Part shown: piece by piece, positions 1-61,585 of the stretch
Position numbering within the stretch: position 1 is the first letter of the stretch
How the letters are laid out: every line of letters starts with the position of its first letter
NCBI GenBank assembly: GCA_017461545.1
Contig: JAFTXP010000001.1
Location: forward strand, 1-61,585
DNA from: Clostridia bacterium
Lineage (GTDB): Bacteria > Bacillota > Clostridia > UBA1212
Direction: 5' to 3'
Length of the DNA: 61,585 nucleotides
Notes under the pieces: generated by a model
What the model was told of the DNA's origin: nothing
Databases searched by the model: none
Seen by the model: only the letters and a program-made list of their open reading frames with translations
Translations under genes and position numbers: made by a program

Positions 1-233
1 AGGCTGTGCAACAGAATTGTTCAGTGTGACAAATTTGCTGAAAGAAAGTTGATAAATAGTTAAAGGAAGCGAAGAGGTGCAGGAAAAAATTATTCTTACG
101 ACCGGAGGGTAAGGCGTAATTTTAGGCTGTGCAACAGAATTGTTCAGTGTGACAAATTTGCTGAAAGAAAGTTGATAAATAGTTAAAGGAAGCGAAGAGG
201 TGCAGGAAAAAATTATTCTTACGACCGGAGGGA
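1..233. repeat. 110-bp tandem direct duplication (period 123)
   Basis: Bases 1-110 and 124-233 are identical as far as I can read, both starting AGGCTGTGCAACAG. The copies part only after the shared GACCGGAGGG. The second copy runs on into the right arm of a long hairpin (190-267), while the first has only the left arm and a short AT tail. No gene lies in 1-350, so this is the 3' flank of an upstream gene or a small repetitive element. Confidence 0.9.
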
Positions 234-267
234 GTAAGCCATAATTTTTTCCTGCACCTCTTCGCTT
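190..267 (+). terminator. Very long hairpin, likely terminator or element end
   Basis: The left arm at 190-216 (AAGCGAAGAGGTGC...) is perfectly complementary over 27 bases to the right arm at 241-267. A second short stem (CTTAC/GTAAG) sits inside the loop, and a T-run follows at 266-270. It could stop transcription from an upstream gene before the alpha-galactosidase promoter. Its length is unusual for a plain intrinsic terminator. Confidence 0.6.
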
Positions 268-350
268 TTTATTGTAGTCAAAACCGCTTTGATATGTTAA
301 TATAGCCAATATTAAAAAAATGACAAAGTTTTTTGTGTCGGAGGTTTTAT

Positions 351-2357
351 ATGATACGTGATTACAGGAATGCCGCGGCAGACCTTAAGTACCAAAGACT
401 TGCGGAGAATCCGCAGGAGATTCCCTTTTCGTTTGTTTATGACGGCAGGGAATACAAAGGTTTTGCACCTGAATTTTTTACATTAAAGGATAAGCGAACT
501 GATGCCGAAAAGGATAAGGAAACCCAGACTTTTATCTTCGGATTTTCCGGTGTTCTCGAAATTTCGGTCATATTGACCCACTATTTTTCGCACGGTGCCA
601 CCGAGTGGACCGTATGGTTTGAAAATGTTTCGGACAAAAACAGCGGTATAATTGAAAATATGAAAACAGAGCTTGTGTTTAACGGAAAAAATCCCATGCT
701 CAAAGGTATTTTGGGAGATCATGTAAATCAATACAGCCAGTACAGCCTTGACCTTACGGGCGCAAGCTTTGACTTTTCCTCGGATTCCGGACGCGCCACG
801 CATATAAATTTCCCGTATTTCAATCTTGAATACGGTGACGGCGGCGCTATGCTCGCTATCGGATGGGCAGGCACATGGAACGCAAACTTTTCCTCTGACG
901 GAGAAAATACAACATATACGGCCGGCTCGGTTAACGGCATGAAGTTGTATTTAAAGCCGGGTGAAAAAATACGTACGGCTCTATTTGCTGCTGCATACTA
1001 CAATGTACGCAATGAATATTACGCAACAAATTACTGGCGAAACTGGTTTATTGAACACAATATGCCCAAAGCTGATAAAGAGGGCAATTCGATACAGCCG
1101 TTTTCGACTTGCTGTCTTGCAAGTGACACAGGACTTCCCAACTCTGACGGAAGTATTTCGGAGAGATACTTTACATGGAAACCTTCTCTTGAAAAGATGA
1201 TAGAGGAGGATGTAAAGGTCGATTTTCGCTGGCTTGATGCCGGATGGTATTCACGCCCCGACGGAGGAAGCGAAGAGGTAATGTGGGGAGATGTAATCGG
1301 CACATGGGAGCTTGACCCTGTCAAGTGGCCGGATAAAACTTTCCTTGAATCAACAGACTTTGCCCGTGCAAACGGTATGAAAACCCTCGTATGGTTTGAA
1401 CCCGAGAGAGTGACATATCCCGAGGATCTTGAAAAGAATTACGGCTACAATGCAGAATGGGCAATTCGTATTGACGGAGTAGCCGCAATATCGAACAATA
1501 TAGGTGTTCCCGAGTGTCTCGAATGGACCACAGAAAGAATTTGCAAAATGCTCCGTGAAAATAAAGTTGAAATGTACCGCGAGGACAACAACTGCAATGC
1601 CGCTGTACTCTGGAAGTTCCTTGATGACAAAGAGGGCGAAAATCGAAAGGGTATTACCGAATGTAAATTTATAGCAGGACATTACAAAATGTGGGACGAT
1701 ATAATCGCCTGTACGCTTTCATACGGCGGATGCGGATTTGTAGATTCGTGTGCGTCGGGTGGCGGCAGAAATGACCTTGAATCAATGCGCCGCGGTGTAC
1801 CGCTTCTAAGAAGTGACAGCGACCGAAAAAGCAGTTCGCTCAGACTTTCCATGACAACTGCGTTTAATAAATGGATTCCTTTCTGCGGTGCAAACACAAA
1901 AGAAAAGCTTGAAGAACTTGCGCCGACAGGTACTAGTGACCCGTATGTGTGGAGAGCGTCTTATTTGCCTTCACTTAATGTAGATTCACAATTTGTGCAG
2001 GATCCTGATCAGGACTTTGGTATGCTTCGCTTCGGACTAAAAGAGTGGAAAGAAGTTTCACCGTATTTGCTGAAGGAATTTTATGTACTTACTCCGTGGC
2101 ACAGAGAAAATGATACGAATGATTTTACTGCTTATTGCTATTTTGACCCGGAGACAGAAAAGGGTGTTTTGTTTGCTTTCCGTCAGGAGAGCTGTGTAAG
2201 AAATAAACTGCGCGTGTCACTTCCGTTTGCGCATGCAGGGGAAAAGTACTCATTTACAGACAAGGACAGCGGCGAAAAGATTGTCTCGGACGGCAAAGCA
2301 GAACTGTATTTTGAAAATCCGCGTATGGCTCGATTGTTGTGGATAGAGCGTGTGTAA
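351..2357 (+). CDS. Alpha-galactosidase, GH36 family
   Basis: This 668-residue enzyme should release terminal alpha-1,6-galactose from raffinose-type oligosaccharides or galactomannan side chains. It has the N-terminal beta-sandwich expected of GH36 and a TIM barrel with the RWLDAGWY strand motif. The likely nucleophile is D412 in MYREDNNC, and the likely acid/base is D475 in CASGGGRND. There is no signal peptide, so it probably acts in the cytoplasm on imported oligosaccharides. I chose the ATG at 351 because GGAGG at 340-344 precedes it by six bases; an in-frame TTG at 333 lies upstream of that site. It appears monocistronic, with a strong terminator after it. Family assignment is confident; exact substrate is not. 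Confidence 0.9.
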   Translation: MIRDYRNAAADLKYQRLAENPQEIPFSFVYDGREYKGFAPEFFTLKDKRTDAEKDKETQTFIFGFSGVLEISVILTHYFSHGATEWTVWFENVSDKNSGIIENMKTELVFNGKNPMLKGILGDHVNQYSQYSLDLTGASFDFSSDSGRATHINFPYFNLEYGDGGAMLAIGWAGTWNANFSSDGENTTYTAGSVNGMKLYLKPGEKIRTALFAAAYYNVRNEYYATNYWRNWFIEHNMPKADKEGNSIQPFSTCCLASDTGLPNSDGSISERYFTWKPSLEKMIEEDVKVDFRWLDAGWYSRPDGGSEEVMWGDVIGTWELDPVKWPDKTFLESTDFARANGMKTLVWFEPERVTYPEDLEKNYGYNAEWAIRIDGVAAISNNIGVPECLEWTTERICKMLRENKVEMYREDNNCNAAVLWKFLDDKEGENRKGITECKFIAGHYKMWDDIIACTLSYGGCGFVDSCASGGGRNDLESMRRGVPLLRSDSDRKSSSLRLSMTTAFNKWIPFCGANTKEKLEELAPTGTSDPYVWRASYLPSLNVDSQFVQDPDQDFGMLRFGLKEWKEVSPYLLKEFYVLTPWHRENDTNDFTAYCYFDPETEKGVLFAFRQESCVRNKLRVSLPFAHAGEKYSFTDKDSGEKIVSDGKAELYFENPRMARLLWIERV

Positions 2358-2401
2358 TGTCATTTTGTAAATCTTTTTTGAATATATGAATCATATAAAT
2401 T

Positions 2402-2447
2402 GCCGCGTCGGCTTGCTGCTGAATTGCAAAGCAGACGCGGCGTTTTT
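2402..2447 (+). terminator. Rho-independent terminator after GH36 gene
   Basis: GCCGCGTC at 2402-2409 pairs with GACGCGGC at 2434-2441. A further inner stem (GCTTGC with GCAAAGC) is possible, and five T residues follow at 2443-2447. Confidence 0.85.
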
Positions 2448-2576
2448 ATCTTGAAAACATTGTTTAAAAGTTCAATTTTATTGCTTGAAACAAGGCTTGA
2501 CTTGGTGTAAACTAACTTGGTTGTGCAACAACGTATGTGTAATTGATCAGATGCAGCTGTATTATTGGAGGCAACT

Positions 2577-4061
2577 ATGGGTAGGATCGGTTTTGATAAT
2601 GATAAATATATAAAATTACAATCACAGGAAATAATTGACAGGATAAATATGTTCGGCGGTAAGCTCTATCTTGAATTCGGCGGCAAGCTTTTTGACGATT
2701 TTCATGCGGCTCGCGTGCTTCCGGGTTTTGCCCCGGACAGTAAGGTCAAAATGCTCCTGAAGCTCAAAGATCAGGCTGAAATTGTAGTAGTTATAAATGC
2801 AGACGCTATTGAGACCAATAAACGCCGCGGCGACTTGGGTATCACTTACGATTTGGATGCTCTAAGGTTGATAGACGCTTTCAGAGAAATAGGTCTTTAC
2901 GTCGGAAGCGTTGTTATCACAAGATTTAATTTCCAGCCCGCTACGCAGGCTTTTGAGAAGCGCCTTAAAATGCTCGGCATAAAGGTGTACAGACATTTTT
3001 CCATTCCTGATTATCCGGCGAATGTTCCTTTTATAGTCAGTGATGACGGTTTCGGAAAAAATGATTATATAGAGACGACACGTTCTCTTGTGGTAGTTAC
3101 GGCTCCCGGTCCCGGCAGCGGCAAAATGGCTACATGTCTTTCTCAGCTGTACCATGAAAATAAACGCGGTGTTAAGGCCGGATATGCTAAGTTTGAGACA
3201 TTTCCTGTGTGGAATTTGCCTCTAAAACATCCTGTAAATATCGCATACGAAGCTGCGACCGCAGACCTTGACGATGTAAATATGATTGACCCGTTCCATC
3301 TGGAGCAATACGGCGTCACTTCGGTAAATTACAACAGAGATATCGAAATATTCCCTGTCCTTAATGCAATCATGGAAAAAATCATGGGATGCTCGCCGTA
3401 TAAAAGTCCGACAGATATGGGTGTAAATATGGCAGGCTATTGTATAACAGACGAGGACGCTGTGCGCGAAGCTTGCAATACCGAAGTAATCAGAAGATAC
3501 TACGCAGCTATGTGTTCTTACAGACAGGGTATGTCAGACAAGAGTGATATATACAAACTGGAACTCCTGATGAACCAGCTGCATATAAGTGCTGACAACA
3601 GACCTGTTATAGCGGCAGCACTTAAAAAAGCTGAAGAAACGGGTGCGCCGGCTCTTGCTATACAGCTTGAGGACGGAAGAATTATTACAGGTAAAACTTC
3701 ATCGCTTTTAGGCCCGAGTGCCGCTATGATGCTCAACTGCCTCAAGGCTTTGGCAGGTATTCCCGATGAGATTGAACTTATTTCTCCCACTATCATAGAA
3801 CCTATACAGAAACTCAAAACAGAGTATATGGGCAACAGAAATCCAAGACTTCACACAGATGAGGTATTGATTGCGCTTTCTATCTGTGCGGCAACTGACA
3901 AAACAGCTGCGGCCGCGATGGCTCAGCTTTCAAATATCAGAGGCTTAGAGGCGCACTCCACCGTAATTCTTGCACGGGTGGACGAGCAGTGCTTCAGAAA
4001 GTTAGGCGTAAATATTACATTTGAGCCTAAATACCAGACAAAGAAGCTGTACCACAACTGA
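2577..4061 (+). CDS. DUF1846 domain-containing protein
   Basis: This 494-residue protein matches the DUF1846 family, found in many Firmicutes and of unsettled biochemical role. It starts MGRIGFDNDKYIKLQS and contains the family-typical stretch VTAPGPGSGKMATCLSQ near residues 180-196, which looks like a nucleotide-handling loop. The protein has no signal peptide or membrane segment and is full length for the family. ATG 2577 is preferred over the in-frame TTG at 2565 because GGAGG at 2567-2571 lies between them. It stands between an upstream terminator and a membrane protein gene 31 bases downstream, with which it may share a transcript. The family call is firm; the function is unknown. Confidence 0.85.
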   Translation: MGRIGFDNDKYIKLQSQEIIDRINMFGGKLYLEFGGKLFDDFHAARVLPGFAPDSKVKMLLKLKDQAEIVVVINADAIETNKRRGDLGITYDLDALRLIDAFREIGLYVGSVVITRFNFQPATQAFEKRLKMLGIKVYRHFSIPDYPANVPFIVSDDGFGKNDYIETTRSLVVVTAPGPGSGKMATCLSQLYHENKRGVKAGYAKFETFPVWNLPLKHPVNIAYEAATADLDDVNMIDPFHLEQYGVTSVNYNRDIEIFPVLNAIMEKIMGCSPYKSPTDMGVNMAGYCITDEDAVREACNTEVIRRYYAAMCSYRQGMSDKSDIYKLELLMNQLHISADNRPVIAAALKKAEETGAPALAIQLEDGRIITGKTSSLLGPSAAMMLNCLKALAGIPDEIELISPTIIEPIQKLKTEYMGNRNPRLHTDEVLIALSICAATDKTAAAAMAQLSNIRGLEAHSTVILARVDEQCFRKLGVNITFEPKYQTKKLYHN

Positions 4062-4092
4062 TAATATGTGCTTTTAAAACAGAGGTACACAT

Positions 4093-5841
4093 ATGGGTTT
4101 AAAGACCGTTCGCAAATGGTTTGGCGAAGATAAAAATTTAAAAATATTTACGGTGTTCTTTATATTGGCATCAACTGCGTTTTTGTTCCTGAATGCAAAG
4201 TACGGATTTAGTTTTAATGATGAGCCGTTTTGCGTTACGTTGGGGCAGCGGCTGTTTTCCGGTGACGCTCTTTTTTATGACGAATGGCACGGAACTCAGA
4301 ACTTCGGCGCAGTGATGCTTCCTTTTTATGCATTGTTCAGGATTTTTCACAGTTCAAACGAAGGAATATTGCTTTTCTTAAGATATTGCTATTGTTCTTT
4401 ATGGCTCGGTACATGCCTATATGTATATTTTACGTTAAATAAAAAGTATAAGAGCTCAATACTTGTTTTTGCCTATCTTATATTTTTTGCGCCGCACGAT
4501 TATATGACTATCTCATATAATTCAATCGGTCTTATGGCAACTCTTATTCTGTGCTGCATAATGTACCGTATTCCGTCTGGCCCGGGAAAATGTACGGTAC
4601 TTTCAAAAATTTTCTTTTCATTTTTTTGGATTATTACGGTGCTGTGCTCGCCTTTAATGGCTGTTGCATATGTCCTGTCTCTTATTGCCGTAATCGTTAT
4701 TAACAAGAATAAAAAAATATCTGACAGAGTAAACAAAAAGGTATATTTTAAAAATCTGTACTCATTCTATTTGTTTTCGGGAATTATAACTGTAATTGCC
4801 GCGGCAATATATATTTCGGTGTTTGTTCTTTTGCGCGCAGATATGTCACATGTTATAAAGAGTATAGGATATATACTGAACGATCCCGAACATCAGAGTG
4901 AAAGTATACTTGACAGTTTGATAATAAAGATATATCCGATTTTTCTGAAGAACCATCTGTTTTTTATTGCAGTTTTGACATCTGTTGGCCTGAGCTTTAT
5001 AAAAAAGGTTCGTGAAAAAGCAAGGTTTGCGATGTTTTTTGTATGCGCTGTACTTTTTTCGGTATTTCAGCTTATCTATGCCGTAAATCCCGGCAGAGAA
5101 AGTTTTAATTACCATATGCTCAATATATCGTTGCTGGGCATTGTCGCTTTCATTCTGCTCGAAAATAAACCGTGTAAATTATTCGGTATTTTCTTCGGAT
5201 TCGGTTTGGTGTACACAATCTTCAACACTATTCTTTCAAACACCGGAATAATGTCTGTTTCAACAACGATGACAGTCGGAGGTGTATGCGGAATAATATG
5301 TATTATACTGCTGTGCCGCGAGTTGAAAGAACAGTACAAGGAAAGTAAAGTTTTAAAAGTGTCCGTTACTGCGGCGGTTTTAACAGTTATACTGATTCAA
5401 TTGTGTTCAACGGTGCATATTCGCATTAACCGCTCTTTCTGGGACGGCTCTGTATGGGAGCTTACCGAAACTGTTGGCTTTGGCGCATCAAAAGGTCTTT
5501 GCACCACTCAGGAAAATCTTGATGGCTACGAAGATATGTACAAAAAATTGACATATCTGATGTCTCAGACCGATACAAAAGGCAAAACTCTTATGAGCTG
5601 TACTTTTGAACCGATAGTTTATCTCGACGCAGATCTGGAGATTGAAGCATTTTCTGCATGGATGTCCGGATATGACAAAGAATCTTTAAACGAAAGAGTC
5701 CTTGAATATCAGGCGCTGCACGGCGGAGATAAGCCGGACTTGGTTTTCTGCTATAGTGAAAACGATATTTTGCCGTTCCTAAATGACGGATATGGTTCAA
5801 TTGAATATGAGGGATCGTATTTATTTATCTTGAAAGAATAA
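4093..5841 (+). CDS. Multi-pass membrane protein, GT-C-like fold suspected
   Basis: This 582-residue protein has about ten hydrophobic segments spread from residue 15 to 420 and a soluble C-terminal domain of about 160 residues. The first extracytoplasmic loop carries FNDEPFCVTLGQRLFSGDAL, an acidic loop resembling that of GT-C/PMT-type glycosyltransferases, which use polyprenyl-linked sugars. That similarity is my inference; I do not recognise a named family. An AGAGG site lies nine bases before ATG 4093. The gene follows the DUF1846 gene closely and is followed by the promoter of the AspRS operon. It is AT-rich like its neighbours and shows no sign of damage. It could instead be a transporter-like protein, but no transporter motif is visible. 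Confidence 0.6.
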   Translation: MGLKTVRKWFGEDKNLKIFTVFFILASTAFLFLNAKYGFSFNDEPFCVTLGQRLFSGDALFYDEWHGTQNFGAVMLPFYALFRIFHSSNEGILLFLRYCYCSLWLGTCLYVYFTLNKKYKSSILVFAYLIFFAPHDYMTISYNSIGLMATLILCCIMYRIPSGPGKCTVLSKIFFSFFWIITVLCSPLMAVAYVLSLIAVIVINKNKKISDRVNKKVYFKNLYSFYLFSGIITVIAAAIYISVFVLLRADMSHVIKSIGYILNDPEHQSESILDSLIIKIYPIFLKNHLFFIAVLTSVGLSFIKKVREKARFAMFFVCAVLFSVFQLIYAVNPGRESFNYHMLNISLLGIVAFILLENKPCKLFGIFFGFGLVYTIFNTILSNTGIMSVSTTMTVGGVCGIICIILLCRELKEQYKESKVLKVSVTAAVLTVILIQLCSTVHIRINRSFWDGSVWELTETVGFGASKGLCTTQENLDGYEDMYKKLTYLMSQTDTKGKTLMSCTFEPIVYLDADLEIEAFSAWMSGYDKESLNERVLEYQALHGGDKPDLVFCYSENDILPFLNDGYGSIEYEGSYLFILKE

Positions 5842-5873
5842 AAATATCGTGTTAAAATGCTCACGTCTGTATA

Positions 5874-5901
5874 TTGCAATGCAGATGATGTTAAATATAA
5901 A
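5874..5901 (+). promoter_or_regulatory. Probable promoter of the T-box operon
   Basis: TTGCAA at 5874-5879 and TATAAA at 5896-5901 are 16 bases apart. They lie just upstream of the conserved T-box stem I region, where the transcript must start. Confidence 0.4.
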
Positions 5902-5907
5902 TAGAAT

Positions 5908-6250
5908 ATTTAAAGGCTGAGAAGAGAAGAGTAACTTTGGAGATTGAGTCACAGAGAGCCGCTGTTTGCTGGAAATGCGGTACGAAAGCCAAAGCGAAGA
6001 ACATCTCGGAGCTACCGCCCGAAAGTGATTGCACAGGCATTTCATCAGTAGGCACGGTCGTTGCGGCACGTTACAGCCGGCGGACATTATAGTGTCCTTA
6101 GAGTGAATTCGACAGAATTAAATTGGGTGGTACCGCGGAAGATGTCTTTCGTCCCTGTGCTTCATATAATGCTGTTGTGTTTTCGTTGTGATTTTACGAA
6201 AGTGCGATGCGTTATAGGGAAGTGTTGGAGACGTAAGGCATATTTTTTTG
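5908..6250 (+). promoter_or_regulatory. T-box riboswitch leader of aspS-gatC
   Basis: The diagnostic T-box TGGGTGGTACCGCG is at 6124-6137, with AGAGAGCC of stem I at 5953-5960. T-box leaders read the charging state of a tRNA and open transcription when it is uncharged. The specifier region reads GAAGAACATCTCGGAG from 5996. AAC (Asn) at 6000-6002 is the best fit to the usual position, before a purine; GAA (Glu) overlaps it at 5999-6001. A T-run at 6243-6249 precedes the ribosome site, but I could not fold the terminator with certainty. An Asn signal suits an operon making Asn-tRNA by transamidation. The 5' limit is approximate. Confidence 0.9.
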
Positions 6251-6271
6251 TATAAAATTGGAGGTAAAAGC

Positions 6272-8368
6272 ATGAAAAGAACTGTTTACTGCGGATTTAT
6301 GCGCGAAGAGCATATCGGCACAGAGCAGACCTGTTGCGGTTGGGTTCTCACAAAGCGCGACATGGGCGGAGTAATTTTTATCGACCTCAGAGACCGTGAA
6401 GGTGTATTGCAGGTCGTATTTGACGCACAGAATCTTTCTGCAGAGGATTTTGCAACGGCAGAATCGCTCAGAAGCCAGTCTGTAATTGCTGTCAAAGGTA
6501 ATGTAAGACAGAGAGATGAGGAGACATATAACCCGAAAATTGCAACAGGTACTGTTGAACTTGTAGCAACTTCGATGGAATTGCTTTCACAGGCAGATAC
6601 ATTGCCGTTCTCACTTGATGAGAATGTGCAGGTAAGAGAGGATTTAAGACTTAAATACAGATTTCTCGATTTGAGAAGACCTCAGATGATAGAGAATCTC
6701 AGATTCCGTCACGCTGTACAGAAAGCTACACAGGATTACCTTGACGGAGAGGGATTTATAAGCGTTGAGACTCCTATGCTTGCAAAGTCTACTCCCGAGG
6801 GCGCAAGAGAGTATCTCGTACCCAGCCGTGTTCATCCCGGTTCATTCTATGCGCTTCCTCAGTCGCCGCAGATATTCAAGCAGCTCCTTATGGTCGGCGG
6901 AATAGACAAATATTATCAGGTTGCAAGATGTTTCCGTGACGAGGACTTAAGAGCAGACCGTCAGCCCGAATTTACGCAGGTTGACATGGAGATGTCTTTT
7001 GTAGACCAGGAAGATGTTCTTGTTCATCTCGAAAAACTGTTCAAATATATTTTCAAAGCTGTAAAGGGCATTGAGTTTGAGGGTGCTTTCCCGAGAATGA
7101 CATGGCATGAGGCTATGGACAAATACGGCTCCGATAAGCCCGACCTTCGTTTCGGACTTGAAATAGTCGATTTGACAGAGCTTGCCGCAAGCTGTTCGTT
7201 CAGCGTTTTCAGAAACGTTGTCGATAAGGGCGGCGTGGTAAGAGCGATAAATGCCAAAGGCTGTTCAGACTTTACAAGAACAACAATAGAAAATCTTACC
7301 GAAAAAGCTGTAAGCTACGGCGCAAAAGGTATGGCGTGGATTGCGGTAAGACCTGACGGAGAGATTTATTCGATACTCACAAAATATTTCAAAAAAGAAG
7401 AGATGGATGCAATTCTCAAAGCAATGAACGCAGAGCCGGGAGACTTTATTTTCTTCTGTGCTGATAAGCTTTCCGTAGTAAGAAAGACACTCGGCGCGCT
7501 CCGACTTGATGTGGGCGACATGCTCGGACTCAGAAATAAGGACGATTATAAGTTCCTTATCGTAACCGACTTCCCGCAGTTTGAGTATTCCGAAGAAGAA
7601 AACAGATATGTTGCGACTCACCATCCTTTTACAATGCCTTATCCCGAGGATGTCCAGTATCTCCTGAACGCTCCGGAAAAGGTTCGCGCACAGGCGTATG
7701 ACGTAGTTCTCAACGGCATAGAGCTTGGATCGGGATCTGTGAGAATTCACGATAAGAACGTACAGCAGACTATGTTTGAGGCGCTCGGATTTGACGATGA
7801 GCAGATTGAAACACGTTTCGGATTTATGGTAAATGCGTTTAAATACGGAACACCTCCTCATGCAGGTTTTGCTTTCGGTCTCGACCGTATCGTAATGCTT
7901 ATGGTGGGTGCAGATTCTCTCAGAGAAGTTATTGCATTCCCGAAGAACAAAGATGCATCGTGTCCGATGACGGAAGCTCCGCAGGCAGTAGATGCCGCTC
8001 AACTTGAAATACTCGGTTTGGGAAAAGCACTTGAAATGGCAGGTGCATCATCGGGCGAAACCGCTCAGGGCGCAAAGAAACTCGAACCTACGATTGACAT
8101 TGACAACATTGCAAACCTTGCAAGACTTTCAATCACGGCAGAAGAAAAGAAAGCTTTTGCGGAAGATATGAAATCGATAATCGGTTTTGCAAATCAGTTA
8201 TCTGAAATTGATACAGACGGTATTCCTGTAACTGCTCACGTAGTTCCGATGCACAATGTATTCAGAGAAGATATTGCTGAAAATAATTTTGACCGCGATG
8301 AACTTCTGGCGGCCGCTCCCACAAAGGCTGACGGCTATGTAACAGTTCCGCGTGTCGTAGAATCTTGA
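6272..8368 (+). CDS. aspS-gatC: Aspartyl-tRNA synthetase fused to GatC
   Basis: This 698-residue protein joins two enzymes. Residues 1 to about 590 are a bacterial-type AspRS: an OB-fold anticodon domain (CGWVLTKRDMGGVIF), class II motif 2 (FRDEDLRADRQPEF), an inserted GAD domain and motif 3 (GFAFGLDRIVMLM). After a short Gly/Ala/Ser-rich link, residues 604-698 (8081-8365) are a complete GatC, with IANLARLSITAEEK, HVVPMHNVFREDI and the terminal GYVTVPRVVES. Ordinary AspRS ends near residue 590. GatA and GatB follow directly and no separate gatC is present, so the fusion is the likely GatC subunit. Start ATG 6272 follows GGAGG at 6260-6264. Asn codon control suggests the synthetase mischarges tRNA-Asn; that is inference. 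Confidence 0.93.
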   Translation: MKRTVYCGFMREEHIGTEQTCCGWVLTKRDMGGVIFIDLRDREGVLQVVFDAQNLSAEDFATAESLRSQSVIAVKGNVRQRDEETYNPKIATGTVELVATSMELLSQADTLPFSLDENVQVREDLRLKYRFLDLRRPQMIENLRFRHAVQKATQDYLDGEGFISVETPMLAKSTPEGAREYLVPSRVHPGSFYALPQSPQIFKQLLMVGGIDKYYQVARCFRDEDLRADRQPEFTQVDMEMSFVDQEDVLVHLEKLFKYIFKAVKGIEFEGAFPRMTWHEAMDKYGSDKPDLRFGLEIVDLTELAASCSFSVFRNVVDKGGVVRAINAKGCSDFTRTTIENLTEKAVSYGAKGMAWIAVRPDGEIYSILTKYFKKEEMDAILKAMNAEPGDFIFFCADKLSVVRKTLGALRLDVGDMLGLRNKDDYKFLIVTDFPQFEYSEEENRYVATHHPFTMPYPEDVQYLLNAPEKVRAQAYDVVLNGIELGSGSVRIHDKNVQQTMFEALGFDDEQIETRFGFMVNAFKYGTPPHAGFAFGLDRIVMLMVGADSLREVIAFPKNKDASCPMTEAPQAVDAAQLEILGLGKALEMAGASSGETAQGAKKLEPTIDIDNIANLARLSITAEEKKAFAEDMKSIIGFANQLSEIDTDGIPVTAHVVPMHNVFREDIAENNFDRDELLAAAPTKADGYVTVPRVVES

Positions 8369-8384
8369 TAAGGGAGGAAGCAAA

Positions 8385-9839
8385 ATGAGTGATTTGACAA
8401 CAAAAAGTGTATATGAACATTCACAGGCTCTCAAAAACGGCGAATATTCATCTGTAGAACTTACAAAAGCTTACCTCGGAGAGATTAAAGCAAAAGAAGA
8501 CTCTATCGGTGCATATATTTCAGTTAATGAAGACGTTGCTCTCGAAATGGCTGCTGCCGTTGACAAAAAAAGAGCAGACGGAGAGGATCTTTCCGATATC
8601 GCAGGTATCCCTGCCGGTATGAAGGATAACCTTTGCACAAAAGGAATAAAGACTACCTGCGCATCAAAAATTCTTGAAAACTACATTCCTCCGTACGATG
8701 CGTGCGTAATAGAGAAGCTGAAAGCATCTGACTACGTACTTCTCGGAAAGCTCAATATGGACGAATTTGCGATGGGTTCCACAACTGAGAACTCAGCGTT
8801 TAAAGTAACTCACAACCCCTGCGACATTGAGAGAGTTCCGGGCGGAAGCTCGGGCGGTTCTGCTGCTGCCGTTGCGGCAATGGAAGCTGCTTATACTCTC
8901 GGCTCAGATACAGGTGGCTCCATCAGACAGCCTGCTTCGTTCTGCGGTGTCGTAGGTATGAAACCGACTTACGGTACTGTTTCAAGATACGGTCTTGTTG
9001 CATTTGCATCATCGCTTGACCAGATAGGACCTTTGACAAAGACTGTCAGAGACAACGCAATGATCATGAATGTAATTGCAGGTCACGACAGAAGAGATGC
9101 TACTTCTATAAAGAGAGAGTACGGAGACTTTACTGCTGAAATAGGAAAAGATGTAAAAGGTCTCAAAATCGGTATTCCGAAAGAATTTTTCGGAGAGGGT
9201 ATTTCATCAAGCGTTAAGGACTGCGTTCTTGCCGCTGCCGAAAAGTATGAAAAAATGGGTGCCGATATAACTTGGGTATCAATGCCTTCGATAGAAAACG
9301 CGCTTTCCGCATACTATGTAATTTCAAGTGCGGAAGCTTCATCAAACCTTGCAAGATTTGACGGCGTGCGTTACGGTGTCCGTGCAAATGATTTCGAAGA
9401 CATCGACGAACTCTACAAAAAGTCCCGTTCACAGGGCTTCGGTGCAGAGGTAAAGAGAAGAATAATGCTCGGAACATTCGCACTTTCATCGGGCTACTAC
9501 GATGCATACTACAAAAAGGCATTACAGGTAAGAAGTCTTGTAATGAAAGACTTTAATGCAGTATTCGATAAGTTCGATATAATTCTTTCACCTGTAGCTC
9601 CTACCGCAGCTTACAAGCTCGGAGAAAAAACCTCAGACCCGCTTGAAATGTACATGGGTGATGCGTACTCCGTTCCGATAAACATTGCCGGTGTACCTGC
9701 GCTTGCGCTTCCTTGCGGAAAGAACAGCGACGGAATGCCTGTCGGTATGCAGCTCATAGGAAAAGCTTTCTCAGAACCGATGCTTTACCGTGCAGGCGCT
9801 GCGTTTGAAAAGGAATACACAGGAGGTGCAGACAAATGA
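8385..9839 (+). CDS. gatA: Asp/Glu-tRNA amidotransferase subunit A
   Basis: This 484-residue protein is the glutaminase subunit of GatCAB, which amidates Asp-tRNA(Asn) and Glu-tRNA(Gln). It is an amidase-signature enzyme: the catalytic Lys lies in PAGMKDNLC, and the Gly/Ser-rich signature with the cis-Ser and nucleophile Ser is in GGSSGGSAAAVAAM and GSDTGGSIRQPASF. Length is typical. GGGAGG at 8372-8377 precedes ATG 8385, 16 bases after the aspS-gatC stop. The gene overlaps gatB by four bases (ATGA), as expected of translationally coupled subunits. It is controlled through the upstream T-box. Confidence 0.97.
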   Translation: MSDLTTKSVYEHSQALKNGEYSSVELTKAYLGEIKAKEDSIGAYISVNEDVALEMAAAVDKKRADGEDLSDIAGIPAGMKDNLCTKGIKTTCASKILENYIPPYDACVIEKLKASDYVLLGKLNMDEFAMGSTTENSAFKVTHNPCDIERVPGGSSGGSAAAVAAMEAAYTLGSDTGGSIRQPASFCGVVGMKPTYGTVSRYGLVAFASSLDQIGPLTKTVRDNAMIMNVIAGHDRRDATSIKREYGDFTAEIGKDVKGLKIGIPKEFFGEGISSSVKDCVLAAAEKYEKMGADITWVSMPSIENALSAYYVISSAEASSNLARFDGVRYGVRANDFEDIDELYKKSRSQGFGAEVKRRIMLGTFALSSGYYDAYYKKALQVRSLVMKDFNAVFDKFDIILSPVAPTAAYKLGEKTSDPLEMYMGDAYSVPINIAGVPALALPCGKNSDGMPVGMQLIGKAFSEPMLYRAGAAFEKEYTGGADK

Positions 9840-11269
9840 TGATAAAAGATTACGAGATGGTTATAGGCCTTGAAGTTCACGTAGAGCTCAAGACAAAGAC
9901 AAAAATCTTCTGTTCATGTCCGACTGATTTCGGTGCAGAGCCGAATACACAGACTTGCCCCGTATGTATGGGACTTCCGGGAACTCTTCCCGTTTTAAAC
10001 GGCAAGGTTGTAGACTACGCCGTAAAAGCAGGACTTGCAACAAACTGCACAATCGCAAAATATTCAAAGCAGGACAGGAAGAACTATTTTTATCCCGACC
10101 TTCCGAAAGCATATCAGATTTCGCAGTACGACCTTCCGCTCTGTGAAAACGGCTGGCTTGACATCGAAACGGAGAACGGACCGAAGAAAATCGGTATCAC
10201 AAGAATTCACATCGAAGAAGATGCCGGAAAACTCGTTCACGACGACACACACGGTACAATGATCGACTGCAACCGCTGCGGCGTTCCGCTCATAGAAATT
10301 GTTTCCGAGCCTGACATCCGTTCTGCCGAAGAGGCAAAGGCGTATCTCCAGAAACTCCGTGCAATTATCCTTTATACAGGTGTTTCAGACTGTAAAATGC
10401 AGGAGGGTTCTTTAAGATGTGACGTAAACCTTTCGGTCAGAAAGAAAGGCACGGAAAAATTCGGAACAAGAACAGAAATGAAGAACATCAACTCATTTGC
10501 TTTCGTGGTAAAGGCAATAGAATACGAGTATAAACGCCAGGTAGAGGCAATCGAAGCAGGCGAAACGATTGTTCAGGAAACAAGAAGATTTGATCCCGAC
10601 AGCGGAAAGACATTTTCAATGCGTACAAAAGAAAACGCAAATGATTACCGTTATTTCCCCGACCCGGATCTTCCGCCCATCATCCTTACCGATGACGAGA
10701 TAAAGGCACTCGGAACTCAGATTCCGGAGCTTCCCGATGCAAGAAAGAAAAAATACATCGAGCAGTACGAACTTTCTGCTTACGACGGAGAGCTTCTTAC
10801 AAACGACAAGTCAATGGCCGACTATTTCGAGGCTGCGGCTGCAAATACAAAATATCCGAAATTGCTTGCAAATATGATGATAAGCGAAATGATGCGTCTC
10901 ATAACAACAGAAAACTTCGAGTGCAAAATTTCTCCCGAGCATATGGCATGCCTCGCATCTTTGGCAGGCGACGAAGTGATAAACAGCTCAACCGCTAAAA
11001 AACTTCTTGTACGTATGTGGGAAAATGACTTTGACCCGGCTGAAATCGTCAAAGCCGAAAACCTCGAGCAGATAAACGACGAAGCAATTCTTCTCGGTTA
11101 CATCCGCGAGGCCATCGAGGCAAATCCGCGCTCAGTCGCAGACTACAAGCGTGGAAAGACTATTGCCGCAAAGTCAATCGTAGGTCAGGCGATGGCAAAA
11201 TCAAAAGGCAAGGCAAACCCTGTCAAACTGAGCGAACTTGCTATTGCAGAGATTGAAAAATGTGATTGA
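9836..11269 (+). CDS. gatB: Asp/Glu-tRNA amidotransferase subunit B
   Basis: This 477-residue protein is the kinase and tRNA-binding subunit of GatCAB. It starts with YEMVIGLEVHVELKTKTKIF and carries the Cys pairs of its zinc site (CSCP and CPVCMGLPG). The conserved YFYPDLPKAYQISQYD segment follows, and the C-terminal YqeY-like tail domain ends in GQAMAKSKGKANP. Length is normal. ATG 9836 overlaps the gatA stop, and AGGAGG at 9821-9826 serves it. It is the last gene of the T-box operon, and a strong hairpin follows. With the fused GatC it would complete a transamidosome-like assembly. Confidence 0.97.
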   Translation: MMIKDYEMVIGLEVHVELKTKTKIFCSCPTDFGAEPNTQTCPVCMGLPGTLPVLNGKVVDYAVKAGLATNCTIAKYSKQDRKNYFYPDLPKAYQISQYDLPLCENGWLDIETENGPKKIGITRIHIEEDAGKLVHDDTHGTMIDCNRCGVPLIEIVSEPDIRSAEEAKAYLQKLRAIILYTGVSDCKMQEGSLRCDVNLSVRKKGTEKFGTRTEMKNINSFAFVVKAIEYEYKRQVEAIEAGETIVQETRRFDPDSGKTFSMRTKENANDYRYFPDPDLPPIILTDDEIKALGTQIPELPDARKKKYIEQYELSAYDGELLTNDKSMADYFEAAAANTKYPKLLANMMISEMMRLITTENFECKISPEHMACLASLAGDEVINSSTAKKLLVRMWENDFDPAEIVKAENLEQINDEAILLGYIREAIEANPRSVADYKRGKTIAAKSIVGQAMAKSKGKANPVKLSELAIAEIEKCD

Positions 11270-11295
11270 TGAAAATTTAATAAAAGCATAATTTG

Positions 11296-11331
11296 CCGGA
11301 CTGTCTCAAACTTTATTTTGAGACAGTCCGG
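11296..11331 (+). terminator. Terminator hairpin after gatB
   Basis: CCGGACTGTCTCAAA at 11296-11310 pairs perfectly (15 bp) with 11317-11331 around a 6-base loop. The following T-tract is broken, but the position right after the operon supports a terminator. Confidence 0.8.
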
Positions 11332-11401
11332 TGCATTTATTGTTGAGAAATTCTTGTGAATGTGATAAAAAGTTCAAACTTGATATTGAAAAGGTGATAT
11401 C

Positions 11402-11881
11402 GTGAAAAAATTTTTATTGGTTTCAATTGTTGTGATGATTGTAGCATTATCGGCTTGTAATGTTTATGACACAAAGGAATATAAGAACAAATATTTTTCT
11501 AACAGCGAAGATTTTGTAACAATAAAAAATATTCTGGTCAATCATTATGAAGATAATGAATTGCAAGGAAATCTGCGTATTTGGCGTGATGAAGACGGTG
11601 CAAAAATTTATGCGGATGGTTTTGACGGTTTAGTAAACAATTCAAGTTTCGATATTCCTTTCTCTGATGATGATATTTCAAAAATTAATACGTTTCTCAT
11701 GAAATCATCTTATTATGAGTGTGTATCAATTGATAAAGATTTCGTAGAATTTGGAAATACTACCGGTTCTAAATTTATGTATTATTGTAGGACAGACAAA
11801 AAACCCGAAAAAATATCCGACGCTCATGAAATACTCAATTTTGATGACGGTTGGTATTTCTCTATATCAATAACGCGGTAA
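11402..11881 (+). CDS. Small predicted lipoprotein, unknown function
   Basis: This 159-residue protein starts with a lipoprotein signal: basic KK, a hydrophobic stretch and the lipobox LSAC with Cys at residue 19. The mature part is acidic and hydrophilic, with no domain I recognise. It should be anchored on the outer face of the membrane. The start is GTG 11402, preceded by AAGGTG at 11391-11396; no ATG gives a better start. It stands alone between two hairpins, so it is probably transcribed by itself. Its coding sequence is more AT-rich than the flanking operons, which may hint at a different history. Confidence 0.6.
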   Translation: MKKFLLVSIVVMIVALSACNVYDTKEYKNKYFSNSEDFVTIKNILVNHYEDNELQGNLRIWRDEDGAKIYADGFDGLVNNSSFDIPFSDDDISKINTFLMKSSYYECVSIDKDFVEFGNTTGSKFMYYCRTDKKPEKISDAHEILNFDDGWYFSISITR

Positions 11882-11895
11882 TATACTTGCAAAGG

Positions 11896-11933
11896 GAACT
11901 GTGACATTTATTTGTTGCAGTTCTTTATTTTTC
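11896..11933 (+). terminator. Probable terminator after lipoprotein gene
   Basis: GAACTG at 11896-11901 pairs with CAGTTC at 11918-11923, followed by TTTATTTTTC. The rest of 11882-12215 (334 bases) holds the glgC promoter and leader; I see no other gene in it. Confidence 0.5.
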
Positions 11934-12008
11934 TGTTACGCCGGGCGGATGATTATTGTCTTGCTCTTTTTGTGTGCGTTCTTTTCGCATTTTGTCGAAA
12001 AACTCAGC

Positions 12009-12037
12009 TTGTAAACAAATTGCAAATATGATAATAT
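12009..12037 (+). promoter_or_regulatory. Probable glgC operon promoter
   Basis: TTGTAA at 12009-12014 and TAATAT at 12032-12037 are separated by exactly 17 bases, implying a leader of about 170 bases. A second TATAAT at 12180-12185 has no clear -35 but lies next to a 9-base direct repeat, GGTTTAAAT, at 12158-12166 and 12170-12178. Confidence 0.45.
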
Positions 12038-12215
12038 TTAAGAGTTAAAATATGTAAAAGGCGTAGTTTACCCTTTTGATGATTTTTGTTGAAAAACTCT
12101 TTGTAATTACGCAGTTTTATGACACTTATGCATTATGCCCGAAAAGTACTTATTTTAGGTTTAAATTACGGTTTAAATATATAATAATTTTCATAAATAG
12201 AAAGGTGTGTTTATT

Positions 12216-13370
12216 ATGGCAAAGAAAAACATGATAGCTATGATTCTTGCCGGAGGTCAGGGCAGCAGACTCAGCCCTATGACAAAAGTTATGTGTAAGC
12301 CTGCCGTATCGTTCGGCGGAAAGTATAGGATTATTGACTTTGCGCTCAGTAACTGCTCAAACTCAGGTATTGACACAGTGGGTATACTTACTCAGTTTAA
12401 GCCTCAGGCGCTGAACTCTCACATCGGTATAGGTTCACCTTGGGATCTTGACCGTGTACACGGCGGTGTGGATATGCTTCCCCCGTACATGAGCGAACAG
12501 GGCGGCGACTGGTACAAAGGTACAGCCAATGCGGTTTACCAGAACTTAAACTTTATGGATCAGTACGACCCCGAATATGTACTTATTCTTTCCGGTGACC
12601 ATATATATAAAATGGATTACAGAAAGATGCTCAAAGAGCACATTTCAAGAGACGCTGCCGCAACTATTGCGGTAATACAGGTTCCTCTGGAGGAGGCTTC
12701 ACGCTTTGGTATTATGAATACGGACGAGAACGGCGTGATAGAAGAATTCGAAGAGAAACCGAAGAATCCGAAGAGCACACTTGCATCTATGGGTATTTAC
12801 ATATTTACATACAAAGAGCTCCGTGAGTATCTCATAAAAGATGCTATGGATCCCGACTCCGATTATGACTTCGGAAAAAATATTATTCCGAACATGCTTA
12901 ACGACGGAAAGAAGATGATTGCTCACAAGTTTGAGGGATATTGGAAGGATGTCGGTACGATAAGCAGCTATTGGGAGGCTAATATGGACCTTCTCAAGGT
13001 TGACAACGATGTGCAGCTGTTTGACAGAAGCTGGAATCTCTACACATCTACAAAAGTTCGCCCGTCACAGATGATAGGCGAAGATGCTAAAATAGAGGAT
13101 AGCGTAATCACAGAAGGTTGCGTTGTCGAGGGCGAAGTAATAAATTCTATTTTGTTCCCCGGAGTAAAGATTGAGAAAGATGCGAGAGTTGTAAACTCAA
13201 TTATTATGGAAAATGTAACGATTGAGAGCAATGTTATTGTAAATAAAGCCATCATTCTTGAAAAGTCCGTGATAAAGGCTAACAACGTTATCGGTAACGG
13301 CGACGATATTGCTGTTATCGAGGCAAATACTGTAGTTGAGCCTAATTACGGCGGCGTTGCAAATAACTGA
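12216..13370 (+). CDS. glgC: Glucose-1-phosphate adenylyltransferase, catalytic subunit
   Basis: This 384-residue enzyme makes ADP-glucose from glucose-1-phosphate and ATP, the committed step of glycogen synthesis. The nucleotidyltransferase signature [11 protein letters not shown] is at residues 13-23. [19 protein letters not shown] and the substrate loop [12 protein letters not shown] follow, and the C-terminal third is a left-handed beta-helix of hexapeptide repeats. The start is ATG 12216, with AAAGGTG at 12201-12207; an in-frame GTG at 12207 overlaps that site. It is the first gene of glgC-glgD-glgA-glgP, 21 bases before glgD. Firmicute GlgC usually works as a GlgC-GlgD heteromer, which fits the pairing here. 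Confidence 0.97.
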
Positions 13371-13391
13371 TAAACGGAACGGAGGATTTTT

Positions 13392-14516
13392 ATGATAAAA
13401 GATTATATGGCAGTTATAAACCTGTCCGAAAATGAAAATGATATAAGAAGTCTTACAACAAACAGACCTATTGCTTCAGTTCCTGTTGCGAGCCGTTTCC
13501 GTGTAATCGACTTCATTCTTTCCAATATTGTAAACAGCGGTATCACAAATGTCGGTGTTTTCTCCGCTTCAAACTCACGTTCACTTGTTGACCATGTAGG
13601 TGACGGTAAGCCCTGGGATCTGAACAGAAAAAATGACGGTCTGTTCCTCTTTACACACGGCTTGGACGAATTGGTAAATTACGATTCCAGACTTCTTAAA
13701 AATAACATGGAATATCTTTTCAGAAGTAAAAGTACAAATGTTGTTCTTGCATCGTCATATATGATTGCAAATATTGATTTGGCAGATGTTGTAAGAGCAC
13801 ATGAAACTTCAGGATGTGATGTTACGGCGGTTTATACAGAAGTAGATGATGCAGACAAGAATTTCCAGAATTGCTTTACATTCGAAGTTGACAGCAGAAC
13901 AAAAAGAGTTACAGATGTAGGCAAAAATATCGGTTTCGGAAAAAAAGCAAATATCTGTATGGAAATATTCCTCTTAAAGAAAGAGTTTCTTATCGATATT
14001 CTATATAAGAGCGCTCATTCATCGAGACACAGCAGTCTTTACAATGCGATTTTCGACCAGCTTGAAAATATCACAATAAACGCATACAAATTTGACGGAT
14101 ATGTAGCTTGTATAAATTCAATCGCTTCTTACTACCGTGCAAATATGGATATGCTTAAGACTCCCGTAAGAGAAGAACTTTTCTGCTCCGAGAGACTTGT
14201 ATATACAAAGATAAAAGACGAACCGCCGACGATATATGTAAAGGGCAGCAAAGCGTCAAATTCTCTTATCGCAGACGGTTGCATAATCAAAGGTACGATA
14301 AAGAACAGTGTTATCGGCCGATTTGTTGAGATCGAAGAAGGCGCAGAAGTCGAGAATTGTATCATTCTTCAGAATGTAAAGATTCTCAAAGGCGCTAAGA
14401 TCAAAAACGTAATCATAGACAAAAACGTTACTGTAAAAGAAGATGCGGAACTGAAGGGCAATTCTTCATTCCCTCTTGTAATAGAAAAGAAAAACCTTAT
14501 CAGCGGCATCAGATAA
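13392..14516 (+). CDS. glgD: GlgD, ADP-glucose pyrophosphorylase-like subunit
   Basis: This 374-residue protein has the GlgC fold, but its N-terminal loop reads NLSENENDIRSLTTNRPIAS in place of the Gly-rich ATP signature, so it is probably non-catalytic. RFRVIDFILSNIVNSG and a C-terminal hexapeptide beta-helix are retained. In other Firmicutes GlgD partners and activates GlgC, and I infer the same role here. GGAGG at 13381-13385 precedes ATG 13392. It lies between glgC and glgA in one operon. Confidence 0.95.
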   Translation: MIKDYMAVINLSENENDIRSLTTNRPIASVPVASRFRVIDFILSNIVNSGITNVGVFSASNSRSLVDHVGDGKPWDLNRKNDGLFLFTHGLDELVNYDSRLLKNNMEYLFRSKSTNVVLASSYMIANIDLADVVRAHETSGCDVTAVYTEVDDADKNFQNCFTFEVDSRTKRVTDVGKNIGFGKKANICMEIFLLKKEFLIDILYKSAHSSRHSSLYNAIFDQLENITINAYKFDGYVACINSIASYYRANMDMLKTPVREELFCSERLVYTKIKDEPPTIYVKGSKASNSLIADGCIIKGTIKNSVIGRFVEIEEGAEVENCIILQNVKILKGAKIKNVIIDKNVTVKEDAELKGNSSFPLVIEKKNLISGIR

Positions 14517-14557
14517 TATAATCGGTGCGGACGTTAAAATAACAAGGAGATGATAAA

Positions 14558-15991
14558 ATGAAAGTTTTGTTTATATCTACAGAGGTTGATCCGTTTATAA
14601 AGACAGGCGGACTTGCCGATGTTGCATATGCACTTCCGAAAGCTCTCAAGGCTATGGGTGTTGATGTAAGAATTATCATGCCTAAGTACGGTGACATTTC
14701 TCAGAATTACACAACGAAAATGAGCCAGATTGTAAGCTTCGGCGTATCGGTTGGCTGGAGAAATCAGTATTGCGGACTTGAGTATCTTAAGTATGAGGAT
14801 ATTCCGGTGTACTTCATTGATAACGAATATTACTTTAAGCGTCCGGGTTGCTACGGATATTTTGACGACGGAGAGCGTTTTGCTTTCTTTGACCGTGCGG
14901 TCATGGAGTCAGTTAAGTACATGGACGATTTCGTTCCCGATATTCTTCACTGCAACGACTGGCATACAGGTATGATTCCCGTATATCTGCGAGATGTTTA
15001 TTATGACAGACCTGAGTTTGCACGTGCGCATGCGGTTTATACAATTCATAACCTTAAATATCAGGGAATATTCGAACCTAGAATTTTAGAGGAGCTTCTC
15101 GGACTCAACATGGGTTACTTCACAGATGAGAAACTCAAATTCAGAGACTGTATTTCATTTATGAAAGCAGGTATCGTATATGCAGACAAAGTAACAACAG
15201 TCAGCGAATCTTACGCACAGGAAATTCAGCAGGCATTTGCCGGCGAAGGTCTTGACGGAATTCTCCGCGAAAAGTCATGGAAGCTCTGCGGTATCACAAA
15301 CGGTATCGATTACGAGACAAACAACCCTGCAAAGGATCCTTCTATTGTAAAGAATTACACAGCAAGATCCCTGACAGGAAAGACAGAAAATAAACTTGCA
15401 CTTCAGCAGGAGCTCGGACTCCCCGTAGATCCCGATATCCCGGTAATTGCAATTGTAACAAGACTTGTAAGACAGAAAGGTCTTGATCTCATTACGTGTG
15501 TAATGGAAGATATTCTCAAGATGAATGTACAGTTCGTTCTTCTCGGAAGCGGCGATGCTGACTATCAGGACTTCTTTGAGTATTACGCATCTGCTTACCC
15601 GAGCAAGATTGCTGTAAGAATAGGCTTCGATGCAGCAGTTGCTTCTCATATCTACGCAGGCGCGGATATGTTCCTCATGCCTTCTATGTTTGAACCTTGC
15701 GGTATCAGCCAAATGGTATCCATGAGATACGGTACTATTCCGATTGTTCGCGAGACAGGCGGATTAAAGGATACTGTTATTGCCTATAATGAATATACAG
15801 GCGAAGGCAACGGTTTCTCGTTTGCAAACTACAACGCGCATGAGATGCTCGACATCATTCGTTACGCTCTTACTCAGTACGGTAAAAAAACTGTATGGCG
15901 TAAACTTCAGCAGAACGCAATGAAAGCCAAGAACGATTGGGCGGCAAGCGCAAACAAGTATCTTGACTTATATAAAGAAATAGCAGACTGA
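14558..15991 (+). CDS. glgA: Glycogen synthase, GT5
   Basis: This 477-residue enzyme transfers glucose from ADP-glucose to the growing alpha-1,4 chain. The hallmark KTGGLADVAYALPKAL is at residues 15-30 and binds ADP-glucose. The C-terminal Rossmann domain has TRLVRQKGLDLI, and the conserved EPCGISQMVSMRYGTIPIVRETGGL lies around residues 375-400. Length is typical of bacterial GlgA. AAGGAG at 14544-14549 precedes ATG 14558. It sits between glgD and glgP. No glgB-type branching enzyme is found in the operon. Confidence 0.97.
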   Translation: MKVLFISTEVDPFIKTGGLADVAYALPKALKAMGVDVRIIMPKYGDISQNYTTKMSQIVSFGVSVGWRNQYCGLEYLKYEDIPVYFIDNEYYFKRPGCYGYFDDGERFAFFDRAVMESVKYMDDFVPDILHCNDWHTGMIPVYLRDVYYDRPEFARAHAVYTIHNLKYQGIFEPRILEELLGLNMGYFTDEKLKFRDCISFMKAGIVYADKVTTVSESYAQEIQQAFAGEGLDGILREKSWKLCGITNGIDYETNNPAKDPSIVKNYTARSLTGKTENKLALQQELGLPVDPDIPVIAIVTRLVRQKGLDLITCVMEDILKMNVQFVLLGSGDADYQDFFEYYASAYPSKIAVRIGFDAAVASHIYAGADMFLMPSMFEPCGISQMVSMRYGTIPIVRETGGLKDTVIAYNEYTGEGNGFSFANYNAHEMLDIIRYALTQYGKKTVWRKLQQNAMKAKNDWAASANKYLDLYKEIAD

Positions 15992-16032
15992 TAGTTGTGA
16001 AATCAACTGCTATTATTTTGGAGGGGTAGATT

Positions 16033-18459
16033 TTGGTATTAGATAAAGAAAAATTCAAACAAGATTTTCAGAATAAGCTTATGCTTATGCATAGAAAAGG
16101 CATGGATACAGCTACTGAAACAGAAAAATATCTTGCGCTCGGTACACTTTTGAGAGATTACATGTCAAAAGAGTGGTACGAGACAGACAGAAGAAACCAC
16201 GAGGAAAAACAAAAAGCTGTTTACTATTTCTCACTTGAGTTCCTTATCGGCCGTCTTATGGATTCCGCACTTGTAAACCTCGGAATCAGAGATGTTGTTA
16301 CGGAAGGCCTTTCCGAACTCGGTATGGACTTAAAGGTTCTTGAGGATGTAGAGCCTGATGCAGGTCTTGGTAACGGCGGTCTCGGAAGACTTGCCGCATG
16401 CTTCATTGACTCAATGGCATCACTCGGTATCGCAGGTATGGGTAACGGTATCCGTTACAAGTACGGTCTTTTCAAACAGGAGATTCAGAACGGTTATCAG
16501 ATTGAGAATCCCGATAACTGGCTCAAAATCGCAAACGTTTGGGAAGTTCGCCGTGATGACGAAGCTTGCATCGTAAAATTCGGCGGAGAATGCCATGCTA
16601 ACTGGGGTCTTGACGGAAAATTGTACATCGATCAGGTAAATTACGAGCCTATTTTGGCAGTTCCGTACGATATGCCTGTTCCGGGTTATAAGAACGGAAC
16701 AGTAAATACTCTCAGACTCTGGAGCGCTGAGACTGACGGTGTAGGATTTGACTTTACTACTTTCAGCCGCGGTGACTTTGAGAAAGCCGTAGCAGGTCAG
16801 TATTCCGTATCATCGATTACAAACGTACTCTATCCTGATGACTCAACAGAAAGAGGTAAGCTCCTTCGTCTGAAACAGGAATATTTCTTTACAAGTGCCG
16901 GTATTCAGAGCATTGTACGCAATGTAAAGAAAATGGGTATCTCAATGAGCGATTTCCACAATGCGGTTGCTATTCACATAAATGATACGCACCCTGCGCT
17001 TGCTGTAGCAGAGCTTATGAGAATTCTTCTTGACGATGAGAAAATGGAATGGGACGAAGCTTGGTCCGTTACAACACAGACTATGGCTTACACAAACCAT
17101 ACAATTCTTGCGGAAGCTCTCGAAAAATGGAGCGTTCCTATGATTAAAGGACTTCTCCCTCGTATATACATGATTATCGAGGAGATCAACAGACGTTTCT
17201 GCGCTCAGCTTTCAGCCCGCTACCACGGCGATTGGAACAGACTTAACCGTATGTCGATTATCCAGGACAACGTTGTAAAGATGGCTCATCTTGCTATCGT
17301 CGGAAGCCATTCGGTAAACGGTGTTGCAGAGCTTCATACAAATATTCTTAAAAATCAGGAACTCAGAGATTTCCATGAGTTCTATCCGGGCAAGTTCAAC
17401 AATAAGACAAACGGTATCACACACCGCCGTTGGCTTATTCAGGCAAACCCGGAGCTTTCAGACCTTATTGATAACACAATCGGCGAAGGTTGGAAAACAG
17501 AACCTCTCCGTCTTGCAGAGCTCAAGCCGTTCACAAAAAATAAGTCTTTCTGCAAAGATGTTGCAAAGGTAAAACTTCACAACAAGCAGAGACTTGCGGC
17601 ATTCATAAAAGAGAACTACGGAATTGTTGTTGACCCGTCATCAGTATTTGACATTCAGGTTAAGAGACTTCACATGTATAAGCGTCAGCTTCTGAATGTT
17701 CTCCAGATTATGGACCTTTACAACAGACTCGTAGAAAATCCGGATCTTGATATGGCTCCGAGAACGTATATCTTCGCTGCAAAAGCATTCCCGGGATATT
17801 CGATCGCTAAAAACACGATCAAACTTATCAATACCGTTGCTGAGAAAGTAAATAACGACAAGAGAATCAAAGGCAAGCTCAAAGTTGTATTTATGCCTAA
17901 CTACAGCGTAAGCCTTGCTCAGATAATGATCCCCGGCGGAGATATAAGTGAGCAGATTTCTACCGCTTCTAAGGAAGCTTCGGGTACAGGTAACATGAAA
18001 TTCATGATGAACGGTGCCGTAACTGTTGCTACCATGGACGGTGCAAACGTGGAGATTCACAGAGAAGTGGGCGATGACAATATAATCGTATTCGGACTTT
18101 CATCTGATGAAGTTATAAACTACAATATCCACGGCGGTTACTATTCGAGAGACATTATTAACAACGACCCGAGAATTGCTAAGATTATAAATCAGATCAG
18201 CACATCTTATGACGGACTTGTGCCGATGGGAGAATTCCATCAGATAGTTCATCATCTTACAGATGCGAACGATCCGTTCTACACACTTGCCGACTTTGAT
18301 TCATATGTCAAGGCTCAGAACAGCATAAATGAATTGTTCAGAGATAAGGACAGATGGAACAAGATGGCTGCCACAAACATTGCATGCTCAGGTGTGTTCT
18401 CAAGTGACAACACAATAAAGAGATATGCCGATGAAATTTGGAAGGTTAATATCAGATGA
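16033..18459 (+). CDS. glgP: Glycogen phosphorylase, GT35
   Basis: This 808-residue PLP enzyme releases glucose-1-phosphate from glycogen or maltodextrin ends. The GLGNGGLGRLAACFIDS motif is near residues 112-128, and the PLP Lys is K656 in SGTGNMKFMMNG. The start is TTG 16033: GGAGGGG at 16020-16026 is well placed, and there is no ATG before residue 17. The last four bases overlap the GH13 gene (ATGA). Having degradation in the same operon as synthesis suggests the glycogen pool is turned over as one unit. The family call is firm. Confidence 0.97.
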   Translation: MVLDKEKFKQDFQNKLMLMHRKGMDTATETEKYLALGTLLRDYMSKEWYETDRRNHEEKQKAVYYFSLEFLIGRLMDSALVNLGIRDVVTEGLSELGMDLKVLEDVEPDAGLGNGGLGRLAACFIDSMASLGIAGMGNGIRYKYGLFKQEIQNGYQIENPDNWLKIANVWEVRRDDEACIVKFGGECHANWGLDGKLYIDQVNYEPILAVPYDMPVPGYKNGTVNTLRLWSAETDGVGFDFTTFSRGDFEKAVAGQYSVSSITNVLYPDDSTERGKLLRLKQEYFFTSAGIQSIVRNVKKMGISMSDFHNAVAIHINDTHPALAVAELMRILLDDEKMEWDEAWSVTTQTMAYTNHTILAEALEKWSVPMIKGLLPRIYMIIEEINRRFCAQLSARYHGDWNRLNRMSIIQDNVVKMAHLAIVGSHSVNGVAELHTNILKNQELRDFHEFYPGKFNNKTNGITHRRWLIQANPELSDLIDNTIGEGWKTEPLRLAELKPFTKNKSFCKDVAKVKLHNKQRLAAFIKENYGIVVDPSSVFDIQVKRLHMYKRQLLNVLQIMDLYNRLVENPDLDMAPRTYIFAAKAFPGYSIAKNTIKLINTVAEKVNNDKRIKGKLKVVFMPNYSVSLAQIMIPGGDISEQISTASKEASGTGNMKFMMNGAVTVATMDGANVEIHREVGDDNIIVFGLSSDEVINYNIHGGYYSRDIINNDPRIAKIINQISTSYDGLVPMGEFHQIVHHLTDANDPFYTLADFDSYVKAQNSINELFRDKDRWNKMAATNIACSGVFSSDNTIKRYADEIWKVNIR

Positions 18460-20567
18460 TAAGCATTATTCATGATTCACACAGTTCTGAATTCAGAAAA
18501 CCATACGGAGCGGTGCCTTTCGGCACCGCATCTTGTATTTGTTTAGAGGTTTATGATGACAACCTCTGTGCGGATTTTATATTTAAAACCGTAAAAGTTG
18601 TTTTTTACGGAAATATTTTAAATAAGAGTGATGAGAATGTACAGACTTACAAGGAAATCATTCTCAAATGTGAAACTTTTGAAGAGGTTGACACGGAGTA
18701 CGGACGCAGAAAAAAATACCGTTTCGAAGCGGAGTTTCAGGCTGACGGCCCCGGCGTTTACTTCTATTATTTTGAGCTTGTACAAAACGATGGTACAAAG
18801 CACTTTTACGGCGACAACGATGACTTTTTCGGAGGCATAGGCAGAAAATATTATTACGGAGAAAAAGTCAACGGTTTCCAGCTAACCGTTTACAAGGCGG
18901 GACTTACTGTACCGGAGTGGTTTAACCGCGGAATTATTTATCAGATATTTCCCGACAGATTTTACCGCGCAAACGACCCAATGTCGCAGTTTAAGCCAAA
19001 TACTTTCGTTTACGGCTCATGGGACGATAAGCCTATGTATATAAAAACACCTGACGGCGATATCGCAAGATGGGATTTCTTCGGCGGCAACCTTATGGGT
19101 GTTGCACAGAAGATGGACTATATCGAATACCTGGGTGCAAACATAATATATCTCAATCCGATTTTTGAGGCGTCAAGCAACCACCGTTATGATACTTGTG
19201 ACTACAAGCATGTCGATTCGCTTTTGGGCGGTGACACTGCTTTTGATCTTATGACGGCAGTCGGAAAGTCGAGAGGCTTCCGCTTTATGCTTGACGGTGT
19301 TTTCAGTCACACGGGAAATGACAGTATTTATTTTGACGCTTACGGCAGATACGGCACCGGTGCATACCATCACGAAGATTCTCCGTACAGAGATTGGTAC
19401 AGATTTTCAAAAGAGTCCGACGATGAATACGAATGTTGGTGGGGATGCAAAGCGCTTCCTAATGTAGAGGAGCTTTGCCCTTCGTATGTGGACTATATTA
19501 TAGAAGATCCGGACAGCGTAATAAGCCACTGGATAAAAAAGGGAGCATCAGGCTGGCGACTTGACGTTGCCGATGAGCTTCCCGACGAGTTTATCAAAAA
19601 ACTTCGCACGGCTGCGACACATGCAGCGGAAGAAGTCGGTGCAGACCAGCCTGTTATACTCGGCGAGGTATGGGAGGACGCTACAAATAAAATAAGTTAC
19701 GATAAAATGCGCATGTATTTTACAGACGGAGAGCTTCATACAGTCACAAACTATCTCTTCAGAAAATATATGTTTGAATTTTTCAGCGGAGAGATAAGCG
19801 GCGAGATTACCGGAAAGCGTTTTAAGTCGCTTGATGAAAACTGCCCGAAACATAACTTCTACGCTCTGGCAAATATGACAGGTTCTCACGATGTGGAACG
19901 TATTATGACGTATATGCTTCGCATATGCGGAGGCGACAGGGTAAAAGCAAGGTCGCTCATTTCGGCTTACGCTGCAATGATGTTTACATTCCCCGGAGTT
20001 CCCGTTGTGTACTACGGAGACGAAACATGTCTTGAGGGCGGAACGGACCCTGATAACAGAAGAACTTACCCGTGGGGAAAACAGGACGTTCAGATGATTG
20101 ACTGGTTTGCGTCACTTGCAAAAATGCGTAAGACTTATTCGGCGCTCGGAAGCGGTTTTTGGAAAACCTTGAAATGCGGCCGTAAGTCAGACGGTTCGGA
20201 CATTTATGATGCACACGATATTTTTGCCGTAAAGAGATATTTTGAAGACGGAAAGGATACTTTCGGAAAGGATGTTTCGGAGGTTACATCGGAAAATCAG
20301 AAGACTGATACGGTCATATGCGTTATAAGAAATAATTCTTACGATTTGACACAAAATGACGGCGAGCCGGTATATATTCACGGATTAAAACCTATGCAGA
20401 AGTTCGGCGTGATTGCAGACTCGATGACAGGTCCTATGGCGCAGTCAATGATTGCTGAAAATCCTGATGAAATGTTCGGACAGATACTGGAAACCGTGAC
20501 TTGTGATTCCGACGGCAATTTGTGCCTGCCTGCCATGAAACAGCTGGCTGTAATGGTAGAAATTTAA
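18456..20567 (+). CDS. Cytoplasmic GH13 alpha-glucan hydrolase (neopullulanase-like)
   Basis: This 703-residue protein has an N-terminal beta-sandwich (residues 1-140), then a GH13 barrel beginning GIIYQIFPDRFYRAND. The catalytic residues are likely D370 in GWRLDVADEL, E404 in LGEVWED and D479 in SHDVERI. There is no signal peptide. With its overlap with glgP, this points to debranching or trimming of internal glycogen or imported maltodextrin. GH13 subfamily and bond specificity cannot be fixed by eye; neopullulanase, cyclomaltodextrinase and alpha-amylase activities are all possible. A perfect 8-bp hairpin with a TTTC loop lies in codons 19-25 (18510-18529). Confidence 0.88.
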   Translation: MISIIHDSHSSEFRKPYGAVPFGTASCICLEVYDDNLCADFIFKTVKVVFYGNILNKSDENVQTYKEIILKCETFEEVDTEYGRRKKYRFEAEFQADGPGVYFYYFELVQNDGTKHFYGDNDDFFGGIGRKYYYGEKVNGFQLTVYKAGLTVPEWFNRGIIYQIFPDRFYRANDPMSQFKPNTFVYGSWDDKPMYIKTPDGDIARWDFFGGNLMGVAQKMDYIEYLGANIIYLNPIFEASSNHRYDTCDYKHVDSLLGGDTAFDLMTAVGKSRGFRFMLDGVFSHTGNDSIYFDAYGRYGTGAYHHEDSPYRDWYRFSKESDDEYECWWGCKALPNVEELCPSYVDYIIEDPDSVISHWIKKGASGWRLDVADELPDEFIKKLRTAATHAAEEVGADQPVILGEVWEDATNKISYDKMRMYFTDGELHTVTNYLFRKYMFEFFSGEISGEITGKRFKSLDENCPKHNFYALANMTGSHDVERIMTYMLRICGGDRVKARSLISAYAAMMFTFPGVPVVYYGDETCLEGGTDPDNRRTYPWGKQDVQMIDWFASLAKMRKTYSALGSGFWKTLKCGRKSDGSDIYDAHDIFAVKRYFEDGKDTFGKDVSEVTSENQKTDTVICVIRNNSYDLTQNDGEPVYIHGLKPMQKFGVIADSMTGPMAQSMIAENPDEMFGQILETVTCDSDGNLCLPAMKQLAVMVEI

Positions 20568-20584
20568 AAGAAGGTTGACTACAG

Positions 20585-21430
20585 ATGATAATTGATTTTC
20601 ACACGCATTGTTTTCCCGAAAAGATTGCGGAGAGGGCTATTGCATCACTCAGCAAAGCCGCGGGCGGCCTTGTTCCCCATACGGACGGCACGACAGGCAG
20701 TCTCATTGAACTGATGGACAGAGAGGGCATAGCAAAATCGGTGGTACTCGGCATTGCTACAAATGCAAAACAGATGCACAATGTCAATGATTTTGCAAAG
20801 GAACTTTCCTCGGACAGACTGGTGGGTTTCGGCTCGGTTCATCCTGATGCGGAAAATGCGCTTGAGGAACTTGAAAGAATCAAGGAACTCGGTTTAAAAG
20901 GTGTAAAGTTTCATCCGGAATACCAGTCTTTTTATGTTGATGACGAAAAAATGAAACCGATTTACAAAAAAATCGGAGAGCTCGGATTGATAACGGTTTT
21001 TCACGCAGGGCTTGACCTTGGGTACACGCCACCTTATCACTGCACACCTGACAGAATGGCAAAGGCACTGGATTGGTTCGGCGGAAGTCCTGTGATTGCG
21101 GCGCACTTCGGCGGCTACGGTTTTACCGAAGAAGTTATAGAGAAACTGTGCGGCTTGCCTCTGTATCTGGACACTGCATTTTCTTATGCTTCCATTCCGA
21201 GAGAATTTGCCTCCCAAATCGTGAGGAAACACGGTGCGGACAAGATACTTTTTGCATCGGATTGTCCTTGGCACAATCCGGAACTTGAAATACGCCTAGT
21301 GGAATCGCTCGACCTTACTCCGGAGGAAAAGGAATTGATTTACCACGGCAATGCCGAGCGACTGCTCGGCGCGGATTTTTTACAAAGCGAAGCGCTCGAC
21401 GATTTCCCGGGAAATCGTCTGCCGCATTGA
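20585..21430 (+). CDS. Metal-dependent amidohydrolase-family hydrolase
   Basis: This 281-residue TIM-barrel protein belongs to the amidohydrolase-2 type. The metal ligands are visible: HTH near the start (IDFHTHCFP), His in VFHAGLDLG, His in IAAHFGGYG and Asp in FASDCPWHNPE. The substrate is unknown; relatives include decarboxylases and lactonases acting on small organic acids. AGAAGG lies ten bases before ATG 20585. It follows the GH13 gene by 17 bases and is probably the last gene of the glycogen transcript, though a link to glycogen metabolism is not evident. Its last codons lie in a 22-base perfect palindrome (21398-21419), giving a C-terminus DDFPGNRLPH that looks added on. Confidence 0.8.
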   Translation: MIIDFHTHCFPEKIAERAIASLSKAAGGLVPHTDGTTGSLIELMDREGIAKSVVLGIATNAKQMHNVNDFAKELSSDRLVGFGSVHPDAENALEELERIKELGLKGVKFHPEYQSFYVDDEKMKPIYKKIGELGLITVFHAGLDLGYTPPYHCTPDRMAKALDWFGGSPVIAAHFGGYGFTEEVIEKLCGLPLYLDTAFSYASIPREFASQIVRKHGADKILFASDCPWHNPELEIRLVESLDLTPEEKELIYHGNAERLLGADFLQSEALDDFPGNRLPH

Positions 21431-21438
21431 ATAGTGTA

Positions 21439-21602
21439 AAAAAGTAAAAGTCTCTGCAATAAATCCTTTTTAGCGTAGCTAAACCGGGATTTGCAAGAAA
21501 GTCATACATCGCACCCGAATCTCGTGAAAAAGTAAAAGTTTCATCAAAGAATCCTTTTTAGCGCAGCTAAACCAGGATTCTTTGATGAAACTTTACTTTT
21601 TC
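21439..21602. repeat. Two related hairpin elements, one with a 29-bp stem
   Basis: Two copies share AAAAGTAAAAGT, then ATCCTTTTTAGCG(C/T)AGCTAAACC. In the second, 21526-21555 pairs with 21574-21602 almost perfectly (one bulged A), with an inner TTTAGC/GCTAAA stem. In the first (21439-21500) only the inner stem and an ATCC/GGAT part remain. The second hairpin's right arm includes the last codons and stop of trmB, so it may terminate transcription from both sides. Confidence 0.75.
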
Positions 21603-22234
21603 GGCATTGTAACGACAACCCGGTGTATTGGCTGACCCAAATCAACAAATCTCTGTTCGTATTCTGTTACGACATTCCCCTCCATGCCGTCTGCGTGGAG
21701 GTCGTAAGAAATCTCACTGAGCGTGCAACCGTATTCTCTGTAAACTTCGAGTGAGAAATCAAACAGTCCGCGGTTGTCTGTCTTTTGGTGAAGCTGGCCG
21801 CCGTTTTTTAAAAGTTTGATGTAGAGAGGCATAAAAGTACTGCTTGTAAGGCGGTTCTTTTCGTGGCGCGTTTTAGGCCACGGGTCGCTGAAGTTTAAAT
21901 ACATTCTGTCAACTTCTCCGTCCTCAAATATTTCTGCAAGGTCGCGTGCGTTGCCGTTTATGAAACGAACGTTTGTGAGACCTGCTTTATCGGCCTTTTC
22001 CATTGCAGTGACGATTACGTTGCGGACTCTTTCGAGCGCGATGAATGTTATATCGGGATACATGGCGGCCATGCCGCATACAAAAGAACCTTTGCCGCAA
22101 CCTATTTCAAGATGTATTTCGCGGCCTCCGAATGATTCCTTCCATTTTCCTTTATATTGTGCGGGCTCATCTAAAAGCAGATGAGCGCATTTTTCAATTC
22201 TCGGCTCCAGGTTTTTTTTGGTGCGAAGTCTCAT
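21593..22234 (-). CDS. trmB: tRNA (guanine-N7-)-methyltransferase
   Basis: This 213-residue enzyme methylates G46 of tRNA using S-adenosylmethionine. The SAM-binding motif EIGCGKGSFVCGMA, the family signature NFSDPWPKTRHEKNRLT and QKTDNRGLF are all present. The start is ATG at 22234, with AAAGGAG (complement of 22243-22249) upstream; a longer in-frame extension has no ribosome site. It lies alone on the minus strand, divergent from the cohesin-like gene at 22411 and convergent with the glycogen cluster. It is full length. Confidence 0.95.
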   Translation of the reverse strand: MRLRTKKNLEPRIEKCAHLLLDEPAQYKGKWKESFGGREIHLEIGCGKGSFVCGMAAMYPDITFIALERVRNVIVTAMEKADKAGLTNVRFINGNARDLAEIFEDGEVDRMYLNFSDPWPKTRHEKNRLTSSTFMPLYIKLLKNGGQLHQKTDNRGLFDFSLEVYREYGCTLSEISYDLHADGMEGNVVTEYEQRFVDLGQPIHRVVVTMPKK

Positions 22235-22345
22235 ATTTATAACTCCTTTAGTGCAAATATAGTAAAATTCTGTATGATGAAAAAGTAATAAATTCAACAA
22301 AAATGATTCTATCAAAATGAATTGTAATCCTCAACACAAATTTTC

Positions 22346-22374
22346 TTGAAGCATGAGTGCAAATGGGGTAAAAT
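22346..22374 (+). promoter_or_regulatory. Promoter of the membrane cohesin gene
   Basis: TTGAAG at 22346-22351 and TAAAAT at 22369-22374 have 17-base spacing. Transcription would start near 22381, leaving a leader of about 30 bases before ATG 22411 but only about 6 before the ATG at 22387. This supports the downstream start. Confidence 0.5.
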
Positions 22375-22410
22375 AAAAAAGTATTTATGAATATTAAAAG
22401 GCGTGTACAT

Positions 22411-23292
22411 ATGATTGGATTATTTTCTGAAAAGATATATAAAAAATTATTGGTTGCAGTATTCGCAATATTGTTTTTATGTTCCGCGGTTTTTCTTGTT
22501 ATACCTCAGAACGTATCTGCAGCTGTTTCACCTGAGCTGAGCATACAGATTGGTTCGGTGTATTCTGAAACTGCGACTTTAGACAGCGGTGCTCAAGGTA
22601 CGGCGCTTGTATTCCTGGATTGCGGTGATTTCATTTTTAAATCCGGAAGTGTAAAGATAAATATGGACGCTTCATTATTTGCAGATGTTACAGCCAAGAG
22701 TGATACGGAAGTAATAACTAAAACTGACATCGGCGAAGATGTTATTTCTGTCAAATATTCATTTGATTCTACGGAAGGTTTTCACGGAACAGTACAGCTC
22801 GGAACAATTACTTTTAAAGTTAAAGAAACCGCGGTTGCAGCTGTTGATACTGACATAAAGATTTCCGAAGTTAAGTTTATTGACAGTAACGCAAGTACGC
22901 ATACAGATGATTTTAGCATAAAGAATGTTGTATTGACAGTAATAAACGAAAAAATTTCAGGGAATGTTAACCAAAACAGTGCTGTACCGTCTGCTACGTC
23001 GACGCAGCAAGTTTCGACGGAAAATCCTCAATCGACTCCGGCAAACAATTCGACGCAGGTTTCTGCCGCTCCGGCCGTTACAGACAGTACGGAACTTTTG
23101 ACAGATACGGCGATGTATACTTTAGAAGATGTAGAGGATCTGTCCAACGGAGCGATTGTGTTTTGGGGAATTGTGTTTCTTATTATAGGCATATGGATAG
23201 GAATTGCTTTGGGATATTGGTTCTGGTGTAAGAAAAAATCAAAACCGCAGGTAAAAGATACTCACGGCAATGTTATAGGTCATTTAAAATAA
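22411..23292 (+). CDS. Membrane-anchored cohesin-like protein
   Basis: This 293-residue protein has an N-terminal signal (hydrophobic, ending PQNVSAA near residue 38) and a cohesin-like beta-sandwich of about 140 residues, beginning SPELSIQIGSVYSE. A Ser/Thr/Pro/Gln linker follows (about residues 175-230), then a transmembrane helix (IVFWGIVFLIIGIWIGIALGYW) and a short basic cytoplasmic tail. It would display one cohesin-like module on the outer membrane face. ATG 22411 is preferred to 22387 because AAAGGCG lies eight bases before it and the promoter is so close. The gene opens a run of surface proteins. The cohesin call rests on fold-level pattern, so a related beta-sandwich is possible. Confidence 0.65.
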   Translation: MIGLFSEKIYKKLLVAVFAILFLCSAVFLVIPQNVSAAVSPELSIQIGSVYSETATLDSGAQGTALVFLDCGDFIFKSGSVKINMDASLFADVTAKSDTEVITKTDIGEDVISVKYSFDSTEGFHGTVQLGTITFKVKETAVAAVDTDIKISEVKFIDSNASTHTDDFSIKNVVLTVINEKISGNVNQNSAVPSATSTQQVSTENPQSTPANNSTQVSAAPAVTDSTELLTDTAMYTLEDVEDLSNGAIVFWGIVFLIIGIWIGIALGYWFWCKKKSKPQVKDTHGNVIGHLK

Positions 23293-23307
23293 ATCAGGTG
23301 TTTTGCA

Positions 23308-24267
23308 TTGGATAATATTAATAATGAAGAAAAGAATAAAGTTTTGAAAATTACGGCATTAAATACCGTAACAGTAGTTGTGTGCATTCTTTTGGCTCTG
23401 TTTTTTGCACAGTTAGGTAATTCTTTTACCGTACAGACTGTTTTGGCAACAACAGAGTCTGCACTGCCTCAAAGTACGGCGGATCCGAATACAGGCGTGA
23501 GCTCATCGCCTGCCGTGACTGAAACGCCTGCTACTACAGAAGAAGTATCTCTAAGTCCGACTTTGACAGAAGAGAGCGCAACGCCTGAAAATTCTGCTGA
23601 GGCAACCGCTTCGGCGACAGCACCGGGCATTTCTCCGACAGTAAGTTCTTCTGCGCCCGCTACAGAGATACCGTCTCAGTCGGATAATACAGTATTTCCG
23701 GGCAGTACTGCTCAAAATCCTCAGGAGACTCCGACGCAGAATATTCCATCTGAGACAGTGCCGCTGCCAACAGTGCCAACTACAACTGCGCCTTCTACAA
23801 AGGCTCCTTCTGCAACCGCTCCTCTGACACAAACCCCTGTTTCTACCGCTACTGCATCAGCGACAACTTCTGCAAGCATTTTACCTACAGCAACTCCTAA
23901 ACCGACATTGGTAACTCCTTCTCCTACATTGGCAAGAATCGAAGAACCGATGGTTTCGGGAAATTCCGTTATAGATGTAGAAGCTGAGGATTATATATCG
24001 CCGAGTGTTACCGATATTCCTGCAGAACTCAATCCGGATAACCCAATTGATGAAAATGTTCCCGAAGAAACAGGAAGTGCAAGTGATTCGAATAAAACAG
24101 ACAGTAAAGGCAGTATATCTGCTTTGTTTGATATTTTGGTATATGTATTTGTTTTATGTGCAATTATAGCTGCTATATACGGTGTATTTACTATTATAAA
24201 ATTTATAGTTGATAAGAAACGATCAAGGAAAAACAGCAAGAGTAAGAAAAAAGGTAAGAAAAAATGA
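23308..24267 (+). CDS. Two-anchor Ser/Thr/Pro-rich surface protein
   Basis: This 319-residue protein has a membrane segment at residues 20-40, about 200 residues of low-complexity Ser/Thr/Pro/Ala sequence, an acidic stretch (about 215-260) and a second membrane segment (FDILVYVFVLCAIIAAIYG). It ends in a tail very rich in Lys and Arg. The long extended linker between two anchors suggests a loop outside the cell, or a spacer across the wall; I know no named family. The start is TTG 23308 with AGGTG seven bases upstream. It follows the cohesin-like gene by 15 bases and overlaps the phosphoesterase gene by four, so all three are probably co-translated. Confidence 0.65.
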   Translation: MDNINNEEKNKVLKITALNTVTVVVCILLALFFAQLGNSFTVQTVLATTESALPQSTADPNTGVSSSPAVTETPATTEEVSLSPTLTEESATPENSAEATASATAPGISPTVSSSAPATEIPSQSDNTVFPGSTAQNPQETPTQNIPSETVPLPTVPTTTAPSTKAPSATAPLTQTPVSTATASATTSASILPTATPKPTLVTPSPTLARIEEPMVSGNSVIDVEAEDYISPSVTDIPAELNPDNPIDENVPEETGSASDSNKTDSKGSISALFDILVYVFVLCAIIAAIYGVFTIIKFIVDKKRSRKNSKSKKKGKKK

Positions 24268-25166
24268 GTGAACAAGTTGTAAAACTCCTTTTGTCTTTCT
24301 GTTATTTGATAATAATTGCGTTGATTGCAGGCTTTGCGGCATTTGTGATAATGAATCGTCATGCGAAAAAAATAAGGACAGTCTATGTGCGTGCCGATGA
24401 TGCGTTGAAGGAAAGAAAAAAATACGTGAAGCCTGTCAGAATTGCCTTGATTTCTGATTTTCACATACCTAAAATGCCGCCGAGTAAAGATGCGGTAATA
24501 AATTCCATTATTAAAGCCTCACCGGATTTTGTTGTTGTCGCAGGTGATTTGTGTGAAAGTAAGCAATATTGGAACACTGCTGCCGGTTTTATAGGTGAAA
24601 TTGCCGGGGCTTGCGGATGCCGTGTTTTCGTGGTGCTTGGAAATCATGATATAAATGATGCTTGCGAAAAAAATTCCGGGAAGATAAAAGAATACAGAAA
24701 GGTAATCGAAGGAGATAATCCCGATATCATTACACTTGTCGATGAAAAATATCTTTTTTCATGCGCCGGGACAGATAGAAAGCTTCTTTTATGCGGCGTG
24801 AATGATTACAGGCATACAACACCTGATTCCATTAAATCTCTTTGCCGAAAGTGGAACGCAGAGTCGGATGCTTCCGGGGCTGAATTTGTCCTTCTGTCAC
24901 ACAATCCGGATTCAGCTTTGCACATACCTGAAAAATGTTTTCCAACAATAATGCTGAGCGGACATACGCATGCAGGACAGATGTGGATGCCGTTTAATAT
25001 GGAGTTCCGTTTTATGCGAAAGGATGTTTTGCCTAGGGAAGGGTATAAATACGGTTTACATTTATATAAGAATAAATTTCCTATATATATAACAAGCGGT
25101 GTGGGATGTACTTTTCTTCCTATAAGATTTAAGTCAACTGCTGAAGTTGCAATAATCGACATATAA
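24264..25166 (+). CDS. Membrane-tethered metallophosphoesterase (YkuE-like)
   Basis: This 300-residue protein has one N-terminal membrane helix (residues 8-28), then a calcineurin-like phosphoesterase domain. The metal motifs are in order: LISDFHIPK, VVAGDLCES, LGNHDIND, LLSHNPD and SGHTHAGQMW. Related YkuE proteins sit at the Gram-positive envelope, but the substrate is unknown. ATG 24264 overlaps the preceding gene by four bases. Its co-translation with two surface proteins suggests a role in envelope chemistry around them; that is inference. A terminator follows. Confidence 0.88.
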   Translation: MSEQVVKLLLSFCYLIIIALIAGFAAFVIMNRHAKKIRTVYVRADDALKERKKYVKPVRIALISDFHIPKMPPSKDAVINSIIKASPDFVVVAGDLCESKQYWNTAAGFIGEIAGACGCRVFVVLGNHDINDACEKNSGKIKEYRKVIEGDNPDIITLVDEKYLFSCAGTDRKLLLCGVNDYRHTTPDSIKSLCRKWNAESDASGAEFVLLSHNPDSALHIPEKCFPTIMLSGHTHAGQMWMPFNMEFRFMRKDVLPREGYKYGLHLYKNKFPIYITSGVGCTFLPIRFKSTAEVAIIDI

Positions 25167-25211
25167 TAATTTTTTTATATATTAATTTACAAAAAATACT
25201 TCTTTATAACA

Positions 25212-25250
25212 AAAGCCGTCTGATTTCTATTAAAACAGACGGCTTTGTTT
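25212..25250 (+). terminator. Terminator after phosphoesterase gene
   Basis: AAAGCCGTCTG at 25212-25222 pairs with CAGACGGCTTT at 25236-25246 (11 bp) and is followed by GTTTTG. The gap 25167-25509 otherwise holds the next promoter and leader; I see no gene there. Confidence 0.75.
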
Positions 25251-25335
25251 TGTAAACAATAATCAAAAAGGGTAAAACTCTCCGAAATTGCCGCTTTTTT
25301 TCTGAAAAATCAATGAAAATTTTTTATTCGCAATA

Positions 25336-25398
25336 TTGTAAATGCGATAATTAAATGATATAATCGCATAGAGTGTATTATTGTCATTAGAATACACT
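25336..25398 (+). promoter_or_regulatory. Promoter and leader hairpin of the dockerin protein gene
   Basis: TTGTAA at 25336-25341 and TATAAT at 25359-25364 are 17 bases apart. The leader would begin near 25371 and opens with an 8-bp hairpin, AGTGTATT at 25372-25379 with AATACACT at 25391-25398. A 5'-terminal hairpin can stabilise a message, which would fit an abundant surface protein. Confidence 0.6.
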
Positions 25399-25509
25399 GT
25401 GCCTCTGTATAATAAAATTTGGATTTATTACAGCGTTTGGCTTGTTGCTGAATAATGCTGTTTAAATTATAAATGATATTTTTTATACATGAAAAGAGAG
25501 GAGGATTTT

Positions 25510-28500
25510 ATGAAAAATATCAAAACAAGTAAAGTGGTTGCGCTTATACTTTCGATCGCTATGATTTTGAATGTATTTGCAGGATTGTCTTTGACATCTT
25601 TCGCAGCCGATGATATTACTGTAGGTATGTATTTCATGGATCAGAAAGCTGATTATGCTACTCCGTCTACGGTTACTCCGGGACAAGAGTATACAGCTGT
25701 TGTCTATCTTAGAAATTACAATGCCACAAATGCTGCTTCATACCCGATCAGTGGTTTGCAGGTGGATGTGACTGCTGATGCGAACACAACTATCGGTGTT
25801 GTAAACACATTTGAGAAATCAGGTTACCAGATTAATGGCAATACTGAATTTACTTCTAAGAAGACAGGTGACAACGGTGAAACGATCGTAAGCTTCGCTT
25901 CTGTATACGGTGCTCCTGATGCTACTACAGGCGATTTCGTTTACTCGACACTTGCAAGTTCAGACGCGGATATCGAAATTTGTGCATTTGAGTTTACTGT
26001 TAGTGAGACAGCTACAGGCACTATCACATTCCCGATTTCTGTAATTGCTGCTGATTCATCTTTGAGCCAGCACTCTGTTGTTGTAAATAACGGTTCTGTC
26101 GCTGTAGGTGCTGCTAATACAACTGAAAAGCTCAGCTTGTACGGTCCTGACCTCGAAGCTATAAACAGCGCAGGTACTTACAACATCGATGATGCTACAG
26201 CTGCAGACGGCACAGGTTATACTCCGTTCGGTACATCATGGACAGCTGCAGGATTTGCAGAGGGTTCTTCACTTGTAAGAATGGGTTACAACAACTTCGT
26301 ATATTTGGGAAGCTATGACTTTACAAATGTTACAAAGATTGAGATCACCTATCACACTGATAAAGATTTTGTAGCTGCAAACAGCCTCTTGGATGGTGCA
26401 ACAGCTACACTCGGTCTCAGCAAAGTTGCTCAGTCTTTCGGTTGGGCTGAGACTACAGCACCTCATTTTGAAAATGCAGTTGCATACGGTGCTTTGTCAG
26501 ACGGAACAACTAACGGTTGGCCGGAAGCAAGAACTGTGACTATCACAGAGGGTATTGATACCACTTACAACGGTGATGTATGGCTTACTTCTTATAGCTG
26601 TAACGGCGGAATTATCGTTGCTACAGATGTAACATTGTATCGTTCAGCTGAAACAACTGATCCGGAGCCTGACACTGTTGGTTTCCAGACAACTGTTGAC
26701 AATATTTTTGTTGACGGTGTAGATGTTAATACAACAGGCGGTATTGGCGGTACAGAAAAATTTGTTTGGTCGAATTATAATCATCTTCCTGAGCTGATTG
26801 CGAAAGAGTCTTTTAGCATTGCTGGTTGGTGTACTACAACTAATGGTATTGAAAAATATCAATATTCTGTAAACAACGGTGAGTGGAAAGATGCTTCATG
26901 CACAATTTACGCAAGAACAGACCTTACAGAAAATAATTATCCATATCCGAACGGACATGCTACTGCAGGTTTTACAGATCTTACTATTCCGTATGCAGAA
27001 CTTACACAAGACTATGACAATACTGTTGATATCAGAATCGTTGATCTTGCGGGTAATGAAATAGAACTTTTCCAGTTTACAATTGATACTGCTGAACCGG
27101 CATTCACAGCATTCCATGCTTCTGTTGATATAATTGTTACAGATGGTACAGAGTCCAGTGCTCTTGGCGGCACTGCTATAGGTGCCCCTTATGCTTATAC
27201 AGAGACAGCTACGATATCCGAAAGTTTTGGATTTAACGGTTGGTGTGCTACAGAAGCAGGTATGGCAGGATATAAGTACTCAATTGACGGTGGCGCTACT
27301 TATGCCGATATTTCCAATGTGACTATTTCTTCAAGAACAGAACTTGTTGATCATAGTGTTCCTTATGAGACAGGTCACTCTACTGCAGGTTATAGCTTTA
27401 CAATTCCTGCTTCAGCTCTTGAGGTTGGTTCAAACAATGTTATAATCAGAGGTGTTGACCTCGCTGGCAACGAATTCGACCTTATTACAGCTACAGTTGT
27501 TGTAGAAGAAGTTGTTACTCCTACTTACACAGTTTCAGTAGGTACAGTATCTAACGGTACAGTTACTGTAAGTCCTTCAGGTACAGTTGACGAAGGTACA
27601 ACAGTTACAGTTACAGCTACAGCTGCTACAGGATATGAGCTCAGCGAGATCCTCGTAAACGGCACAGCTATCACAGGTACAACATTCACAGTTACAGCTG
27701 ACTCAGTTGTTACTGCTACATTCACAAAGATTCAGTACACAGTTTCAGTAGGCACAGTATCTAACGGTTCGCTTACACTCAACCCGACAGGTACAGTTGA
27801 CTACGGTACAACAGTTACTGTTGTAGCTACAGCTACTACAGGATACGCGCTCAGCGAGATCCTCGTAAACGGCACAGCTATCGAAGGTACAACATTCACA
27901 GTTACAGCTGATTCAGTTGTTACTGCTACATTTACAAAGATTCAGTACACAGTATCAGTAGGTACAGTATCTAACGGTACAGTTACACTCAGTGCAACAG
28001 GTGCTGTTGACTACGGTACAACTATCACTGTTACAGCTACCGCTAACGAAGGATATGAGCTTAGCGAGATCCTCGTAAACGGCACAGCTATCACAGGTAC
28101 AACATTCACAGTAACAGCTGATTCTGAAGTTACTGCTACATTTACAGAGACAGTTGTAGAGACTGAGGAATATACAATCACATTTACCGTTGGCGGAAGA
28201 GGACAGGGTACTGTAAGCGCGAACGGAACAACTGAATCCAGAACATATGGTCAGGCTACAGCTCAGACATTTACTGTTAAAGTTGCAGCAGGCGAGACTG
28301 TAAATGTTGCTACAGCTTCACAGCCGTTTGTAAGGTCATCAAAGAACTATGCTTCTATCTGCACATTGATAGAATCTTCTGATGTTACTTTGTCTTGCTC
28401 TAATGTTTCTAAGACAGGTGAGTATACCGGCGCTACATTTACAATGCCTGAGTCTGATGTTGCTATCACTGTAAATATTCGCGTTTTTGGCGATTTGAAT

Positions 28501-28707
28501 TACGATGGTAATATTAACGTTATGGATATCAATGCAATAAAGAAGCATATAAGCTCTGCTACTGTATTAACAGGTGAAAAGCTTATTGTTGCAAATGCAG
28601 TAGGTAACTATACAGGTGCTAAAGCTACTGTAAACGTTATGGACCTCAATGGCGTAAAAGCATTTATAGGTAAGGGTACACTCTTAGCTAATGGTGTTTA
28701 TGCGTGA
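25510..28707 (+). CDS. Secreted cohesin-like and dockerin protein
   Basis: This 1065-residue secreted protein has a signal peptide ending near residue 31 (SLTSFAADD) and a cohesin-like domain at 34-203. A beta-sandwich resembling a carbohydrate-binding module follows (about 207-384), then two homologous repeats of about 135 residues (390-527 and 534-667), three 70-residue repeats of the InlB-B/bacterial-repeat kind (672-881), another beta domain, and a type I dockerin from about 992. The first dockerin loop, GDLNYDGNINVMD, is canonical; the second, GNYTGAKATVNVMD, lacks the usual calcium ligands. No catalytic domain is seen. It can both be bound and possibly bind, so I read it as an adaptor scaffold. 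ATG 25510 follows GAGGAGG. Confidence 0.8.
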   Translation: MKNIKTSKVVALILSIAMILNVFAGLSLTSFAADDITVGMYFMDQKADYATPSTVTPGQEYTAVVYLRNYNATNAASYPISGLQVDVTADANTTIGVVNTFEKSGYQINGNTEFTSKKTGDNGETIVSFASVYGAPDATTGDFVYSTLASSDADIEICAFEFTVSETATGTITFPISVIAADSSLSQHSVVVNNGSVAVGAANTTEKLSLYGPDLEAINSAGTYNIDDATAADGTGYTPFGTSWTAAGFAEGSSLVRMGYNNFVYLGSYDFTNVTKIEITYHTDKDFVAANSLLDGATATLGLSKVAQSFGWAETTAPHFENAVAYGALSDGTTNGWPEARTVTITEGIDTTYNGDVWLTSYSCNGGIIVATDVTLYRSAETTDPEPDTVGFQTTVDNIFVDGVDVNTTGGIGGTEKFVWSNYNHLPELIAKESFSIAGWCTTTNGIEKYQYSVNNGEWKDASCTIYARTDLTENNYPYPNGHATAGFTDLTIPYAELTQDYDNTVDIRIVDLAGNEIELFQFTIDTAEPAFTAFHASVDIIVTDGTESSALGGTAIGAPYAYTETATISESFGFNGWCATEAGMAGYKYSIDGGATYADISNVTISSRTELVDHSVPYETGHSTAGYSFTIPASALEVGSNNVIIRGVDLAGNEFDLITATVVVEEVVTPTYTVSVGTVSNGTVTVSPSGTVDEGTTVTVTATAATGYELSEILVNGTAITGTTFTVTADSVVTATFTKIQYTVSVGTVSNGSLTLNPTGTVDYGTTVTVVATATTGYALSEILVNGTAIEGTTFTVTADSVVTATFTKIQYTVSVGTVSNGTVTLSATGAVDYGTTITVTATANEGYELSEILVNGTAITGTTFTVTADSEVTATFTETVVETEEYTITFTVGGRGQGTVSANGTTESRTYGQATAQTFTVKVAAGETVNVATASQPFVRSSKNYASICTLIESSDVTLSCSNVSKTGEYTGATFTMPESDVAITVNIRVFGDLNYDGNINVMDINAIKKHISSATVLTGEKLIVANAVGNYTGAKATVNVMDLNGVKAFIGKGTLLANGVYA
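27526..28155 (+). repeat. Three 210-bp coding repeats
   Basis: Copies start at 27526, 27736 and 27946 (TACACAGT...TCAGTAGG). Each encodes about 70 residues of the form TVSVGTVSNG...VTATF. They are highly similar at the DNA level, pointing to tandem duplication within the gene. Confidence 0.9.
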
Positions 28708-28728
28708 TGATTTGATTAACAGATGCGG

Positions 28729-28748
28729 CTGGCTTGTACAAGCCGGCC
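28729..28748 (+). promoter_or_regulatory. Intergenic palindrome between scaffold genes
   Basis: GGCTTGT at 28731-28737 is followed at once by ACAAGCC, and the stem extends outward by further pairs. There is no T-run. In a 67-base gap between two genes probably on one transcript it may be a processing or mRNA-stability hairpin. Confidence 0.45.
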
Positions 28749-28774
28749 GGGTCTTGTAGAAAGGAATTATATCT

Positions 28775-31700
28775 ATGAAAAAGATTAAATCGATAATTTC
28801 GATTCTTTTGGCATTGTCATTGGTATTTTGCAGTGTTGTTTTCCCTGCAAGTGCAGCTGATGGTGCAATGATTGAAATTACAAGTGCTGAAGGTAAGCCG
28901 GGTGAAACTGTTGAGATTTTCATATCAAACAAGAATGTTCCTGTAAACCACACAATGTGGCAGTTGAATTTCACTTATCCTACAGTTCTCGGTGAAGGTA
29001 CAGTTACCGAATTGCACAATGTAACATGGGAAGATAAGAACATAGCTTGTGAAAACGGTTATTTCTCTCTTCTTTACTATACAACAGATTCTACACAGGG
29101 CGATATTAACGGTCAGGTAGCAAAAGTCGCATTTACAATTCCTGCAGATGCTACAGTTGGAACTGTATATGATTTGACACCTGCCGTAATTGGTGAGGAA
29201 GTTCTTATTTGTGATGCAGAGTACAACTTGCTCGACATCACTTGCCCCGCAGCAACTATCACTGTTGTTGGTGAGGATACTTCTGATGATGGTGCAATGA
29301 TTGAGATTTCAAGTGCTGAAGGTGCTCCGGGCGAGACAGTTGAGATCTTCATATCAAACAAGAATGTTCCTGTAAACCACACAATGTGGCAGTTGAATTT
29401 CACTTATCCTACAGTTCTCGGTGAAGGTACAGTTACCGAATTGCACAATGTAACATGGGAAGATAAGAACATAGCTTGTGAAAATGGTTATTTCTCTCTT
29501 CTTTACTATACAACAGATTCTACACAGGGCGATATTAACGGTCAGGTAGCAAAAGTTGCATTTACAATTCCTGCAGATGCTACAGCTGGAACTGTATATG
29601 ATTTGACACCTGCCGTAATTGGTGAGGAAGTTCTTATTTGTGATGCAGAGTACAACTTGCTCGACATCACTTGTCCCGCAGCTACTATCACTGTTACAGG
29701 CACAGTTGCTCCTACAACATACGGCGTAACAGTTAACAACGGTACAGCTGATGTTACTGAAGCTCCTGAGGGCGCTACTGTAACAATCACAGCTAATGCT
29801 GCTGCTACAGGTATGGTATTCAAAAACTGGACAGTTGTAAGCGGCGGCGTAACACTCGCAAGCACAACTTCTGCAACAACAACATTCACAATGGGTACAG
29901 CTGCTGTTGAAGTTACAGCTAACTACGAGGCTATGGCTGTTGATGTATACGTAACAGACGGTTCTTACACAGGTACAGCTGCTTACGGTGAGACAATCAC
30001 TATCACAGCTGACACTGCTGCTACAGGTTATGAGTTTGATAAGTGGGTAGTTACTTCAGGTTCTGTAACTCTTGCAGACGAGACAGCTGCTACAACAACA
30101 TTCACAATGGGTACAGAGGGTGTTGCTGTTCAGGCTACTTACAAGAAGATCAACTACACAGTTTCTATCTGCCCCGATATCACAGGCGGAACTATCACAG
30201 CAGTTCCTACAACAGCTACTTACGGTGATACAGTTACTGTTACATTGACTCCTGATTCAGGAAAGAAGCTTTCTAAGCTTTACTACACAATTGACGGCGA
30301 TACAACTGAGTACGCTATCAATGCAACTCTTAAGACATTCACAATGCCTGCTGCTAACGTAGAAGTTCACGCTGAGTTTGCTGATATCACAGGTATTATT
30401 ATCACAGGCGACTACCGCGGTGAGGCAGGCGACCTTATCTACACAGGTGATACAAACGTTGAAGTAACTCTTACTGTATCTAACAATTCAGATGCATTTG
30501 CAGGTATAACATTTACTCTCGACATTGAAGACGGTCTTACAACAGCTACTCCTGTATTCACACCTGCTTCTGGTCTTGAGATCCTCGCTCAGAACGGCAA
30601 CACATACACAGTATGGTCTGCTTATGCTGATGACGATCTTTTAAATGACACATTCCTTCTCGGTACTGTAACTATTCCTACAGTAACAGCTTTGTCTTCT
30701 GCAAACGATGCTCAGTACAAAGTATCTCTTACAGTTGATGATTACATGATCTCTAACGGAACAGCTGACGCTGTAAATGTAGATATTGTTGACGGTACAG
30801 TATTCGTATCTAAGACTGTTGAAGCTATCAAGTTCTATGATGCTTCTAATGGCTATGCTGAGTTCACAACTATCGAGGTTGACGAGACAGTTGAGGACAA
30901 AGATGGTTATGTTGCTGATTACATTAATGCAAATGTTGTTTATGAGTTGGTTTATACAGACGGAACAACAAGCGATACGTACAAAGAAGCTACAGCTGAT
31001 ATGTTTGCTGATTTGACAACTGATGTAACAGACGATATGGTAGGCGGCCAGCAGGCTACTATCACAGGTTCTTATACACAGGAAGATACAAACACAACTG
31101 TAATAGCTGATGTTGTAGTAACTATCGCTCTCAACGAGACAATCGTTGGTATTACAGTTACACCTGATACTCTCTACTTCAAGGTCGGCGATACATTCGC
31201 TTGGGGTGATACACAGTATACACTCACACAGGCTAATGACGGCACAGTAGGACCTAATGCAGTTGCTGCAGGCGTTCAGGCAGGTACTCTTACAGATGAC
31301 TCTGCTGCTCTTGATAACACAGTTACAACAGCTCAGACTGTAACAGTTACTTATGCTGCTGACACAACAGTTACAGATACAGTTACTGTATACTTCGTAG
31401 CTCCTGAAATTATTGGTTATGCTTCTTCCGGAGTTTACTACGAGGAAGGCGCAACATTTGATATCAATGCTCAGGATATCGAAATTGAAGTAAGCTACAA
31501 CGAAGAAGTAACAGGCATCGCTGATGATGTTATTACAACAGGCTTTACTGTTGTTACTCCTCCTTCATTGACACTTGCTGACGGCGCTATCGCTGCTACT
31601 CAGGATCTTGTTATTTCTTATAACGGAAGTGCTGACTACACAATCGAAGCTGCGGCTATAGTTGTTGACTTCGCTGAGTTCGGTAAGGTTCTCGTAGGAA

Positions 31701-31810
31701 GCCTTACAGCTGACGACACAGTTACAACTCTCTTGAAGCTCTCTAACTACGGCACAGATCTTGTTACAACTGACCTTATCGCAGTTCGTAACATCGCTAT
31801 CAGAGCGTAA
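28775..31810 (+). CDS. Secreted multi-cohesin scaffold protein
   Basis: This 1011-residue protein has a signal peptide (cleavage near VFPASAA, residue 27) and two almost identical cohesin-like domains (about 29-165 and 172-308). Bacterial-repeat modules follow (about 312-530), then a third, divergent cohesin-like domain (about 539-678) and Ig-like domains to the C-terminus. It has no transmembrane anchor and no canonical dockerin. The last 45 residues show two helix-like VTTLLKLSNY and VTTDLIAVRNIAI segments that recall a dockerin stripped of its calcium loops. It would offer three docking sites to dockerin-bearing partners, one of which may be the neighbouring 25510 product. AAAGGA precedes ATG 28775. 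Codon use is strikingly uniform (ACA, GCT, GTT). Cohesin assignment is by pattern. Confidence 0.72.
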   Translation: MKKIKSIISILLALSLVFCSVVFPASAADGAMIEITSAEGKPGETVEIFISNKNVPVNHTMWQLNFTYPTVLGEGTVTELHNVTWEDKNIACENGYFSLLYYTTDSTQGDINGQVAKVAFTIPADATVGTVYDLTPAVIGEEVLICDAEYNLLDITCPAATITVVGEDTSDDGAMIEISSAEGAPGETVEIFISNKNVPVNHTMWQLNFTYPTVLGEGTVTELHNVTWEDKNIACENGYFSLLYYTTDSTQGDINGQVAKVAFTIPADATAGTVYDLTPAVIGEEVLICDAEYNLLDITCPAATITVTGTVAPTTYGVTVNNGTADVTEAPEGATVTITANAAATGMVFKNWTVVSGGVTLASTTSATTTFTMGTAAVEVTANYEAMAVDVYVTDGSYTGTAAYGETITITADTAATGYEFDKWVVTSGSVTLADETAATTTFTMGTEGVAVQATYKKINYTVSICPDITGGTITAVPTTATYGDTVTVTLTPDSGKKLSKLYYTIDGDTTEYAINATLKTFTMPAANVEVHAEFADITGIIITGDYRGEAGDLIYTGDTNVEVTLTVSNNSDAFAGITFTLDIEDGLTTATPVFTPASGLEILAQNGNTYTVWSAYADDDLLNDTFLLGTVTIPTVTALSSANDAQYKVSLTVDDYMISNGTADAVNVDIVDGTVFVSKTVEAIKFYDASNGYAEFTTIEVDETVEDKDGYVADYINANVVYELVYTDGTTSDTYKEATADMFADLTTDVTDDMVGGQQATITGSYTQEDTNTTVIADVVVTIALNETIVGITVTPDTLYFKVGDTFAWGDTQYTLTQANDGTVGPNAVAAGVQAGTLTDDSAALDNTVTTAQTVTVTYAADTTVTDTVTVYFVAPEIIGYASSGVYYEEGATFDINAQDIEIEVSYNEEVTGIADDVITTGFTVVTPPSLTLADGAIAATQDLVISYNGSADYTIEAAAIVVDFAEFGKVLVGSLTADDTVTTLLKLSNYGTDLVTTDLIAVRNIAIRA
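28859..29716 (+). repeat. 429-bp tandem duplication of a cohesin module
   Basis: The copies start at 28859 and 29288 (GATGGTGCAATGATTGA). From the shared CATATCAAACAAGAATGT onward I count about five differences in roughly 345 bases. The period is 143 codons, in frame. Confidence 0.92.
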
Positions 31811-31841
31811 TAATCAGTAATTGATTAAATTCTGAATAAAG

Positions 31842-31879
31842 TTATCCCCCGGCGGCCGCAAGGCCGCCGGCAAGGATAA
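31842..31879 (+). terminator. GC-rich hairpin after scaffold gene
   Basis: CCGGCGGCC at 31849-31857 pairs with 31862-31870 around a GCAA-type tetraloop, extended by TTATCC/GGATAA outside. There is no clear T-run. A second, AT-rich dyad lies at 31901-31941. Together they could end or protect the upstream message. Confidence 0.55.
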
Positions 31880-32002
31880 TTTAAAATCAAAAATATACAA
31901 TTAATTAAAAATATTAAAACCAATTTGGTATTTTTAATTAATTGGATATTAGTATTATTTCTGATTAAGTATAGATACTATCTTTGAAAGGTGGTTTAGT
32001 CG

Positions 32003-33658
32003 TTGAAGAAAAAGATATGTGGAAAAATTAAATACATGTCGTTGATTTTGGCGCTTACTGTTTTTGTGATGGGATTTTCGATGTTCACAGTTACGGGCGA
32101 CACAACTCCTAATATTTATGGAGGAGATGTTACTACTACACCAGGCAGTGTTGTTATGCTTCCCTTATCGATAAAAAATAATACCGGTGTTGCAGCGTTC
32201 ACGTTGGAGTTGTCATATGACAAGGATACTTTGGAATTTGTAAATGCCGCATCGTCTGAAGAAACTGATTTTTATTGGGATGAATGGTTGATTGAATCTT
32301 ACGGCGACTGTTTCCTTTGGTCAAATGATACTTTGCCTGACAGAGACCGTACTCCGTACAATACAGAGGGCGACGGTAAGATGTTTAATCTTGCTTTTGC
32401 TGTTGCGGCAGATGCACAGCCCGGTGTCTATCCTGTTGAAATTCAACTCAAGGATAACAACGCTGCAAATATTTCAGATTGCAACGGCGTTCCGATAGAT
32501 GTAACCTTTACAGCAGGTGTAATCAGAATTGAGGACACTTCCGGAGAGAAGACCGTAAAGAATGTTACTCTTTATGCTCCCGCGGATAAGCTTACTTATT
32601 GGACAGGCGAAACATTTGAAATAGACGGCGCACAGCTCAAAGTTGAGTGGTCAAACGGAGATATTGATTATATTGATGTTACAGAGAGTATGCTTGAAGC
32701 AATTCCGGATACAGACACAGCAGGTACAAAGACTGTTCAGATAAAGTATCAGAATTGGGAATATGTAAATGACCTTACTTTTGATATTACGGTAAGCGAT
32801 CCTGCAGTTGATAATGTAACATTGTTTACCCCGGCAGATAAGCTTACTTATTGGACAGGTGAAACATTTGAAATAGACGGCGCACAGCTCAAAGTTGAGT
32901 GGTCAAACGGAGATATTGATTATTTAGATGTTACGGAGAGTATGCTCGAAGCAATTCCGGATACTGACACAGCAGGTACAAAGACTGTTCAGGTAATATA
33001 TCAGGGTTGGGAAGATGTAAATGATCTCACATTTGATATCATTGTAAATGCTGCTGAAATTGATAATGTAACATTGTTCACACCGGCAGATAAGCTTACT
33101 TATTGGACAGGCGAGACATTTGAAATAGACGGCGCACAGCTCAAAGTTGAGTGGTCAGACGGCGATATAACTTATATAGATGTTACGGAGAGTATGCTCG
33201 AAGCAATTCCGGATACTGACACAGCAGGTACAAAGACTGTTCAGGTAATATATCAGGGTTGGGAAGATGTAAATGATCTCACTTTTGATATCGAGGTAAA
33301 AGCACCCTCTGCTGTAAGAGCAGAAATGAATCCTGCTCCTTCTCAGAAAGTGTTTAATCAGGGCGATGAATTTAATTCAGACGGCGGTAAAATTAAAATC
33401 GAATACGATAACGGTGAAATAGTTTATATTGACATCACAGAAGATATGTGCAGCGGTTACGATATGAATGTTCCGGGTGAATATGAGATAACCGTTTCAT
33501 ACGGGGAATTTGAATTCTCCTATGTTATCAGGGTTAATGCTGTTGAAAACCCTTCCAGCGGAGATTTCAATTTGATGCTTCCGTTTATAGCATTAATTAT
33601 GTCTGCGGCGGTTGTTTGTGTTTCGATTTATCTGAGAAAGAAAAAGTCATATAATTGA
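32003..33658 (+). CDS. Surface-anchored cohesin protein with Ig-like repeats
   Basis: This 551-residue protein has a signal peptide (residues 1-32) and a clear cohesin-like domain (34-180; GGDVTTTPGSVVMLPLSIKN). Three nearly identical 84-residue Ig-like repeats follow (from about 187), then a fourth, divergent repeat, a hydrophobic helix (FIALIMSAAVVCVSIYL) and the tail RKKKSYN. NPSSGD at residues 516-521, just before the helix, resembles the NPxTGD sorting signals of clostridial proteins with Ser in place of Thr. It may therefore be sortase-attached or simply membrane-anchored. It could tether a scaffold to the cell. The start is TTG 32003, with AAAGGTGG upstream. Confidence 0.78.
   Translation: MKKKICGKIKYMSLILALTVFVMGFSMFTVTGDTTPNIYGGDVTTTPGSVVMLPLSIKNNTGVAAFTLELSYDKDTLEFVNAASSEETDFYWDEWLIESYGDCFLWSNDTLPDRDRTPYNTEGDGKMFNLAFAVAADAQPGVYPVEIQLKDNNAANISDCNGVPIDVTFTAGVIRIEDTSGEKTVKNVTLYAPADKLTYWTGETFEIDGAQLKVEWSNGDIDYIDVTESMLEAIPDTDTAGTKTVQIKYQNWEYVNDLTFDITVSDPAVDNVTLFTPADKLTYWTGETFEIDGAQLKVEWSNGDIDYLDVTESMLEAIPDTDTAGTKTVQVIYQGWEDVNDLTFDIIVNAAEIDNVTLFTPADKLTYWTGETFEIDGAQLKVEWSDGDITYIDVTESMLEAIPDTDTAGTKTVQVIYQGWEDVNDLTFDIEVKAPSAVRAEMNPAPSQKVFNQGDEFNSDGGKIKIEYDNGEIVYIDITEDMCSGYDMNVPGEYEITVSYGEFEFSYVIRVNAVENPSSGDFNLMLPFIALIMSAAVVCVSIYLRKKKSYN
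32561..33316 (+). repeat. Three 252-bp coding repeats (Ig-like domains)
   Basis: The shared AATGT(A/T)AC start recurs at 32561, 32813 and 33065. Copies two and three are nearly identical, for example AAGCTTACTTATTGGACAGG in each. This indicates recent in-frame expansion. Confidence 0.9.
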
Positions 33659-33681
33659 TGTAATTTAAAATGTTTTTGAGA

Positions 33682-33717
33682 CCCGAACGGACAATCTGTT
33701 TGTTCGGGTTTTATTTT
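33682..33717 (+). terminator. Terminator after anchored cohesin gene
   Basis: CCCGAAC at 33682-33688 pairs with GTTCGGG at 33702-33708, followed directly by TTTTATTTT. Confidence 0.85.
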
Positions 33718-33734
33718 AAAATCGGAGGATAAAG

Positions 33735-34358
33735 ATGCAAAAGAAATATATGAAATTTATATTGTTTGTGATAATTGCAGCTATGTGTGTCTGTGCCGGA
33801 TGCGGTAAAAAGTCAGGAGATTCAGTAATTTCCCCTGAGAGTCCGGCTGCTAATGAAAATACATCTACTGATGGAAATTTACCTAATGCTGAAAGTCCGG
33901 GTACTACTGATAGTATTATAAATTCTGTACCGGAGATAACAATTGACGAGGCGGTTTCTGACGAAGTAAAGGAATCAATTGATTTTGATGTTTATACGAA
34001 TCAGCGTGCCTACGAATTACAGGAGAAAGATACAGAACCGCAGATAAAGTTAATATATCCTGTAAATATATATAGAACGGATGTAATGGATGTTAAGTAT
34101 CACGTTGATATTGTAAATGCCGATGACGGTTCCGTGGTATTGCAAGTGTTAGGAACTGATTTTACTGTAACTAAAACAGTTTCTGAAATTAAAGTTGAGT
34201 GGCAATCTGTGGGCCTTAAGGTTATGCCTACAGAAAAAGTATATAAATTTAAGGGGCTTTGTATAACTATTGACGGTGAAGTTTATTTCTACGAAGACAC
34301 ATTCTATTCTCCCTTTATTGAAGGCAGGGAGATTACTTATACTCAAATATCAGAATGA
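33735..34358 (+). CDS. Predicted lipoprotein, unknown function
   Basis: This 207-residue protein has a lipoprotein signal with lipobox VCAGC (Cys near residue 23). A short Ser/Glu/Asn/Pro-rich linker follows (about 28-70), then a globular part of about 130 residues rich in beta-strand-like alternation. I do not recognise the domain. GGAGG at 33724-33728 precedes ATG 33735. It lies directly after the anchored cohesin gene, beyond a terminator, and 48 bases before a DUF881 gene. A surface role alongside the scaffold proteins is plausible but unproven. Confidence 0.65.
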   Translation: MQKKYMKFILFVIIAAMCVCAGCGKKSGDSVISPESPAANENTSTDGNLPNAESPGTTDSIINSVPEITIDEAVSDEVKESIDFDVYTNQRAYELQEKDTEPQIKLIYPVNIYRTDVMDVKYHVDIVNADDGSVVLQVLGTDFTVTKTVSEIKVEWQSVGLKVMPTEKVYKFKGLCITIDGEVYFYEDTFYSPFIEGREITYTQISE

Positions 34359-34406
34359 TTGATTTCATGATGTTTGTATTTTGTCAGGGTTAAGGAGAAC
34401 CGGAAG

Positions 34407-35192
34407 ATGCCTGCTGATGACAGAAATAAAGATACAATTGAATACAAAACAAAAAAACAAAAAATAATTGCGTTTTCTTTATTTTCAATGATTTTTGTAT
34501 GCTTGGGTGTGTTTGTAACCGTACAGGCACGTACTGCGATAAAAAATGTCGAGAAGGAGAAGCAGGAAGAACAGGCCACTTTGAAAAGTTATGAAGATTC
34601 CATCAAGTCACTTGAGGAAGATATTGCTGTTTTATCGGGTGAAATATCCGAAATGGATGCTGAGTATGATGAAAAGATGGAGCAGCTGGCTTCGAGTGAT
34701 AACGATTTCTTCAGAATTCTGGAATTCTATAATGATTCAATAGCAAAATACGGTTTTTACGCAGGTACTACTGATGTGACAGGTAAAGGCATTGAAATTT
34801 CTATCGATGACGGAAATCCTACAAGCGGTACGGTTTCAAATTTCTTACTTGTGCATGATACGACGTTGCTCAATATAGTCAATGAACTCCGTGCTTCGGG
34901 TGCTCAGGCGGTTTCAGTAAACGGCGAACGTATTGTGGCTGATACAGAGATCCTCTGTGTCGGAACAGGAATAAGGGTAAACGGCAAAAAAATTTTTGCT
35001 CCGTTTTCTATTAAGGCAATCGGTAATTCTGACAGGCTGTATTCGACATTTATAAACAGTGCTGTATATAAGAATATAATTACAGCCGATTTGTTGGTGT
35101 CTGTAATTGAATCTGATTCAGTTAATATTGCAGGGTATACCGGATTTTCTGCGGAGAATGTTAAATATTTATATGATTCTGCTGAAGAATAA
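34407..35192 (+). CDS. DUF881 family membrane protein (first of two)
   Basis: This 261-residue protein has one N-terminal membrane helix (about residues 20-40), a coiled-coil stretch rich in Glu and Lys (about 45-90) and a DUF881 domain with LRASGAQAVSVNGERIV and FAPFSIKAIGN. The family is common in Firmicutes and Actinobacteria, and its role is unsettled. ATG 34407 is chosen because AAGGAG at 34392-34397 fits; an in-frame upstream start has no such site. A paralogue follows 15 bases downstream, and the two probably form a pair. Confidence 0.85.
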   Translation: MPADDRNKDTIEYKTKKQKIIAFSLFSMIFVCLGVFVTVQARTAIKNVEKEKQEEQATLKSYEDSIKSLEEDIAVLSGEISEMDAEYDEKMEQLASSDNDFFRILEFYNDSIAKYGFYAGTTDVTGKGIEISIDDGNPTSGTVSNFLLVHDTTLLNIVNELRASGAQAVSVNGERIVADTEILCVGTGIRVNGKKIFAPFSIKAIGNSDRLYSTFINSAVYKNIITADLLVSVIESDSVNIAGYTGFSAENVKYLYDSAEE

Positions 35193-35207
35193 TTGGAGAT
35201 GTATTGT

Positions 35208-35978
35208 ATGGATGATGAAGAATTGTTAAAGGAAAAACTGATAAAGAAAAAAGTCTTGAAGGCTAAAGTCGTTCGTAATATTGCTCTGACAGTGATATGT
35301 ATTGCGCTCGGTGTAATTGTTTCTTTCGAGTATAAAAGCATCGTACAGCAAAAAGAGAATGAGCAGAAATCTGCTTCTACGCTGACAGAAGCTCAGGACA
35401 GAATAATTGAACTCAGTGCCGAAGCTGAAGCGTTAAGGCAGTCTAAAGAAGAAGCTGAAAAAAAACTTGAAATCTTGGATAACGGTACTAATGAGGAAAA
35501 AATCGAAAAACTTCAGGAGGAAAATGATCTCCTTAAAAAATTTGCAGGACTTACCGATGTATACGGTCAGGGCATTGTAATAACTTTGAATTATGCTGAT
35601 GCAAACGATGTATCTGTTTCCATCAGTGCCTCGCTTATACAGTCATTGATAAATGAATTGAAAGCCTCGTCGGCGCAGGCGATTTCAATAAACGGCGAGC
35701 GTGTTCTGGCTATGACCGAGGTCCGAGCCGTAAACAATTATCTTGCTGTAAACGGTATTTCTCTTTATGCGCCGTATACTATTTCAGTTATAGGAAGCCC
35801 GACCAGCCTTGAAAGTTCTTTGGGCGTAAGTATTAAGCCGAAATTTGACAGTTTCTTTTCTACATACGGCGGCTCTTTTGAAGTAAAGTATGAAAACAAT
35901 ATTCAAATTTCCGGATACAGCGAGGAACTGGTAGAGAATAAGACTAATATGATGTTTGATGTTAAAAAGAGTAATTGA
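35208..35978 (+). CDS. DUF881 family membrane protein (second of two)
   Basis: This 256-residue protein has the same plan as its upstream neighbour: a membrane helix near residues 22-40, a long coiled coil (about 45-100) and a DUF881 domain with LKASSAQAISINGERVL and YAPYTISVIGSP. The two share the motif but are diverged, so the duplication is old. ATG 35208 has GGAG at 35194-35197. Both would hang outside the membrane from short cytoplasmic tails, and I infer that they form a heteromer. The gene is followed by two remarkable hairpins. Confidence 0.85.
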   Translation: MDDEELLKEKLIKKKVLKAKVVRNIALTVICIALGVIVSFEYKSIVQQKENEQKSASTLTEAQDRIIELSAEAEALRQSKEEAEKKLEILDNGTNEEKIEKLQEENDLLKKFAGLTDVYGQGIVITLNYADANDVSVSISASLIQSLINELKASSAQAISINGERVLAMTEVRAVNNYLAVNGISLYAPYTISVIGSPTSLESSLGVSIKPKFDSFFSTYGGSFEVKYENNIQISGYSEELVENKTNMMFDVKKSN

Positions 35979-36006
35979 TCAGTAACATATAGTAATATAA
36001 GGGTTT

Positions 36007-36096
36007 TACAGCAGAGCTGCCCGCTTCATGCGGGCAGCTCTGCTGTATATAGCGAAAGGGAACGCCGATGTTTTTTACAGCGGCGTTCCCTTTCGC
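36007..36096. repeat. Two back-to-back perfect hairpins
   Basis: The first, 36007-36024 with 36030-36047, is an 18-bp perfect stem with loop TTCAT. The second, 36052-36067 with 36081-36096, is a 16-bp perfect stem. Neither is followed by a T-run on either strand. They separate the DUF881 pair from the pdaA-like gene and may terminate transcription or be a mobile hairpin element. Confidence 0.85.
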
Positions 36097-36174
36097 GTCA
36101 TAATTTGTACATCTGTCCCATATTCATAAATAAGATAATAAAAATTCAGAATGAAATGAGAGGTTGTTGACGAT

Positions 36175-37056
36175 ATGAAGGTGATTAAATTAAAGATAAG
36201 CAAGTGGCTTTATGCAGTGGTTCCGATGCTGCTTGTGCTGACATTGCTCGCTTATCCTGTTTTTATGAGTGCAGAAAATTCCGGCAGCGCAAACGGCAGT
36301 GTTATTGATGAGGTGTCAGGAGGAATGGTTTCGGCATCGGACAAAGTTTCTTCTGTTTCGGCAAAGTATGCATGGGGCATAAAAAGAGGCAGTAACGGAA
36401 GCTTGCCCGAGGTCGGTTCAAAGGAATCCGCTTTGCTTGAGCAGTACGGCGGCTGTTATCTGGGCAAAGAGGGCGAAAAAAAGGTGTATCTGACGTTTGA
36501 TGAGGGATACGAGAACGGATATACCGGACAAATCCTTGATACGCTCCAAAAAACGGGTGTTAAAGCAATTTTCTTTGTGACGGGAGATTACTACGATAGA
36601 AGCAATGGTTTGGTCGCCAGAATGGTAAATGAAGGCCATGAGGTCGGAAACCATACAGAGGGACATTACTCACTTCCGACATTGAGCAGTGACAAAATTA
36701 AAACGGAGTTTGAAACACTTGAAAATAAATTTTACGAGCAATTCAATCAGCATATGAAGTTTATGCGGCCGCCCATGGGCGAGTTTGACGAAAAGTCTTT
36801 ACAGGTTTCCGCGGAAATGGGTTACACGTGCGTGATGTGGAGCTTTGCTTATAAGGACTGGATTGCGGATAAGCCCAGCGGCGCCGATTATGCTCACAAG
36901 ATGGTAATGGATAATCTTCACGACGGTGCGATACTTCTGCTGCACGCAGTGTCGCCTGATAATGCCGAGGCTCTTGAACAGATAATAACTGACGTGCAGG
37001 CGGCGGGGTATACCTTCGGAGACCCAAATGACCTTATAGGCGTCAGTACGAATTGA
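36175..37056 (+). CDS. pdaA: Polysaccharide deacetylase, PdaA-like (spore cortex)
   Basis: This 293-residue NodB-domain enzyme is expected to remove N-acetyl groups from muramic acid, leading to muramic delta-lactam in spore cortex. It has an N-terminal signal or anchor (about residues 11-30), then WGIKRGSNGSLPEVG, the catalytic motif LTFDEGYENGYTG, the metal motif HEVGNHTEGHYS and RPPMGEFDEKSL. These fit PdaA more closely than generic chitooligosaccharide deacetylases. It precedes yqfC and yqfD, which are also sporulation genes. The start is ATG 36175 with an AGAGGTTG site upstream. The exact cell-wall substrate is inferred from family. Confidence 0.88.
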   Translation: MKVIKLKISKWLYAVVPMLLVLTLLAYPVFMSAENSGSANGSVIDEVSGGMVSASDKVSSVSAKYAWGIKRGSNGSLPEVGSKESALLEQYGGCYLGKEGEKKVYLTFDEGYENGYTGQILDTLQKTGVKAIFFVTGDYYDRSNGLVARMVNEGHEVGNHTEGHYSLPTLSSDKIKTEFETLENKFYEQFNQHMKFMRPPMGEFDEKSLQVSAEMGYTCVMWSFAYKDWIADKPSGADYAHKMVMDNLHDGAILLLHAVSPDNAEALEQIITDVQAAGYTFGDPNDLIGVSTN

Positions 37057-37091
37057 TACGAAATGACTTATGTTTTTACGGAGGGATAAAT

Positions 37092-37337
37092 ATGAAAAGT
37101 GAAATTTTCGGACTTCCTGCTGACAGTGTTTTGGGAATACCTTCAATAAGGGTAGTGGGGGATGCCGCTATAGAGGTTATGAATTACGGCGGACTGCGTT
37201 CATGCAGTCCGGTGGAAATAGTTCTGAATACAAAAATCGGTGAACTTGTTGTAAGCGGCGAAGCTTTGGGCATTTCCGAGATAAACAGCGATGGAATAAA
37301 GATTGAAGGGAAGATTTATAAAATAATCTATGGATAA
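37092..37337 (+). CDS. yqfC: YqfC-type sporulation protein
   Basis: This 81-residue protein matches the YabP/YqfC family (SIRVVGDAAIEVMNYGGLRS; ALGISEINSDGIKIEGKI), whose members are made in sporulating cells. GGAGGG precedes ATG 37092; an in-frame upstream start lies inside pdaA and lacks a site. It overlaps yqfD by eight bases. The order yqfC-yqfD-phoH is conserved in Firmicutes and supports the call. Confidence 0.9.
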   Translation: MKSEIFGLPADSVLGIPSIRVVGDAAIEVMNYGGLRSCSPVEIVLNTKIGELVVSGEALGISEINSDGIKIEGKIYKIIYG

Positions 37338-38544
37338 AGTGACTTTTAAAAGCATCGGGCGCAAGCTGTCAAATCATGTAAGGGTTGAAATCAATGGTAA
37401 ATTTCCCGAGAAGTTTATCAATATTTGCATTAAACGCGGCGTGGATTTATGGAATGTTGAAATGCACAGCAACGGTACATATCATGTGAATATGAAAATC
37501 AAGGATTTTAAGCATAAAATAAGGTCCGCGGCACTCAAAACAAAGTGCCGCGTTCATGTTCTGGAACGCAGCGGCGCCGGCGTCATAATCTACCGATACC
37601 GACGCCGGCTGCCGCTGCTTTGCGGCAGCGTGCTTATCGCAGCTGCCGTCTGGTTTTCCTTCACATTGCTGTGGTCTGTCGAAGTAAGCGGCGGCAGAGG
37701 TGAGGATATAGTTGCAGCAAATAAAATTCTTGAAAACATGGGAATAATACCGGGTGTATCTGTAAAGAGTATTGATATAAAAGAGATATCGGAAACGGTT
37801 GAATCGGGCATTGAAGGAGTTGACTGGGTTGGAGTTAAGATTGACGGGAGTAAACTGACTGTTACGCTTTCGAACGGAACTTATTTTGACGGCACTGAGG
37901 TTGATCCGCATATGCCTTGCGACATTGTTGCGGAAAAGGATGCATATATCACTAAAATCATTGCAAAGCAGGGTACCGTTGTTGTGCCGGAAAATTCGGT
38001 GGTATTGAAGGGTTCCACTATAATATCCGGAGTCGTTTTGCCGATAAACGAGATGTTCGGAACAGAAGAAAGGTACGTTCATGCGATGGGAGAAGTTACG
38101 GGAGTAGTAAGATATTCGTCGTACCGGTTTATTGAGGAGAGTGCAGAGGTCTTCGAATTGACGGGAAATACGGCGGAGGTCAAAAATCTTTTGATATTCG
38201 GCTTTAAAATTCCTCTCCCATGGTGTAAAATAAAAGATGTATATGAAAACTATGACAGCATTACGGTGAGCAGTTATGTCACTTTTTCCGACGGGTCGAA
38301 ACTTCCGTTTGGGATTGCTACCGAAACATTGATGGAGACTTCTTTTACGGAAAAGATTTTCACCGAGGAAGAAGCTATAAGCTATGCGGAGCTTCAGGCT
38401 ATGGCGGAGCTTGACGGAAAGATTCCTGATGATGCGGAGGTTGTGGATACGGGTCATGAGATTCGCGAAATTGACGGGCGCAAAGCTTTTTATATATGGG
38501 CGGAGTGTGTTGAGGAGATCGGCGTGATGCAGCGCATAGAATAA
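37330..38544 (+). CDS. yqfD: Sporulation protein YqfD
   Basis: This 404-residue membrane protein matches YqfD, needed for normal sporulation in Bacillus. It has a cytoplasmic N-terminus, one membrane helix (LLCGSVLIAAAVWFSFTLLW, about residues 96-115) and a large outer domain, and ends with conserved IREIDGRKAFYIWAECVEEIG. The start is ATG 37330, inside the yqfC end. Codons 66-106 (37527-37648) contain five consecutive GC-rich inverted repeats and unusual Arg/Ala codons for this AT-rich gene. A 336-residue open frame on the other strand is a shadow of this gene. Confidence 0.92.
   Translation: MDKVTFKSIGRKLSNHVRVEINGKFPEKFINICIKRGVDLWNVEMHSNGTYHVNMKIKDFKHKIRSAALKTKCRVHVLERSGAGVIIYRYRRRLPLLCGSVLIAAAVWFSFTLLWSVEVSGGRGEDIVAANKILENMGIIPGVSVKSIDIKEISETVESGIEGVDWVGVKIDGSKLTVTLSNGTYFDGTEVDPHMPCDIVAEKDAYITKIIAKQGTVVVPENSVVLKGSTIISGVVLPINEMFGTEERYVHAMGEVTGVVRYSSYRFIEESAEVFELTGNTAEVKNLLIFGFKIPLPWCKIKDVYENYDSITVSSYVTFSDGSKLPFGIATETLMETSFTEKIFTEEEAISYAELQAMAELDGKIPDDAEVVDTGHEIREIDGRKAFYIWAECVEEIGVMQRIE
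37527..37648. repeat. Chain of five hairpins inside yqfD
   Basis: The stems are: 37527-37535 with 37544-37552 (9 bp, CGCGGCACT); 37550-37555 with 37564-37569 (6 bp); 37569-37584 with 37601-37617 (16 bp, one bulged T); 37608-37615 with 37622-37629 (8 bp, GCTGCCGC); and 37623-37629 with 37642-37648 (7 bp). All but the bulged one are perfect. Confidence 0.85.
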
Positions 38545-38559
38545 AACTCAGGAGATTTT

Positions 38560-39531
38560 ATGGCGGAGAAAATTATAAGACCGCAAAGCATGGATTCAGT
38601 CCCATGCGTTTTCGGAAGTAAAGACGAAAATGTTGCGATAGTCGAGGATGCTTTTTTGGTGAGTATCGCTGTCAGAAGCAGTGAGATTTGTGTTTCGGGC
38701 GAGTCTGAGGACAATTGCATTAAGGCGTCAAATGTTGTAAATCGGCTTATAGAGCTTGCCGACAGCGGAGAAGTCATAACGAGACAGCTTGTTGCGTATC
38801 TTTGCGACCTTGCTTCGGATGGCAAGATTTCTACGGTGCAGAACTATTCTGCGGACGTTATTTGCCTCACGGCAAAGGGAAGACCGCTTAAGGCGAAGAC
38901 TAACGGTCAGAAGAGTTATATAGATGCTATAAAAAATAATTCCGTAACTTTCGGCATAGGCCCTGCCGGTACGGGTAAGACTTACCTGGCTGTCGCCATG
39001 GCTGTTACGGCGTTCAAAAAGAACGAAGTTTCCAGAATCATTCTTACAAGACCTGCTGTCGAAGCCGGTGAGAAATTAGGTTTTTTGCCGGGCGATTTAC
39101 AGAACAAGGTCGATCCTTATCTGAGACCTTTATACGATGCATTGTATGATGTGATGGGGCTTGACAGTTACCAGAGAAATTTTGAACGCGGCGCGATTGA
39201 GATTGCTCCGCTTGCTTATATGAGAGGCCGTACGCTTGATGACGCCTTCATTATCCTTGACGAAGCTCAAAATACCACTCCTGAGCAGCTTAAAATGTTC
39301 CTCACAAGAATCGGTATAGGTTCCAAGGCTGTTGTCACGGGAGACATCACACAGATTGACCTTCCGCAGGACAAGCGTTCGGGGCTCAAATCGATACAGC
39401 GCATTTTGAAAGATATAGATGATATTGCTTTTATAAAATTGACAGACAGAGATGTCGTGAGACATGAGCTTGTACAGAAGATTATAAAAGCATACGAAAG
39501 TTACGAAAAAAGGAGAAGCGAACAAAAATGA
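38560..39531 (+). CDS. phoH: PhoH family ATPase
   Basis: This 323-residue protein is a PhoH/YbeZ-type ATPase, linked in bacteria to RNA metabolism and commonly encoded with YbeY. Walker A (GPAGTGKTYLAVA) lies near residue 130 and Walker B (IILDEAQNTTPEQ) near residue 232. LTRPAVEAGEKLGFLPGDL is the family signature. GGAG precedes ATG 38560. The last four bases overlap ybeY, so translation is coupled. In Bacillus an HD-domain membrane gene (yqfF) lies between phoH and ybeY; it is absent here. Confidence 0.95.
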   Translation: MAEKIIRPQSMDSVPCVFGSKDENVAIVEDAFLVSIAVRSSEICVSGESEDNCIKASNVVNRLIELADSGEVITRQLVAYLCDLASDGKISTVQNYSADVICLTAKGRPLKAKTNGQKSYIDAIKNNSVTFGIGPAGTGKTYLAVAMAVTAFKKNEVSRIILTRPAVEAGEKLGFLPGDLQNKVDPYLRPLYDALYDVMGLDSYQRNFERGAIEIAPLAYMRGRTLDDAFIILDEAQNTTPEQLKMFLTRIGIGSKAVVTGDITQIDLPQDKRSGLKSIQRILKDIDDIAFIKLTDRDVVRHELVQKIIKAYESYEKRRSEQK

Positions 39532-40091
39532 CGGTAGAGTTTATATTTTCCCCAAAGGTAAGCACGGCAGAATTTGAAAGTGAATTAAATGCATCGGACG
39601 ATAAGATTCATGAAGGCACTGTCATATCTCAGGCAGAGCTTGCCAAGTTCTGTGATATAGTAAAAAAAGTTCTTACGGCAGGCGAGGCTAAGTTCCCTGA
39701 ATTTGCACGCGACGGCGGTTGCGAAGTCAGTGTTTCATTTGTCAGCAACGATGAGATACGTGATCTTAACGCCGAACAGCGTGATATTGACAAGGCTACC
39801 GATGTTCTTTCTTTCCCATTTATGCAGCTGAAAGAGGGCGACGGAGAGATTGACGAGATGGATCTGAACCCGGATACTGCGGCTATCATGCTCGGAGATA
39901 TTGTTATTTCTGTGGAGAAAGCTAAAGAACAGGCTGCGGAATACGGTCACAGCACGGAAAGAGAAGTTGCGTTTTTGGTGTGTCACGGCTTTTTGCATCT
40001 TATGGGTTTTGACCATATGGAGCCCGGCGAAGAAAAGAAAATGACTGCAAATGCAGATGAGATTTTAACAGGTCTCGGTTTTACAAGATAA
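39528..40091 (+). CDS. ybeY: Endoribonuclease YbeY, rRNA maturation
   Basis: This 187-residue metal-dependent RNase acts in 16S rRNA 3'-end maturation and ribosome quality control. The zinc motif is CHGFLHLMGFDH, with the three His ligands, and is preceded by LNAEQRDIDKATDVLSFPF. It is slightly longer than typical because of an acidic N-terminal part. ATG 39528 overlaps phoH. Confidence 0.95.
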   Translation: MTVEFIFSPKVSTAEFESELNASDDKIHEGTVISQAELAKFCDIVKKVLTAGEAKFPEFARDGGCEVSVSFVSNDEIRDLNAEQRDIDKATDVLSFPFMQLKEGDGEIDEMDLNPDTAAIMLGDIVISVEKAKEQAAEYGHSTEREVAFLVCHGFLHLMGFDHMEPGEEKKMTANADEILTGLGFTR

Positions 40092-40123
40092 TCGGATAAC
40101 AATATACAAAAAGGAACATTTTT

Positions 40124-41080
40124 ATGAATCAGTCGGAATTTAAAAATCAGTTTGCGGAAATGGTTGCGGAAGTTGAAGCTGCTCTGCGAGAGTATATCAG
40201 TGTAAAGGGCAATCCTCAGAAAACTATTTATGAGGCGATGGAGTACAGCCTGCTGTGCGGCGGAAAACGCATACGCCCTGTTCTTACTCTTGCGGCGGCA
40301 GATGTGCTTGGTGTTTCTCGTGAAGATGTCAAACCTTTTGCGTGCGCTCTTGAAATGATTCACACGTATTCTTTGATTCATGATGATCTTCCGGCGATGG
40401 ATAACGATGATCTGCGAAGAGGCAGACCGACTTGCCACAAGCAGTTTGATGAGGCTACCGCAATTCTTGCGGGTGACGCGCTTCTGAATAAAGCTTTTGA
40501 GCTAATGTCATGTTCTGCACTTAAGATGAATAACCCTCTGCATGGTTTGAGAATTATATCGGATGTTTCTTATCTGAGCGGTACCGAGGGCATGATAGGA
40601 GGACAGGTTACCGATCTTGAGTCTGAGGGTAAAACTGTTGCCGAGACAGTTTTGATGCACACATATAGCTGTAAAACAGGAGCGCTTCTCAAAGCTCCCG
40701 TATATATTGCGGCAGAGGCAGGCGGTCTTAGGCTTTCGGCGAACACCCATACAGGAGAATTTTACGAAAAATATCCTCTTGCAGAGGCTTTTGACGAAAA
40801 AGTTCAGAGACTTCTGAGATACTGCGAAATCATCGGCACTGCTTTCCAAATAAAAGATGATATCCTCGACATTGAGGGGGATACGGCACTTTTGGGAAAG
40901 CCTGTAGGAAGCGACGAGCAGGAGGACAAGAGTACGTATGTTACTTTGTACGGACTCACACGCTGTAAAGAAATTCTGAGTGAAATGACTGAGGAAGCAA
41001 AAGGTATAGCGGACAGCTTCGGCGAAAAAGGCGATTTCCTCAGAGAAATGGCAATATATTTACTTGAAAGAAATAATTAA
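40124..41080 (+). CDS. ispA: Polyprenyl (farnesyl/geranyl) diphosphate synthase
   Basis: This 318-residue trans-isoprenyl diphosphate synthase has the first Asp-rich motif in DDLPAMDNDDLRRGRPTCH and the second in IKDDILDIEGD. GGKRIRPVLTLAAADVLG lies upstream. It would condense IPP with DMAPP or GPP to give GPP/FPP for quinones or the lipid carriers of wall synthesis. There is an insertion of about 20 residues around AGGLRLSANTHTGEFYEKYP not usual in IspA. AAGGAA precedes ATG 40124. It lies upstream of dxs, as in many Firmicutes; the xseA/xseB genes often found before it are absent. Confidence 0.92.
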   Translation: MNQSEFKNQFAEMVAEVEAALREYISVKGNPQKTIYEAMEYSLLCGGKRIRPVLTLAAADVLGVSREDVKPFACALEMIHTYSLIHDDLPAMDNDDLRRGRPTCHKQFDEATAILAGDALLNKAFELMSCSALKMNNPLHGLRIISDVSYLSGTEGMIGGQVTDLESEGKTVAETVLMHTYSCKTGALLKAPVYIAAEAGGLRLSANTHTGEFYEKYPLAEAFDEKVQRLLRYCEIIGTAFQIKDDILDIEGDTALLGKPVGSDEQEDKSTYVTLYGLTRCKEILSEMTEEAKGIADSFGEKGDFLREMAIYLLERNN

Positions 41081-41150
41081 TAGGTTAAAATATATATTGT
41101 TAATTTTTTTGTTAAATAAGTTACATACATTCAAAAAAGGATAAGAAGTA

Positions 41151-43064
41151 ATGTTACCTGATAAGGAAATGAAATTGCCGGAGGACTTAAAAAATATGTC
41201 CCGCGGCGAGCTTGAAGAACTGGCAAAAGAGATACGTGAGCGTCTTGTGGATGTTGTTGCAAAAAACGGAGGTCATCTTGCATCTAACTTAGGTGTAGTT
41301 GAACTCACACTTGCCATGTATTCTTTTTATAATCCTTATATAGACAGAATCGTGTGGGATGTAGGCCACCAGACGTATGTACATAAAATCCTTACCGGCC
41401 GAAATGCCGCCATGGATACCATAAGACAATATGAAGGACTCAGCGGTTTTCCTAAGACGGAAGAAAGCTGTGCAGACAGTTTTAATACAGGACACAGCTC
41501 TACTTCTATATCAGCCGCGCTCGGTATGGCTCGTGCCAAACAAATGACAGGCGCGGATTATAAGGTGTGTGCTGTTATAGGTGACGGTGCACTTACCGGC
41601 GGAATGGCTTTCGAAGCTCTGAATGATGCCGCGCAGACTTTCTGTGATATGACTGTTATATTAAACGACAACGGAATGTCTATATCCAGAAATGTCGGAG
41701 GTCTTTCAAAATACCTGGGAAAAATTCGCACGGGAAAATCTTACACGCGGGTTAAAAAAGGTGTAAAAAAAGTTCTCGGCTCAATTCCGTGGCTCGGTAA
41801 AAAATTAGTTTTGCTTATACATAAATTAAAAAAATCAATAAAATTGATGCTTATTCCGGGAGAATTTTTTGAGGATTTAGGTCTCGAATATATCGGTGTT
41901 GTTGACGGTCACGACATAGAGGAGATAAGAGAGGCTCTCGAAAAGGCTGAAAAGAAAAAAGGACCCGTTATAGTTCATGTAATGACTAAAAAGGGTAAAG
42001 GTTATAGGCCTGCCGAGGATAATCCGGCGCTGTTTCACGGAATTTCTCCGTTTGACAAGGAGACTGGTAATGTGACTACACTGAGCGGCGGTTCTTTCTC
42101 TGAGGCTTTTGCGGAGAAGCTTACAGAGCTTGCGGCAGATGATGATAAAATTTCTGCGGTCACGGCGGCGATGCCGCTCGGAACAGGTCTCGAAAAATTC
42201 GAGCACAAATATCCTGAGAGATTCTTTGATGTGGGAATTGCAGAACAGCATGCCGTTACAATGGCGGCGGGTATGTCCATCTGCGGCACAAAACCGGTAA
42301 TTGCTGTTTATTCAACATTTTTGCAGAGAGGTTACGACCAGTTGTTGCACGATGTTGCTCTTCAGAATTTGCCGCTTGTTATCGGACTTGACCGCTCGGG
42401 AATAAACGGCCAGGACGGTGAGACTCACCAGGGCATATACGACTTTGCATATCTCGGACATCTCCCGAATACGACTGTAGCGGCTCCCTGTAGCATAAAA
42501 GAAATGCAGAATATGCTCTCTATGGGTATGAAAGTTTTTGAAAAAGATTCGCAACCCGATATACACGGTTGTTTTGTTATTAGATATCCTGCCAAGGAAA
42601 GATTGACCGAGCGTAAAGGATTGCTTAGTTATACTGAGTTGGAATACGGAAAAGGTGCTGTTATATATGATTCCGCAAATGGCGGTTTTGCCGATTTGTG
42701 CATCATGTCGGTCGGCGCTATTGCCGAAGAGGCTGTGAAGGCTGCGGAGAAGCTTACTTTAAACGGAGTTTCTGTCAGAGTATTCAACGCAAGGTTTATT
42801 AAGCCGATTGACGAAGCCGGAATTATACAAAATGCCCGAAATGCCAAATGTGTGATTACGGTCGAAGAAGCTGTGGCTTTTGGCGGTTTTGGCGAAAGAG
42901 CTATGCTTATCTGCAAAAATAACGGCATTGATACAAAATTAAAGGTTATCGCACTTCCCGATGAGGCGCTGCCGCACGGAAAAATTTCACAGATTCAGCA
43001 CATGTACGGCCTTGATGCCGATGGAATAATTTCAGCATACGGAGAAATTTCAAATGAGGCTTGA
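41151..43064 (+). CDS. dxs: 1-deoxy-D-xylulose-5-phosphate synthase
   Basis: This 637-residue thiamine diphosphate enzyme makes DXP from pyruvate and glyceraldehyde-3-phosphate, the first step of the MEP isoprenoid pathway. SNLGVVELTLAMY, the thiamine-binding GDGALTGGMAFEALNDA and, in the transketolase domain, DVGIAEQHAVTMAAGM are all present. A basic stretch around residues 195-225 is typical. It lies 70 bases after ispA and overlaps tlyA by 11 bases, so the three form one unit. Confidence 0.97.
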   Translation: MLPDKEMKLPEDLKNMSRGELEELAKEIRERLVDVVAKNGGHLASNLGVVELTLAMYSFYNPYIDRIVWDVGHQTYVHKILTGRNAAMDTIRQYEGLSGFPKTEESCADSFNTGHSSTSISAALGMARAKQMTGADYKVCAVIGDGALTGGMAFEALNDAAQTFCDMTVILNDNGMSISRNVGGLSKYLGKIRTGKSYTRVKKGVKKVLGSIPWLGKKLVLLIHKLKKSIKLMLIPGEFFEDLGLEYIGVVDGHDIEEIREALEKAEKKKGPVIVHVMTKKGKGYRPAEDNPALFHGISPFDKETGNVTTLSGGSFSEAFAEKLTELAADDDKISAVTAAMPLGTGLEKFEHKYPERFFDVGIAEQHAVTMAAGMSICGTKPVIAVYSTFLQRGYDQLLHDVALQNLPLVIGLDRSGINGQDGETHQGIYDFAYLGHLPNTTVAAPCSIKEMQNMLSMGMKVFEKDSQPDIHGCFVIRYPAKERLTERKGLLSYTELEYGKGAVIYDSANGGFADLCIMSVGAIAEEAVKAAEKLTLNGVSVRVFNARFIKPIDEAGIIQNARNAKCVITVEEAVAFGGFGERAMLICKNNGIDTKLKVIALPDEALPHGKISQIQHMYGLDADGIISAYGEISNEA

Positions 43065-43773
43065 TGCGGCGATTGTAGAGAAGAATTTTTTTAAAAGCAG
43101 AACAAGAGCTCAGAGGGCTATAGAAGAAGGCTGCGTGACTGTAAACGGAAGAGTAGTCACAAAACCTTCTTTTTCTGTATCGGAAGATGATGAAATAATT
43201 TCCTCCGGAGATCCTCTTGCGTATGTAAGCCGCGGTGGTCTTAAATTGCAGGGCGCTTTTGATTCTTTCAATATTTCTGTAAAAGACTTTTGCTGTGTGG
43301 ATATAGGCGCTTCTACAGGCGGTTTTACAGAAGTGTTACTCAATAACGGTGCAGACCATGTATATGCGGTGGATGTAGGCCATTCGCAGCTTGACGAAGT
43401 TCTTGCGGCAAATCCGAAAGTCACCAATATGGAGAAAACCGATTTCAGAGCAGTACCTGAGTCGTTTAACGGATTTTTTGATTTTGCTTGCAGTGATGTA
43501 TCTTTTATATCTGTGACGCTTTTATTGCCTCGGATACACGAGGTTTTGAAGCCGGGCGGCTCGGCGGTTGTCCTGATAAAGCCTCAGTTTGAGTCTGATA
43601 AAAAGAAAGTCGGTAAGAACGGAATCGTGCGTGATGTAAACGCACGGAAAAAAGCTGTTGCAAAGGTTACAACATGTGCCGAGGTCTGCGGATTTACCGT
43701 AAAAGGCACAGTGGAGTCTCCTGTCAAAGGCGGAGACGGAAATGTTGAGTATTTGCTGTATTTGAAAAGGTAA
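43054..43773 (+). CDS. tlyA: TlyA-type rRNA methyltransferase with S4 domain
   Basis: This 239-residue protein has an N-terminal S4 RNA-binding domain (MRLDAAIVEKNFFKSRTRAQRA is its start) and an FtsJ-like methyltransferase domain with VDIGASTGGFTEVLL, the SDVSFIS segment and KPQFESDKKKVGKNGIVRD. Family members 2'-O-methylate rRNA; older annotations call them hemolysin A. The start at 43054 lies inside the dxs end, the usual arrangement. Two terminator hairpins follow. Confidence 0.92.
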   Translation: MRLDAAIVEKNFFKSRTRAQRAIEEGCVTVNGRVVTKPSFSVSEDDEIISSGDPLAYVSRGGLKLQGAFDSFNISVKDFCCVDIGASTGGFTEVLLNNGADHVYAVDVGHSQLDEVLAANPKVTNMEKTDFRAVPESFNGFFDFACSDVSFISVTLLLPRIHEVLKPGGSAVVLIKPQFESDKKKVGKNGIVRDVNARKKAVAKVTTCAEVCGFTVKGTVESPVKGGDGNVEYLLYLKR

Positions 43774-43813
43774 CAAAACAGCGGTATGAAAATGTTTAAA
43801 TATTTTTTGTTCG

Positions 43814-43927
43814 GCGCGTCAGAAATGACGCGCTTGTTTATTTAAAAAAGCTTAATTGAAATCCGAGATACAACACTGAAGAGCGAAATACAATATAGAA
43901 GTGCGTAACGCGACGGCAGTGTTGTAT
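43814..43927 (+). terminator. Two terminators after tlyA
   Basis: GCGCGTCA at 43814-43821 pairs with TGACGCGC at 43826-43833 around a GAAA loop. ATACAACACTG at 43868-43878 pairs with CAGTGTTGTAT at 43917-43927, followed by a T-rich tail. The loop of the second contains a small GCGT/ACGC stem. The remainder of 43774-44087 holds the ctsR promoter and operator. Confidence 0.8.
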
Positions 43928-43969
43928 TTTTGATTTTTATAAAAAGTTAAAAAATTTTTGGAAAAACTA

Positions 43970-43998
43970 TTGCATTGTTAAAAACAGAGTGCTATACT
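43970..43998 (+). promoter_or_regulatory. ctsR operon promoter
   Basis: TTGCAT at 43970-43975 and TATACT at 43993-43998 are 17 bases apart. The CtsR operator begins 12 bases downstream and so covers the start site. Confidence 0.75.
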
Positions 43999-44009
43999 TC
44001 GGTTGTGAA

Positions 44010-44032
44010 AGTCAAAGAAAGTCAAAGTCAAA
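44010..44032 (+). promoter_or_regulatory. CtsR operator
   Basis: AGTCAAAGAAAGTCAAA at 44010-44026 matches exactly the CtsR heptad consensus RGTCAAANANRGTCAAA. A third overlapping heptad, AGTCAAA, is at 44026-44032, and an inverted TTTGAC occurs near 44050. This predicts autoregulation of the operon and heat induction. Confidence 0.92.
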
Positions 44033-44087
44033 ATAAATTTGAATAAAACTTTGACAAACGACTGATAATAAAAGGAAGTGATATAAA

Positions 44088-44555
44088 ATGGCAAGACTCA
44101 GTGATTCGATAGAAGAATTTATAAAAGCTATGCTCGACGAGGATGAGCTCAATTCGATAGAGATACAGAGAAATGAGCTTGCAGGACATTTTAAATGTGT
44201 TCCGTCGCAGATAAATTACGTTATTTCGACAAGATTCTCACCCGAGAAGGGCTATATAGTAGAGAGCCGGAGAGGCGGAGGCGGTTGTATAAAAATTTGC
44301 CGTGTGAGAGTAGAAAATTCCGCAGAGGCATATCTGATGCACGCAGCTTCCTCGATAGGCGATGAGATAACGCAGCATCACGCAGGTATATTCATAAACA
44401 ATTTTGTCGGAAACGGTGTACTTACGAGGAGAGAGGGCGCAATGGCGGAGGCCGTCACGAGTGATAAAGCGCTGTCGTGTGTGCCTCAAAGTCAAAGAGA
44501 TGCTGTGAGAGCCGATATGCTCAGACGTATTATTTTATCGCTGCTTTCTGAATAA
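44088..44555 (+). CDS. ctsR: CtsR, transcriptional repressor of class III stress genes
   Basis: This 155-residue repressor binds tandem AGTCAAA heptads upstream of clp genes and is inactivated by heat or by McsB action. The winged-helix DNA-binding part includes LAGHFKCVPSQINYVISTRF and the Gly-rich wing SRRGGGGCIKICRV; the C-terminal dimerisation domain follows. Length is standard. A strong GGAAG site precedes ATG 44088. It is the first gene of ctsR-mcsA-mcsB-clpC and lies directly behind its own operator. Confidence 0.97.
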   Translation: MARLSDSIEEFIKAMLDEDELNSIEIQRNELAGHFKCVPSQINYVISTRFSPEKGYIVESRRGGGGCIKICRVRVENSAEAYLMHAASSIGDEITQHHAGIFINNFVGNGVLTRREGAMAEAVTSDKALSCVPQSQRDAVRADMLRRIILSLLSE

Positions 44556-44604
44556 AGATTTTGTATATAAAAACTATTTAAACATACAGAAGGAGGAATT
44601 AACT

Positions 44605-45243
44605 ATGTTATGTGAAAAATGCGGAAAAAAGTCTGCTGTTGTCAGACTTACGAAAATTATAAATAATAAAAAAAGTGTGATGAATTTATGCGCCGATTGT
44701 GCGGAGGATGTTCAGAGCAGTGTCGCGCCGCCTGTATTTGACGGCTTTGGGTCACTCCTTTCGGGACTTGCGGGCCTTGAAAATTTCTGGGGTGCGTCAG
44801 TCAGTCCGCAGGTGTCTAAAAATGTAAAGACATGTCCTGTCTGCAAAAGTACAATAAAGACGATAAATCAGACCGGAAAGCTAGGTTGCTCCGAGTGCTA
44901 CGTGACATTCATCGACGAGCTCAGACCGCTGCTCAGAAAAATTCACGGAAATGCCGTTCACATAGGTGCAACACCGTATATTGACGGCGAAGATGCAAAT
45001 GCAGTCCAAGATGCTGAAAGCATAAATATCAGCCGCGGCAGAAAAACTGTTTCGGATAAGGCAGCAGAGACGAATGAAACTGTAAAAGATGCGGCAGCAC
45101 CTGCTGAAGAAAAAGAATTGACGGAGATTGAAAAGCTCCGTATCGAGATGAAAGAAGCCATTGAGAAAGAGGACTTTGAAAAGGCTGCGGAAATAAGAGA
45201 TAAGATAAAATCTTTGGATAAGGAGGGCGGAGAAAATGACTGA
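44605..45243 (+). CDS. mcsA: McsA, zinc-finger activator of McsB
   Basis: This 212-residue protein has two Cys-pair zinc modules, CEKC with CADC near the N-terminus and CPVC with CSEC at about residues 75-96, and a C-terminal UvrB/UvrC motif (EKEDFEKAAEIRDKIKSL). McsA stimulates the arginine kinase McsB in Bacillus. The central part (about residues 130-170) is Ala/Glu-rich and longer than in some relatives. AGGAGG precedes ATG 44605. It overlaps mcsB by eight bases. Confidence 0.95.
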   Translation: MLCEKCGKKSAVVRLTKIINNKKSVMNLCADCAEDVQSSVAPPVFDGFGSLLSGLAGLENFWGASVSPQVSKNVKTCPVCKSTIKTINQTGKLGCSECYVTFIDELRPLLRKIHGNAVHIGATPYIDGEDANAVQDAESINISRGRKTVSDKAAETNETVKDAAAPAEEKELTEIEKLRIEMKEAIEKEDFEKAAEIRDKIKSLDKEGGEND

Positions 45244-46294
45244 GAATAAAGGTTGGTACACATACGAGGGCAAGGATTCGGATGTTGTTGTAAGCAGCAG
45301 AGTGAGACTTGCGAGAAACTTTGACAAGATTCCTTTTACTCACAGAGCAAGCGTTTCATCGTCCGAGCAGGTTATAGAGGTTGCCAAGAAGGCTGTTGAG
45401 GAATATAACGTCAGCCATCAGGATGCTGCTATGACTTTTGTAAAAATCGATACTCTCAGCGAGATTGATAAAATGTATTTGGTCGAAACACATTCCATAA
45501 GCCCTGCGCTTACTGAACAGAAACTTCCGTGCGGATTCGCCGTTGCACCGGGTGATAAGGTATCCGTTATGATAAACGAAGAGGATCACCTGCGCATACA
45601 GAGCATTTTGCCCGGACTTGCATTTGAAGAGGCGTACAAAAACTGTATAGAGTTTGAAAGTGTTGAATCGCTCAGAAAAAGTTACGCTTTCAGCAGAGAG
45701 CTTGGTTACCTTACGAGCTGCCCCACAAATACAGGCACTGCTATAAGGGTATCTGCGATGCTCCATCTTCCGGCTTTGGTAATGACAAAAAACATTGACA
45801 GAGTTCTGGACTCCTGCGGAAAGCTCGGCATTGCAGTGAGGGGTGTGTATGGAGAGAATAGTAATTCCTCGGCTCACATGTATCAGATTTCAAATCAGGT
45901 GACTCTCGGAAGAACCGAAGAAGAGCTTATAAAAATGATGAATAATATCGTAGGTCAGATTTGTGCAATGGAGAGAGATTACAGAAAGAAGCTCAAATTA
46001 AACAACCCTGTATTTATTGACAAAATTTGCAGAGCATACGGAACGCTCTGCGGCGCGTGGATATTGCCGTCACAGGAGGCACTTGAAAATCTTTCTCTTA
46101 TAAAGCTTGGCTTAGAGATGGGAATACTAAAATCCGATAAAGATATTCATATATTGCCACTGATAATAAATATCCAGCCTGCAAGTTTGCAGAAGATAAG
46201 CGGTAAAGTGTTGACGGCGGAGCAGCGGGATACCGTGAGGGCTCAGCTGCTTCGTGAACAGATAGGCAGTTCGATAAAAATCTGTGCAGAGTAA
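45236..46294 (+). CDS. mcsB: Protein arginine kinase McsB
   Basis: This 352-residue enzyme phosphorylates arginines, marking proteins for ClpCP. Phosphagen-kinase-like motifs are visible: VVSSRVRLARNF, LTSCPTNTGTAIRVS, VYGENSNSSAHMYQISNQVTLG and, near the end, RAQLLREQIGSS. It is full length. It overlaps mcsA and lies 24 bases before clpC, so regulator, tag writer and unfoldase are co-expressed under CtsR. Confidence 0.96.
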   Translation: MTENKGWYTYEGKDSDVVVSSRVRLARNFDKIPFTHRASVSSSEQVIEVAKKAVEEYNVSHQDAAMTFVKIDTLSEIDKMYLVETHSISPALTEQKLPCGFAVAPGDKVSVMINEEDHLRIQSILPGLAFEEAYKNCIEFESVESLRKSYAFSRELGYLTSCPTNTGTAIRVSAMLHLPALVMTKNIDRVLDSCGKLGIAVRGVYGENSNSSAHMYQISNQVTLGRTEEELIKMMNNIVGQICAMERDYRKKLKLNNPVFIDKICRAYGTLCGAWILPSQEALENLSLIKLGLEMGILKSDKDIHILPLIINIQPASLQKISGKVLTAEQRDTVRAQLLREQIGSSIKICAE

Positions 46295-46318
46295 AAACGC
46301 CTTAAGGAGGGATGTTTT

Positions 46319-48811
46319 ATGAATATAAAATTTACAAAAAAAGCTTATGAGGCAGTAGAAAAATCAGGACAGTTTGCGCTAAAACTCAACTCGAACGTAA
46401 TAGGAACAGAACATTTGCTTTTGGGTCTTGCGGATGACAGTACAAGTGTTGCGGGTGCACTTCTTAACAAAAACGGTCTTACCGTTGAAAGAATTATTGA
46501 TATTCTGAAAAATCATTTAGGTATTAATGTGACCGAAAATACAGGAGGAGTTTTACCTCCTTATACGCCGCGCTGCGAAAGAATAATAAAAAGGTCTGCC
46601 CAGGAGGCTGTAAAGTACGGTAAGAATGCGGTCGGAACAGATCATCTTCTCTTGTCGCTTCTTGCGGAAAACGAATGTATCGCAATAGAGGTTATGGCTG
46701 AAAGCGGCATCGATGCCGACAGATTTTTCTCGGGGCTCAATCAGTCTGTCAGCGGAGATATTTTCTCTTCACAAAACAACGAGAACGACGGATACGGTCA
46801 TGATATGTACGGCGATGATTCCGAAATGGGTCATGACATGCCGGGTATGTCGGGAAATAAAGGATCTATGATAGAGAAGTACGGCAGAGACTTGACTCAG
46901 GTTGCAAAAAACGGCGGTTTTGACCCTGTTATAGGAAGAGATCAGGAAATCTACCGTGTCATGCAGGTTCTGAGCAGAAGAACAAAAAACAACCCGTGTC
47001 TGATAGGTGAGCCGGGAGTCGGTAAAACTGCCATAGCAGAAGGTCTGGCGGCACTTATTGCATCAGGCAATGTCCCGGAGACGATGAAAGGCAAAAGGAT
47101 TATTGCGCTTGATTTGTCGGGAATGCTTGCAGGCGCCAAGTACAGAGGCGAATTTGAGGAAAGACTCAAAAATGCAATGGATGAAGTTATGAAAAGCAAT
47201 AACATAATCCTCTTTATCGATGAAATTCACACGATTATAGGCGCAGGTTCCGCGGAGGGTACAATGGATGCGGCAAACATCATGAAGCCTGCTTTGTCAA
47301 GAGGCCAGCTCCAGGTTATCGGCGCAACCACCATTGATGAGTACAGAAAGCATATAGAAAAAGATGCGGCGCTCGAAAGACGTTTTCAGCCTATCACTGT
47401 TGATGAGCCGGACGCAGATGCAACTCTTGCGATACTCATGGGAATCCGTGAGAAGTATGAGAAACACCACGGCGTAAAAATTACGGATGATGCGCTTAAG
47501 GCTGCTGTAACACTTTCACAGCGTTATATAAATGACAGATTTTTGCCCGACAAGGCGATAGACCTTATTGACGAGGCAGCCTCGCGTGAGCGTATGAAGA
47601 AGCTCACTCCGCCGGAAGATATAACAAAGCTTGAGGACAAAATTAAAATACTTGCTGTAGAGAAAGCGGAAAGCATCAAACAGCAGGATTTTGAAAAGGC
47701 CGCAAAAATCCGTGACGAAGAAAAAGAGGCGCGCGAGTCCTTGACAACTCTCCGTGCCGAGTGGAATAAAACCGAAACGACAAACTCCGTTGAGAGAGAC
47801 GATATTGCAGAGGTAATAGCCGCCTGGACAGGTATTCCGGTTAAAAGAATAGGAACAGACGAGGGCGAAAGACTCCTGAAGCTTGAGTCTGAACTTCACC
47901 AGAGAGTTGTCGGCCAGGAGGAAGCTGTTTCAGCTGTTGCCCGTGCTGTCAGAAGAGGAAGAACGGGACTTAAGGATCCGAAGAGACCTATTGGTTCGTT
48001 TATATTCCTGGGTCCTACGGGTGTAGGTAAGACAGAGCTTTCAAAGGCTTTGGCTGAGGCGCTTTTCGGAGACGAAAAAGCACTTGTGAGAATTGATATG
48101 TCAGAATACATGGAGAAGCACAGCGTATCGCGTCTCGTAGGTTCACCTCCGGGATACGTGGGATACGACGAGGGCGGTCAGCTTACCGAGAAAATAAGGA
48201 GAAAGCCTTATGCAGTCGTACTTTTCGATGAGATAGAGAAGGCTCACCCCGATGTATTCAATATTCTCCTCCAGATTCTTGAGGACGGAAGATTGACCGA
48301 TTCGCAGGGCAGACTTGTTGACTTTAAGAATACTGTTATCATAATGACTTCCAATATCGGTGCAAGAAATATCACAGAGCCGAAACGTTTAGGTTTTTCG
48401 TCTCACGACAACAAAGAGTCGGAGCACAACGATATGCGAGCGGCTGTAACGGAAGAACTCAAAAAGTCTTTCAGACCGGAGTTCTTGAACAGAATTGACG
48501 ATATCATCGTATTTAAAGCTCTTTCAAAAGAGGAGATAAAACGCATTGCCGAAATTCTTCTCGAAGACCTTAAAAAACGTGCGGCGGCTAACGAAATAAA
48601 TCTGACGATTAAAGAAGGCGTTGCAGAGTTTATCGGAGAGAAAGGTTTCGACCCGATTTTCGGAGCAAGACCGTTAAAGAGAGCAATACAGACAATGATT
48701 GAGGACAAAATTGCGGAGGTCATGCTTGCAGGAAATTATAACGGCAATATTGACATTGCGGTTTTGAATGATACTATTGTATTAAATTCTGCAAATAACG
48801 GTGATAAATAA
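46319..48811 (+). CDS. clpC: ATP-dependent unfoldase ClpC
   Basis: This 830-residue Hsp100 protein has two N-terminal Clp repeats (FALKLNSNVIGTEHLLLGLA and KYGKNAVGTDHLLLSLL), D1 Walker A GEPGVGKTAIAEG, a UVR-type middle region (KQQDFEKAAKIRDEEK) and D2 Walker A GPTGVGKTELSKA. It works with ClpP on McsB-tagged or misfolded proteins. AGGAGG precedes ATG 46319. The stop codon shares a base with the radA start. Confidence 0.97.
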   Translation: MNIKFTKKAYEAVEKSGQFALKLNSNVIGTEHLLLGLADDSTSVAGALLNKNGLTVERIIDILKNHLGINVTENTGGVLPPYTPRCERIIKRSAQEAVKYGKNAVGTDHLLLSLLAENECIAIEVMAESGIDADRFFSGLNQSVSGDIFSSQNNENDGYGHDMYGDDSEMGHDMPGMSGNKGSMIEKYGRDLTQVAKNGGFDPVIGRDQEIYRVMQVLSRRTKNNPCLIGEPGVGKTAIAEGLAALIASGNVPETMKGKRIIALDLSGMLAGAKYRGEFEERLKNAMDEVMKSNNIILFIDEIHTIIGAGSAEGTMDAANIMKPALSRGQLQVIGATTIDEYRKHIEKDAALERRFQPITVDEPDADATLAILMGIREKYEKHHGVKITDDALKAAVTLSQRYINDRFLPDKAIDLIDEAASRERMKKLTPPEDITKLEDKIKILAVEKAESIKQQDFEKAAKIRDEEKEARESLTTLRAEWNKTETTNSVERDDIAEVIAAWTGIPVKRIGTDEGERLLKLESELHQRVVGQEEAVSAVARAVRRGRTGLKDPKRPIGSFIFLGPTGVGKTELSKALAEALFGDEKALVRIDMSEYMEKHSVSRLVGSPPGYVGYDEGGQLTEKIRRKPYAVVLFDEIEKAHPDVFNILLQILEDGRLTDSQGRLVDFKNTVIIMTSNIGARNITEPKRLGFSSHDNKESEHNDMRAAVTEELKKSFRPEFLNRIDDIIVFKALSKEEIKRIAEILLEDLKKRAAANEINLTIKEGVAEFIGEKGFDPIFGARPLKRAIQTMIEDKIAEVMLAGNYNGNIDIAVLNDTIVLNSANNGDK

Positions 48812-50214
48812 TGGCTAAAGGCAAATCGACAGTTTTTTTCTGCAAAGAATGCGGCTACGAATCGAGCGGATGGCTCGGCAAATGCCCCGGCTGCGGCGCG
48901 TGGAATACTTTTGTGGAAGAACCAAAAAATAAAGAAGTGACGCAGCAGGGCGTGAGCCGTCTTGTGAGTTCTTCTATTCTCCCGAAAAACAAGCCGGTTA
49001 ATATTAAGCAGGCTGTGAGTACGGACAACAAACGCTGCAGTACAGGCGTAGGAGAACTTGACAGGGTGCTTGGCGGCGGTCTTGTAAAAGGCTCGCTGGT
49101 GCTCGTATCGGGCGACCCCGGTATCGGAAAATCGACTTTGATGCTCATGATTTCGGGAAATATTGCAAATGCTATGCCTGATGAGAAGATTTTATATATC
49201 TCCGGAGAGGAATCATGCGAGCAGATAAAGATGCGCGCGGAGCGTATAGGAGTCGATGCGGACAACCTGTATGTTGTTTCCGAAACCTCAATGGTTTCGA
49301 TAGAATCCATGATAGAGGAACTTTCTCCGACTTGCCTTATAGTTGACTCTGTCCAGACTATGTACGATGAGTCTGTTTCATCTGCTGCAGGAAGTGTCAG
49401 CCAGGTGAGAGAGATTACAGGAAAGTTTATGCAGATTGCAAAGACGATGGGTATCACAACTTTTGTGGTAGGTCATGTGACAAAAGAGGGCGCTATTGCC
49501 GGCCCGAGAATTTTGGAGCATATGGTGGACACCGTATTGTACTTCGAGGGCGAGCGACACATGTCGTACAGAATTTTACGGTGTGTAAAAAACCGTTTCG
49601 GCTCTACGAATGAGATTGGCGTCTTTGAGATGCGTGATACCGGTCTTGCGGAGATACTGAATCCGTCAGCTGTAATGATAGACGGGCGCCCCGACGATGC
49701 TCCGGGTACTGCCGTTGCATGTACAATGGAGGGCAGCAGACCGCTTCTTGTTGAAATTCAGGCGCTTGTCAGCGGTTCTAATCTGCAGGTCCCCAGACGG
49801 ATGGCGACGGGTATTGATTACAACCGTTTTGCTATGCTGCTCGCCGTTCTGGAGAAGAGACTTCATTTTAAGATAGGACAGAGCGATGCATTTGTGAATG
49901 TTGCCGGCGGTATGAGAATTACAGAACCTGCCGTTGACCTTGCAATTGTTGCGGCCGTTATATCTTCGTGTAAAAATGCTGTTATACCTAAGGACTGCGT
50001 ATTTTTCGGAGAAATAGGACTTGCCGGAGAGGTCAGAGCCGTAAATCACGCCGAAAAGCGATTAGCGGAGGCGATAAGGCTCGGTTTTAAAAAATGCGTT
50101 GTGCCGGAGGGCAACCGGAAGGCTGTCAGTACATACCTTGCAGGACTCAAAGACGCGTGCGGAGATGTAAGTGTGGAGTATGTAAAGAGCATAAAGGATA
50201 TCAATTTACAGTAG
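48811..50214 (+). CDS. radA: DNA repair protein RadA
   Basis: This 467-residue protein has a four-Cys zinc finger (CKECGYESSGWLGKCPGCG), a RecA-like ATPase with Walker A SGDPGIGKSTLML, the RadA-specific VKNRFGSTNEIG motif and a C-terminal Lon-type domain (FFGEIGLAGEVRAV). It helps branch migration during recombination. It starts on the last base of the clpC stop, as in many Firmicutes where radA follows clpC. Confidence 0.97.
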   Translation: MAKGKSTVFFCKECGYESSGWLGKCPGCGAWNTFVEEPKNKEVTQQGVSRLVSSSILPKNKPVNIKQAVSTDNKRCSTGVGELDRVLGGGLVKGSLVLVSGDPGIGKSTLMLMISGNIANAMPDEKILYISGEESCEQIKMRAERIGVDADNLYVVSETSMVSIESMIEELSPTCLIVDSVQTMYDESVSSAAGSVSQVREITGKFMQIAKTMGITTFVVGHVTKEGAIAGPRILEHMVDTVLYFEGERHMSYRILRCVKNRFGSTNEIGVFEMRDTGLAEILNPSAVMIDGRPDDAPGTAVACTMEGSRPLLVEIQALVSGSNLQVPRRMATGIDYNRFAMLLAVLEKRLHFKIGQSDAFVNVAGGMRITEPAVDLAIVAAVISSCKNAVIPKDCVFFGEIGLAGEVRAVNHAEKRLAEAIRLGFKKCVVPEGNRKAVSTYLAGLKDACGDVSVEYVKSIKDINLQ

Positions 50215-50224
50215 GAGAAAACGT

Positions 50225-50758
50225 ATGAAAAAGAAAATCCTTGTTGTATTGATTATTTCTGTGTTGGCTGTCGCAGCGGCGGTTGCTGTTTTAGCTGTCG
50301 TGTTGAATAATCAAAACAGAGATGATGATAAAGGCAGCTCGACAGGTTTTACAGCCGATGCAGTTATATCAGAGAACGGCAACTTCTCTGATATAGAGGG
50401 TTTGTCAGTTTCGGTAAAGTCGTATGATTTGCAGTCTGAAAATCCGTATATAGAAATTCTATGGAAAAATGATACTGAATTTAATGCGACTTACGGTCTG
50501 GGATATGATATACAAAAAAAGGCGGACGGCGAGTGGAAAAGCTGTGCGACGGACGATATCATCGTGAAGAGCATAGCGTGTTTGCTTGACTCAGGTGATG
50601 AAAATTCGCAGAAGTACGACTTGTCAAAGTTTGATATTGACGCAGGTGTGACTTACAGATTTACGGCAGAGTGTTATGTTTCGGATTCAGAAGACGAAGC
50701 AAAACCCGGTGTGTGTAATATGTATATCGAGTTTAGTGTTGATACGCCTGAAGGATAA
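50225..50758 (+). CDS. Membrane-anchored Ig-like protein, unknown function
   Basis: This 177-residue protein has an N-terminal membrane helix (residues 5-27) or uncleaved signal, a short Asp/Gly/Ser linker and a single domain of about 120 residues. The domain's SVSVKSYDLQSENPYIEILWKN and TYGLGYDIQKKADGEWKSC match the pattern of small bacterial Ig-like domains common in Firmicute lipoproteins. There is no lipobox Cys. GGAG precedes ATG 50225, 10 bases after radA, so it could be the last gene of the CtsR operon. The function is unknown. Confidence 0.65.
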   Translation: MKKKILVVLIISVLAVAAAVAVLAVVLNNQNRDDDKGSSTGFTADAVISENGNFSDIEGLSVSVKSYDLQSENPYIEILWKNDTEFNATYGLGYDIQKKADGEWKSCATDDIIVKSIACLLDSGDENSQKYDLSKFDIDAGVTYRFTAECYVSDSEDEAKPGVCNMYIEFSVDTPEG

Positions 50759-50794
50759 TAAAAGTTTTTTAAAATACTTATTTGATAAAAATGT

Positions 50795-50855
50795 TGAAGC
50801 AAATGCAGAAAAATTGACTTTAAACAATTTTTCTGCATTTGCTTCAGCGTTTTTT
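50795..50855. terminator. Strong bidirectional terminator
   Basis: A perfect 22-bp stem, 50795-50816 with 50825-50846, is followed by six T at 50850-50855 on the plus strand and has an A/T-rich flank on the other. It lies between convergent genes. The end of the AraC gene falls inside its right edge. Confidence 0.9.
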
Positions 50856-51650
50856 GTTATTCTGTCTGGACATCAGCGTTTTTCTGTATTCTGACGGAGA
50901 CATGTTGAATTGTTTGAAGAACGCGCGGTTAAAAGTTCGTATCGTGGAAAACCCTGACATTTCCGCCACTTCGGTGATTGAATAATTTTTGTTTTTTAAG
51001 AATTTACGGGCATCGGCAAGACGAAGGGAATTTATATATTCACAGAAATTTATTGCAATCCGATTGCTGAATATGTGAGAAACGCAGCTGCGGCTTACAT
51101 GAAGTTCTTCTGCAATATCATTTATCGTGATATTTTCTTTATAGTGTTGTGCGCAATACTGCAGAATCTGTAAGACGGTATCGTGCGACACCTGACTTTT
51201 TTCTACATAGTAGTATTTCAGAAGTTTTCCGAAGAGAGCAGTAAGATAAGCTTCGATGACTGTGCTGAGTCCGTCTCGTTCATATTCATAAAGTGCTGTT
51301 TCATACAGATATATAATGTTGTCATCTGTGTTTTCTTCAAAATCGTGTACAGCTGAGACCGCTTGGCCGTCAATGAAAATATCACCGTAGCCAAGAAGCA
51401 ACGACGGTTTAATTACGAGCAGTATGTATTCTCCGGGGAGGCTGTGCATATAACGGTGCACCTGATTTGGAAAAGCCAGAAAGAAAGAGTTTTCGTTTAA
51501 AATGTATTTTTTTCCGTCGCAATAAGCGATACTACGGCCTTTTTTTACATACACTAGCTCAATATCCTCGTGGATATGCGCCGCAAAATCAATAGATTTT
51601 AATTTTTCGAATTGTAACTCTGTTTTTATTTCTCTGTATACGTTACGCAT
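50844..51650 (-). CDS. AraC family transcriptional regulator
   Basis: This 268-residue protein has an N-terminal cupin sensor domain (AAHIHEDIELVYVKKGRSIAYC) and a C-terminal pair of HTH motifs (INDIAEELHVSRSCVSHIFS and ITEVAEMSGFSTIRTFNRAF, then MSPSEYRK). Such regulators usually sense a sugar and control an adjacent glycoside gene. It is divergent from the GH3 gene across 115 bases, making that the likely target. The start is ATG at 51650, with a CAGGAG site upstream on the minus strand; a longer frame reaching 51710 has no site. An inverted repeat TTGTAG/CTACAA (51702-51707 and 51724-51729) in the gap is a candidate operator. Confidence 0.88.
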   Translation of the reverse strand: MRNVYREIKTELQFEKLKSIDFAAHIHEDIELVYVKKGRSIAYCDGKKYILNENSFFLAFPNQVHRYMHSLPGEYILLVIKPSLLLGYGDIFIDGQAVSAVHDFEENTDDNIIYLYETALYEYERDGLSTVIEAYLTALFGKLLKYYYVEKSQVSHDTVLQILQYCAQHYKENITINDIAEELHVSRSCVSHIFSNRIAINFCEYINSLRLADARKFLKNKNYSITEVAEMSGFSTIRTFNRAFFKQFNMSPSEYRKTLMSRQNNKKR

Positions 51651-51765
51651 GATATACTCCTGTGTTGTGCATTTTTTGTCCAAATATTTGCCTTTATTTT
51701 CTTGTAGCATAGCATGATTAGTCCTACAATTGCAAGTGGGATGAATTTTTTTAGGAGGTTATCGC

Positions 51766-54090
51766 ATGAACATTATTCGGGCAAGCAATAAAGTTGTTCC
51801 TGAAAAGTGGGCGAGATATAAGTATAATCTCACCTCGAATATCGGTAAAGGCGGAACGCGCATTACCGGTTGCGAAGAACATATTGCTCTTTCGAGAGAG
51901 GTTGCTCAAGAAGGAATGGTATTGCTCGAAAATAACGGTTTGCTTCCGCTTAAGGAAGGTGTAACCGTATCGCTGTTCGGAATAGGCAGTATTGATTATG
52001 TAAAAGGCGGCGGCGGAAGCGGCATGGTATATTCTGAATATGTCCGCAACATTTACGAAGGCTTTATTTGTAAAGCACCGCGCGTTTCAGTATATGAGCC
52101 TGTTACAAAGTATTATTATGATTATGCGATGACACGTCTTCACGAGTATGACGGACACAGACTTTTTGATGAAATAGAAATCCCTGAAGAATTGATAAAA
52201 GACGCGGCAAAAAATTCCGATATTGCCGTTATTACGATTCACCGTTTTTCAGGAGAGGGATCTGACCGCTCTGCCGAAAAGGGAGATTTTTATTTAACAG
52301 ACACCGAACAAAAAATGGTTGACGATGTTACTTCTGCTTTCCCGCACAGTGTGGTGGTTTTAGATGTAGGCGGAATGATTGATGTATCATGGATCAAGAA
52401 TAATCCGAAAATCGATGCGGCTCTTCTTGCCTGGCAGGCAGGCATGGAGGGCGGACTGGTTATTGCAGATATTTTATGCGGCGATGTAAACCCTTCCGGA
52501 AAGCTGACTGATACATTTGCAAAAACTTTTTCGGATTATCCTTCCGCCGATACATTTAATGAAAGTGATGATTATGTTTCTTATTACGAAGATATTTACG
52601 TCGGATACAGATATTTTGAAACAATCCCGTCTGCCCGTGAAAAAGTGAATTATCCTTTCGGTTACGGTCTTTCGTATACCGACTTTGAAATAAGCACTCC
52701 GAAAGCGCATCTTAAAAATGACAGAATCGAAATATACGTCACGGTAAAAAATACAGGCAATATTCCGGGAAAAGAAGTTGTACAGATTTACTTTTCCGCT
52801 CCGCAGGGAGTTCTCGGGAAAAGCGCGGTTTCTCTTGCAGCATTTAAAAAAAGCTGTCTGCTGAACGCCGGTGAAAGCGAGGAAATGCTTATTGATTTTG
52901 CTGTGTCAGATATGGCAAGCTATGACGACCTCGGAAAGTTGCAGATGTCTGCCTATGTTCTTGAAAAAGGTGAATACCGTTTCTTTGCAGGCAATAACTG
53001 CCGTAATCTGAAAGAGGCTGAATATCGCTATGTTATTGAAGAGGATTTTGTCGTAACACAGCAGCTTGAGCAAAGATGTGCACCGAATAAATTAGAAAAA
53101 AGAATGCTTTCTGACGGCAGTTTTGAATTGTTGCCGTCATTCCCGATAAAGGAATACGACATACCGCCGTACGAAAATATGTCATCTCCGGCAGCGCGCG
53201 AACACCCTGCAAGATTGATTGATGTTGCAAACGGCATTATATTACTTGACGAATTTGTGTCTCAGTTTACTGATGAAGAACTTATTTCATTTATGAGCGG
53301 AATTCCAAACAGGGGTGTTGCAAATACTTGCGGAATAGGAGGCATTGACCGTTTGGGAATACCTGCTGTTATGACAGTAGACGGACCGGCCGGTGTTCGT
53401 CTTGAGCCTGCAGTCGGCATTGCTACTACCGCATGGCCCTGTGCTACGCTTATAGCATGTACATGGAATCCGGAACTTGCTTATGAAATAGGAAAAGCGG
53501 GCGCTTCGGAAGCAAAAGAAAACGGAATGGCAGTATGGCTGACGCCTGCTCTCAATATTCACCGTAATCCGCTGTGCGGGAGAAACTTTGAATATTTCAG
53601 TGAAGATCCGCTTATATCAGGTAAATTTGCAGCGGCAAAGGTACGTGGAATACAGAGCATGGGTATCGCTGCATCGGCAAAACATTTTGCCTGCAACAAC
53701 AAAGAGGTAAACCGCCAATTCAGTGACAGCCGTGTTTCAGAGCGTGCTCTCCGTGAGATATATCTGCGCGGTTTTGAGATATGTGTAAAAGAATCTCAGC
53801 CTTGGACAATTATGAATAGCTACAATATCATAAACGGCAGAAGATGCTGTGAGAGCTACGAGCAGATGGAAGGCATCCTCCGGAGCGAGTGGGGGTTCGA
53901 AGGAATGGTTACTACAGACTGGGGAACTCCGAGCGACCACACTAAGTTGGTAATGTACGGAAATGACCTCAGCATGCCGTGGGGCTATCCTGATTTGCTT
54001 CGCGAAGCTTTGCAAAAAGGAAAGATAAAACGCGGTCATATGGAAATACGTGCAAAAAATATTCTGAAAATGATACTAAAACTTGATTGA
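51766..54090 (+). CDS. GH3 beta-glycosidase with reversed domain order
   Basis: This 774-residue enzyme carries the usual GH3 parts in swapped order. The alpha/beta sandwich with ALSREVAQEGMVLLENNGLL comes first, then the fibronectin-like domain (YPFGYGLSYTDFEIS). The TIM-barrel domain comes last, with KHFACNNKEVNR and the nucleophile D718 in GMVTTDWGTP. The reversed order is known from rumen bacteria such as Ruminococcus and Butyrivibrio. There is no signal peptide, so it probably cleaves imported beta-glucosides or beta-xylosides in the cytoplasm. AGGAGG precedes ATG 51766. It is probably controlled by the divergent AraC protein. Substrate specificity cannot be read here. Confidence 0.92.
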   Translation: MNIIRASNKVVPEKWARYKYNLTSNIGKGGTRITGCEEHIALSREVAQEGMVLLENNGLLPLKEGVTVSLFGIGSIDYVKGGGGSGMVYSEYVRNIYEGFICKAPRVSVYEPVTKYYYDYAMTRLHEYDGHRLFDEIEIPEELIKDAAKNSDIAVITIHRFSGEGSDRSAEKGDFYLTDTEQKMVDDVTSAFPHSVVVLDVGGMIDVSWIKNNPKIDAALLAWQAGMEGGLVIADILCGDVNPSGKLTDTFAKTFSDYPSADTFNESDDYVSYYEDIYVGYRYFETIPSAREKVNYPFGYGLSYTDFEISTPKAHLKNDRIEIYVTVKNTGNIPGKEVVQIYFSAPQGVLGKSAVSLAAFKKSCLLNAGESEEMLIDFAVSDMASYDDLGKLQMSAYVLEKGEYRFFAGNNCRNLKEAEYRYVIEEDFVVTQQLEQRCAPNKLEKRMLSDGSFELLPSFPIKEYDIPPYENMSSPAAREHPARLIDVANGIILLDEFVSQFTDEELISFMSGIPNRGVANTCGIGGIDRLGIPAVMTVDGPAGVRLEPAVGIATTAWPCATLIACTWNPELAYEIGKAGASEAKENGMAVWLTPALNIHRNPLCGRNFEYFSEDPLISGKFAAAKVRGIQSMGIAASAKHFACNNKEVNRQFSDSRVSERALREIYLRGFEICVKESQPWTIMNSYNIINGRRCCESYEQMEGILRSEWGFEGMVTTDWGTPSDHTKLVMYGNDLSMPWGYPDLLREALQKGKIKRGHMEIRAKNILKMILKLD

Positions 54091-54115
54091 TTATACATAA
54101 AATAAGGCAGGCGCA

Positions 54116-54229
54116 ACGCGAGTGGCTTGCCACCCGCGTCTATATAGAGGTGAATCTTGCATATAATAAGCGCAACACTATGCAAGATTCACCAGCAAGA
54201 AAGGTCGTTATACAATAACGACCTTTTTT
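54116..54229. terminator. Three consecutive hairpins between convergent genes
   Basis: 54116-54139 is a hairpin with stem ACGCGaGTGGC (one mismatch). 54149-54162 pairs with 54180-54193 (14 bp, GGTGAATCTTGCAT). 54200-54211 pairs with 54215-54226 (12 bp) and is followed by T residues to 54229. The third is a good terminator in both directions and overlaps the end of tmcAL. Confidence 0.8.
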
Positions 54230-55446
54230 GTGTATTCTTGGCCGGCATCACGCAAATCTTTGTTATTGTAACCGAGAACATAGTTATCTGTGGCTTCTTT
54301 TTCTAACTCGAGCAGCATCCTTGCTGACTTCGGAAGATTCGGAAGCGCCTTTGCCGGCTGTATGATAAGAGGTACTTGCGCCGATGAAGAAAGTTCGCTT
54401 ATGAGCTGCGCAGAATTTTTTCTGAATCCGAGAATTCTGATGTACGGAAGATTGTTATGCCACTTTGCAGAATAGAAAGCACTCGAACCGGTCAACAGAG
54501 CTGTCAATATTCTCTTCACTCTTGTTCGTGTATACCGTGTACTTATGCAGAAATCAATCAGACTTTGCAAATCTGATGTCTTGCAAGCTGCTTCATAAAG
54601 CTTGTATTCGAACCCTTCTGAAATATACGGAAGTCTTCGTATTCCCTCCGGCTGGAGTTTCCTAAGACAGTAAAAAATAATCTGTGAATAATTTTCAAGC
54701 AGCACAGTGCCTCCCTGTCTCTCAATAGTCTCTGAAAGTTTTTTCGCTGTCTCATCAGGGATTAATCCATTCGGTATATCCGCAACACTGTGTTTTTTCA
54801 AAGCATTTCTTATTGCGGAGGCGCTTGTAAATATTATTTCAGAGCTTTGTTCGTCTGACGCATTAGCTGCATCCGGCAGTGCTGCATCAGTGTGTTCTGT
54901 ATTTCCTGCTCTTTTTATTATAATCGGTTTTACTTTGCTGTTTGATTTTTGTAATGCTGCCAGATATTCGACTGCAAGAATGTCATTTGATTTAAGTTTT
55001 GTTCCGAGAACATGTTCCATTGCGGCAGAGTAAGAAATTCCGCTTTTAAGTGTAGCTTTCAGTTGTGATTTAAAGCTTTCCGCATTCTCCAACCGCATTT
55101 TTGCTATTGACAAGAGATGTTCTTCGTCGGAGGATTCACTTCCGAAGGCGATGTAATCAACGATTCCTGTTTTATTAATAATATCCACTGCAGCTTCGGC
55201 AAAAAACTGCGCACTGCCGGCAGAATATACGGACGGTATCTCTATAACGGCATCAATGCCGTTCATCAGAGCCATTTCGGCGCGTGTCCATTTGTCACAC
55301 ACTGCAGGCCCGCCTCTTTGTACATAGTTTCCGCTCATAACGGCAATGACATAGTCACATTTGGTTATTTCCTTAGCCCTGTCTATTAAATATTTATGTC
55401 CGTTGTGAAACGGATTATATTCGCAGATAATTGCTGTACACTTCAT
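54208..55446 (-). CDS. tmcAL: tRNA(Met) cytidine acetate ligase
   Basis: This 412-residue protein matches TmcAL (formerly YlbM), which forms N4-acetylcytidine at the wobble base of elongator tRNA-Met from acetate and ATP. The nucleotidyltransferase signature EYNPFHNGHKYLIDRAK is at the N-terminus. It is followed by AVMSGNYVQRGGPAVCDKW, IEIPSVYSAGSAQFFA, the SGISYSAAM segment and SASAIRNALKK. Length is normal. The start at 55446 has only a weak AAAGGC site. The gene stands alone, convergent with GH3. Its last codons form one arm of the terminator hairpin. Confidence 0.93.
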   Translation of the reverse strand: MKCTAIICEYNPFHNGHKYLIDRAKEITKCDYVIAVMSGNYVQRGGPAVCDKWTRAEMALMNGIDAVIEIPSVYSAGSAQFFAEAAVDIINKTGIVDYIAFGSESSDEEHLLSIAKMRLENAESFKSQLKATLKSGISYSAAMEHVLGTKLKSNDILAVEYLAALQKSNSKVKPIIIKRAGNTEHTDAALPDAANASDEQSSEIIFTSASAIRNALKKHSVADIPNGLIPDETAKKLSETIERQGGTVLLENYSQIIFYCLRKLQPEGIRRLPYISEGFEYKLYEAACKTSDLQSLIDFCISTRYTRTRVKRILTALLTGSSAFYSAKWHNNLPYIRILGFRKNSAQLISELSSSAQVPLIIQPAKALPNLPKSARMLLELEKEATDNYVLGYNNKDLRDAGQEYTKKVVIV

Positions 55447-55607
55447 ACTTTATGGCTGCCTTTCCGGAATAAATTAATATTAAGTATAATCTGAGACAGA
55501 TTTAACCATCTATTTTATTTTATAATAAATTTATTATAAGGACAATTTATTTTATTTGATTCAAATAAATATATTTTAATAAAATCATTTATAAAAGCGG
55601 ATTAAAT

Positions 55608-55832
55608 ATGGCCAATAAAGAGAGAGCGGTAAAAAAAGTTTTTATTACACATGAGAAGGGCGGAAAATCTTATAATGTAAAGCCCGACGAAGAAGGCGGG
55701 TGCTGTTGCAATGATGCCGCTTTTTCACGGGAACTGTGCGATGATTTTGAGCGTATCAGATACTGTGTTCCGTTTAACTGTGTAAATTGTGAGTACAGGA
55801 CGGAGTGTACTTATGTTTATGAGTTGTTCTGA
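55608..55832 (+). CDS. Small Cys-rich protein before recombinase
   Basis: This 74-residue protein has eight Cys, in a CCC run and in the C-terminal pattern CVPFNCVNCEYRTEC, suggesting bound zinc or a metal cluster. It has no similarity I recognise. It overlaps the serine recombinase start by 20 bases in another frame, which argues for translational coupling and a related role, such as a recombination directionality or DNA-binding factor. That is inference. The ribosome site is weak (AAGCGG). An AT-rich stretch with probable promoter character precedes it. Confidence 0.55.
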   Translation: MANKERAVKKVFITHEKGGKSYNVKPDEEGGCCCNDAAFSRELCDDFERIRYCVPFNCVNCEYRTECTYVYELF

Positions 55833-57624
55833 TATTTCTGTAGGTCAAGATGCATCTGAGCGGCAGCCCTCCATACGGAGGTCATCTGCGCCGTTGTTGT
55901 CTGACAGTCAGCCCTTAGAGCTGCAAACGGCTTATGCCGCACTATATGTGCGTCTCAGCCGAGATGAAAACGGGGAAAAATCCGACAGCATAGAGACGCA
56001 AAAAAATCTTTTAATGTCATTTTCCAAAGAAATGTACCCTCAGAAACCTGTAAAGATATACATAGATGACAATGTTTCCGGAGTGATTTTTGACCGTCCT
56101 GCGTTAAACCGGCTGAGGGCGGATGCAAAACACGGAATTGCTGATATTTTAATATTAAAGGACCTCTCGCGTCTCGGCAGAAGTAATGCAAAGACTCTGC
56201 TTTTTATTGAGGAGATAGAGCTGCTCGGAGTGCGGATTGTCACAACGGACGGCAGATATGACAGCGAAAAAAATTTTGAACTTGCCGGAATTGACAGCTG
56301 GTTTAACGAGCGGTATGTCATGGATATCTCCAGGAAAATCCGCAGCAACATAAAGCAAAAAATTGAATCAGGTCAATATATCGGCACCGCCCCATACGGT
56401 TACCGCAAAAAAGTTGACTGCCTGAATGTCCTCGAACCTGACCCCGAAACTGCTCCGATTGTGCGTCGGATTTTTGACTTATACATTAACGGCTACGGTT
56501 ACAAGAAGATTGCCGGTATTCTTGACTCAGACGGAATTTTGCCGCCTGCTCCGTCTCGTAGTAAGTTCCTCTGCTGGAATCCTGTTACAGTCAAGAGGAT
56601 TCTTTCCAACCGTGTATATGTCGGCACTACTGTTCAGGGCATAAGCCGCAAAATAAGTTTTAAAAGCAAAAAAACGTGCCGTCTGCCATCTGATATGTGG
56701 CATGTCACAGACGGCACGCACGAGCCGCTGATTCCCGCCGCCGTGTTTGAACAGGCGGCGGGAATCAGGGAGAGCCGCCGGCGTGCCGGCGGCTCTCCCT
56801 CCGAATCATGCCGCGCCGGAAGCGGGGTTTGTGCCTCCTTGCCGTATCGGTTTACATCGTCAAAAACTCCGCTTCCGGTCAATGTCTTCCGCGGCATCAT
56901 TCGGTGCGGCTACTGCGGCGGGCCCATGATCCAACGTCTGAGCCAAGGTCGCCCCGCCGCATACATCTGCGCCCGATACGCAAAACACGGCGCAGGTGCT
57001 TGCCGCCGAAATGGGATACACCGTGACTTTCTGCTGAAAACAGTATCGTCTGATTTGCTGAAAATTTTGAAGGAGCAAAGCGACATAGCAGCAGATGATA
57101 ATTCAAGGACAAATTCAGTGACAGAGAAAATGATTAAAAGAGATCAGCCGGCCGGTGAAATTGACCGGATTTCGGAAGTACATCCCATATGTGAAGATAT
57201 TCATCAGGCTGAGATCATTAAACGAAAGCAGGAGAGTGTATATAATGACTTCCTTGAAGGAAGAATATCTGAGGATCTGTTTGACAGAATGAACAAGATA
57301 TTTGAGCAGAAATTATCCGGCGGTGTATCGGCATCCGGCAATGGTATAAGTGCACGGAACGATGAATTGAAGTGCGGCGTAAACTCTTGCGGAAAAGACA
57401 GCTTTGCTGTCGGGAAGATATTGGAGCATATGGTAAGATTGACTGAGATAATTGCCGATTGCGGATTTGACGGTTTTGAGGAGTTTTTTTCCGGCGGATT
57501 TTACTGCGAATCACTTGATTCGTTTAATCAAAAAATGTTTGCATGTATGGTTGGAATCGGAGTATGTGAAGTTAAAGTTTTTGACGATGAAGCAATCATT
57601 TCTTACCGATATAAACCCGGGTGA
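55813..57624 (+). CDS. Large serine recombinase
   Basis: This 603-residue site-specific recombinase has a resolvase domain with catalytic S49 in YVRLSRDENGEKSDS, then LKDLSRLGRSN and the family-typical YDSEKNFELAGIDSWFNE. The recombinase domain (GTAPYGYRK...) follows, then a zinc ribbon (CGYCGG and, downstream, CARYAKHGAGAC) and a C-terminal region. Start ATG 55813 has CGGAG at 55801-55805; an in-frame GTG at 55789 is less likely. Large serine recombinases integrate phages or excise elements, but no other element genes are seen nearby. Codons for roughly residues 288-395 are very GC-rich and hold a chain of perfect inverted repeats. The frame is intact. Confidence 0.92.
   Translation: MFMSCSDISVGQDASERQPSIRRSSAPLLSDSQPLELQTAYAALYVRLSRDENGEKSDSIETQKNLLMSFSKEMYPQKPVKIYIDDNVSGVIFDRPALNRLRADAKHGIADILILKDLSRLGRSNAKTLLFIEEIELLGVRIVTTDGRYDSEKNFELAGIDSWFNERYVMDISRKIRSNIKQKIESGQYIGTAPYGYRKKVDCLNVLEPDPETAPIVRRIFDLYINGYGYKKIAGILDSDGILPPAPSRSKFLCWNPVTVKRILSNRVYVGTTVQGISRKISFKSKKTCRLPSDMWHVTDGTHEPLIPAAVFEQAAGIRESRRRAGGSPSESCRAGSGVCASLPYRFTSSKTPLPVNVFRGIIRCGYCGGPMIQRLSQGRPAAYICARYAKHGAGACRRNGIHRDFLLKTVSSDLLKILKEQSDIAADDNSRTNSVTEKMIKRDQPAGEIDRISEVHPICEDIHQAEIIKRKQESVYNDFLEGRISEDLFDRMNKIFEQKLSGGVSASGNGISARNDELKCGVNSCGKDSFAVGKILEHMVRLTEIIADCGFDGFEEFFSGGFYCESLDSFNQKMFACMVGIGVCEVKVFDDEAIISYRYKPG
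56675..56995. repeat. Chain of six inverted repeats inside recombinase gene
   Basis: The stems are: 56675-56685/56708-56718 (11 bp, CGTGCCGTCTG); 56728-56742/56754-56768 (15 bp, CTGATTCCCGCCGCC); 56768-56782/56785-56799 (15 bp, 2-base loop); 56803-56815/56890-56902 (12 of 13), enclosing 56816-56825/56869-56878 (10 bp); 56914-56922/56953-56961 (9 bp); and 56967-56973/56989-56995 (7 bp). Adjacent stems touch or nearly touch. Confidence 0.88.
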
Positions 57625-57676
57625 AATTTTTTTGAAAAATATTGTAAAAAAAGTGCAAATTTTTTAAATTCCCATC

Positions 57677-57705
57677 TTTAAAAATAAAATAAAATGTTAT
57701 ATAAT
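57677..57705 (+). promoter_or_regulatory. Probable guaA promoter
   Basis: TATAAT at 57700-57705 has TTTAAA 17 bases upstream at 57677-57682. The leader to ATG 57738 is too short for a purine riboswitch. Confidence 0.45.
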
Positions 57706-57737
57706 ACTGCAATAAATTTTTTAAGGGGTGTGCATTA

Positions 57738-58718
57738 ATGGATAACAACAAAAGACCTGAATCAATGGAACGTATTACAACTCCGGCGCTTGCTGAAGCT
57801 TTCATCAACGAACAAGTAACTGCTTTGCGAGAGCAGATAGGTGACAAGAAAGTACTTCTGGCTCTTTCCGGCGGTGTTGACTCATCAGTAGTTGCGGCAT
57901 TGCTCATAAAGGCTGTCGGCAAACAACTCGTTTCCGTTCACGTAAATCACGGACTTCTCCGTAAAGGTGAACCCGAACAGGTTGTAAACGTGTTCCGCAA
58001 TCAGATGAATGCAAATCTTGTTTACGTTGACGCGGTTGACCGTTTCCTTGACAAACTCGCAGGTGTAGCCGACCCTGAAACAAAACGTAAAATTATCGGT
58101 GACGAATTTATAAAAGTATTTGAGGAAGAAGCCCGCAAACTTGACGGAATCGAATTCCTCGCACAGGGTACAATTTACCCTGACATCATTGAGAGCAAGG
58201 GCGTTAAGGCACATCACAACGTTGGCGGTCTCCCCGAAGATCTCAAATTTGAATTGGTTGAGCCTCTCAAGTTCCTCTATAAGGACGAGGTTCGTGTCGT
58301 AGGCGATGCTCTCGGTTTGCCTGCTGCTATGGTTTACCGTCAGCCTTTCCCGGGTCCCGGACTCGGCGTCCGCTGCCTCGGTGCTATTACACGTGACAGA
58401 CTTGAAATTGTCCGCGAATCCGATGCCATCCTCCGCGAAGAGTTCGCTAAAAACGGTCTCGAAGGCAAAGTTTGGCAGTACTTCACAGCTGTTCCCGACT
58501 TTAAGTCAGTCGGCGTCAAAGACGGCAAGCGCACAGATGCTTACCCCGTAATTCTCCGTGCAGTCAATACTGTCGATGCTATGACTGCTACAGTTGAGGA
58601 TATCCCGTTTGCTCTTCTCCAGCACATTACTGACAGAATTACAAACGAAGTCGAAGGTGTAAACCGCGTTCTCTACGACCTCACGCCGAAGCCGTGCGGA
58701 ACGATTGAGTGGGAATAA
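57738..58718 (+). CDS. guaA: GMP synthase ATP-pyrophosphatase subunit, no glutaminase domain
   Basis: This 326-residue protein covers only the synthetase half of GMP synthase, which converts XMP to GMP. The P-loop [27 protein letters not shown], the [12 protein letters not shown] segment, [15 protein letters not shown] and the dimerisation end [13 protein letters not shown] are intact. The N-terminal glutamine amidotransferase domain of ordinary GuaA (about 200 residues) is absent and no such gene lies next to it. Split GMP synthases are well known in archaea and occur in some bacteria; a partner elsewhere is expected, unless ammonia is used directly. GGGG at 57724-57727 precedes ATG 57738. 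Its 3' end adjoins a mobile element. Confidence 0.93.
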
Positions 58719-58860
58719 TTTTGAAGGTTGAAAAAAGCCCATAAGTATAAGGTTTTTGAAATTTCAAAATACAAATTGATAGACAAATGATAGCAGGTTG
58801 ACAGAATTCTTTATTCTGAAGAGTTCAAATGGTTAGCAAGTAAACTATCTTAAATGTAGA
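58700..58860. other. Candidate attachment-site region at guaA 3' end
   Basis: The guaA end (GATTGAGTGGGAATAA) is a known target of island integrases, and integrase genes begin shortly downstream. Just after it are a 16-base perfect palindrome TTTTGAAATTTCAAAA (58754-58769) and a CAGAAT/ATTCTG dyad (58802-58818), possible protein-binding arms. The matching right attachment site would be outside this window. Confidence 0.45.
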
Positions 58861-58898
58861 AAAGGCATTACTGACTTTTGCAGTCGGTAATGCCTTTT
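58861..58898. terminator. Bidirectional terminator
   Basis: AAAGGCATTAC at 58861-58871 pairs with GTAATGCCTTT at 58886-58896, with inner GACT/AGTC pairing. T residues follow on the plus strand and A residues precede it. It serves guaA and the minus-strand repressor gene. Confidence 0.85.
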
Positions 58899-58931
58899 TA
58901 TTATGCAAATTTTTATAAACGGAGGTGGTAA

Positions 58932-59375
58932 TTAGTTTTTGGGGTAGTTATAACGCCAAGTGTCGTATTCTTCTTTTGAAATTTCACCGTTTTTCAATTT
59001 TGTAGCTTGTTCATTCCAAGCGGAAAACATATCAAACATCGCAATGTAATTTGCGCCCATACCCTTGTCTAAATGTAGGCATATTTCACCATCAACTTCG
59101 GTGATTTTCAATCCATACAAATCCTCAAGGGCAAATAATGTATGCAGCACACCATTGTAGCTGTCAATATCGGGTACAGTTAAAGCATCAGCAGATACAT
59201 TAAGAACATTAGCAAGATTGTTTATAAGATCAGTTTTAGGGGTTCTGGAGCCGGATTCGTATTGCGCCATACGAATATCTGCCGTCTTTTCAGTAAAACC
59301 AACCTGTGTACCAAGATATTTTTGTGTCATACCTTTTAAATTTCTAAAGAAACGAATTCTTTCACCGATAGCCAT
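58932..59375 (-). CDS. XRE/cI-like repressor of mobile element
   Basis: This 147-residue protein has an N-terminal helix-turn-helix (GERIRFFRNLKGMTQKYLGTQVGF, then IRMAQYESGSRTPKTDLINNLA) and a C-terminal part of unknown fold. It is probably the repressor that keeps the element quiet. The start is ATG at 59375, with AAGGGAG (complement of 59384-59390); a longer frame to 59420 overlaps the promoter. The promoter on the minus strand is TTGACA (59430-59435 complement) with TATATT (59406-59411 complement). It is divergent from the excisionase-like and integrase genes, the usual layout. Confidence 0.88.
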   Translation of the reverse strand: MAIGERIRFFRNLKGMTQKYLGTQVGFTEKTADIRMAQYESGSRTPKTDLINNLANVLNVSADALTVPDIDSYNGVLHTLFALEDLYGLKITEVDGEICLHLDKGMGANYIAMFDMFSAWNEQATKLKNGEISKEEYDTWRYNYPKN

Positions 59376-59405
59376 AAAAACTACTCCCTTCTTTTGTATA
59401 AACGG

Positions 59406-59517
59406 AATATAGCATAACAAGTTAAGTTATGTCAAGTAAACTTAAACAAAAAAAGTAAAGTTTTTCTCCGAAACCACTTGACTTAACTCAAAATGTTTAG
59501 TATAGTCTACTAAACAA
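59406..59517. promoter_or_regulatory. Divergent promoters with operator dyads
   Basis: The plus-strand promoter is TTGACT at 59478-59483, a 17-base gap and TATAGT at 59501-59506. The dyad GTTTAGTA-tagtc-TACTAAAC at 59497-59517 overlaps its -10. The minus-strand repressor promoter has TTGACA and TATATT 18 bases apart, overlapped by a TTAAGTT/AACTTAA dyad (59422-59428 and 59439-59445). This fits a repressor-controlled genetic switch. Confidence 0.7.
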
Positions 59518-59698
59518 ATTCCGTTAAGGTGTTTGTGATACAACTGAATGACCGTCTGAATGTGATACTACGCCAAGACCTCCGCTGGTGACGGAGCGAG
59601 CGAGAAAACGTCGTTGAAAAACAAGGGCAGGAACTTCATTTGGGTAGAACGGCGAAATTTCATAACCAAAATAAAAATAAAAAAAGGAGGATTTAATT

Positions 59699-59911
59699 AT
59701 GGGAGATGGAATTTTTATGAGAGTTGATGAGGTAGCTAAGGTAATGGGAGTTTCAGAGTCTTTTGCTTATAAGATTATAAGACAGATGAATAAGGAACTT
59801 AAAAAAACCGGATGCATAACCATTAGCGGCAGAATTGACCGTAAATTTTTTATGAGAGTTTTTACGGAACAAAAGATGAGAAAAAGGAGTGATGTGAATG
59901 GCAGCATTTAA
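59699..59911 (+). CDS. xis: Excisionase-like small DNA-binding protein
   Basis: This 70-residue protein has a winged-helix or HTH pattern typical of excisionases: MRVDEVAKVMGVSESFAYKIIRQMNKELKKTG, then a basic C-terminus. It lies directly before the integrase gene and overlaps it by 14 bases. AAAGGAGG at 59683-59690 precedes ATG 59699; an internal Met at 59717 is possible but has no site. The leader between 59513 and 59699 has repeated GTGATAC (59535, 59562) and CTGAATG (59544, 59556) motifs and no gene. Confidence 0.75.
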   Translation: MGDGIFMRVDEVAKVMGVSESFAYKIIRQMNKELKKTGCITISGRIDRKFFMRVFTEQKMRKRSDVNGSI

Positions 59912-60977
59912 AAACAAAGAAAATGGGACTTGGTTTGTTCAATTCAGGTATACGGATTGGCAAGGCGAGAGAAAACAGAAATTCAAGCGAGGTTTTGCAA
60001 CTAAACGTGAAGCTCTTGAATGGGAAAGAGAATTTCTGATGCAGAAACGTGCCGATGTAACAATGTTATTCAAAACATTTGTTGATCTTTATGAGAAAGA
60101 TGTAAGACCAAGCATTAAAGAAAATACTTGGTATACAAAGGAGCATATTATCAATGAAAAGATTTTGCCTTACTTTGGGAAACGTCGCCTTTGTGATATT
60201 TCTGCAAAGGATATTATTGCTTGGCAGAATGAAATGAGAAGTTCCACCAAAGCCGGTGGTAAGAATTTGTCGCAGAGCTATCTTAAAACGATACACAATC
60301 AATTAAGTGCGCTTTTCAATCATGCCGTAAGGTTTTACGGGTTGAAGGTAAATCCTGCGGCAACAGTTGGAAATATGGGTAAGGCAGAATATAAAGAGAT
60401 GCTGTTTTGGACTACAGAGGAATATACGAAGTTTGCAAATGAAATGATGGACAAACCTCTGTCATATTATGCTTTTCAGATGTTGTATTGGTGCGGTATT
60501 CGTCTCGGTGAGTTATTGGCACTTACTGCTGCGGATTTCGACTTTGAAAAAAGAACGGTTACGATAAACAAGTCCTATCAGCGTTTGAATGGCAAGGATG
60601 TTATAACATCACCTAAAACACCTAAGAGCAATCGTACAATTAAAATGCCGAAGTTCTTATGTGAAGAAATCAAGGAATATCTCGGCATGCTTTATGGTGC
60701 AGGTAAGGATAACCGCATATTCCCGATAACTAAAAGCTATTTGCACCATGAGATGAACAGAGGTGCTGATAAAGCAGGTGTTAAACGTATTCGTATCCAC
60801 GATCTTCGTCACTCACATGTGTCACTTCTGATTGATAAAGGTTTTCAGCCTTTGGCAATTGCAGACCGTGTGGGACACGAAAGTGTAGAGATAACTTATC
60901 GTTATGCACATTTATTCCCCTCGAAACAGATAGAGATGGTAGAAAAACTTGATGCGATATGGAATGGAGATGAATGA
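59898..60977 (+). CDS. int: Tyrosine integrase
   Basis: This 359-residue integrase has an N-terminal AP2-like arm-binding part (GTWFVQFRYTDWQGERKQK), a core-binding SAM-like domain (about 58-165) and a catalytic domain. The catalytic residues are R202 in CGIRLGELLAL, H301 and R304 in HDLRHSH, His in VGHESVEITY and Y336 in YRYAHL. It would insert and, with the excisionase, excise the element; the guaA 3' end is the likely target by position. A GGAG site precedes ATG 59898. It is intact. Confidence 0.95.
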   Translation: MAAFKNKENGTWFVQFRYTDWQGERKQKFKRGFATKREALEWEREFLMQKRADVTMLFKTFVDLYEKDVRPSIKENTWYTKEHIINEKILPYFGKRRLCDISAKDIIAWQNEMRSSTKAGGKNLSQSYLKTIHNQLSALFNHAVRFYGLKVNPAATVGNMGKAEYKEMLFWTTEEYTKFANEMMDKPLSYYAFQMLYWCGIRLGELLALTAADFDFEKRTVTINKSYQRLNGKDVITSPKTPKSNRTIKMPKFLCEEIKEYLGMLYGAGKDNRIFPITKSYLHHEMNRGADKAGVKRIRIHDLRHSHVSLLIDKGFQPLAIADRVGHESVEITYRYAHLFPSKQIEMVEKLDAIWNGDE

Positions 60978-60978
60978 A

Positions 60979-61314
60979 ATGTCAGCTAAGAATTTGGATG
61001 GTCGTAAAAGATGGAGAAATATTACGGTAGGGTTCAGAGTATCACCGGAAGAGAACGAACTCATAAATAAAGCGGTATCACTTTCGGGACTTCCCAAACA
61101 AGAGTATTGCTATCGTAAATGCATAGAGCAAAATGTAGTCGTTCAAGGAAACCCCAGAGTGTATAAGGCTCTACGGAATGAACTTGCTAATGTTCTTGCA
61201 GAACTTAAAAGACTTGAAACTGTAACAGATGAACACAAAGAGTTATTACAACTTATTGAACTGATAACTGTTACCATTTACGGATTGAAAGGAGATGATT
61301 CTGATGTCGGATAA
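60979..61314 (+). CDS. MobC-like relaxosome or ribbon-helix-helix protein
   Basis: This 111-residue protein has a basic N-terminus (KNLDGRKRWRNITVGFRVSPEENELINKAVSLSG), the pattern of a ribbon-helix-helix DNA-binding domain as in plasmid mobilisation accessory proteins. A helical C-terminal half follows (KALRNELANVLAELKRLE). It suggests the element is mobilisable, although no relaxase is visible in the window. GGAG at 60966-60969 precedes ATG 60979, just after the integrase stop, so it is probably co-transcribed with int. Confidence 0.65.
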   Translation: MSAKNLDGRKRWRNITVGFRVSPEENELINKAVSLSGLPKQEYCYRKCIEQNVVVQGNPRVYKALRNELANVLAELKRLETVTDEHKELLQLIELITVTIYGLKGDDSDVG

Positions 61315-61519
61315 AAAAATAAAGGCTGTTCAAAATGTACCTGCGCCAACAGATACCGAACAGCCTCCAAACAAATGTAACATAGATATTATAACTTTTG
61401 AAGATGAAGATTTCAAGAGCTACGAGGATATAGAGAAAAAGATGCTCTTAATTGTCAAGACATATGTTACACTTAGAGAAATATTCTGCTACAACTTGAT
61501 TTGGACTTTTAAAGTCTAA
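61304..61519 (+). pseudogene. Truncated mobile-element gene, probably cut by an IS
   Basis: This frame of 71 codons starts at ATG 61304 with GGAG at 61291-61294 and overlaps the preceding gene by 11 bases. The first 48 or so codons read as a normal acidic N-terminus (ITFEDEDFKSYEDIEKKM). From about 61450 the same DNA encodes, on the other strand, the C-terminus of a transposase, so the last codons are probably not native. The original product cannot be identified. Confidence 0.5.
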
Positions 61520-61585
61520 TACTGTCTTTGCTGTTCTGTTGTATCTTGATTCATGCTTTTGTACTTCTTTTATCAATTCTTTTTC
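61448..61585 (-). CDS. Partial transposase C-terminus (IS30/IS3-like), runs off the edge
   Basis: Reading from the right edge on the minus strand gives 45 residues without a stop, including ESRYNRTAKTVLDFKSPNQV and a short tail ending at 61448. The Tyr-Asn plus K-S-P-N-(Q)-V pattern resembles the C-terminal end of DDE integrase-core transposases (IS30 or IS3 type). Only the 3' end is present, so the family is tentative. It is too short to stand alone as proof. Confidence 0.45.
   Translation of the reverse strand, partial: EKELIKEVQKHESRYNRTAKTVLDFKSPNQVVAEYFSKCNICLDN

Follow-up and report, generated by a model that had tools for sequence, protein, structure and literature searches.

A cohesin/dockerin scaffold locus and its putative dockerin cargo in a gut Clostridia lineage

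Genes and features of the locus

Three adjacent genes (25510, 28775 and 32003) in the window, that is, in the whole stretch of 61,585 nucleotides analyzed, form a genuine cohesin/dockerin scaffold locus (Table 1). A fourth cohesin gene, 22411, lies upstream. All four ORFs carry signal peptides and, as a sequence-only reading of this DNA had stated, none has a fused catalytic domain. That reading grouped the four in a single locus. The four cohesin proteins stand, 28775 and 32003 by Pfam and 25510 and 22411 via their homologues, but the single locus does not, as a stem with a T-rich tail separates 22411-25166 from 25510-33658. One profile built from the cohesins of 28775 and 32003 and from relatives matches solved cohesins (best 5lxv, 6.5e-14). 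The modules are not unrelated Ig-like domains.

Table 1. Coordinates of the genes, domains and signals in the window
Feature	Position	Strand	Basis
Divergent cohesin (22411) anchored in the membrane by a C-terminal TM helix, with a P/T-rich linker; opens a separate three-gene operon	22411..23292 (module 22519-22950)	+	Orthology, hhalign
Two TM proteins, one P/T-rich (23308) and one a metallophosphoesterase (24264); remainder of the order-wide three-gene module	23308..25166	+	Metallophos 9.6e-14
Terminator-like stem (10 bp) and T-rich tail; boundary of 22411 operon and scaffold genes	25213..25252	+	Sequence inspection
Putative promoter ahead of 25510, TTGTAA-17-TATAAT, its -10 of the extended type	25336..25364	+	Consensus match only
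25510, adaptor candidate with a cohesin (25609-26112), repeats of Ig-like and InlB-B type, an X-like domain and a dockerin (28477-28671)	25510..28707	+	HMM, homology, tree, model
25510 dockerin, with one intact Ca loop, the first (DLNYDGNINVMD), and a degenerate second loop that has an insertion	28477..28671	+	HMM, sequence
28775, scaffoldin: cohesins 28859-29272 and 29288-29701, InlB-B repeats, beta domain 30377-30814, Ig-like region, tail 31658-31807	28775..31810	+	Pfam
Beta-sandwich-like domain of 28775, claimed third cohesin	30377..30814	+	HMM, hhalign, model
Conserved C-terminal tail of 28775; faint, putative resemblance to second half of local dockerins	31658..31807	+	Weak HMM/hhalign
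32003, anchor at the cell surface: one cohesin (32105-32536), a stalk of four Big_3 repeats, and a sorting-signal-like tail of NPSSGD, TM and RKKK	32003..33658	+	Pfam, sequence
Terminator-like hairpin after 32003	33683..33712	+	Sequence

The 22411 protein has no match in the Pfam search, and it is taken as a cohesin by orthology because five orthologues exceed the cut-off of Pfam's cohesin profile (PF00963). In hhalign its family reaches 96-97.5% against cohesin profiles, compared to 0.2-2.3% for control domains, which bears out the earlier assignment of a cohesin on a transmembrane helix. Judged by sequence, 22411 is the divergent membrane cohesin of a separate operon that is conserved order-wide and ends at the terminator before 25510. 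Its membership in the scaffold operon is ruled out by the terminator, by a 322-bp gap, and by the presence of the same gene trio in relatives without scaffold genes. The promoter candidate upstream of 25510 is weak, since 45 such sites were found and 41 are expected by chance.

At opposite ends of 25510 there are a cohesin and a dockerin, as had been proposed. The dockerin falls under the Pfam cut-off (type I dockerin, PF00404; 8.9e-4) and scores 3.5e-16 against an HMM of the lineage's dockerins, its own sequence among them. The N-terminal module is itself under the Pfam cohesin cut-off, and support for it comes through homologues: it is 34% identical to a protein of the same architecture in the related genome G002 (L130:4065-5411), whose Pfam cohesin match is near the cut-off, and a tree joins the two at 96/92. 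The single 25510 sequence reaches only 10% against cohesins in hhalign. In Foldseek the top matches of its single-sequence model (pLDDT 58) are cohesins, with pilin Ig domains scoring similarly. From sequence comparison this domain is read as a divergent cohesin, to which the low-confidence model may lend weak support.

In 28775, two cohesins are above the Pfam cut-off (5.5e-12), a Flg_new_2 match scores 2.3e-27, and the two cohesins differ at just 18 of 414 nucleotides. The sequence-only reading counted three here, and the third is not confirmed: against cohesins the domain scores 2.4 bits by HMM and 18% in hhalign, and its low-confidence AF2 model (pLDDT 54, pTM 0.36) has 2w1n as its best Foldseek match (E 0.0099), with none at E <= 0.001. 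No dockerin was detected on 28775 by dockerin HMM or by hhalign of the tail (0.4%), the HMM giving 7.5 bits for one orthologue only, that in G002. Given this, the route by which 28775 reaches the surface is a point against the explanation favored below. The anchor 32003 is as previously described, with one cohesin above the Pfam cut-off (1.6e-7), a stalk in which Big_3 is repeated four times, and a tail with a TM segment. Equivalent tails in relatives read NPPSGD or VPPTGD, and sortases are encoded in the same genome.

Relatives and dockerin cargo

Three genomes were compared: the source MAG (G000, of an uncultured gut bacterium, 69% complete, examined as sequence stretches around matches), a congener (G001, 95% complete), and a further related MAG (G002). 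The scaffoldin and anchor genes are adjacent in all three. The congener also keeps the downstream lipoprotein, two DUF881 genes, and deacetylase, and DUF881-type genes accompany the pair in G002. There the homologue of 25510 lies at the edge of its contig, and the way it faces would fit a gene order like that of the window. Orthologues of 28775 are 71% and 36% identical to it. Between the source genome and its congener, the scaffoldin cohesins share ~20% identity and the C-terminal half 78%, and a common class of cargo dockerins persists despite this near-total divergence. Matching cohesins may be missing in the congener, because its scaffoldin gene is cut at the contig end.

The cargo is encoded elsewhere, as the sequence-only reading had suggested: besides 25510 there are 11 other dockerin proteins in the source genome (12 in all), and 25 in the congener. 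The dockerin family profile matches solved dockerins, and of the two F-hand-like, Ca-binding repeats of a type I dockerin, 25510 and most cargo proteins of both genomes have the first loop intact and the second degenerate. Pfam and NCBIfam recognize SagB/Acp/AtlE-like glucosaminidases, Amidase_3, transglutaminase, Tyr phosphatase, metallophosphoesterase, C39-like peptidases, GDSL esterases, and LRR domains. In G000 and G001 together, one such glucosaminidase family has seven members, every one with a dockerin; of the 18 members taken from relatives, 11 are dockerin proteins, often beside a cohesin-TM gene. Across the order, the autolysin-dockerin gene is often or usually ahead of the membrane-cohesin gene.

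Among the G000 and G001 dockerin proteins with a recognizable domain there is no plant-polysaccharide hydrolase, nor did the Pfam/NCBIfam scan find a mucin-type GH, with unannotated domains remaining in the proteins scanned. No dockerin-bearing amylase is found among the recognized cargo. A search for GH9 gave 0 matches in the three genomes versus 16 in a cellulosome-type control genome. The analogy with cellulosome or amylosome cargo drawn earlier therefore does not fit. The window's GH36, GH13, and GH3 genes had been set aside as cargo, and they are indeed dockerin-free by Pfam and apparently intracellular (the GH13 has no signal peptide). Many cargo proteins have no recognizable catalytic domain, and carbohydrate enzymes could be hidden among them; G002 encodes one GH5-like dockerin protein. 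These two observations, together with the divergence of the scaffoldin cohesins, weigh against the explanation favored below.

Likeness to known systems

The Ruminococcus flavefaciens cellulosome is built from ScaA/B/C/E, including the sortase-anchored single-cohesin ScaE, and has X-dockerin proteins as well as proteins in which a dockerin is joined to a transglutaminase, peptidase, or LRR domain (PMC2930009, PMC3573020). The locus and its lineage share with it the cohesin scaffoldins, the single-cohesin anchor with a sortase-type tail, the X-dockerin proteins, and these three kinds of cargo. However, R. flavefaciens has many dockerin GHs, whereas no plant-polysaccharide GH cargo is recognized in the genus studied here. 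No CBM is recognized on the scaffold proteins described here, and in this lineage glucosaminidase and amidase cargo is prominent. Of the parts of a cellulosome, the locus has the multi-cohesin scaffoldin (28775) and the wall-anchoring scaffoldin (32003), but dockerin-bearing cellulases or plant GHs are not recognized in G000, which is incomplete, or in G001.

The amylosome of Ruminococcus bromii is likewise a small gut cohesin/dockerin surface system (PMC9112005), but its cargo is starch-active, while the starch/glycogen enzymes near this locus have no dockerins. The mucinolysome of Limousia, also from gut Clostridia, resembles the present system in its scaffoldins with several cohesins, its sortase-anchored scaffoldin, and its dockerin-bearing peptidases, but its dockerin CAZymes number 12 to 22 and include mucin GHs (PMC12997984), none of which are recognized here. 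Clostridium perfringens enzyme/toxin pairs also use cohesins and dockerins pairwise and outside cellulosomes; in that species GHs have the cohesins fused to them (PMC12997984), and in the present lineage dedicated scaffold or membrane proteins carry them.

A proposed surface complex and its alternatives

The explanation that we favor, and hold to be fairly likely, is that 25510-33658 encodes the non-catalytic framework of a cellulosome-like, non-cellulolytic surface complex, whose secreted dockerin cargo is encoded elsewhere. In this model, 32003 would be fixed to the wall by its tail and present its cohesin on the Ig stalk, the tandem cohesins of 28775 would take up secreted dockerin proteins, and 25510 could be an adaptor between its cohesin and dockerin ends. 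The cargo would be about a dozen or more secreted proteins, the recognizable ones acting on peptidoglycan, proteins, esters, and phosphoesters. We infer all of these pairings, as well as how 28775 is attached. The proposal of an adaptor, carrier, and anchors gains support from the existence of cargo and from the carrier/anchor order kept in two relatives, but 22411 belongs to another operon. The original observation is thus partly confirmed, and its interpretation partly supported.

The three scaffold proteins might also not be mutual partners, each cohesin having its own dockerin ligand. We find this doubtful. Dedicated one-to-one pairs of cohesin-TM and dockerin genes do recur across the order, the 25510 dockerin is unlike the cargo dockerins, and the genes are separated by gaps of 67 and 192 bp containing stem-like sequence. 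However, the genes of scaffoldin and anchor are neighbors in each of the three genomes, and the placement of the G002 25510 homologue fits the same order. It is unlikely that the modules have the cohesin fold but serve in adhesins or stalks and have lost dockerin binding, the genes then encoding surface adhesins or wall matrix. Cohesin-like folds are also found in non-dockerin contexts, all three proteins consist largely of InlB-B, Big_3, and Ig repeats (Pfam), and the central domains of 25510 recur in the surface proteins L160 and L161, which have membrane-anchor tails and no dockerin. Against this, cohesins and dockerins are both abundant in the same genomes, their genes are repeatedly neighbors in relatives, which implies working pairs, and tandem near-identical cohesins such as those of 28775 are typical of scaffoldins. 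Least probable is a classical glycan-degrading system (a cellulosome, amylosome, or mucinolysome relative) whose CAZymes were missed through an incomplete MAG or unannotated domains: the gut lineage, the typical scaffoldin/anchor layout, the GH5-like protein of G002, and the source MAG's completeness of only 69% fit it, but none of the 25 dockerin proteins of the near-complete congener has a plant- or mucin-type GH, GH9 is absent, and no CBM is recognized by Pfam on 28775 or 32003 (the 30377-30814 domain being unassigned to any family).

Returning to the surface complex, the nature of the cargo suggests that it probably serves wall-associated proteins, its likeliest role being the retention of wall-associated hydrolases, along with surface proteins, at the envelope of the cell. 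A bolder version, which we put forward tentatively, is a cohesin-dockerin machine devoted to the envelope, with peptidoglycan hydrolases and wall proteins docked on wall- or membrane-anchored cohesins and 25510-33658 as its multi-subunit scaffold. To our knowledge, nearly all that is known of cohesin-dockerin assembly concerns the digestion of polysaccharides, and no autolysin- or peptidoglycan-directed cohesin system was found in the literature searched. The many non-CAZyme dockerins of R. flavefaciens are an open puzzle, for which cell-surface structuring has been suggested (PMC2930009). In the lineage described here, the recognizable cargo has no plant-glycan hydrolases, and an autolysin-dockerin gene is paired time and again with a membrane cohesin; a small set of purified modules would therefore be enough to test the envelope idea directly. 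If it is true, an order of gut Clostridia would use the cellulosome toolkit not for food glycans but for work on cell walls, either their own or those of other bacteria.

Scaffold genes and their modules

Surface complexes are assembled by cohesin-dockerin pairs, with sortase anchors and scaffoldins as standard parts (PMC2930009, PMC12997984). The candidate carrier scaffoldin 28775 had been read from sequence alone as holding three cohesin-like domains: two are borne out as cohesins by Pfam over the cut-off, and the third is not confirmed, its structure model being of low confidence. The anchor candidate 32003 has one cohesin over the cut-off. Pfam also finds InlB-B repeats in 28775 and in the adaptor candidate 25510, and Big_3 repeats in 32003. 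A 15-row cohesin profile from three genomes matches solved cohesins (best 5lxv, 6.5e-14). The tandem cohesins of 28775 differ at 18 of 414 nt, chiefly near the module edges, a near-identity indicating recent duplication or conversion. In the tree, carrier cohesins cluster by species (100/99 for the pair of the source MAG and for that of its relative G002). The anchor cohesins, from 32003 and its orthologues, instead form one cluster across species (98/97); carrier cohesins therefore turn over fast, while the anchor cohesin is conserved. Comparison of 28775 with locus L066, from another species of the genus, shows nearly unrelated carrier cohesins in proteins that are otherwise 71-78% identical, a case of module replacement. 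Proteins of the 32003 type end, in three species, in NPSSGD, NPPSGD or VPPTGD followed by a TM segment and KKK. These tails look like sortase sorting signals, and sortases are encoded.

A sub-threshold Pfam dockerin lies at the C-terminal end of 25510. The N-terminal domain of this protein is 34% identical to the cohesin of a G002 protein (L130:4065-5411), the two being joined at 96/92, and both proteins have the order cohesin, InlB-B, X-like, dockerin. The X-like domain and dockerin also occur on an NAGPA protein and one further G002 protein. Surface proteins with membrane-anchor tails and without dockerin (L160:7073-9844, L161) are related to the central domains of 25510. Because the contigs of G002 and the second relative, G001, stop just upstream of, or within, the scaffoldin gene, the linkage of 25510 to the scaffoldin is visible only in the window.

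Features of the window
Coordinates	Feature
22387-25166	Conserved trio: TM cohesin-like protein (22411), P/T-rich TM protein, TM metallophosphoesterase
25213-25252	Terminator-like stem
25510 (start)	Adaptor candidate
28775-31810	Candidate carrier scaffoldin
30377-30814	Proposed third cohesin of 28775
32003 (start)	Anchor candidate
34374-37056	Wall-type genes downstream of the scaffold locus: a DUF881 pair and a polysaccharide deacetylase
55789-61314	Genes for a serine recombinase and a phage-type integrase, close to the window end

The recombinase and integrase suggest a mobile-element boundary.

The membrane cohesin operon

The sequence-only reading had placed 22411 in one four-gene locus, but the terminator-like stem divides its operon from 25510. 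The protein has no Pfam match; it is an orthologue of an order-wide TM family of which five members pass the Pfam cohesin cut-off, and in hhalign the family scores 96-97.5% against cohesins, compared with 0.2-2.3% for control domains. In relatives, the next genes are the matching P/T-rich TM and TM-phosphoesterase genes, and several relatives have a dockerin gene immediately upstream of the trio: five such genes were detected, and neighbouring coordinates point to a sixth. In the window, this slot is without a dockerin gene and holds a trmB-like gene on the opposite strand. Across the conserved trios (L032-L049), a dockerin gene is often upstream, and the extracellular domain is not cohesin-like in some genomes.

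Dockerin proteins and their domains

The source MAG is 1.37 Mb and 69% complete, the window being its contig C27. Of the named relatives found, the closest are Oscillospiraceae bacterium SIG423 (G001; same genus, 95% complete) and Clostridia bacterium RGIG8523 (G002; same family, from water deer caecum). A lineage dockerin HMM, whose matches include its own seeds, so that independent support comes from Pfam and PDB matches, finds 12 dockerin proteins in the MAG, of which 11 are encoded elsewhere than in the window; G001 has 25 and G002 has 8. A 44-row dockerin profile matches solved dockerins, and most of the proteins have hydrophobic, signal-peptide-like N-termini. Most dockerins of the MAG and G001 keep the first calcium loop intact, and their second is degenerate. 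When ligands are counted loosely, the second loop is intact in 3/12 dockerins of the MAG and 11/25 of G001, against 5/8 in G002. The dockerin C-termini of L027, L115, L121 and L126, with an intact first loop, a degenerate second half and the consensus ...INILDVMAILNxI, are possibly single-calcium dockerins. A transglutaminase-dockerin region is repeated on contigs C5 (L023) and C11 (L024) of the MAG, through duplication or assembly artefact.

Cargo domains recognised in the MAG and G001 are Amidase_3 with SH3, transglutaminase, Tyr phosphatase, metallophosphoesterase, GDSL esterase, LRR and SH3, with a sub-threshold C39-like peptidase; further cargo in G002 comprises NAGPA and a single GH5-like protein. 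Several cargo proteins at first left unannotated are SagB/Acp/AtlE-like N-acetylglucosaminidases (2.4e-10, 2.8e-10, 2.7e-12), far under the NCBIfam curated SagB cut-off yet significant, and this type matches PDB autolysins by profile (5e-13). All seven family members found in the MAG and G001 are dockerin proteins, as are 11 of 18 fetched from relatives, where some others are cut at contig ends. A cohesin gene adjoins the glucosaminidase gene in eight cases among relatives, and likewise in the MAG, G001 and G002. An autolysin-dockerin gene, often with SH3, followed by a cohesin-TM gene is seen in L020:6161-10019 (contig C14 of the MAG), L109, L131, L195, L198, L202, L204 and L208-L210; the pair is order-wide. 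No GH9 was found in the MAG, G001, G002, G008 or G013, against 16 in the control genome G054, which has 37 cohesins; "no CAZyme cargo" is an annotation-based statement covering recognised domains.

A proposed envelope complex

Since cohesins occur in 37 and dockerins in 39 of 58 genomes of the wider sample, their bare presence is ordinary, and the interest lies in layout and cargo. Beside the observed parts, synteny and cargo, a model can be proposed in which 28775 would carry the cargo, 32003 would act as anchor and 25510 as adaptor. A DUF881-like pair is present in G001 and G002 too, and the deacetylase in G001; in the window, these neighbours strengthen an envelope reading only circumstantially. 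Because of the cargo annotation and the order-wide autolysin-dockerin/cohesin-TM pair, we infer that the complex serves the cell envelope.
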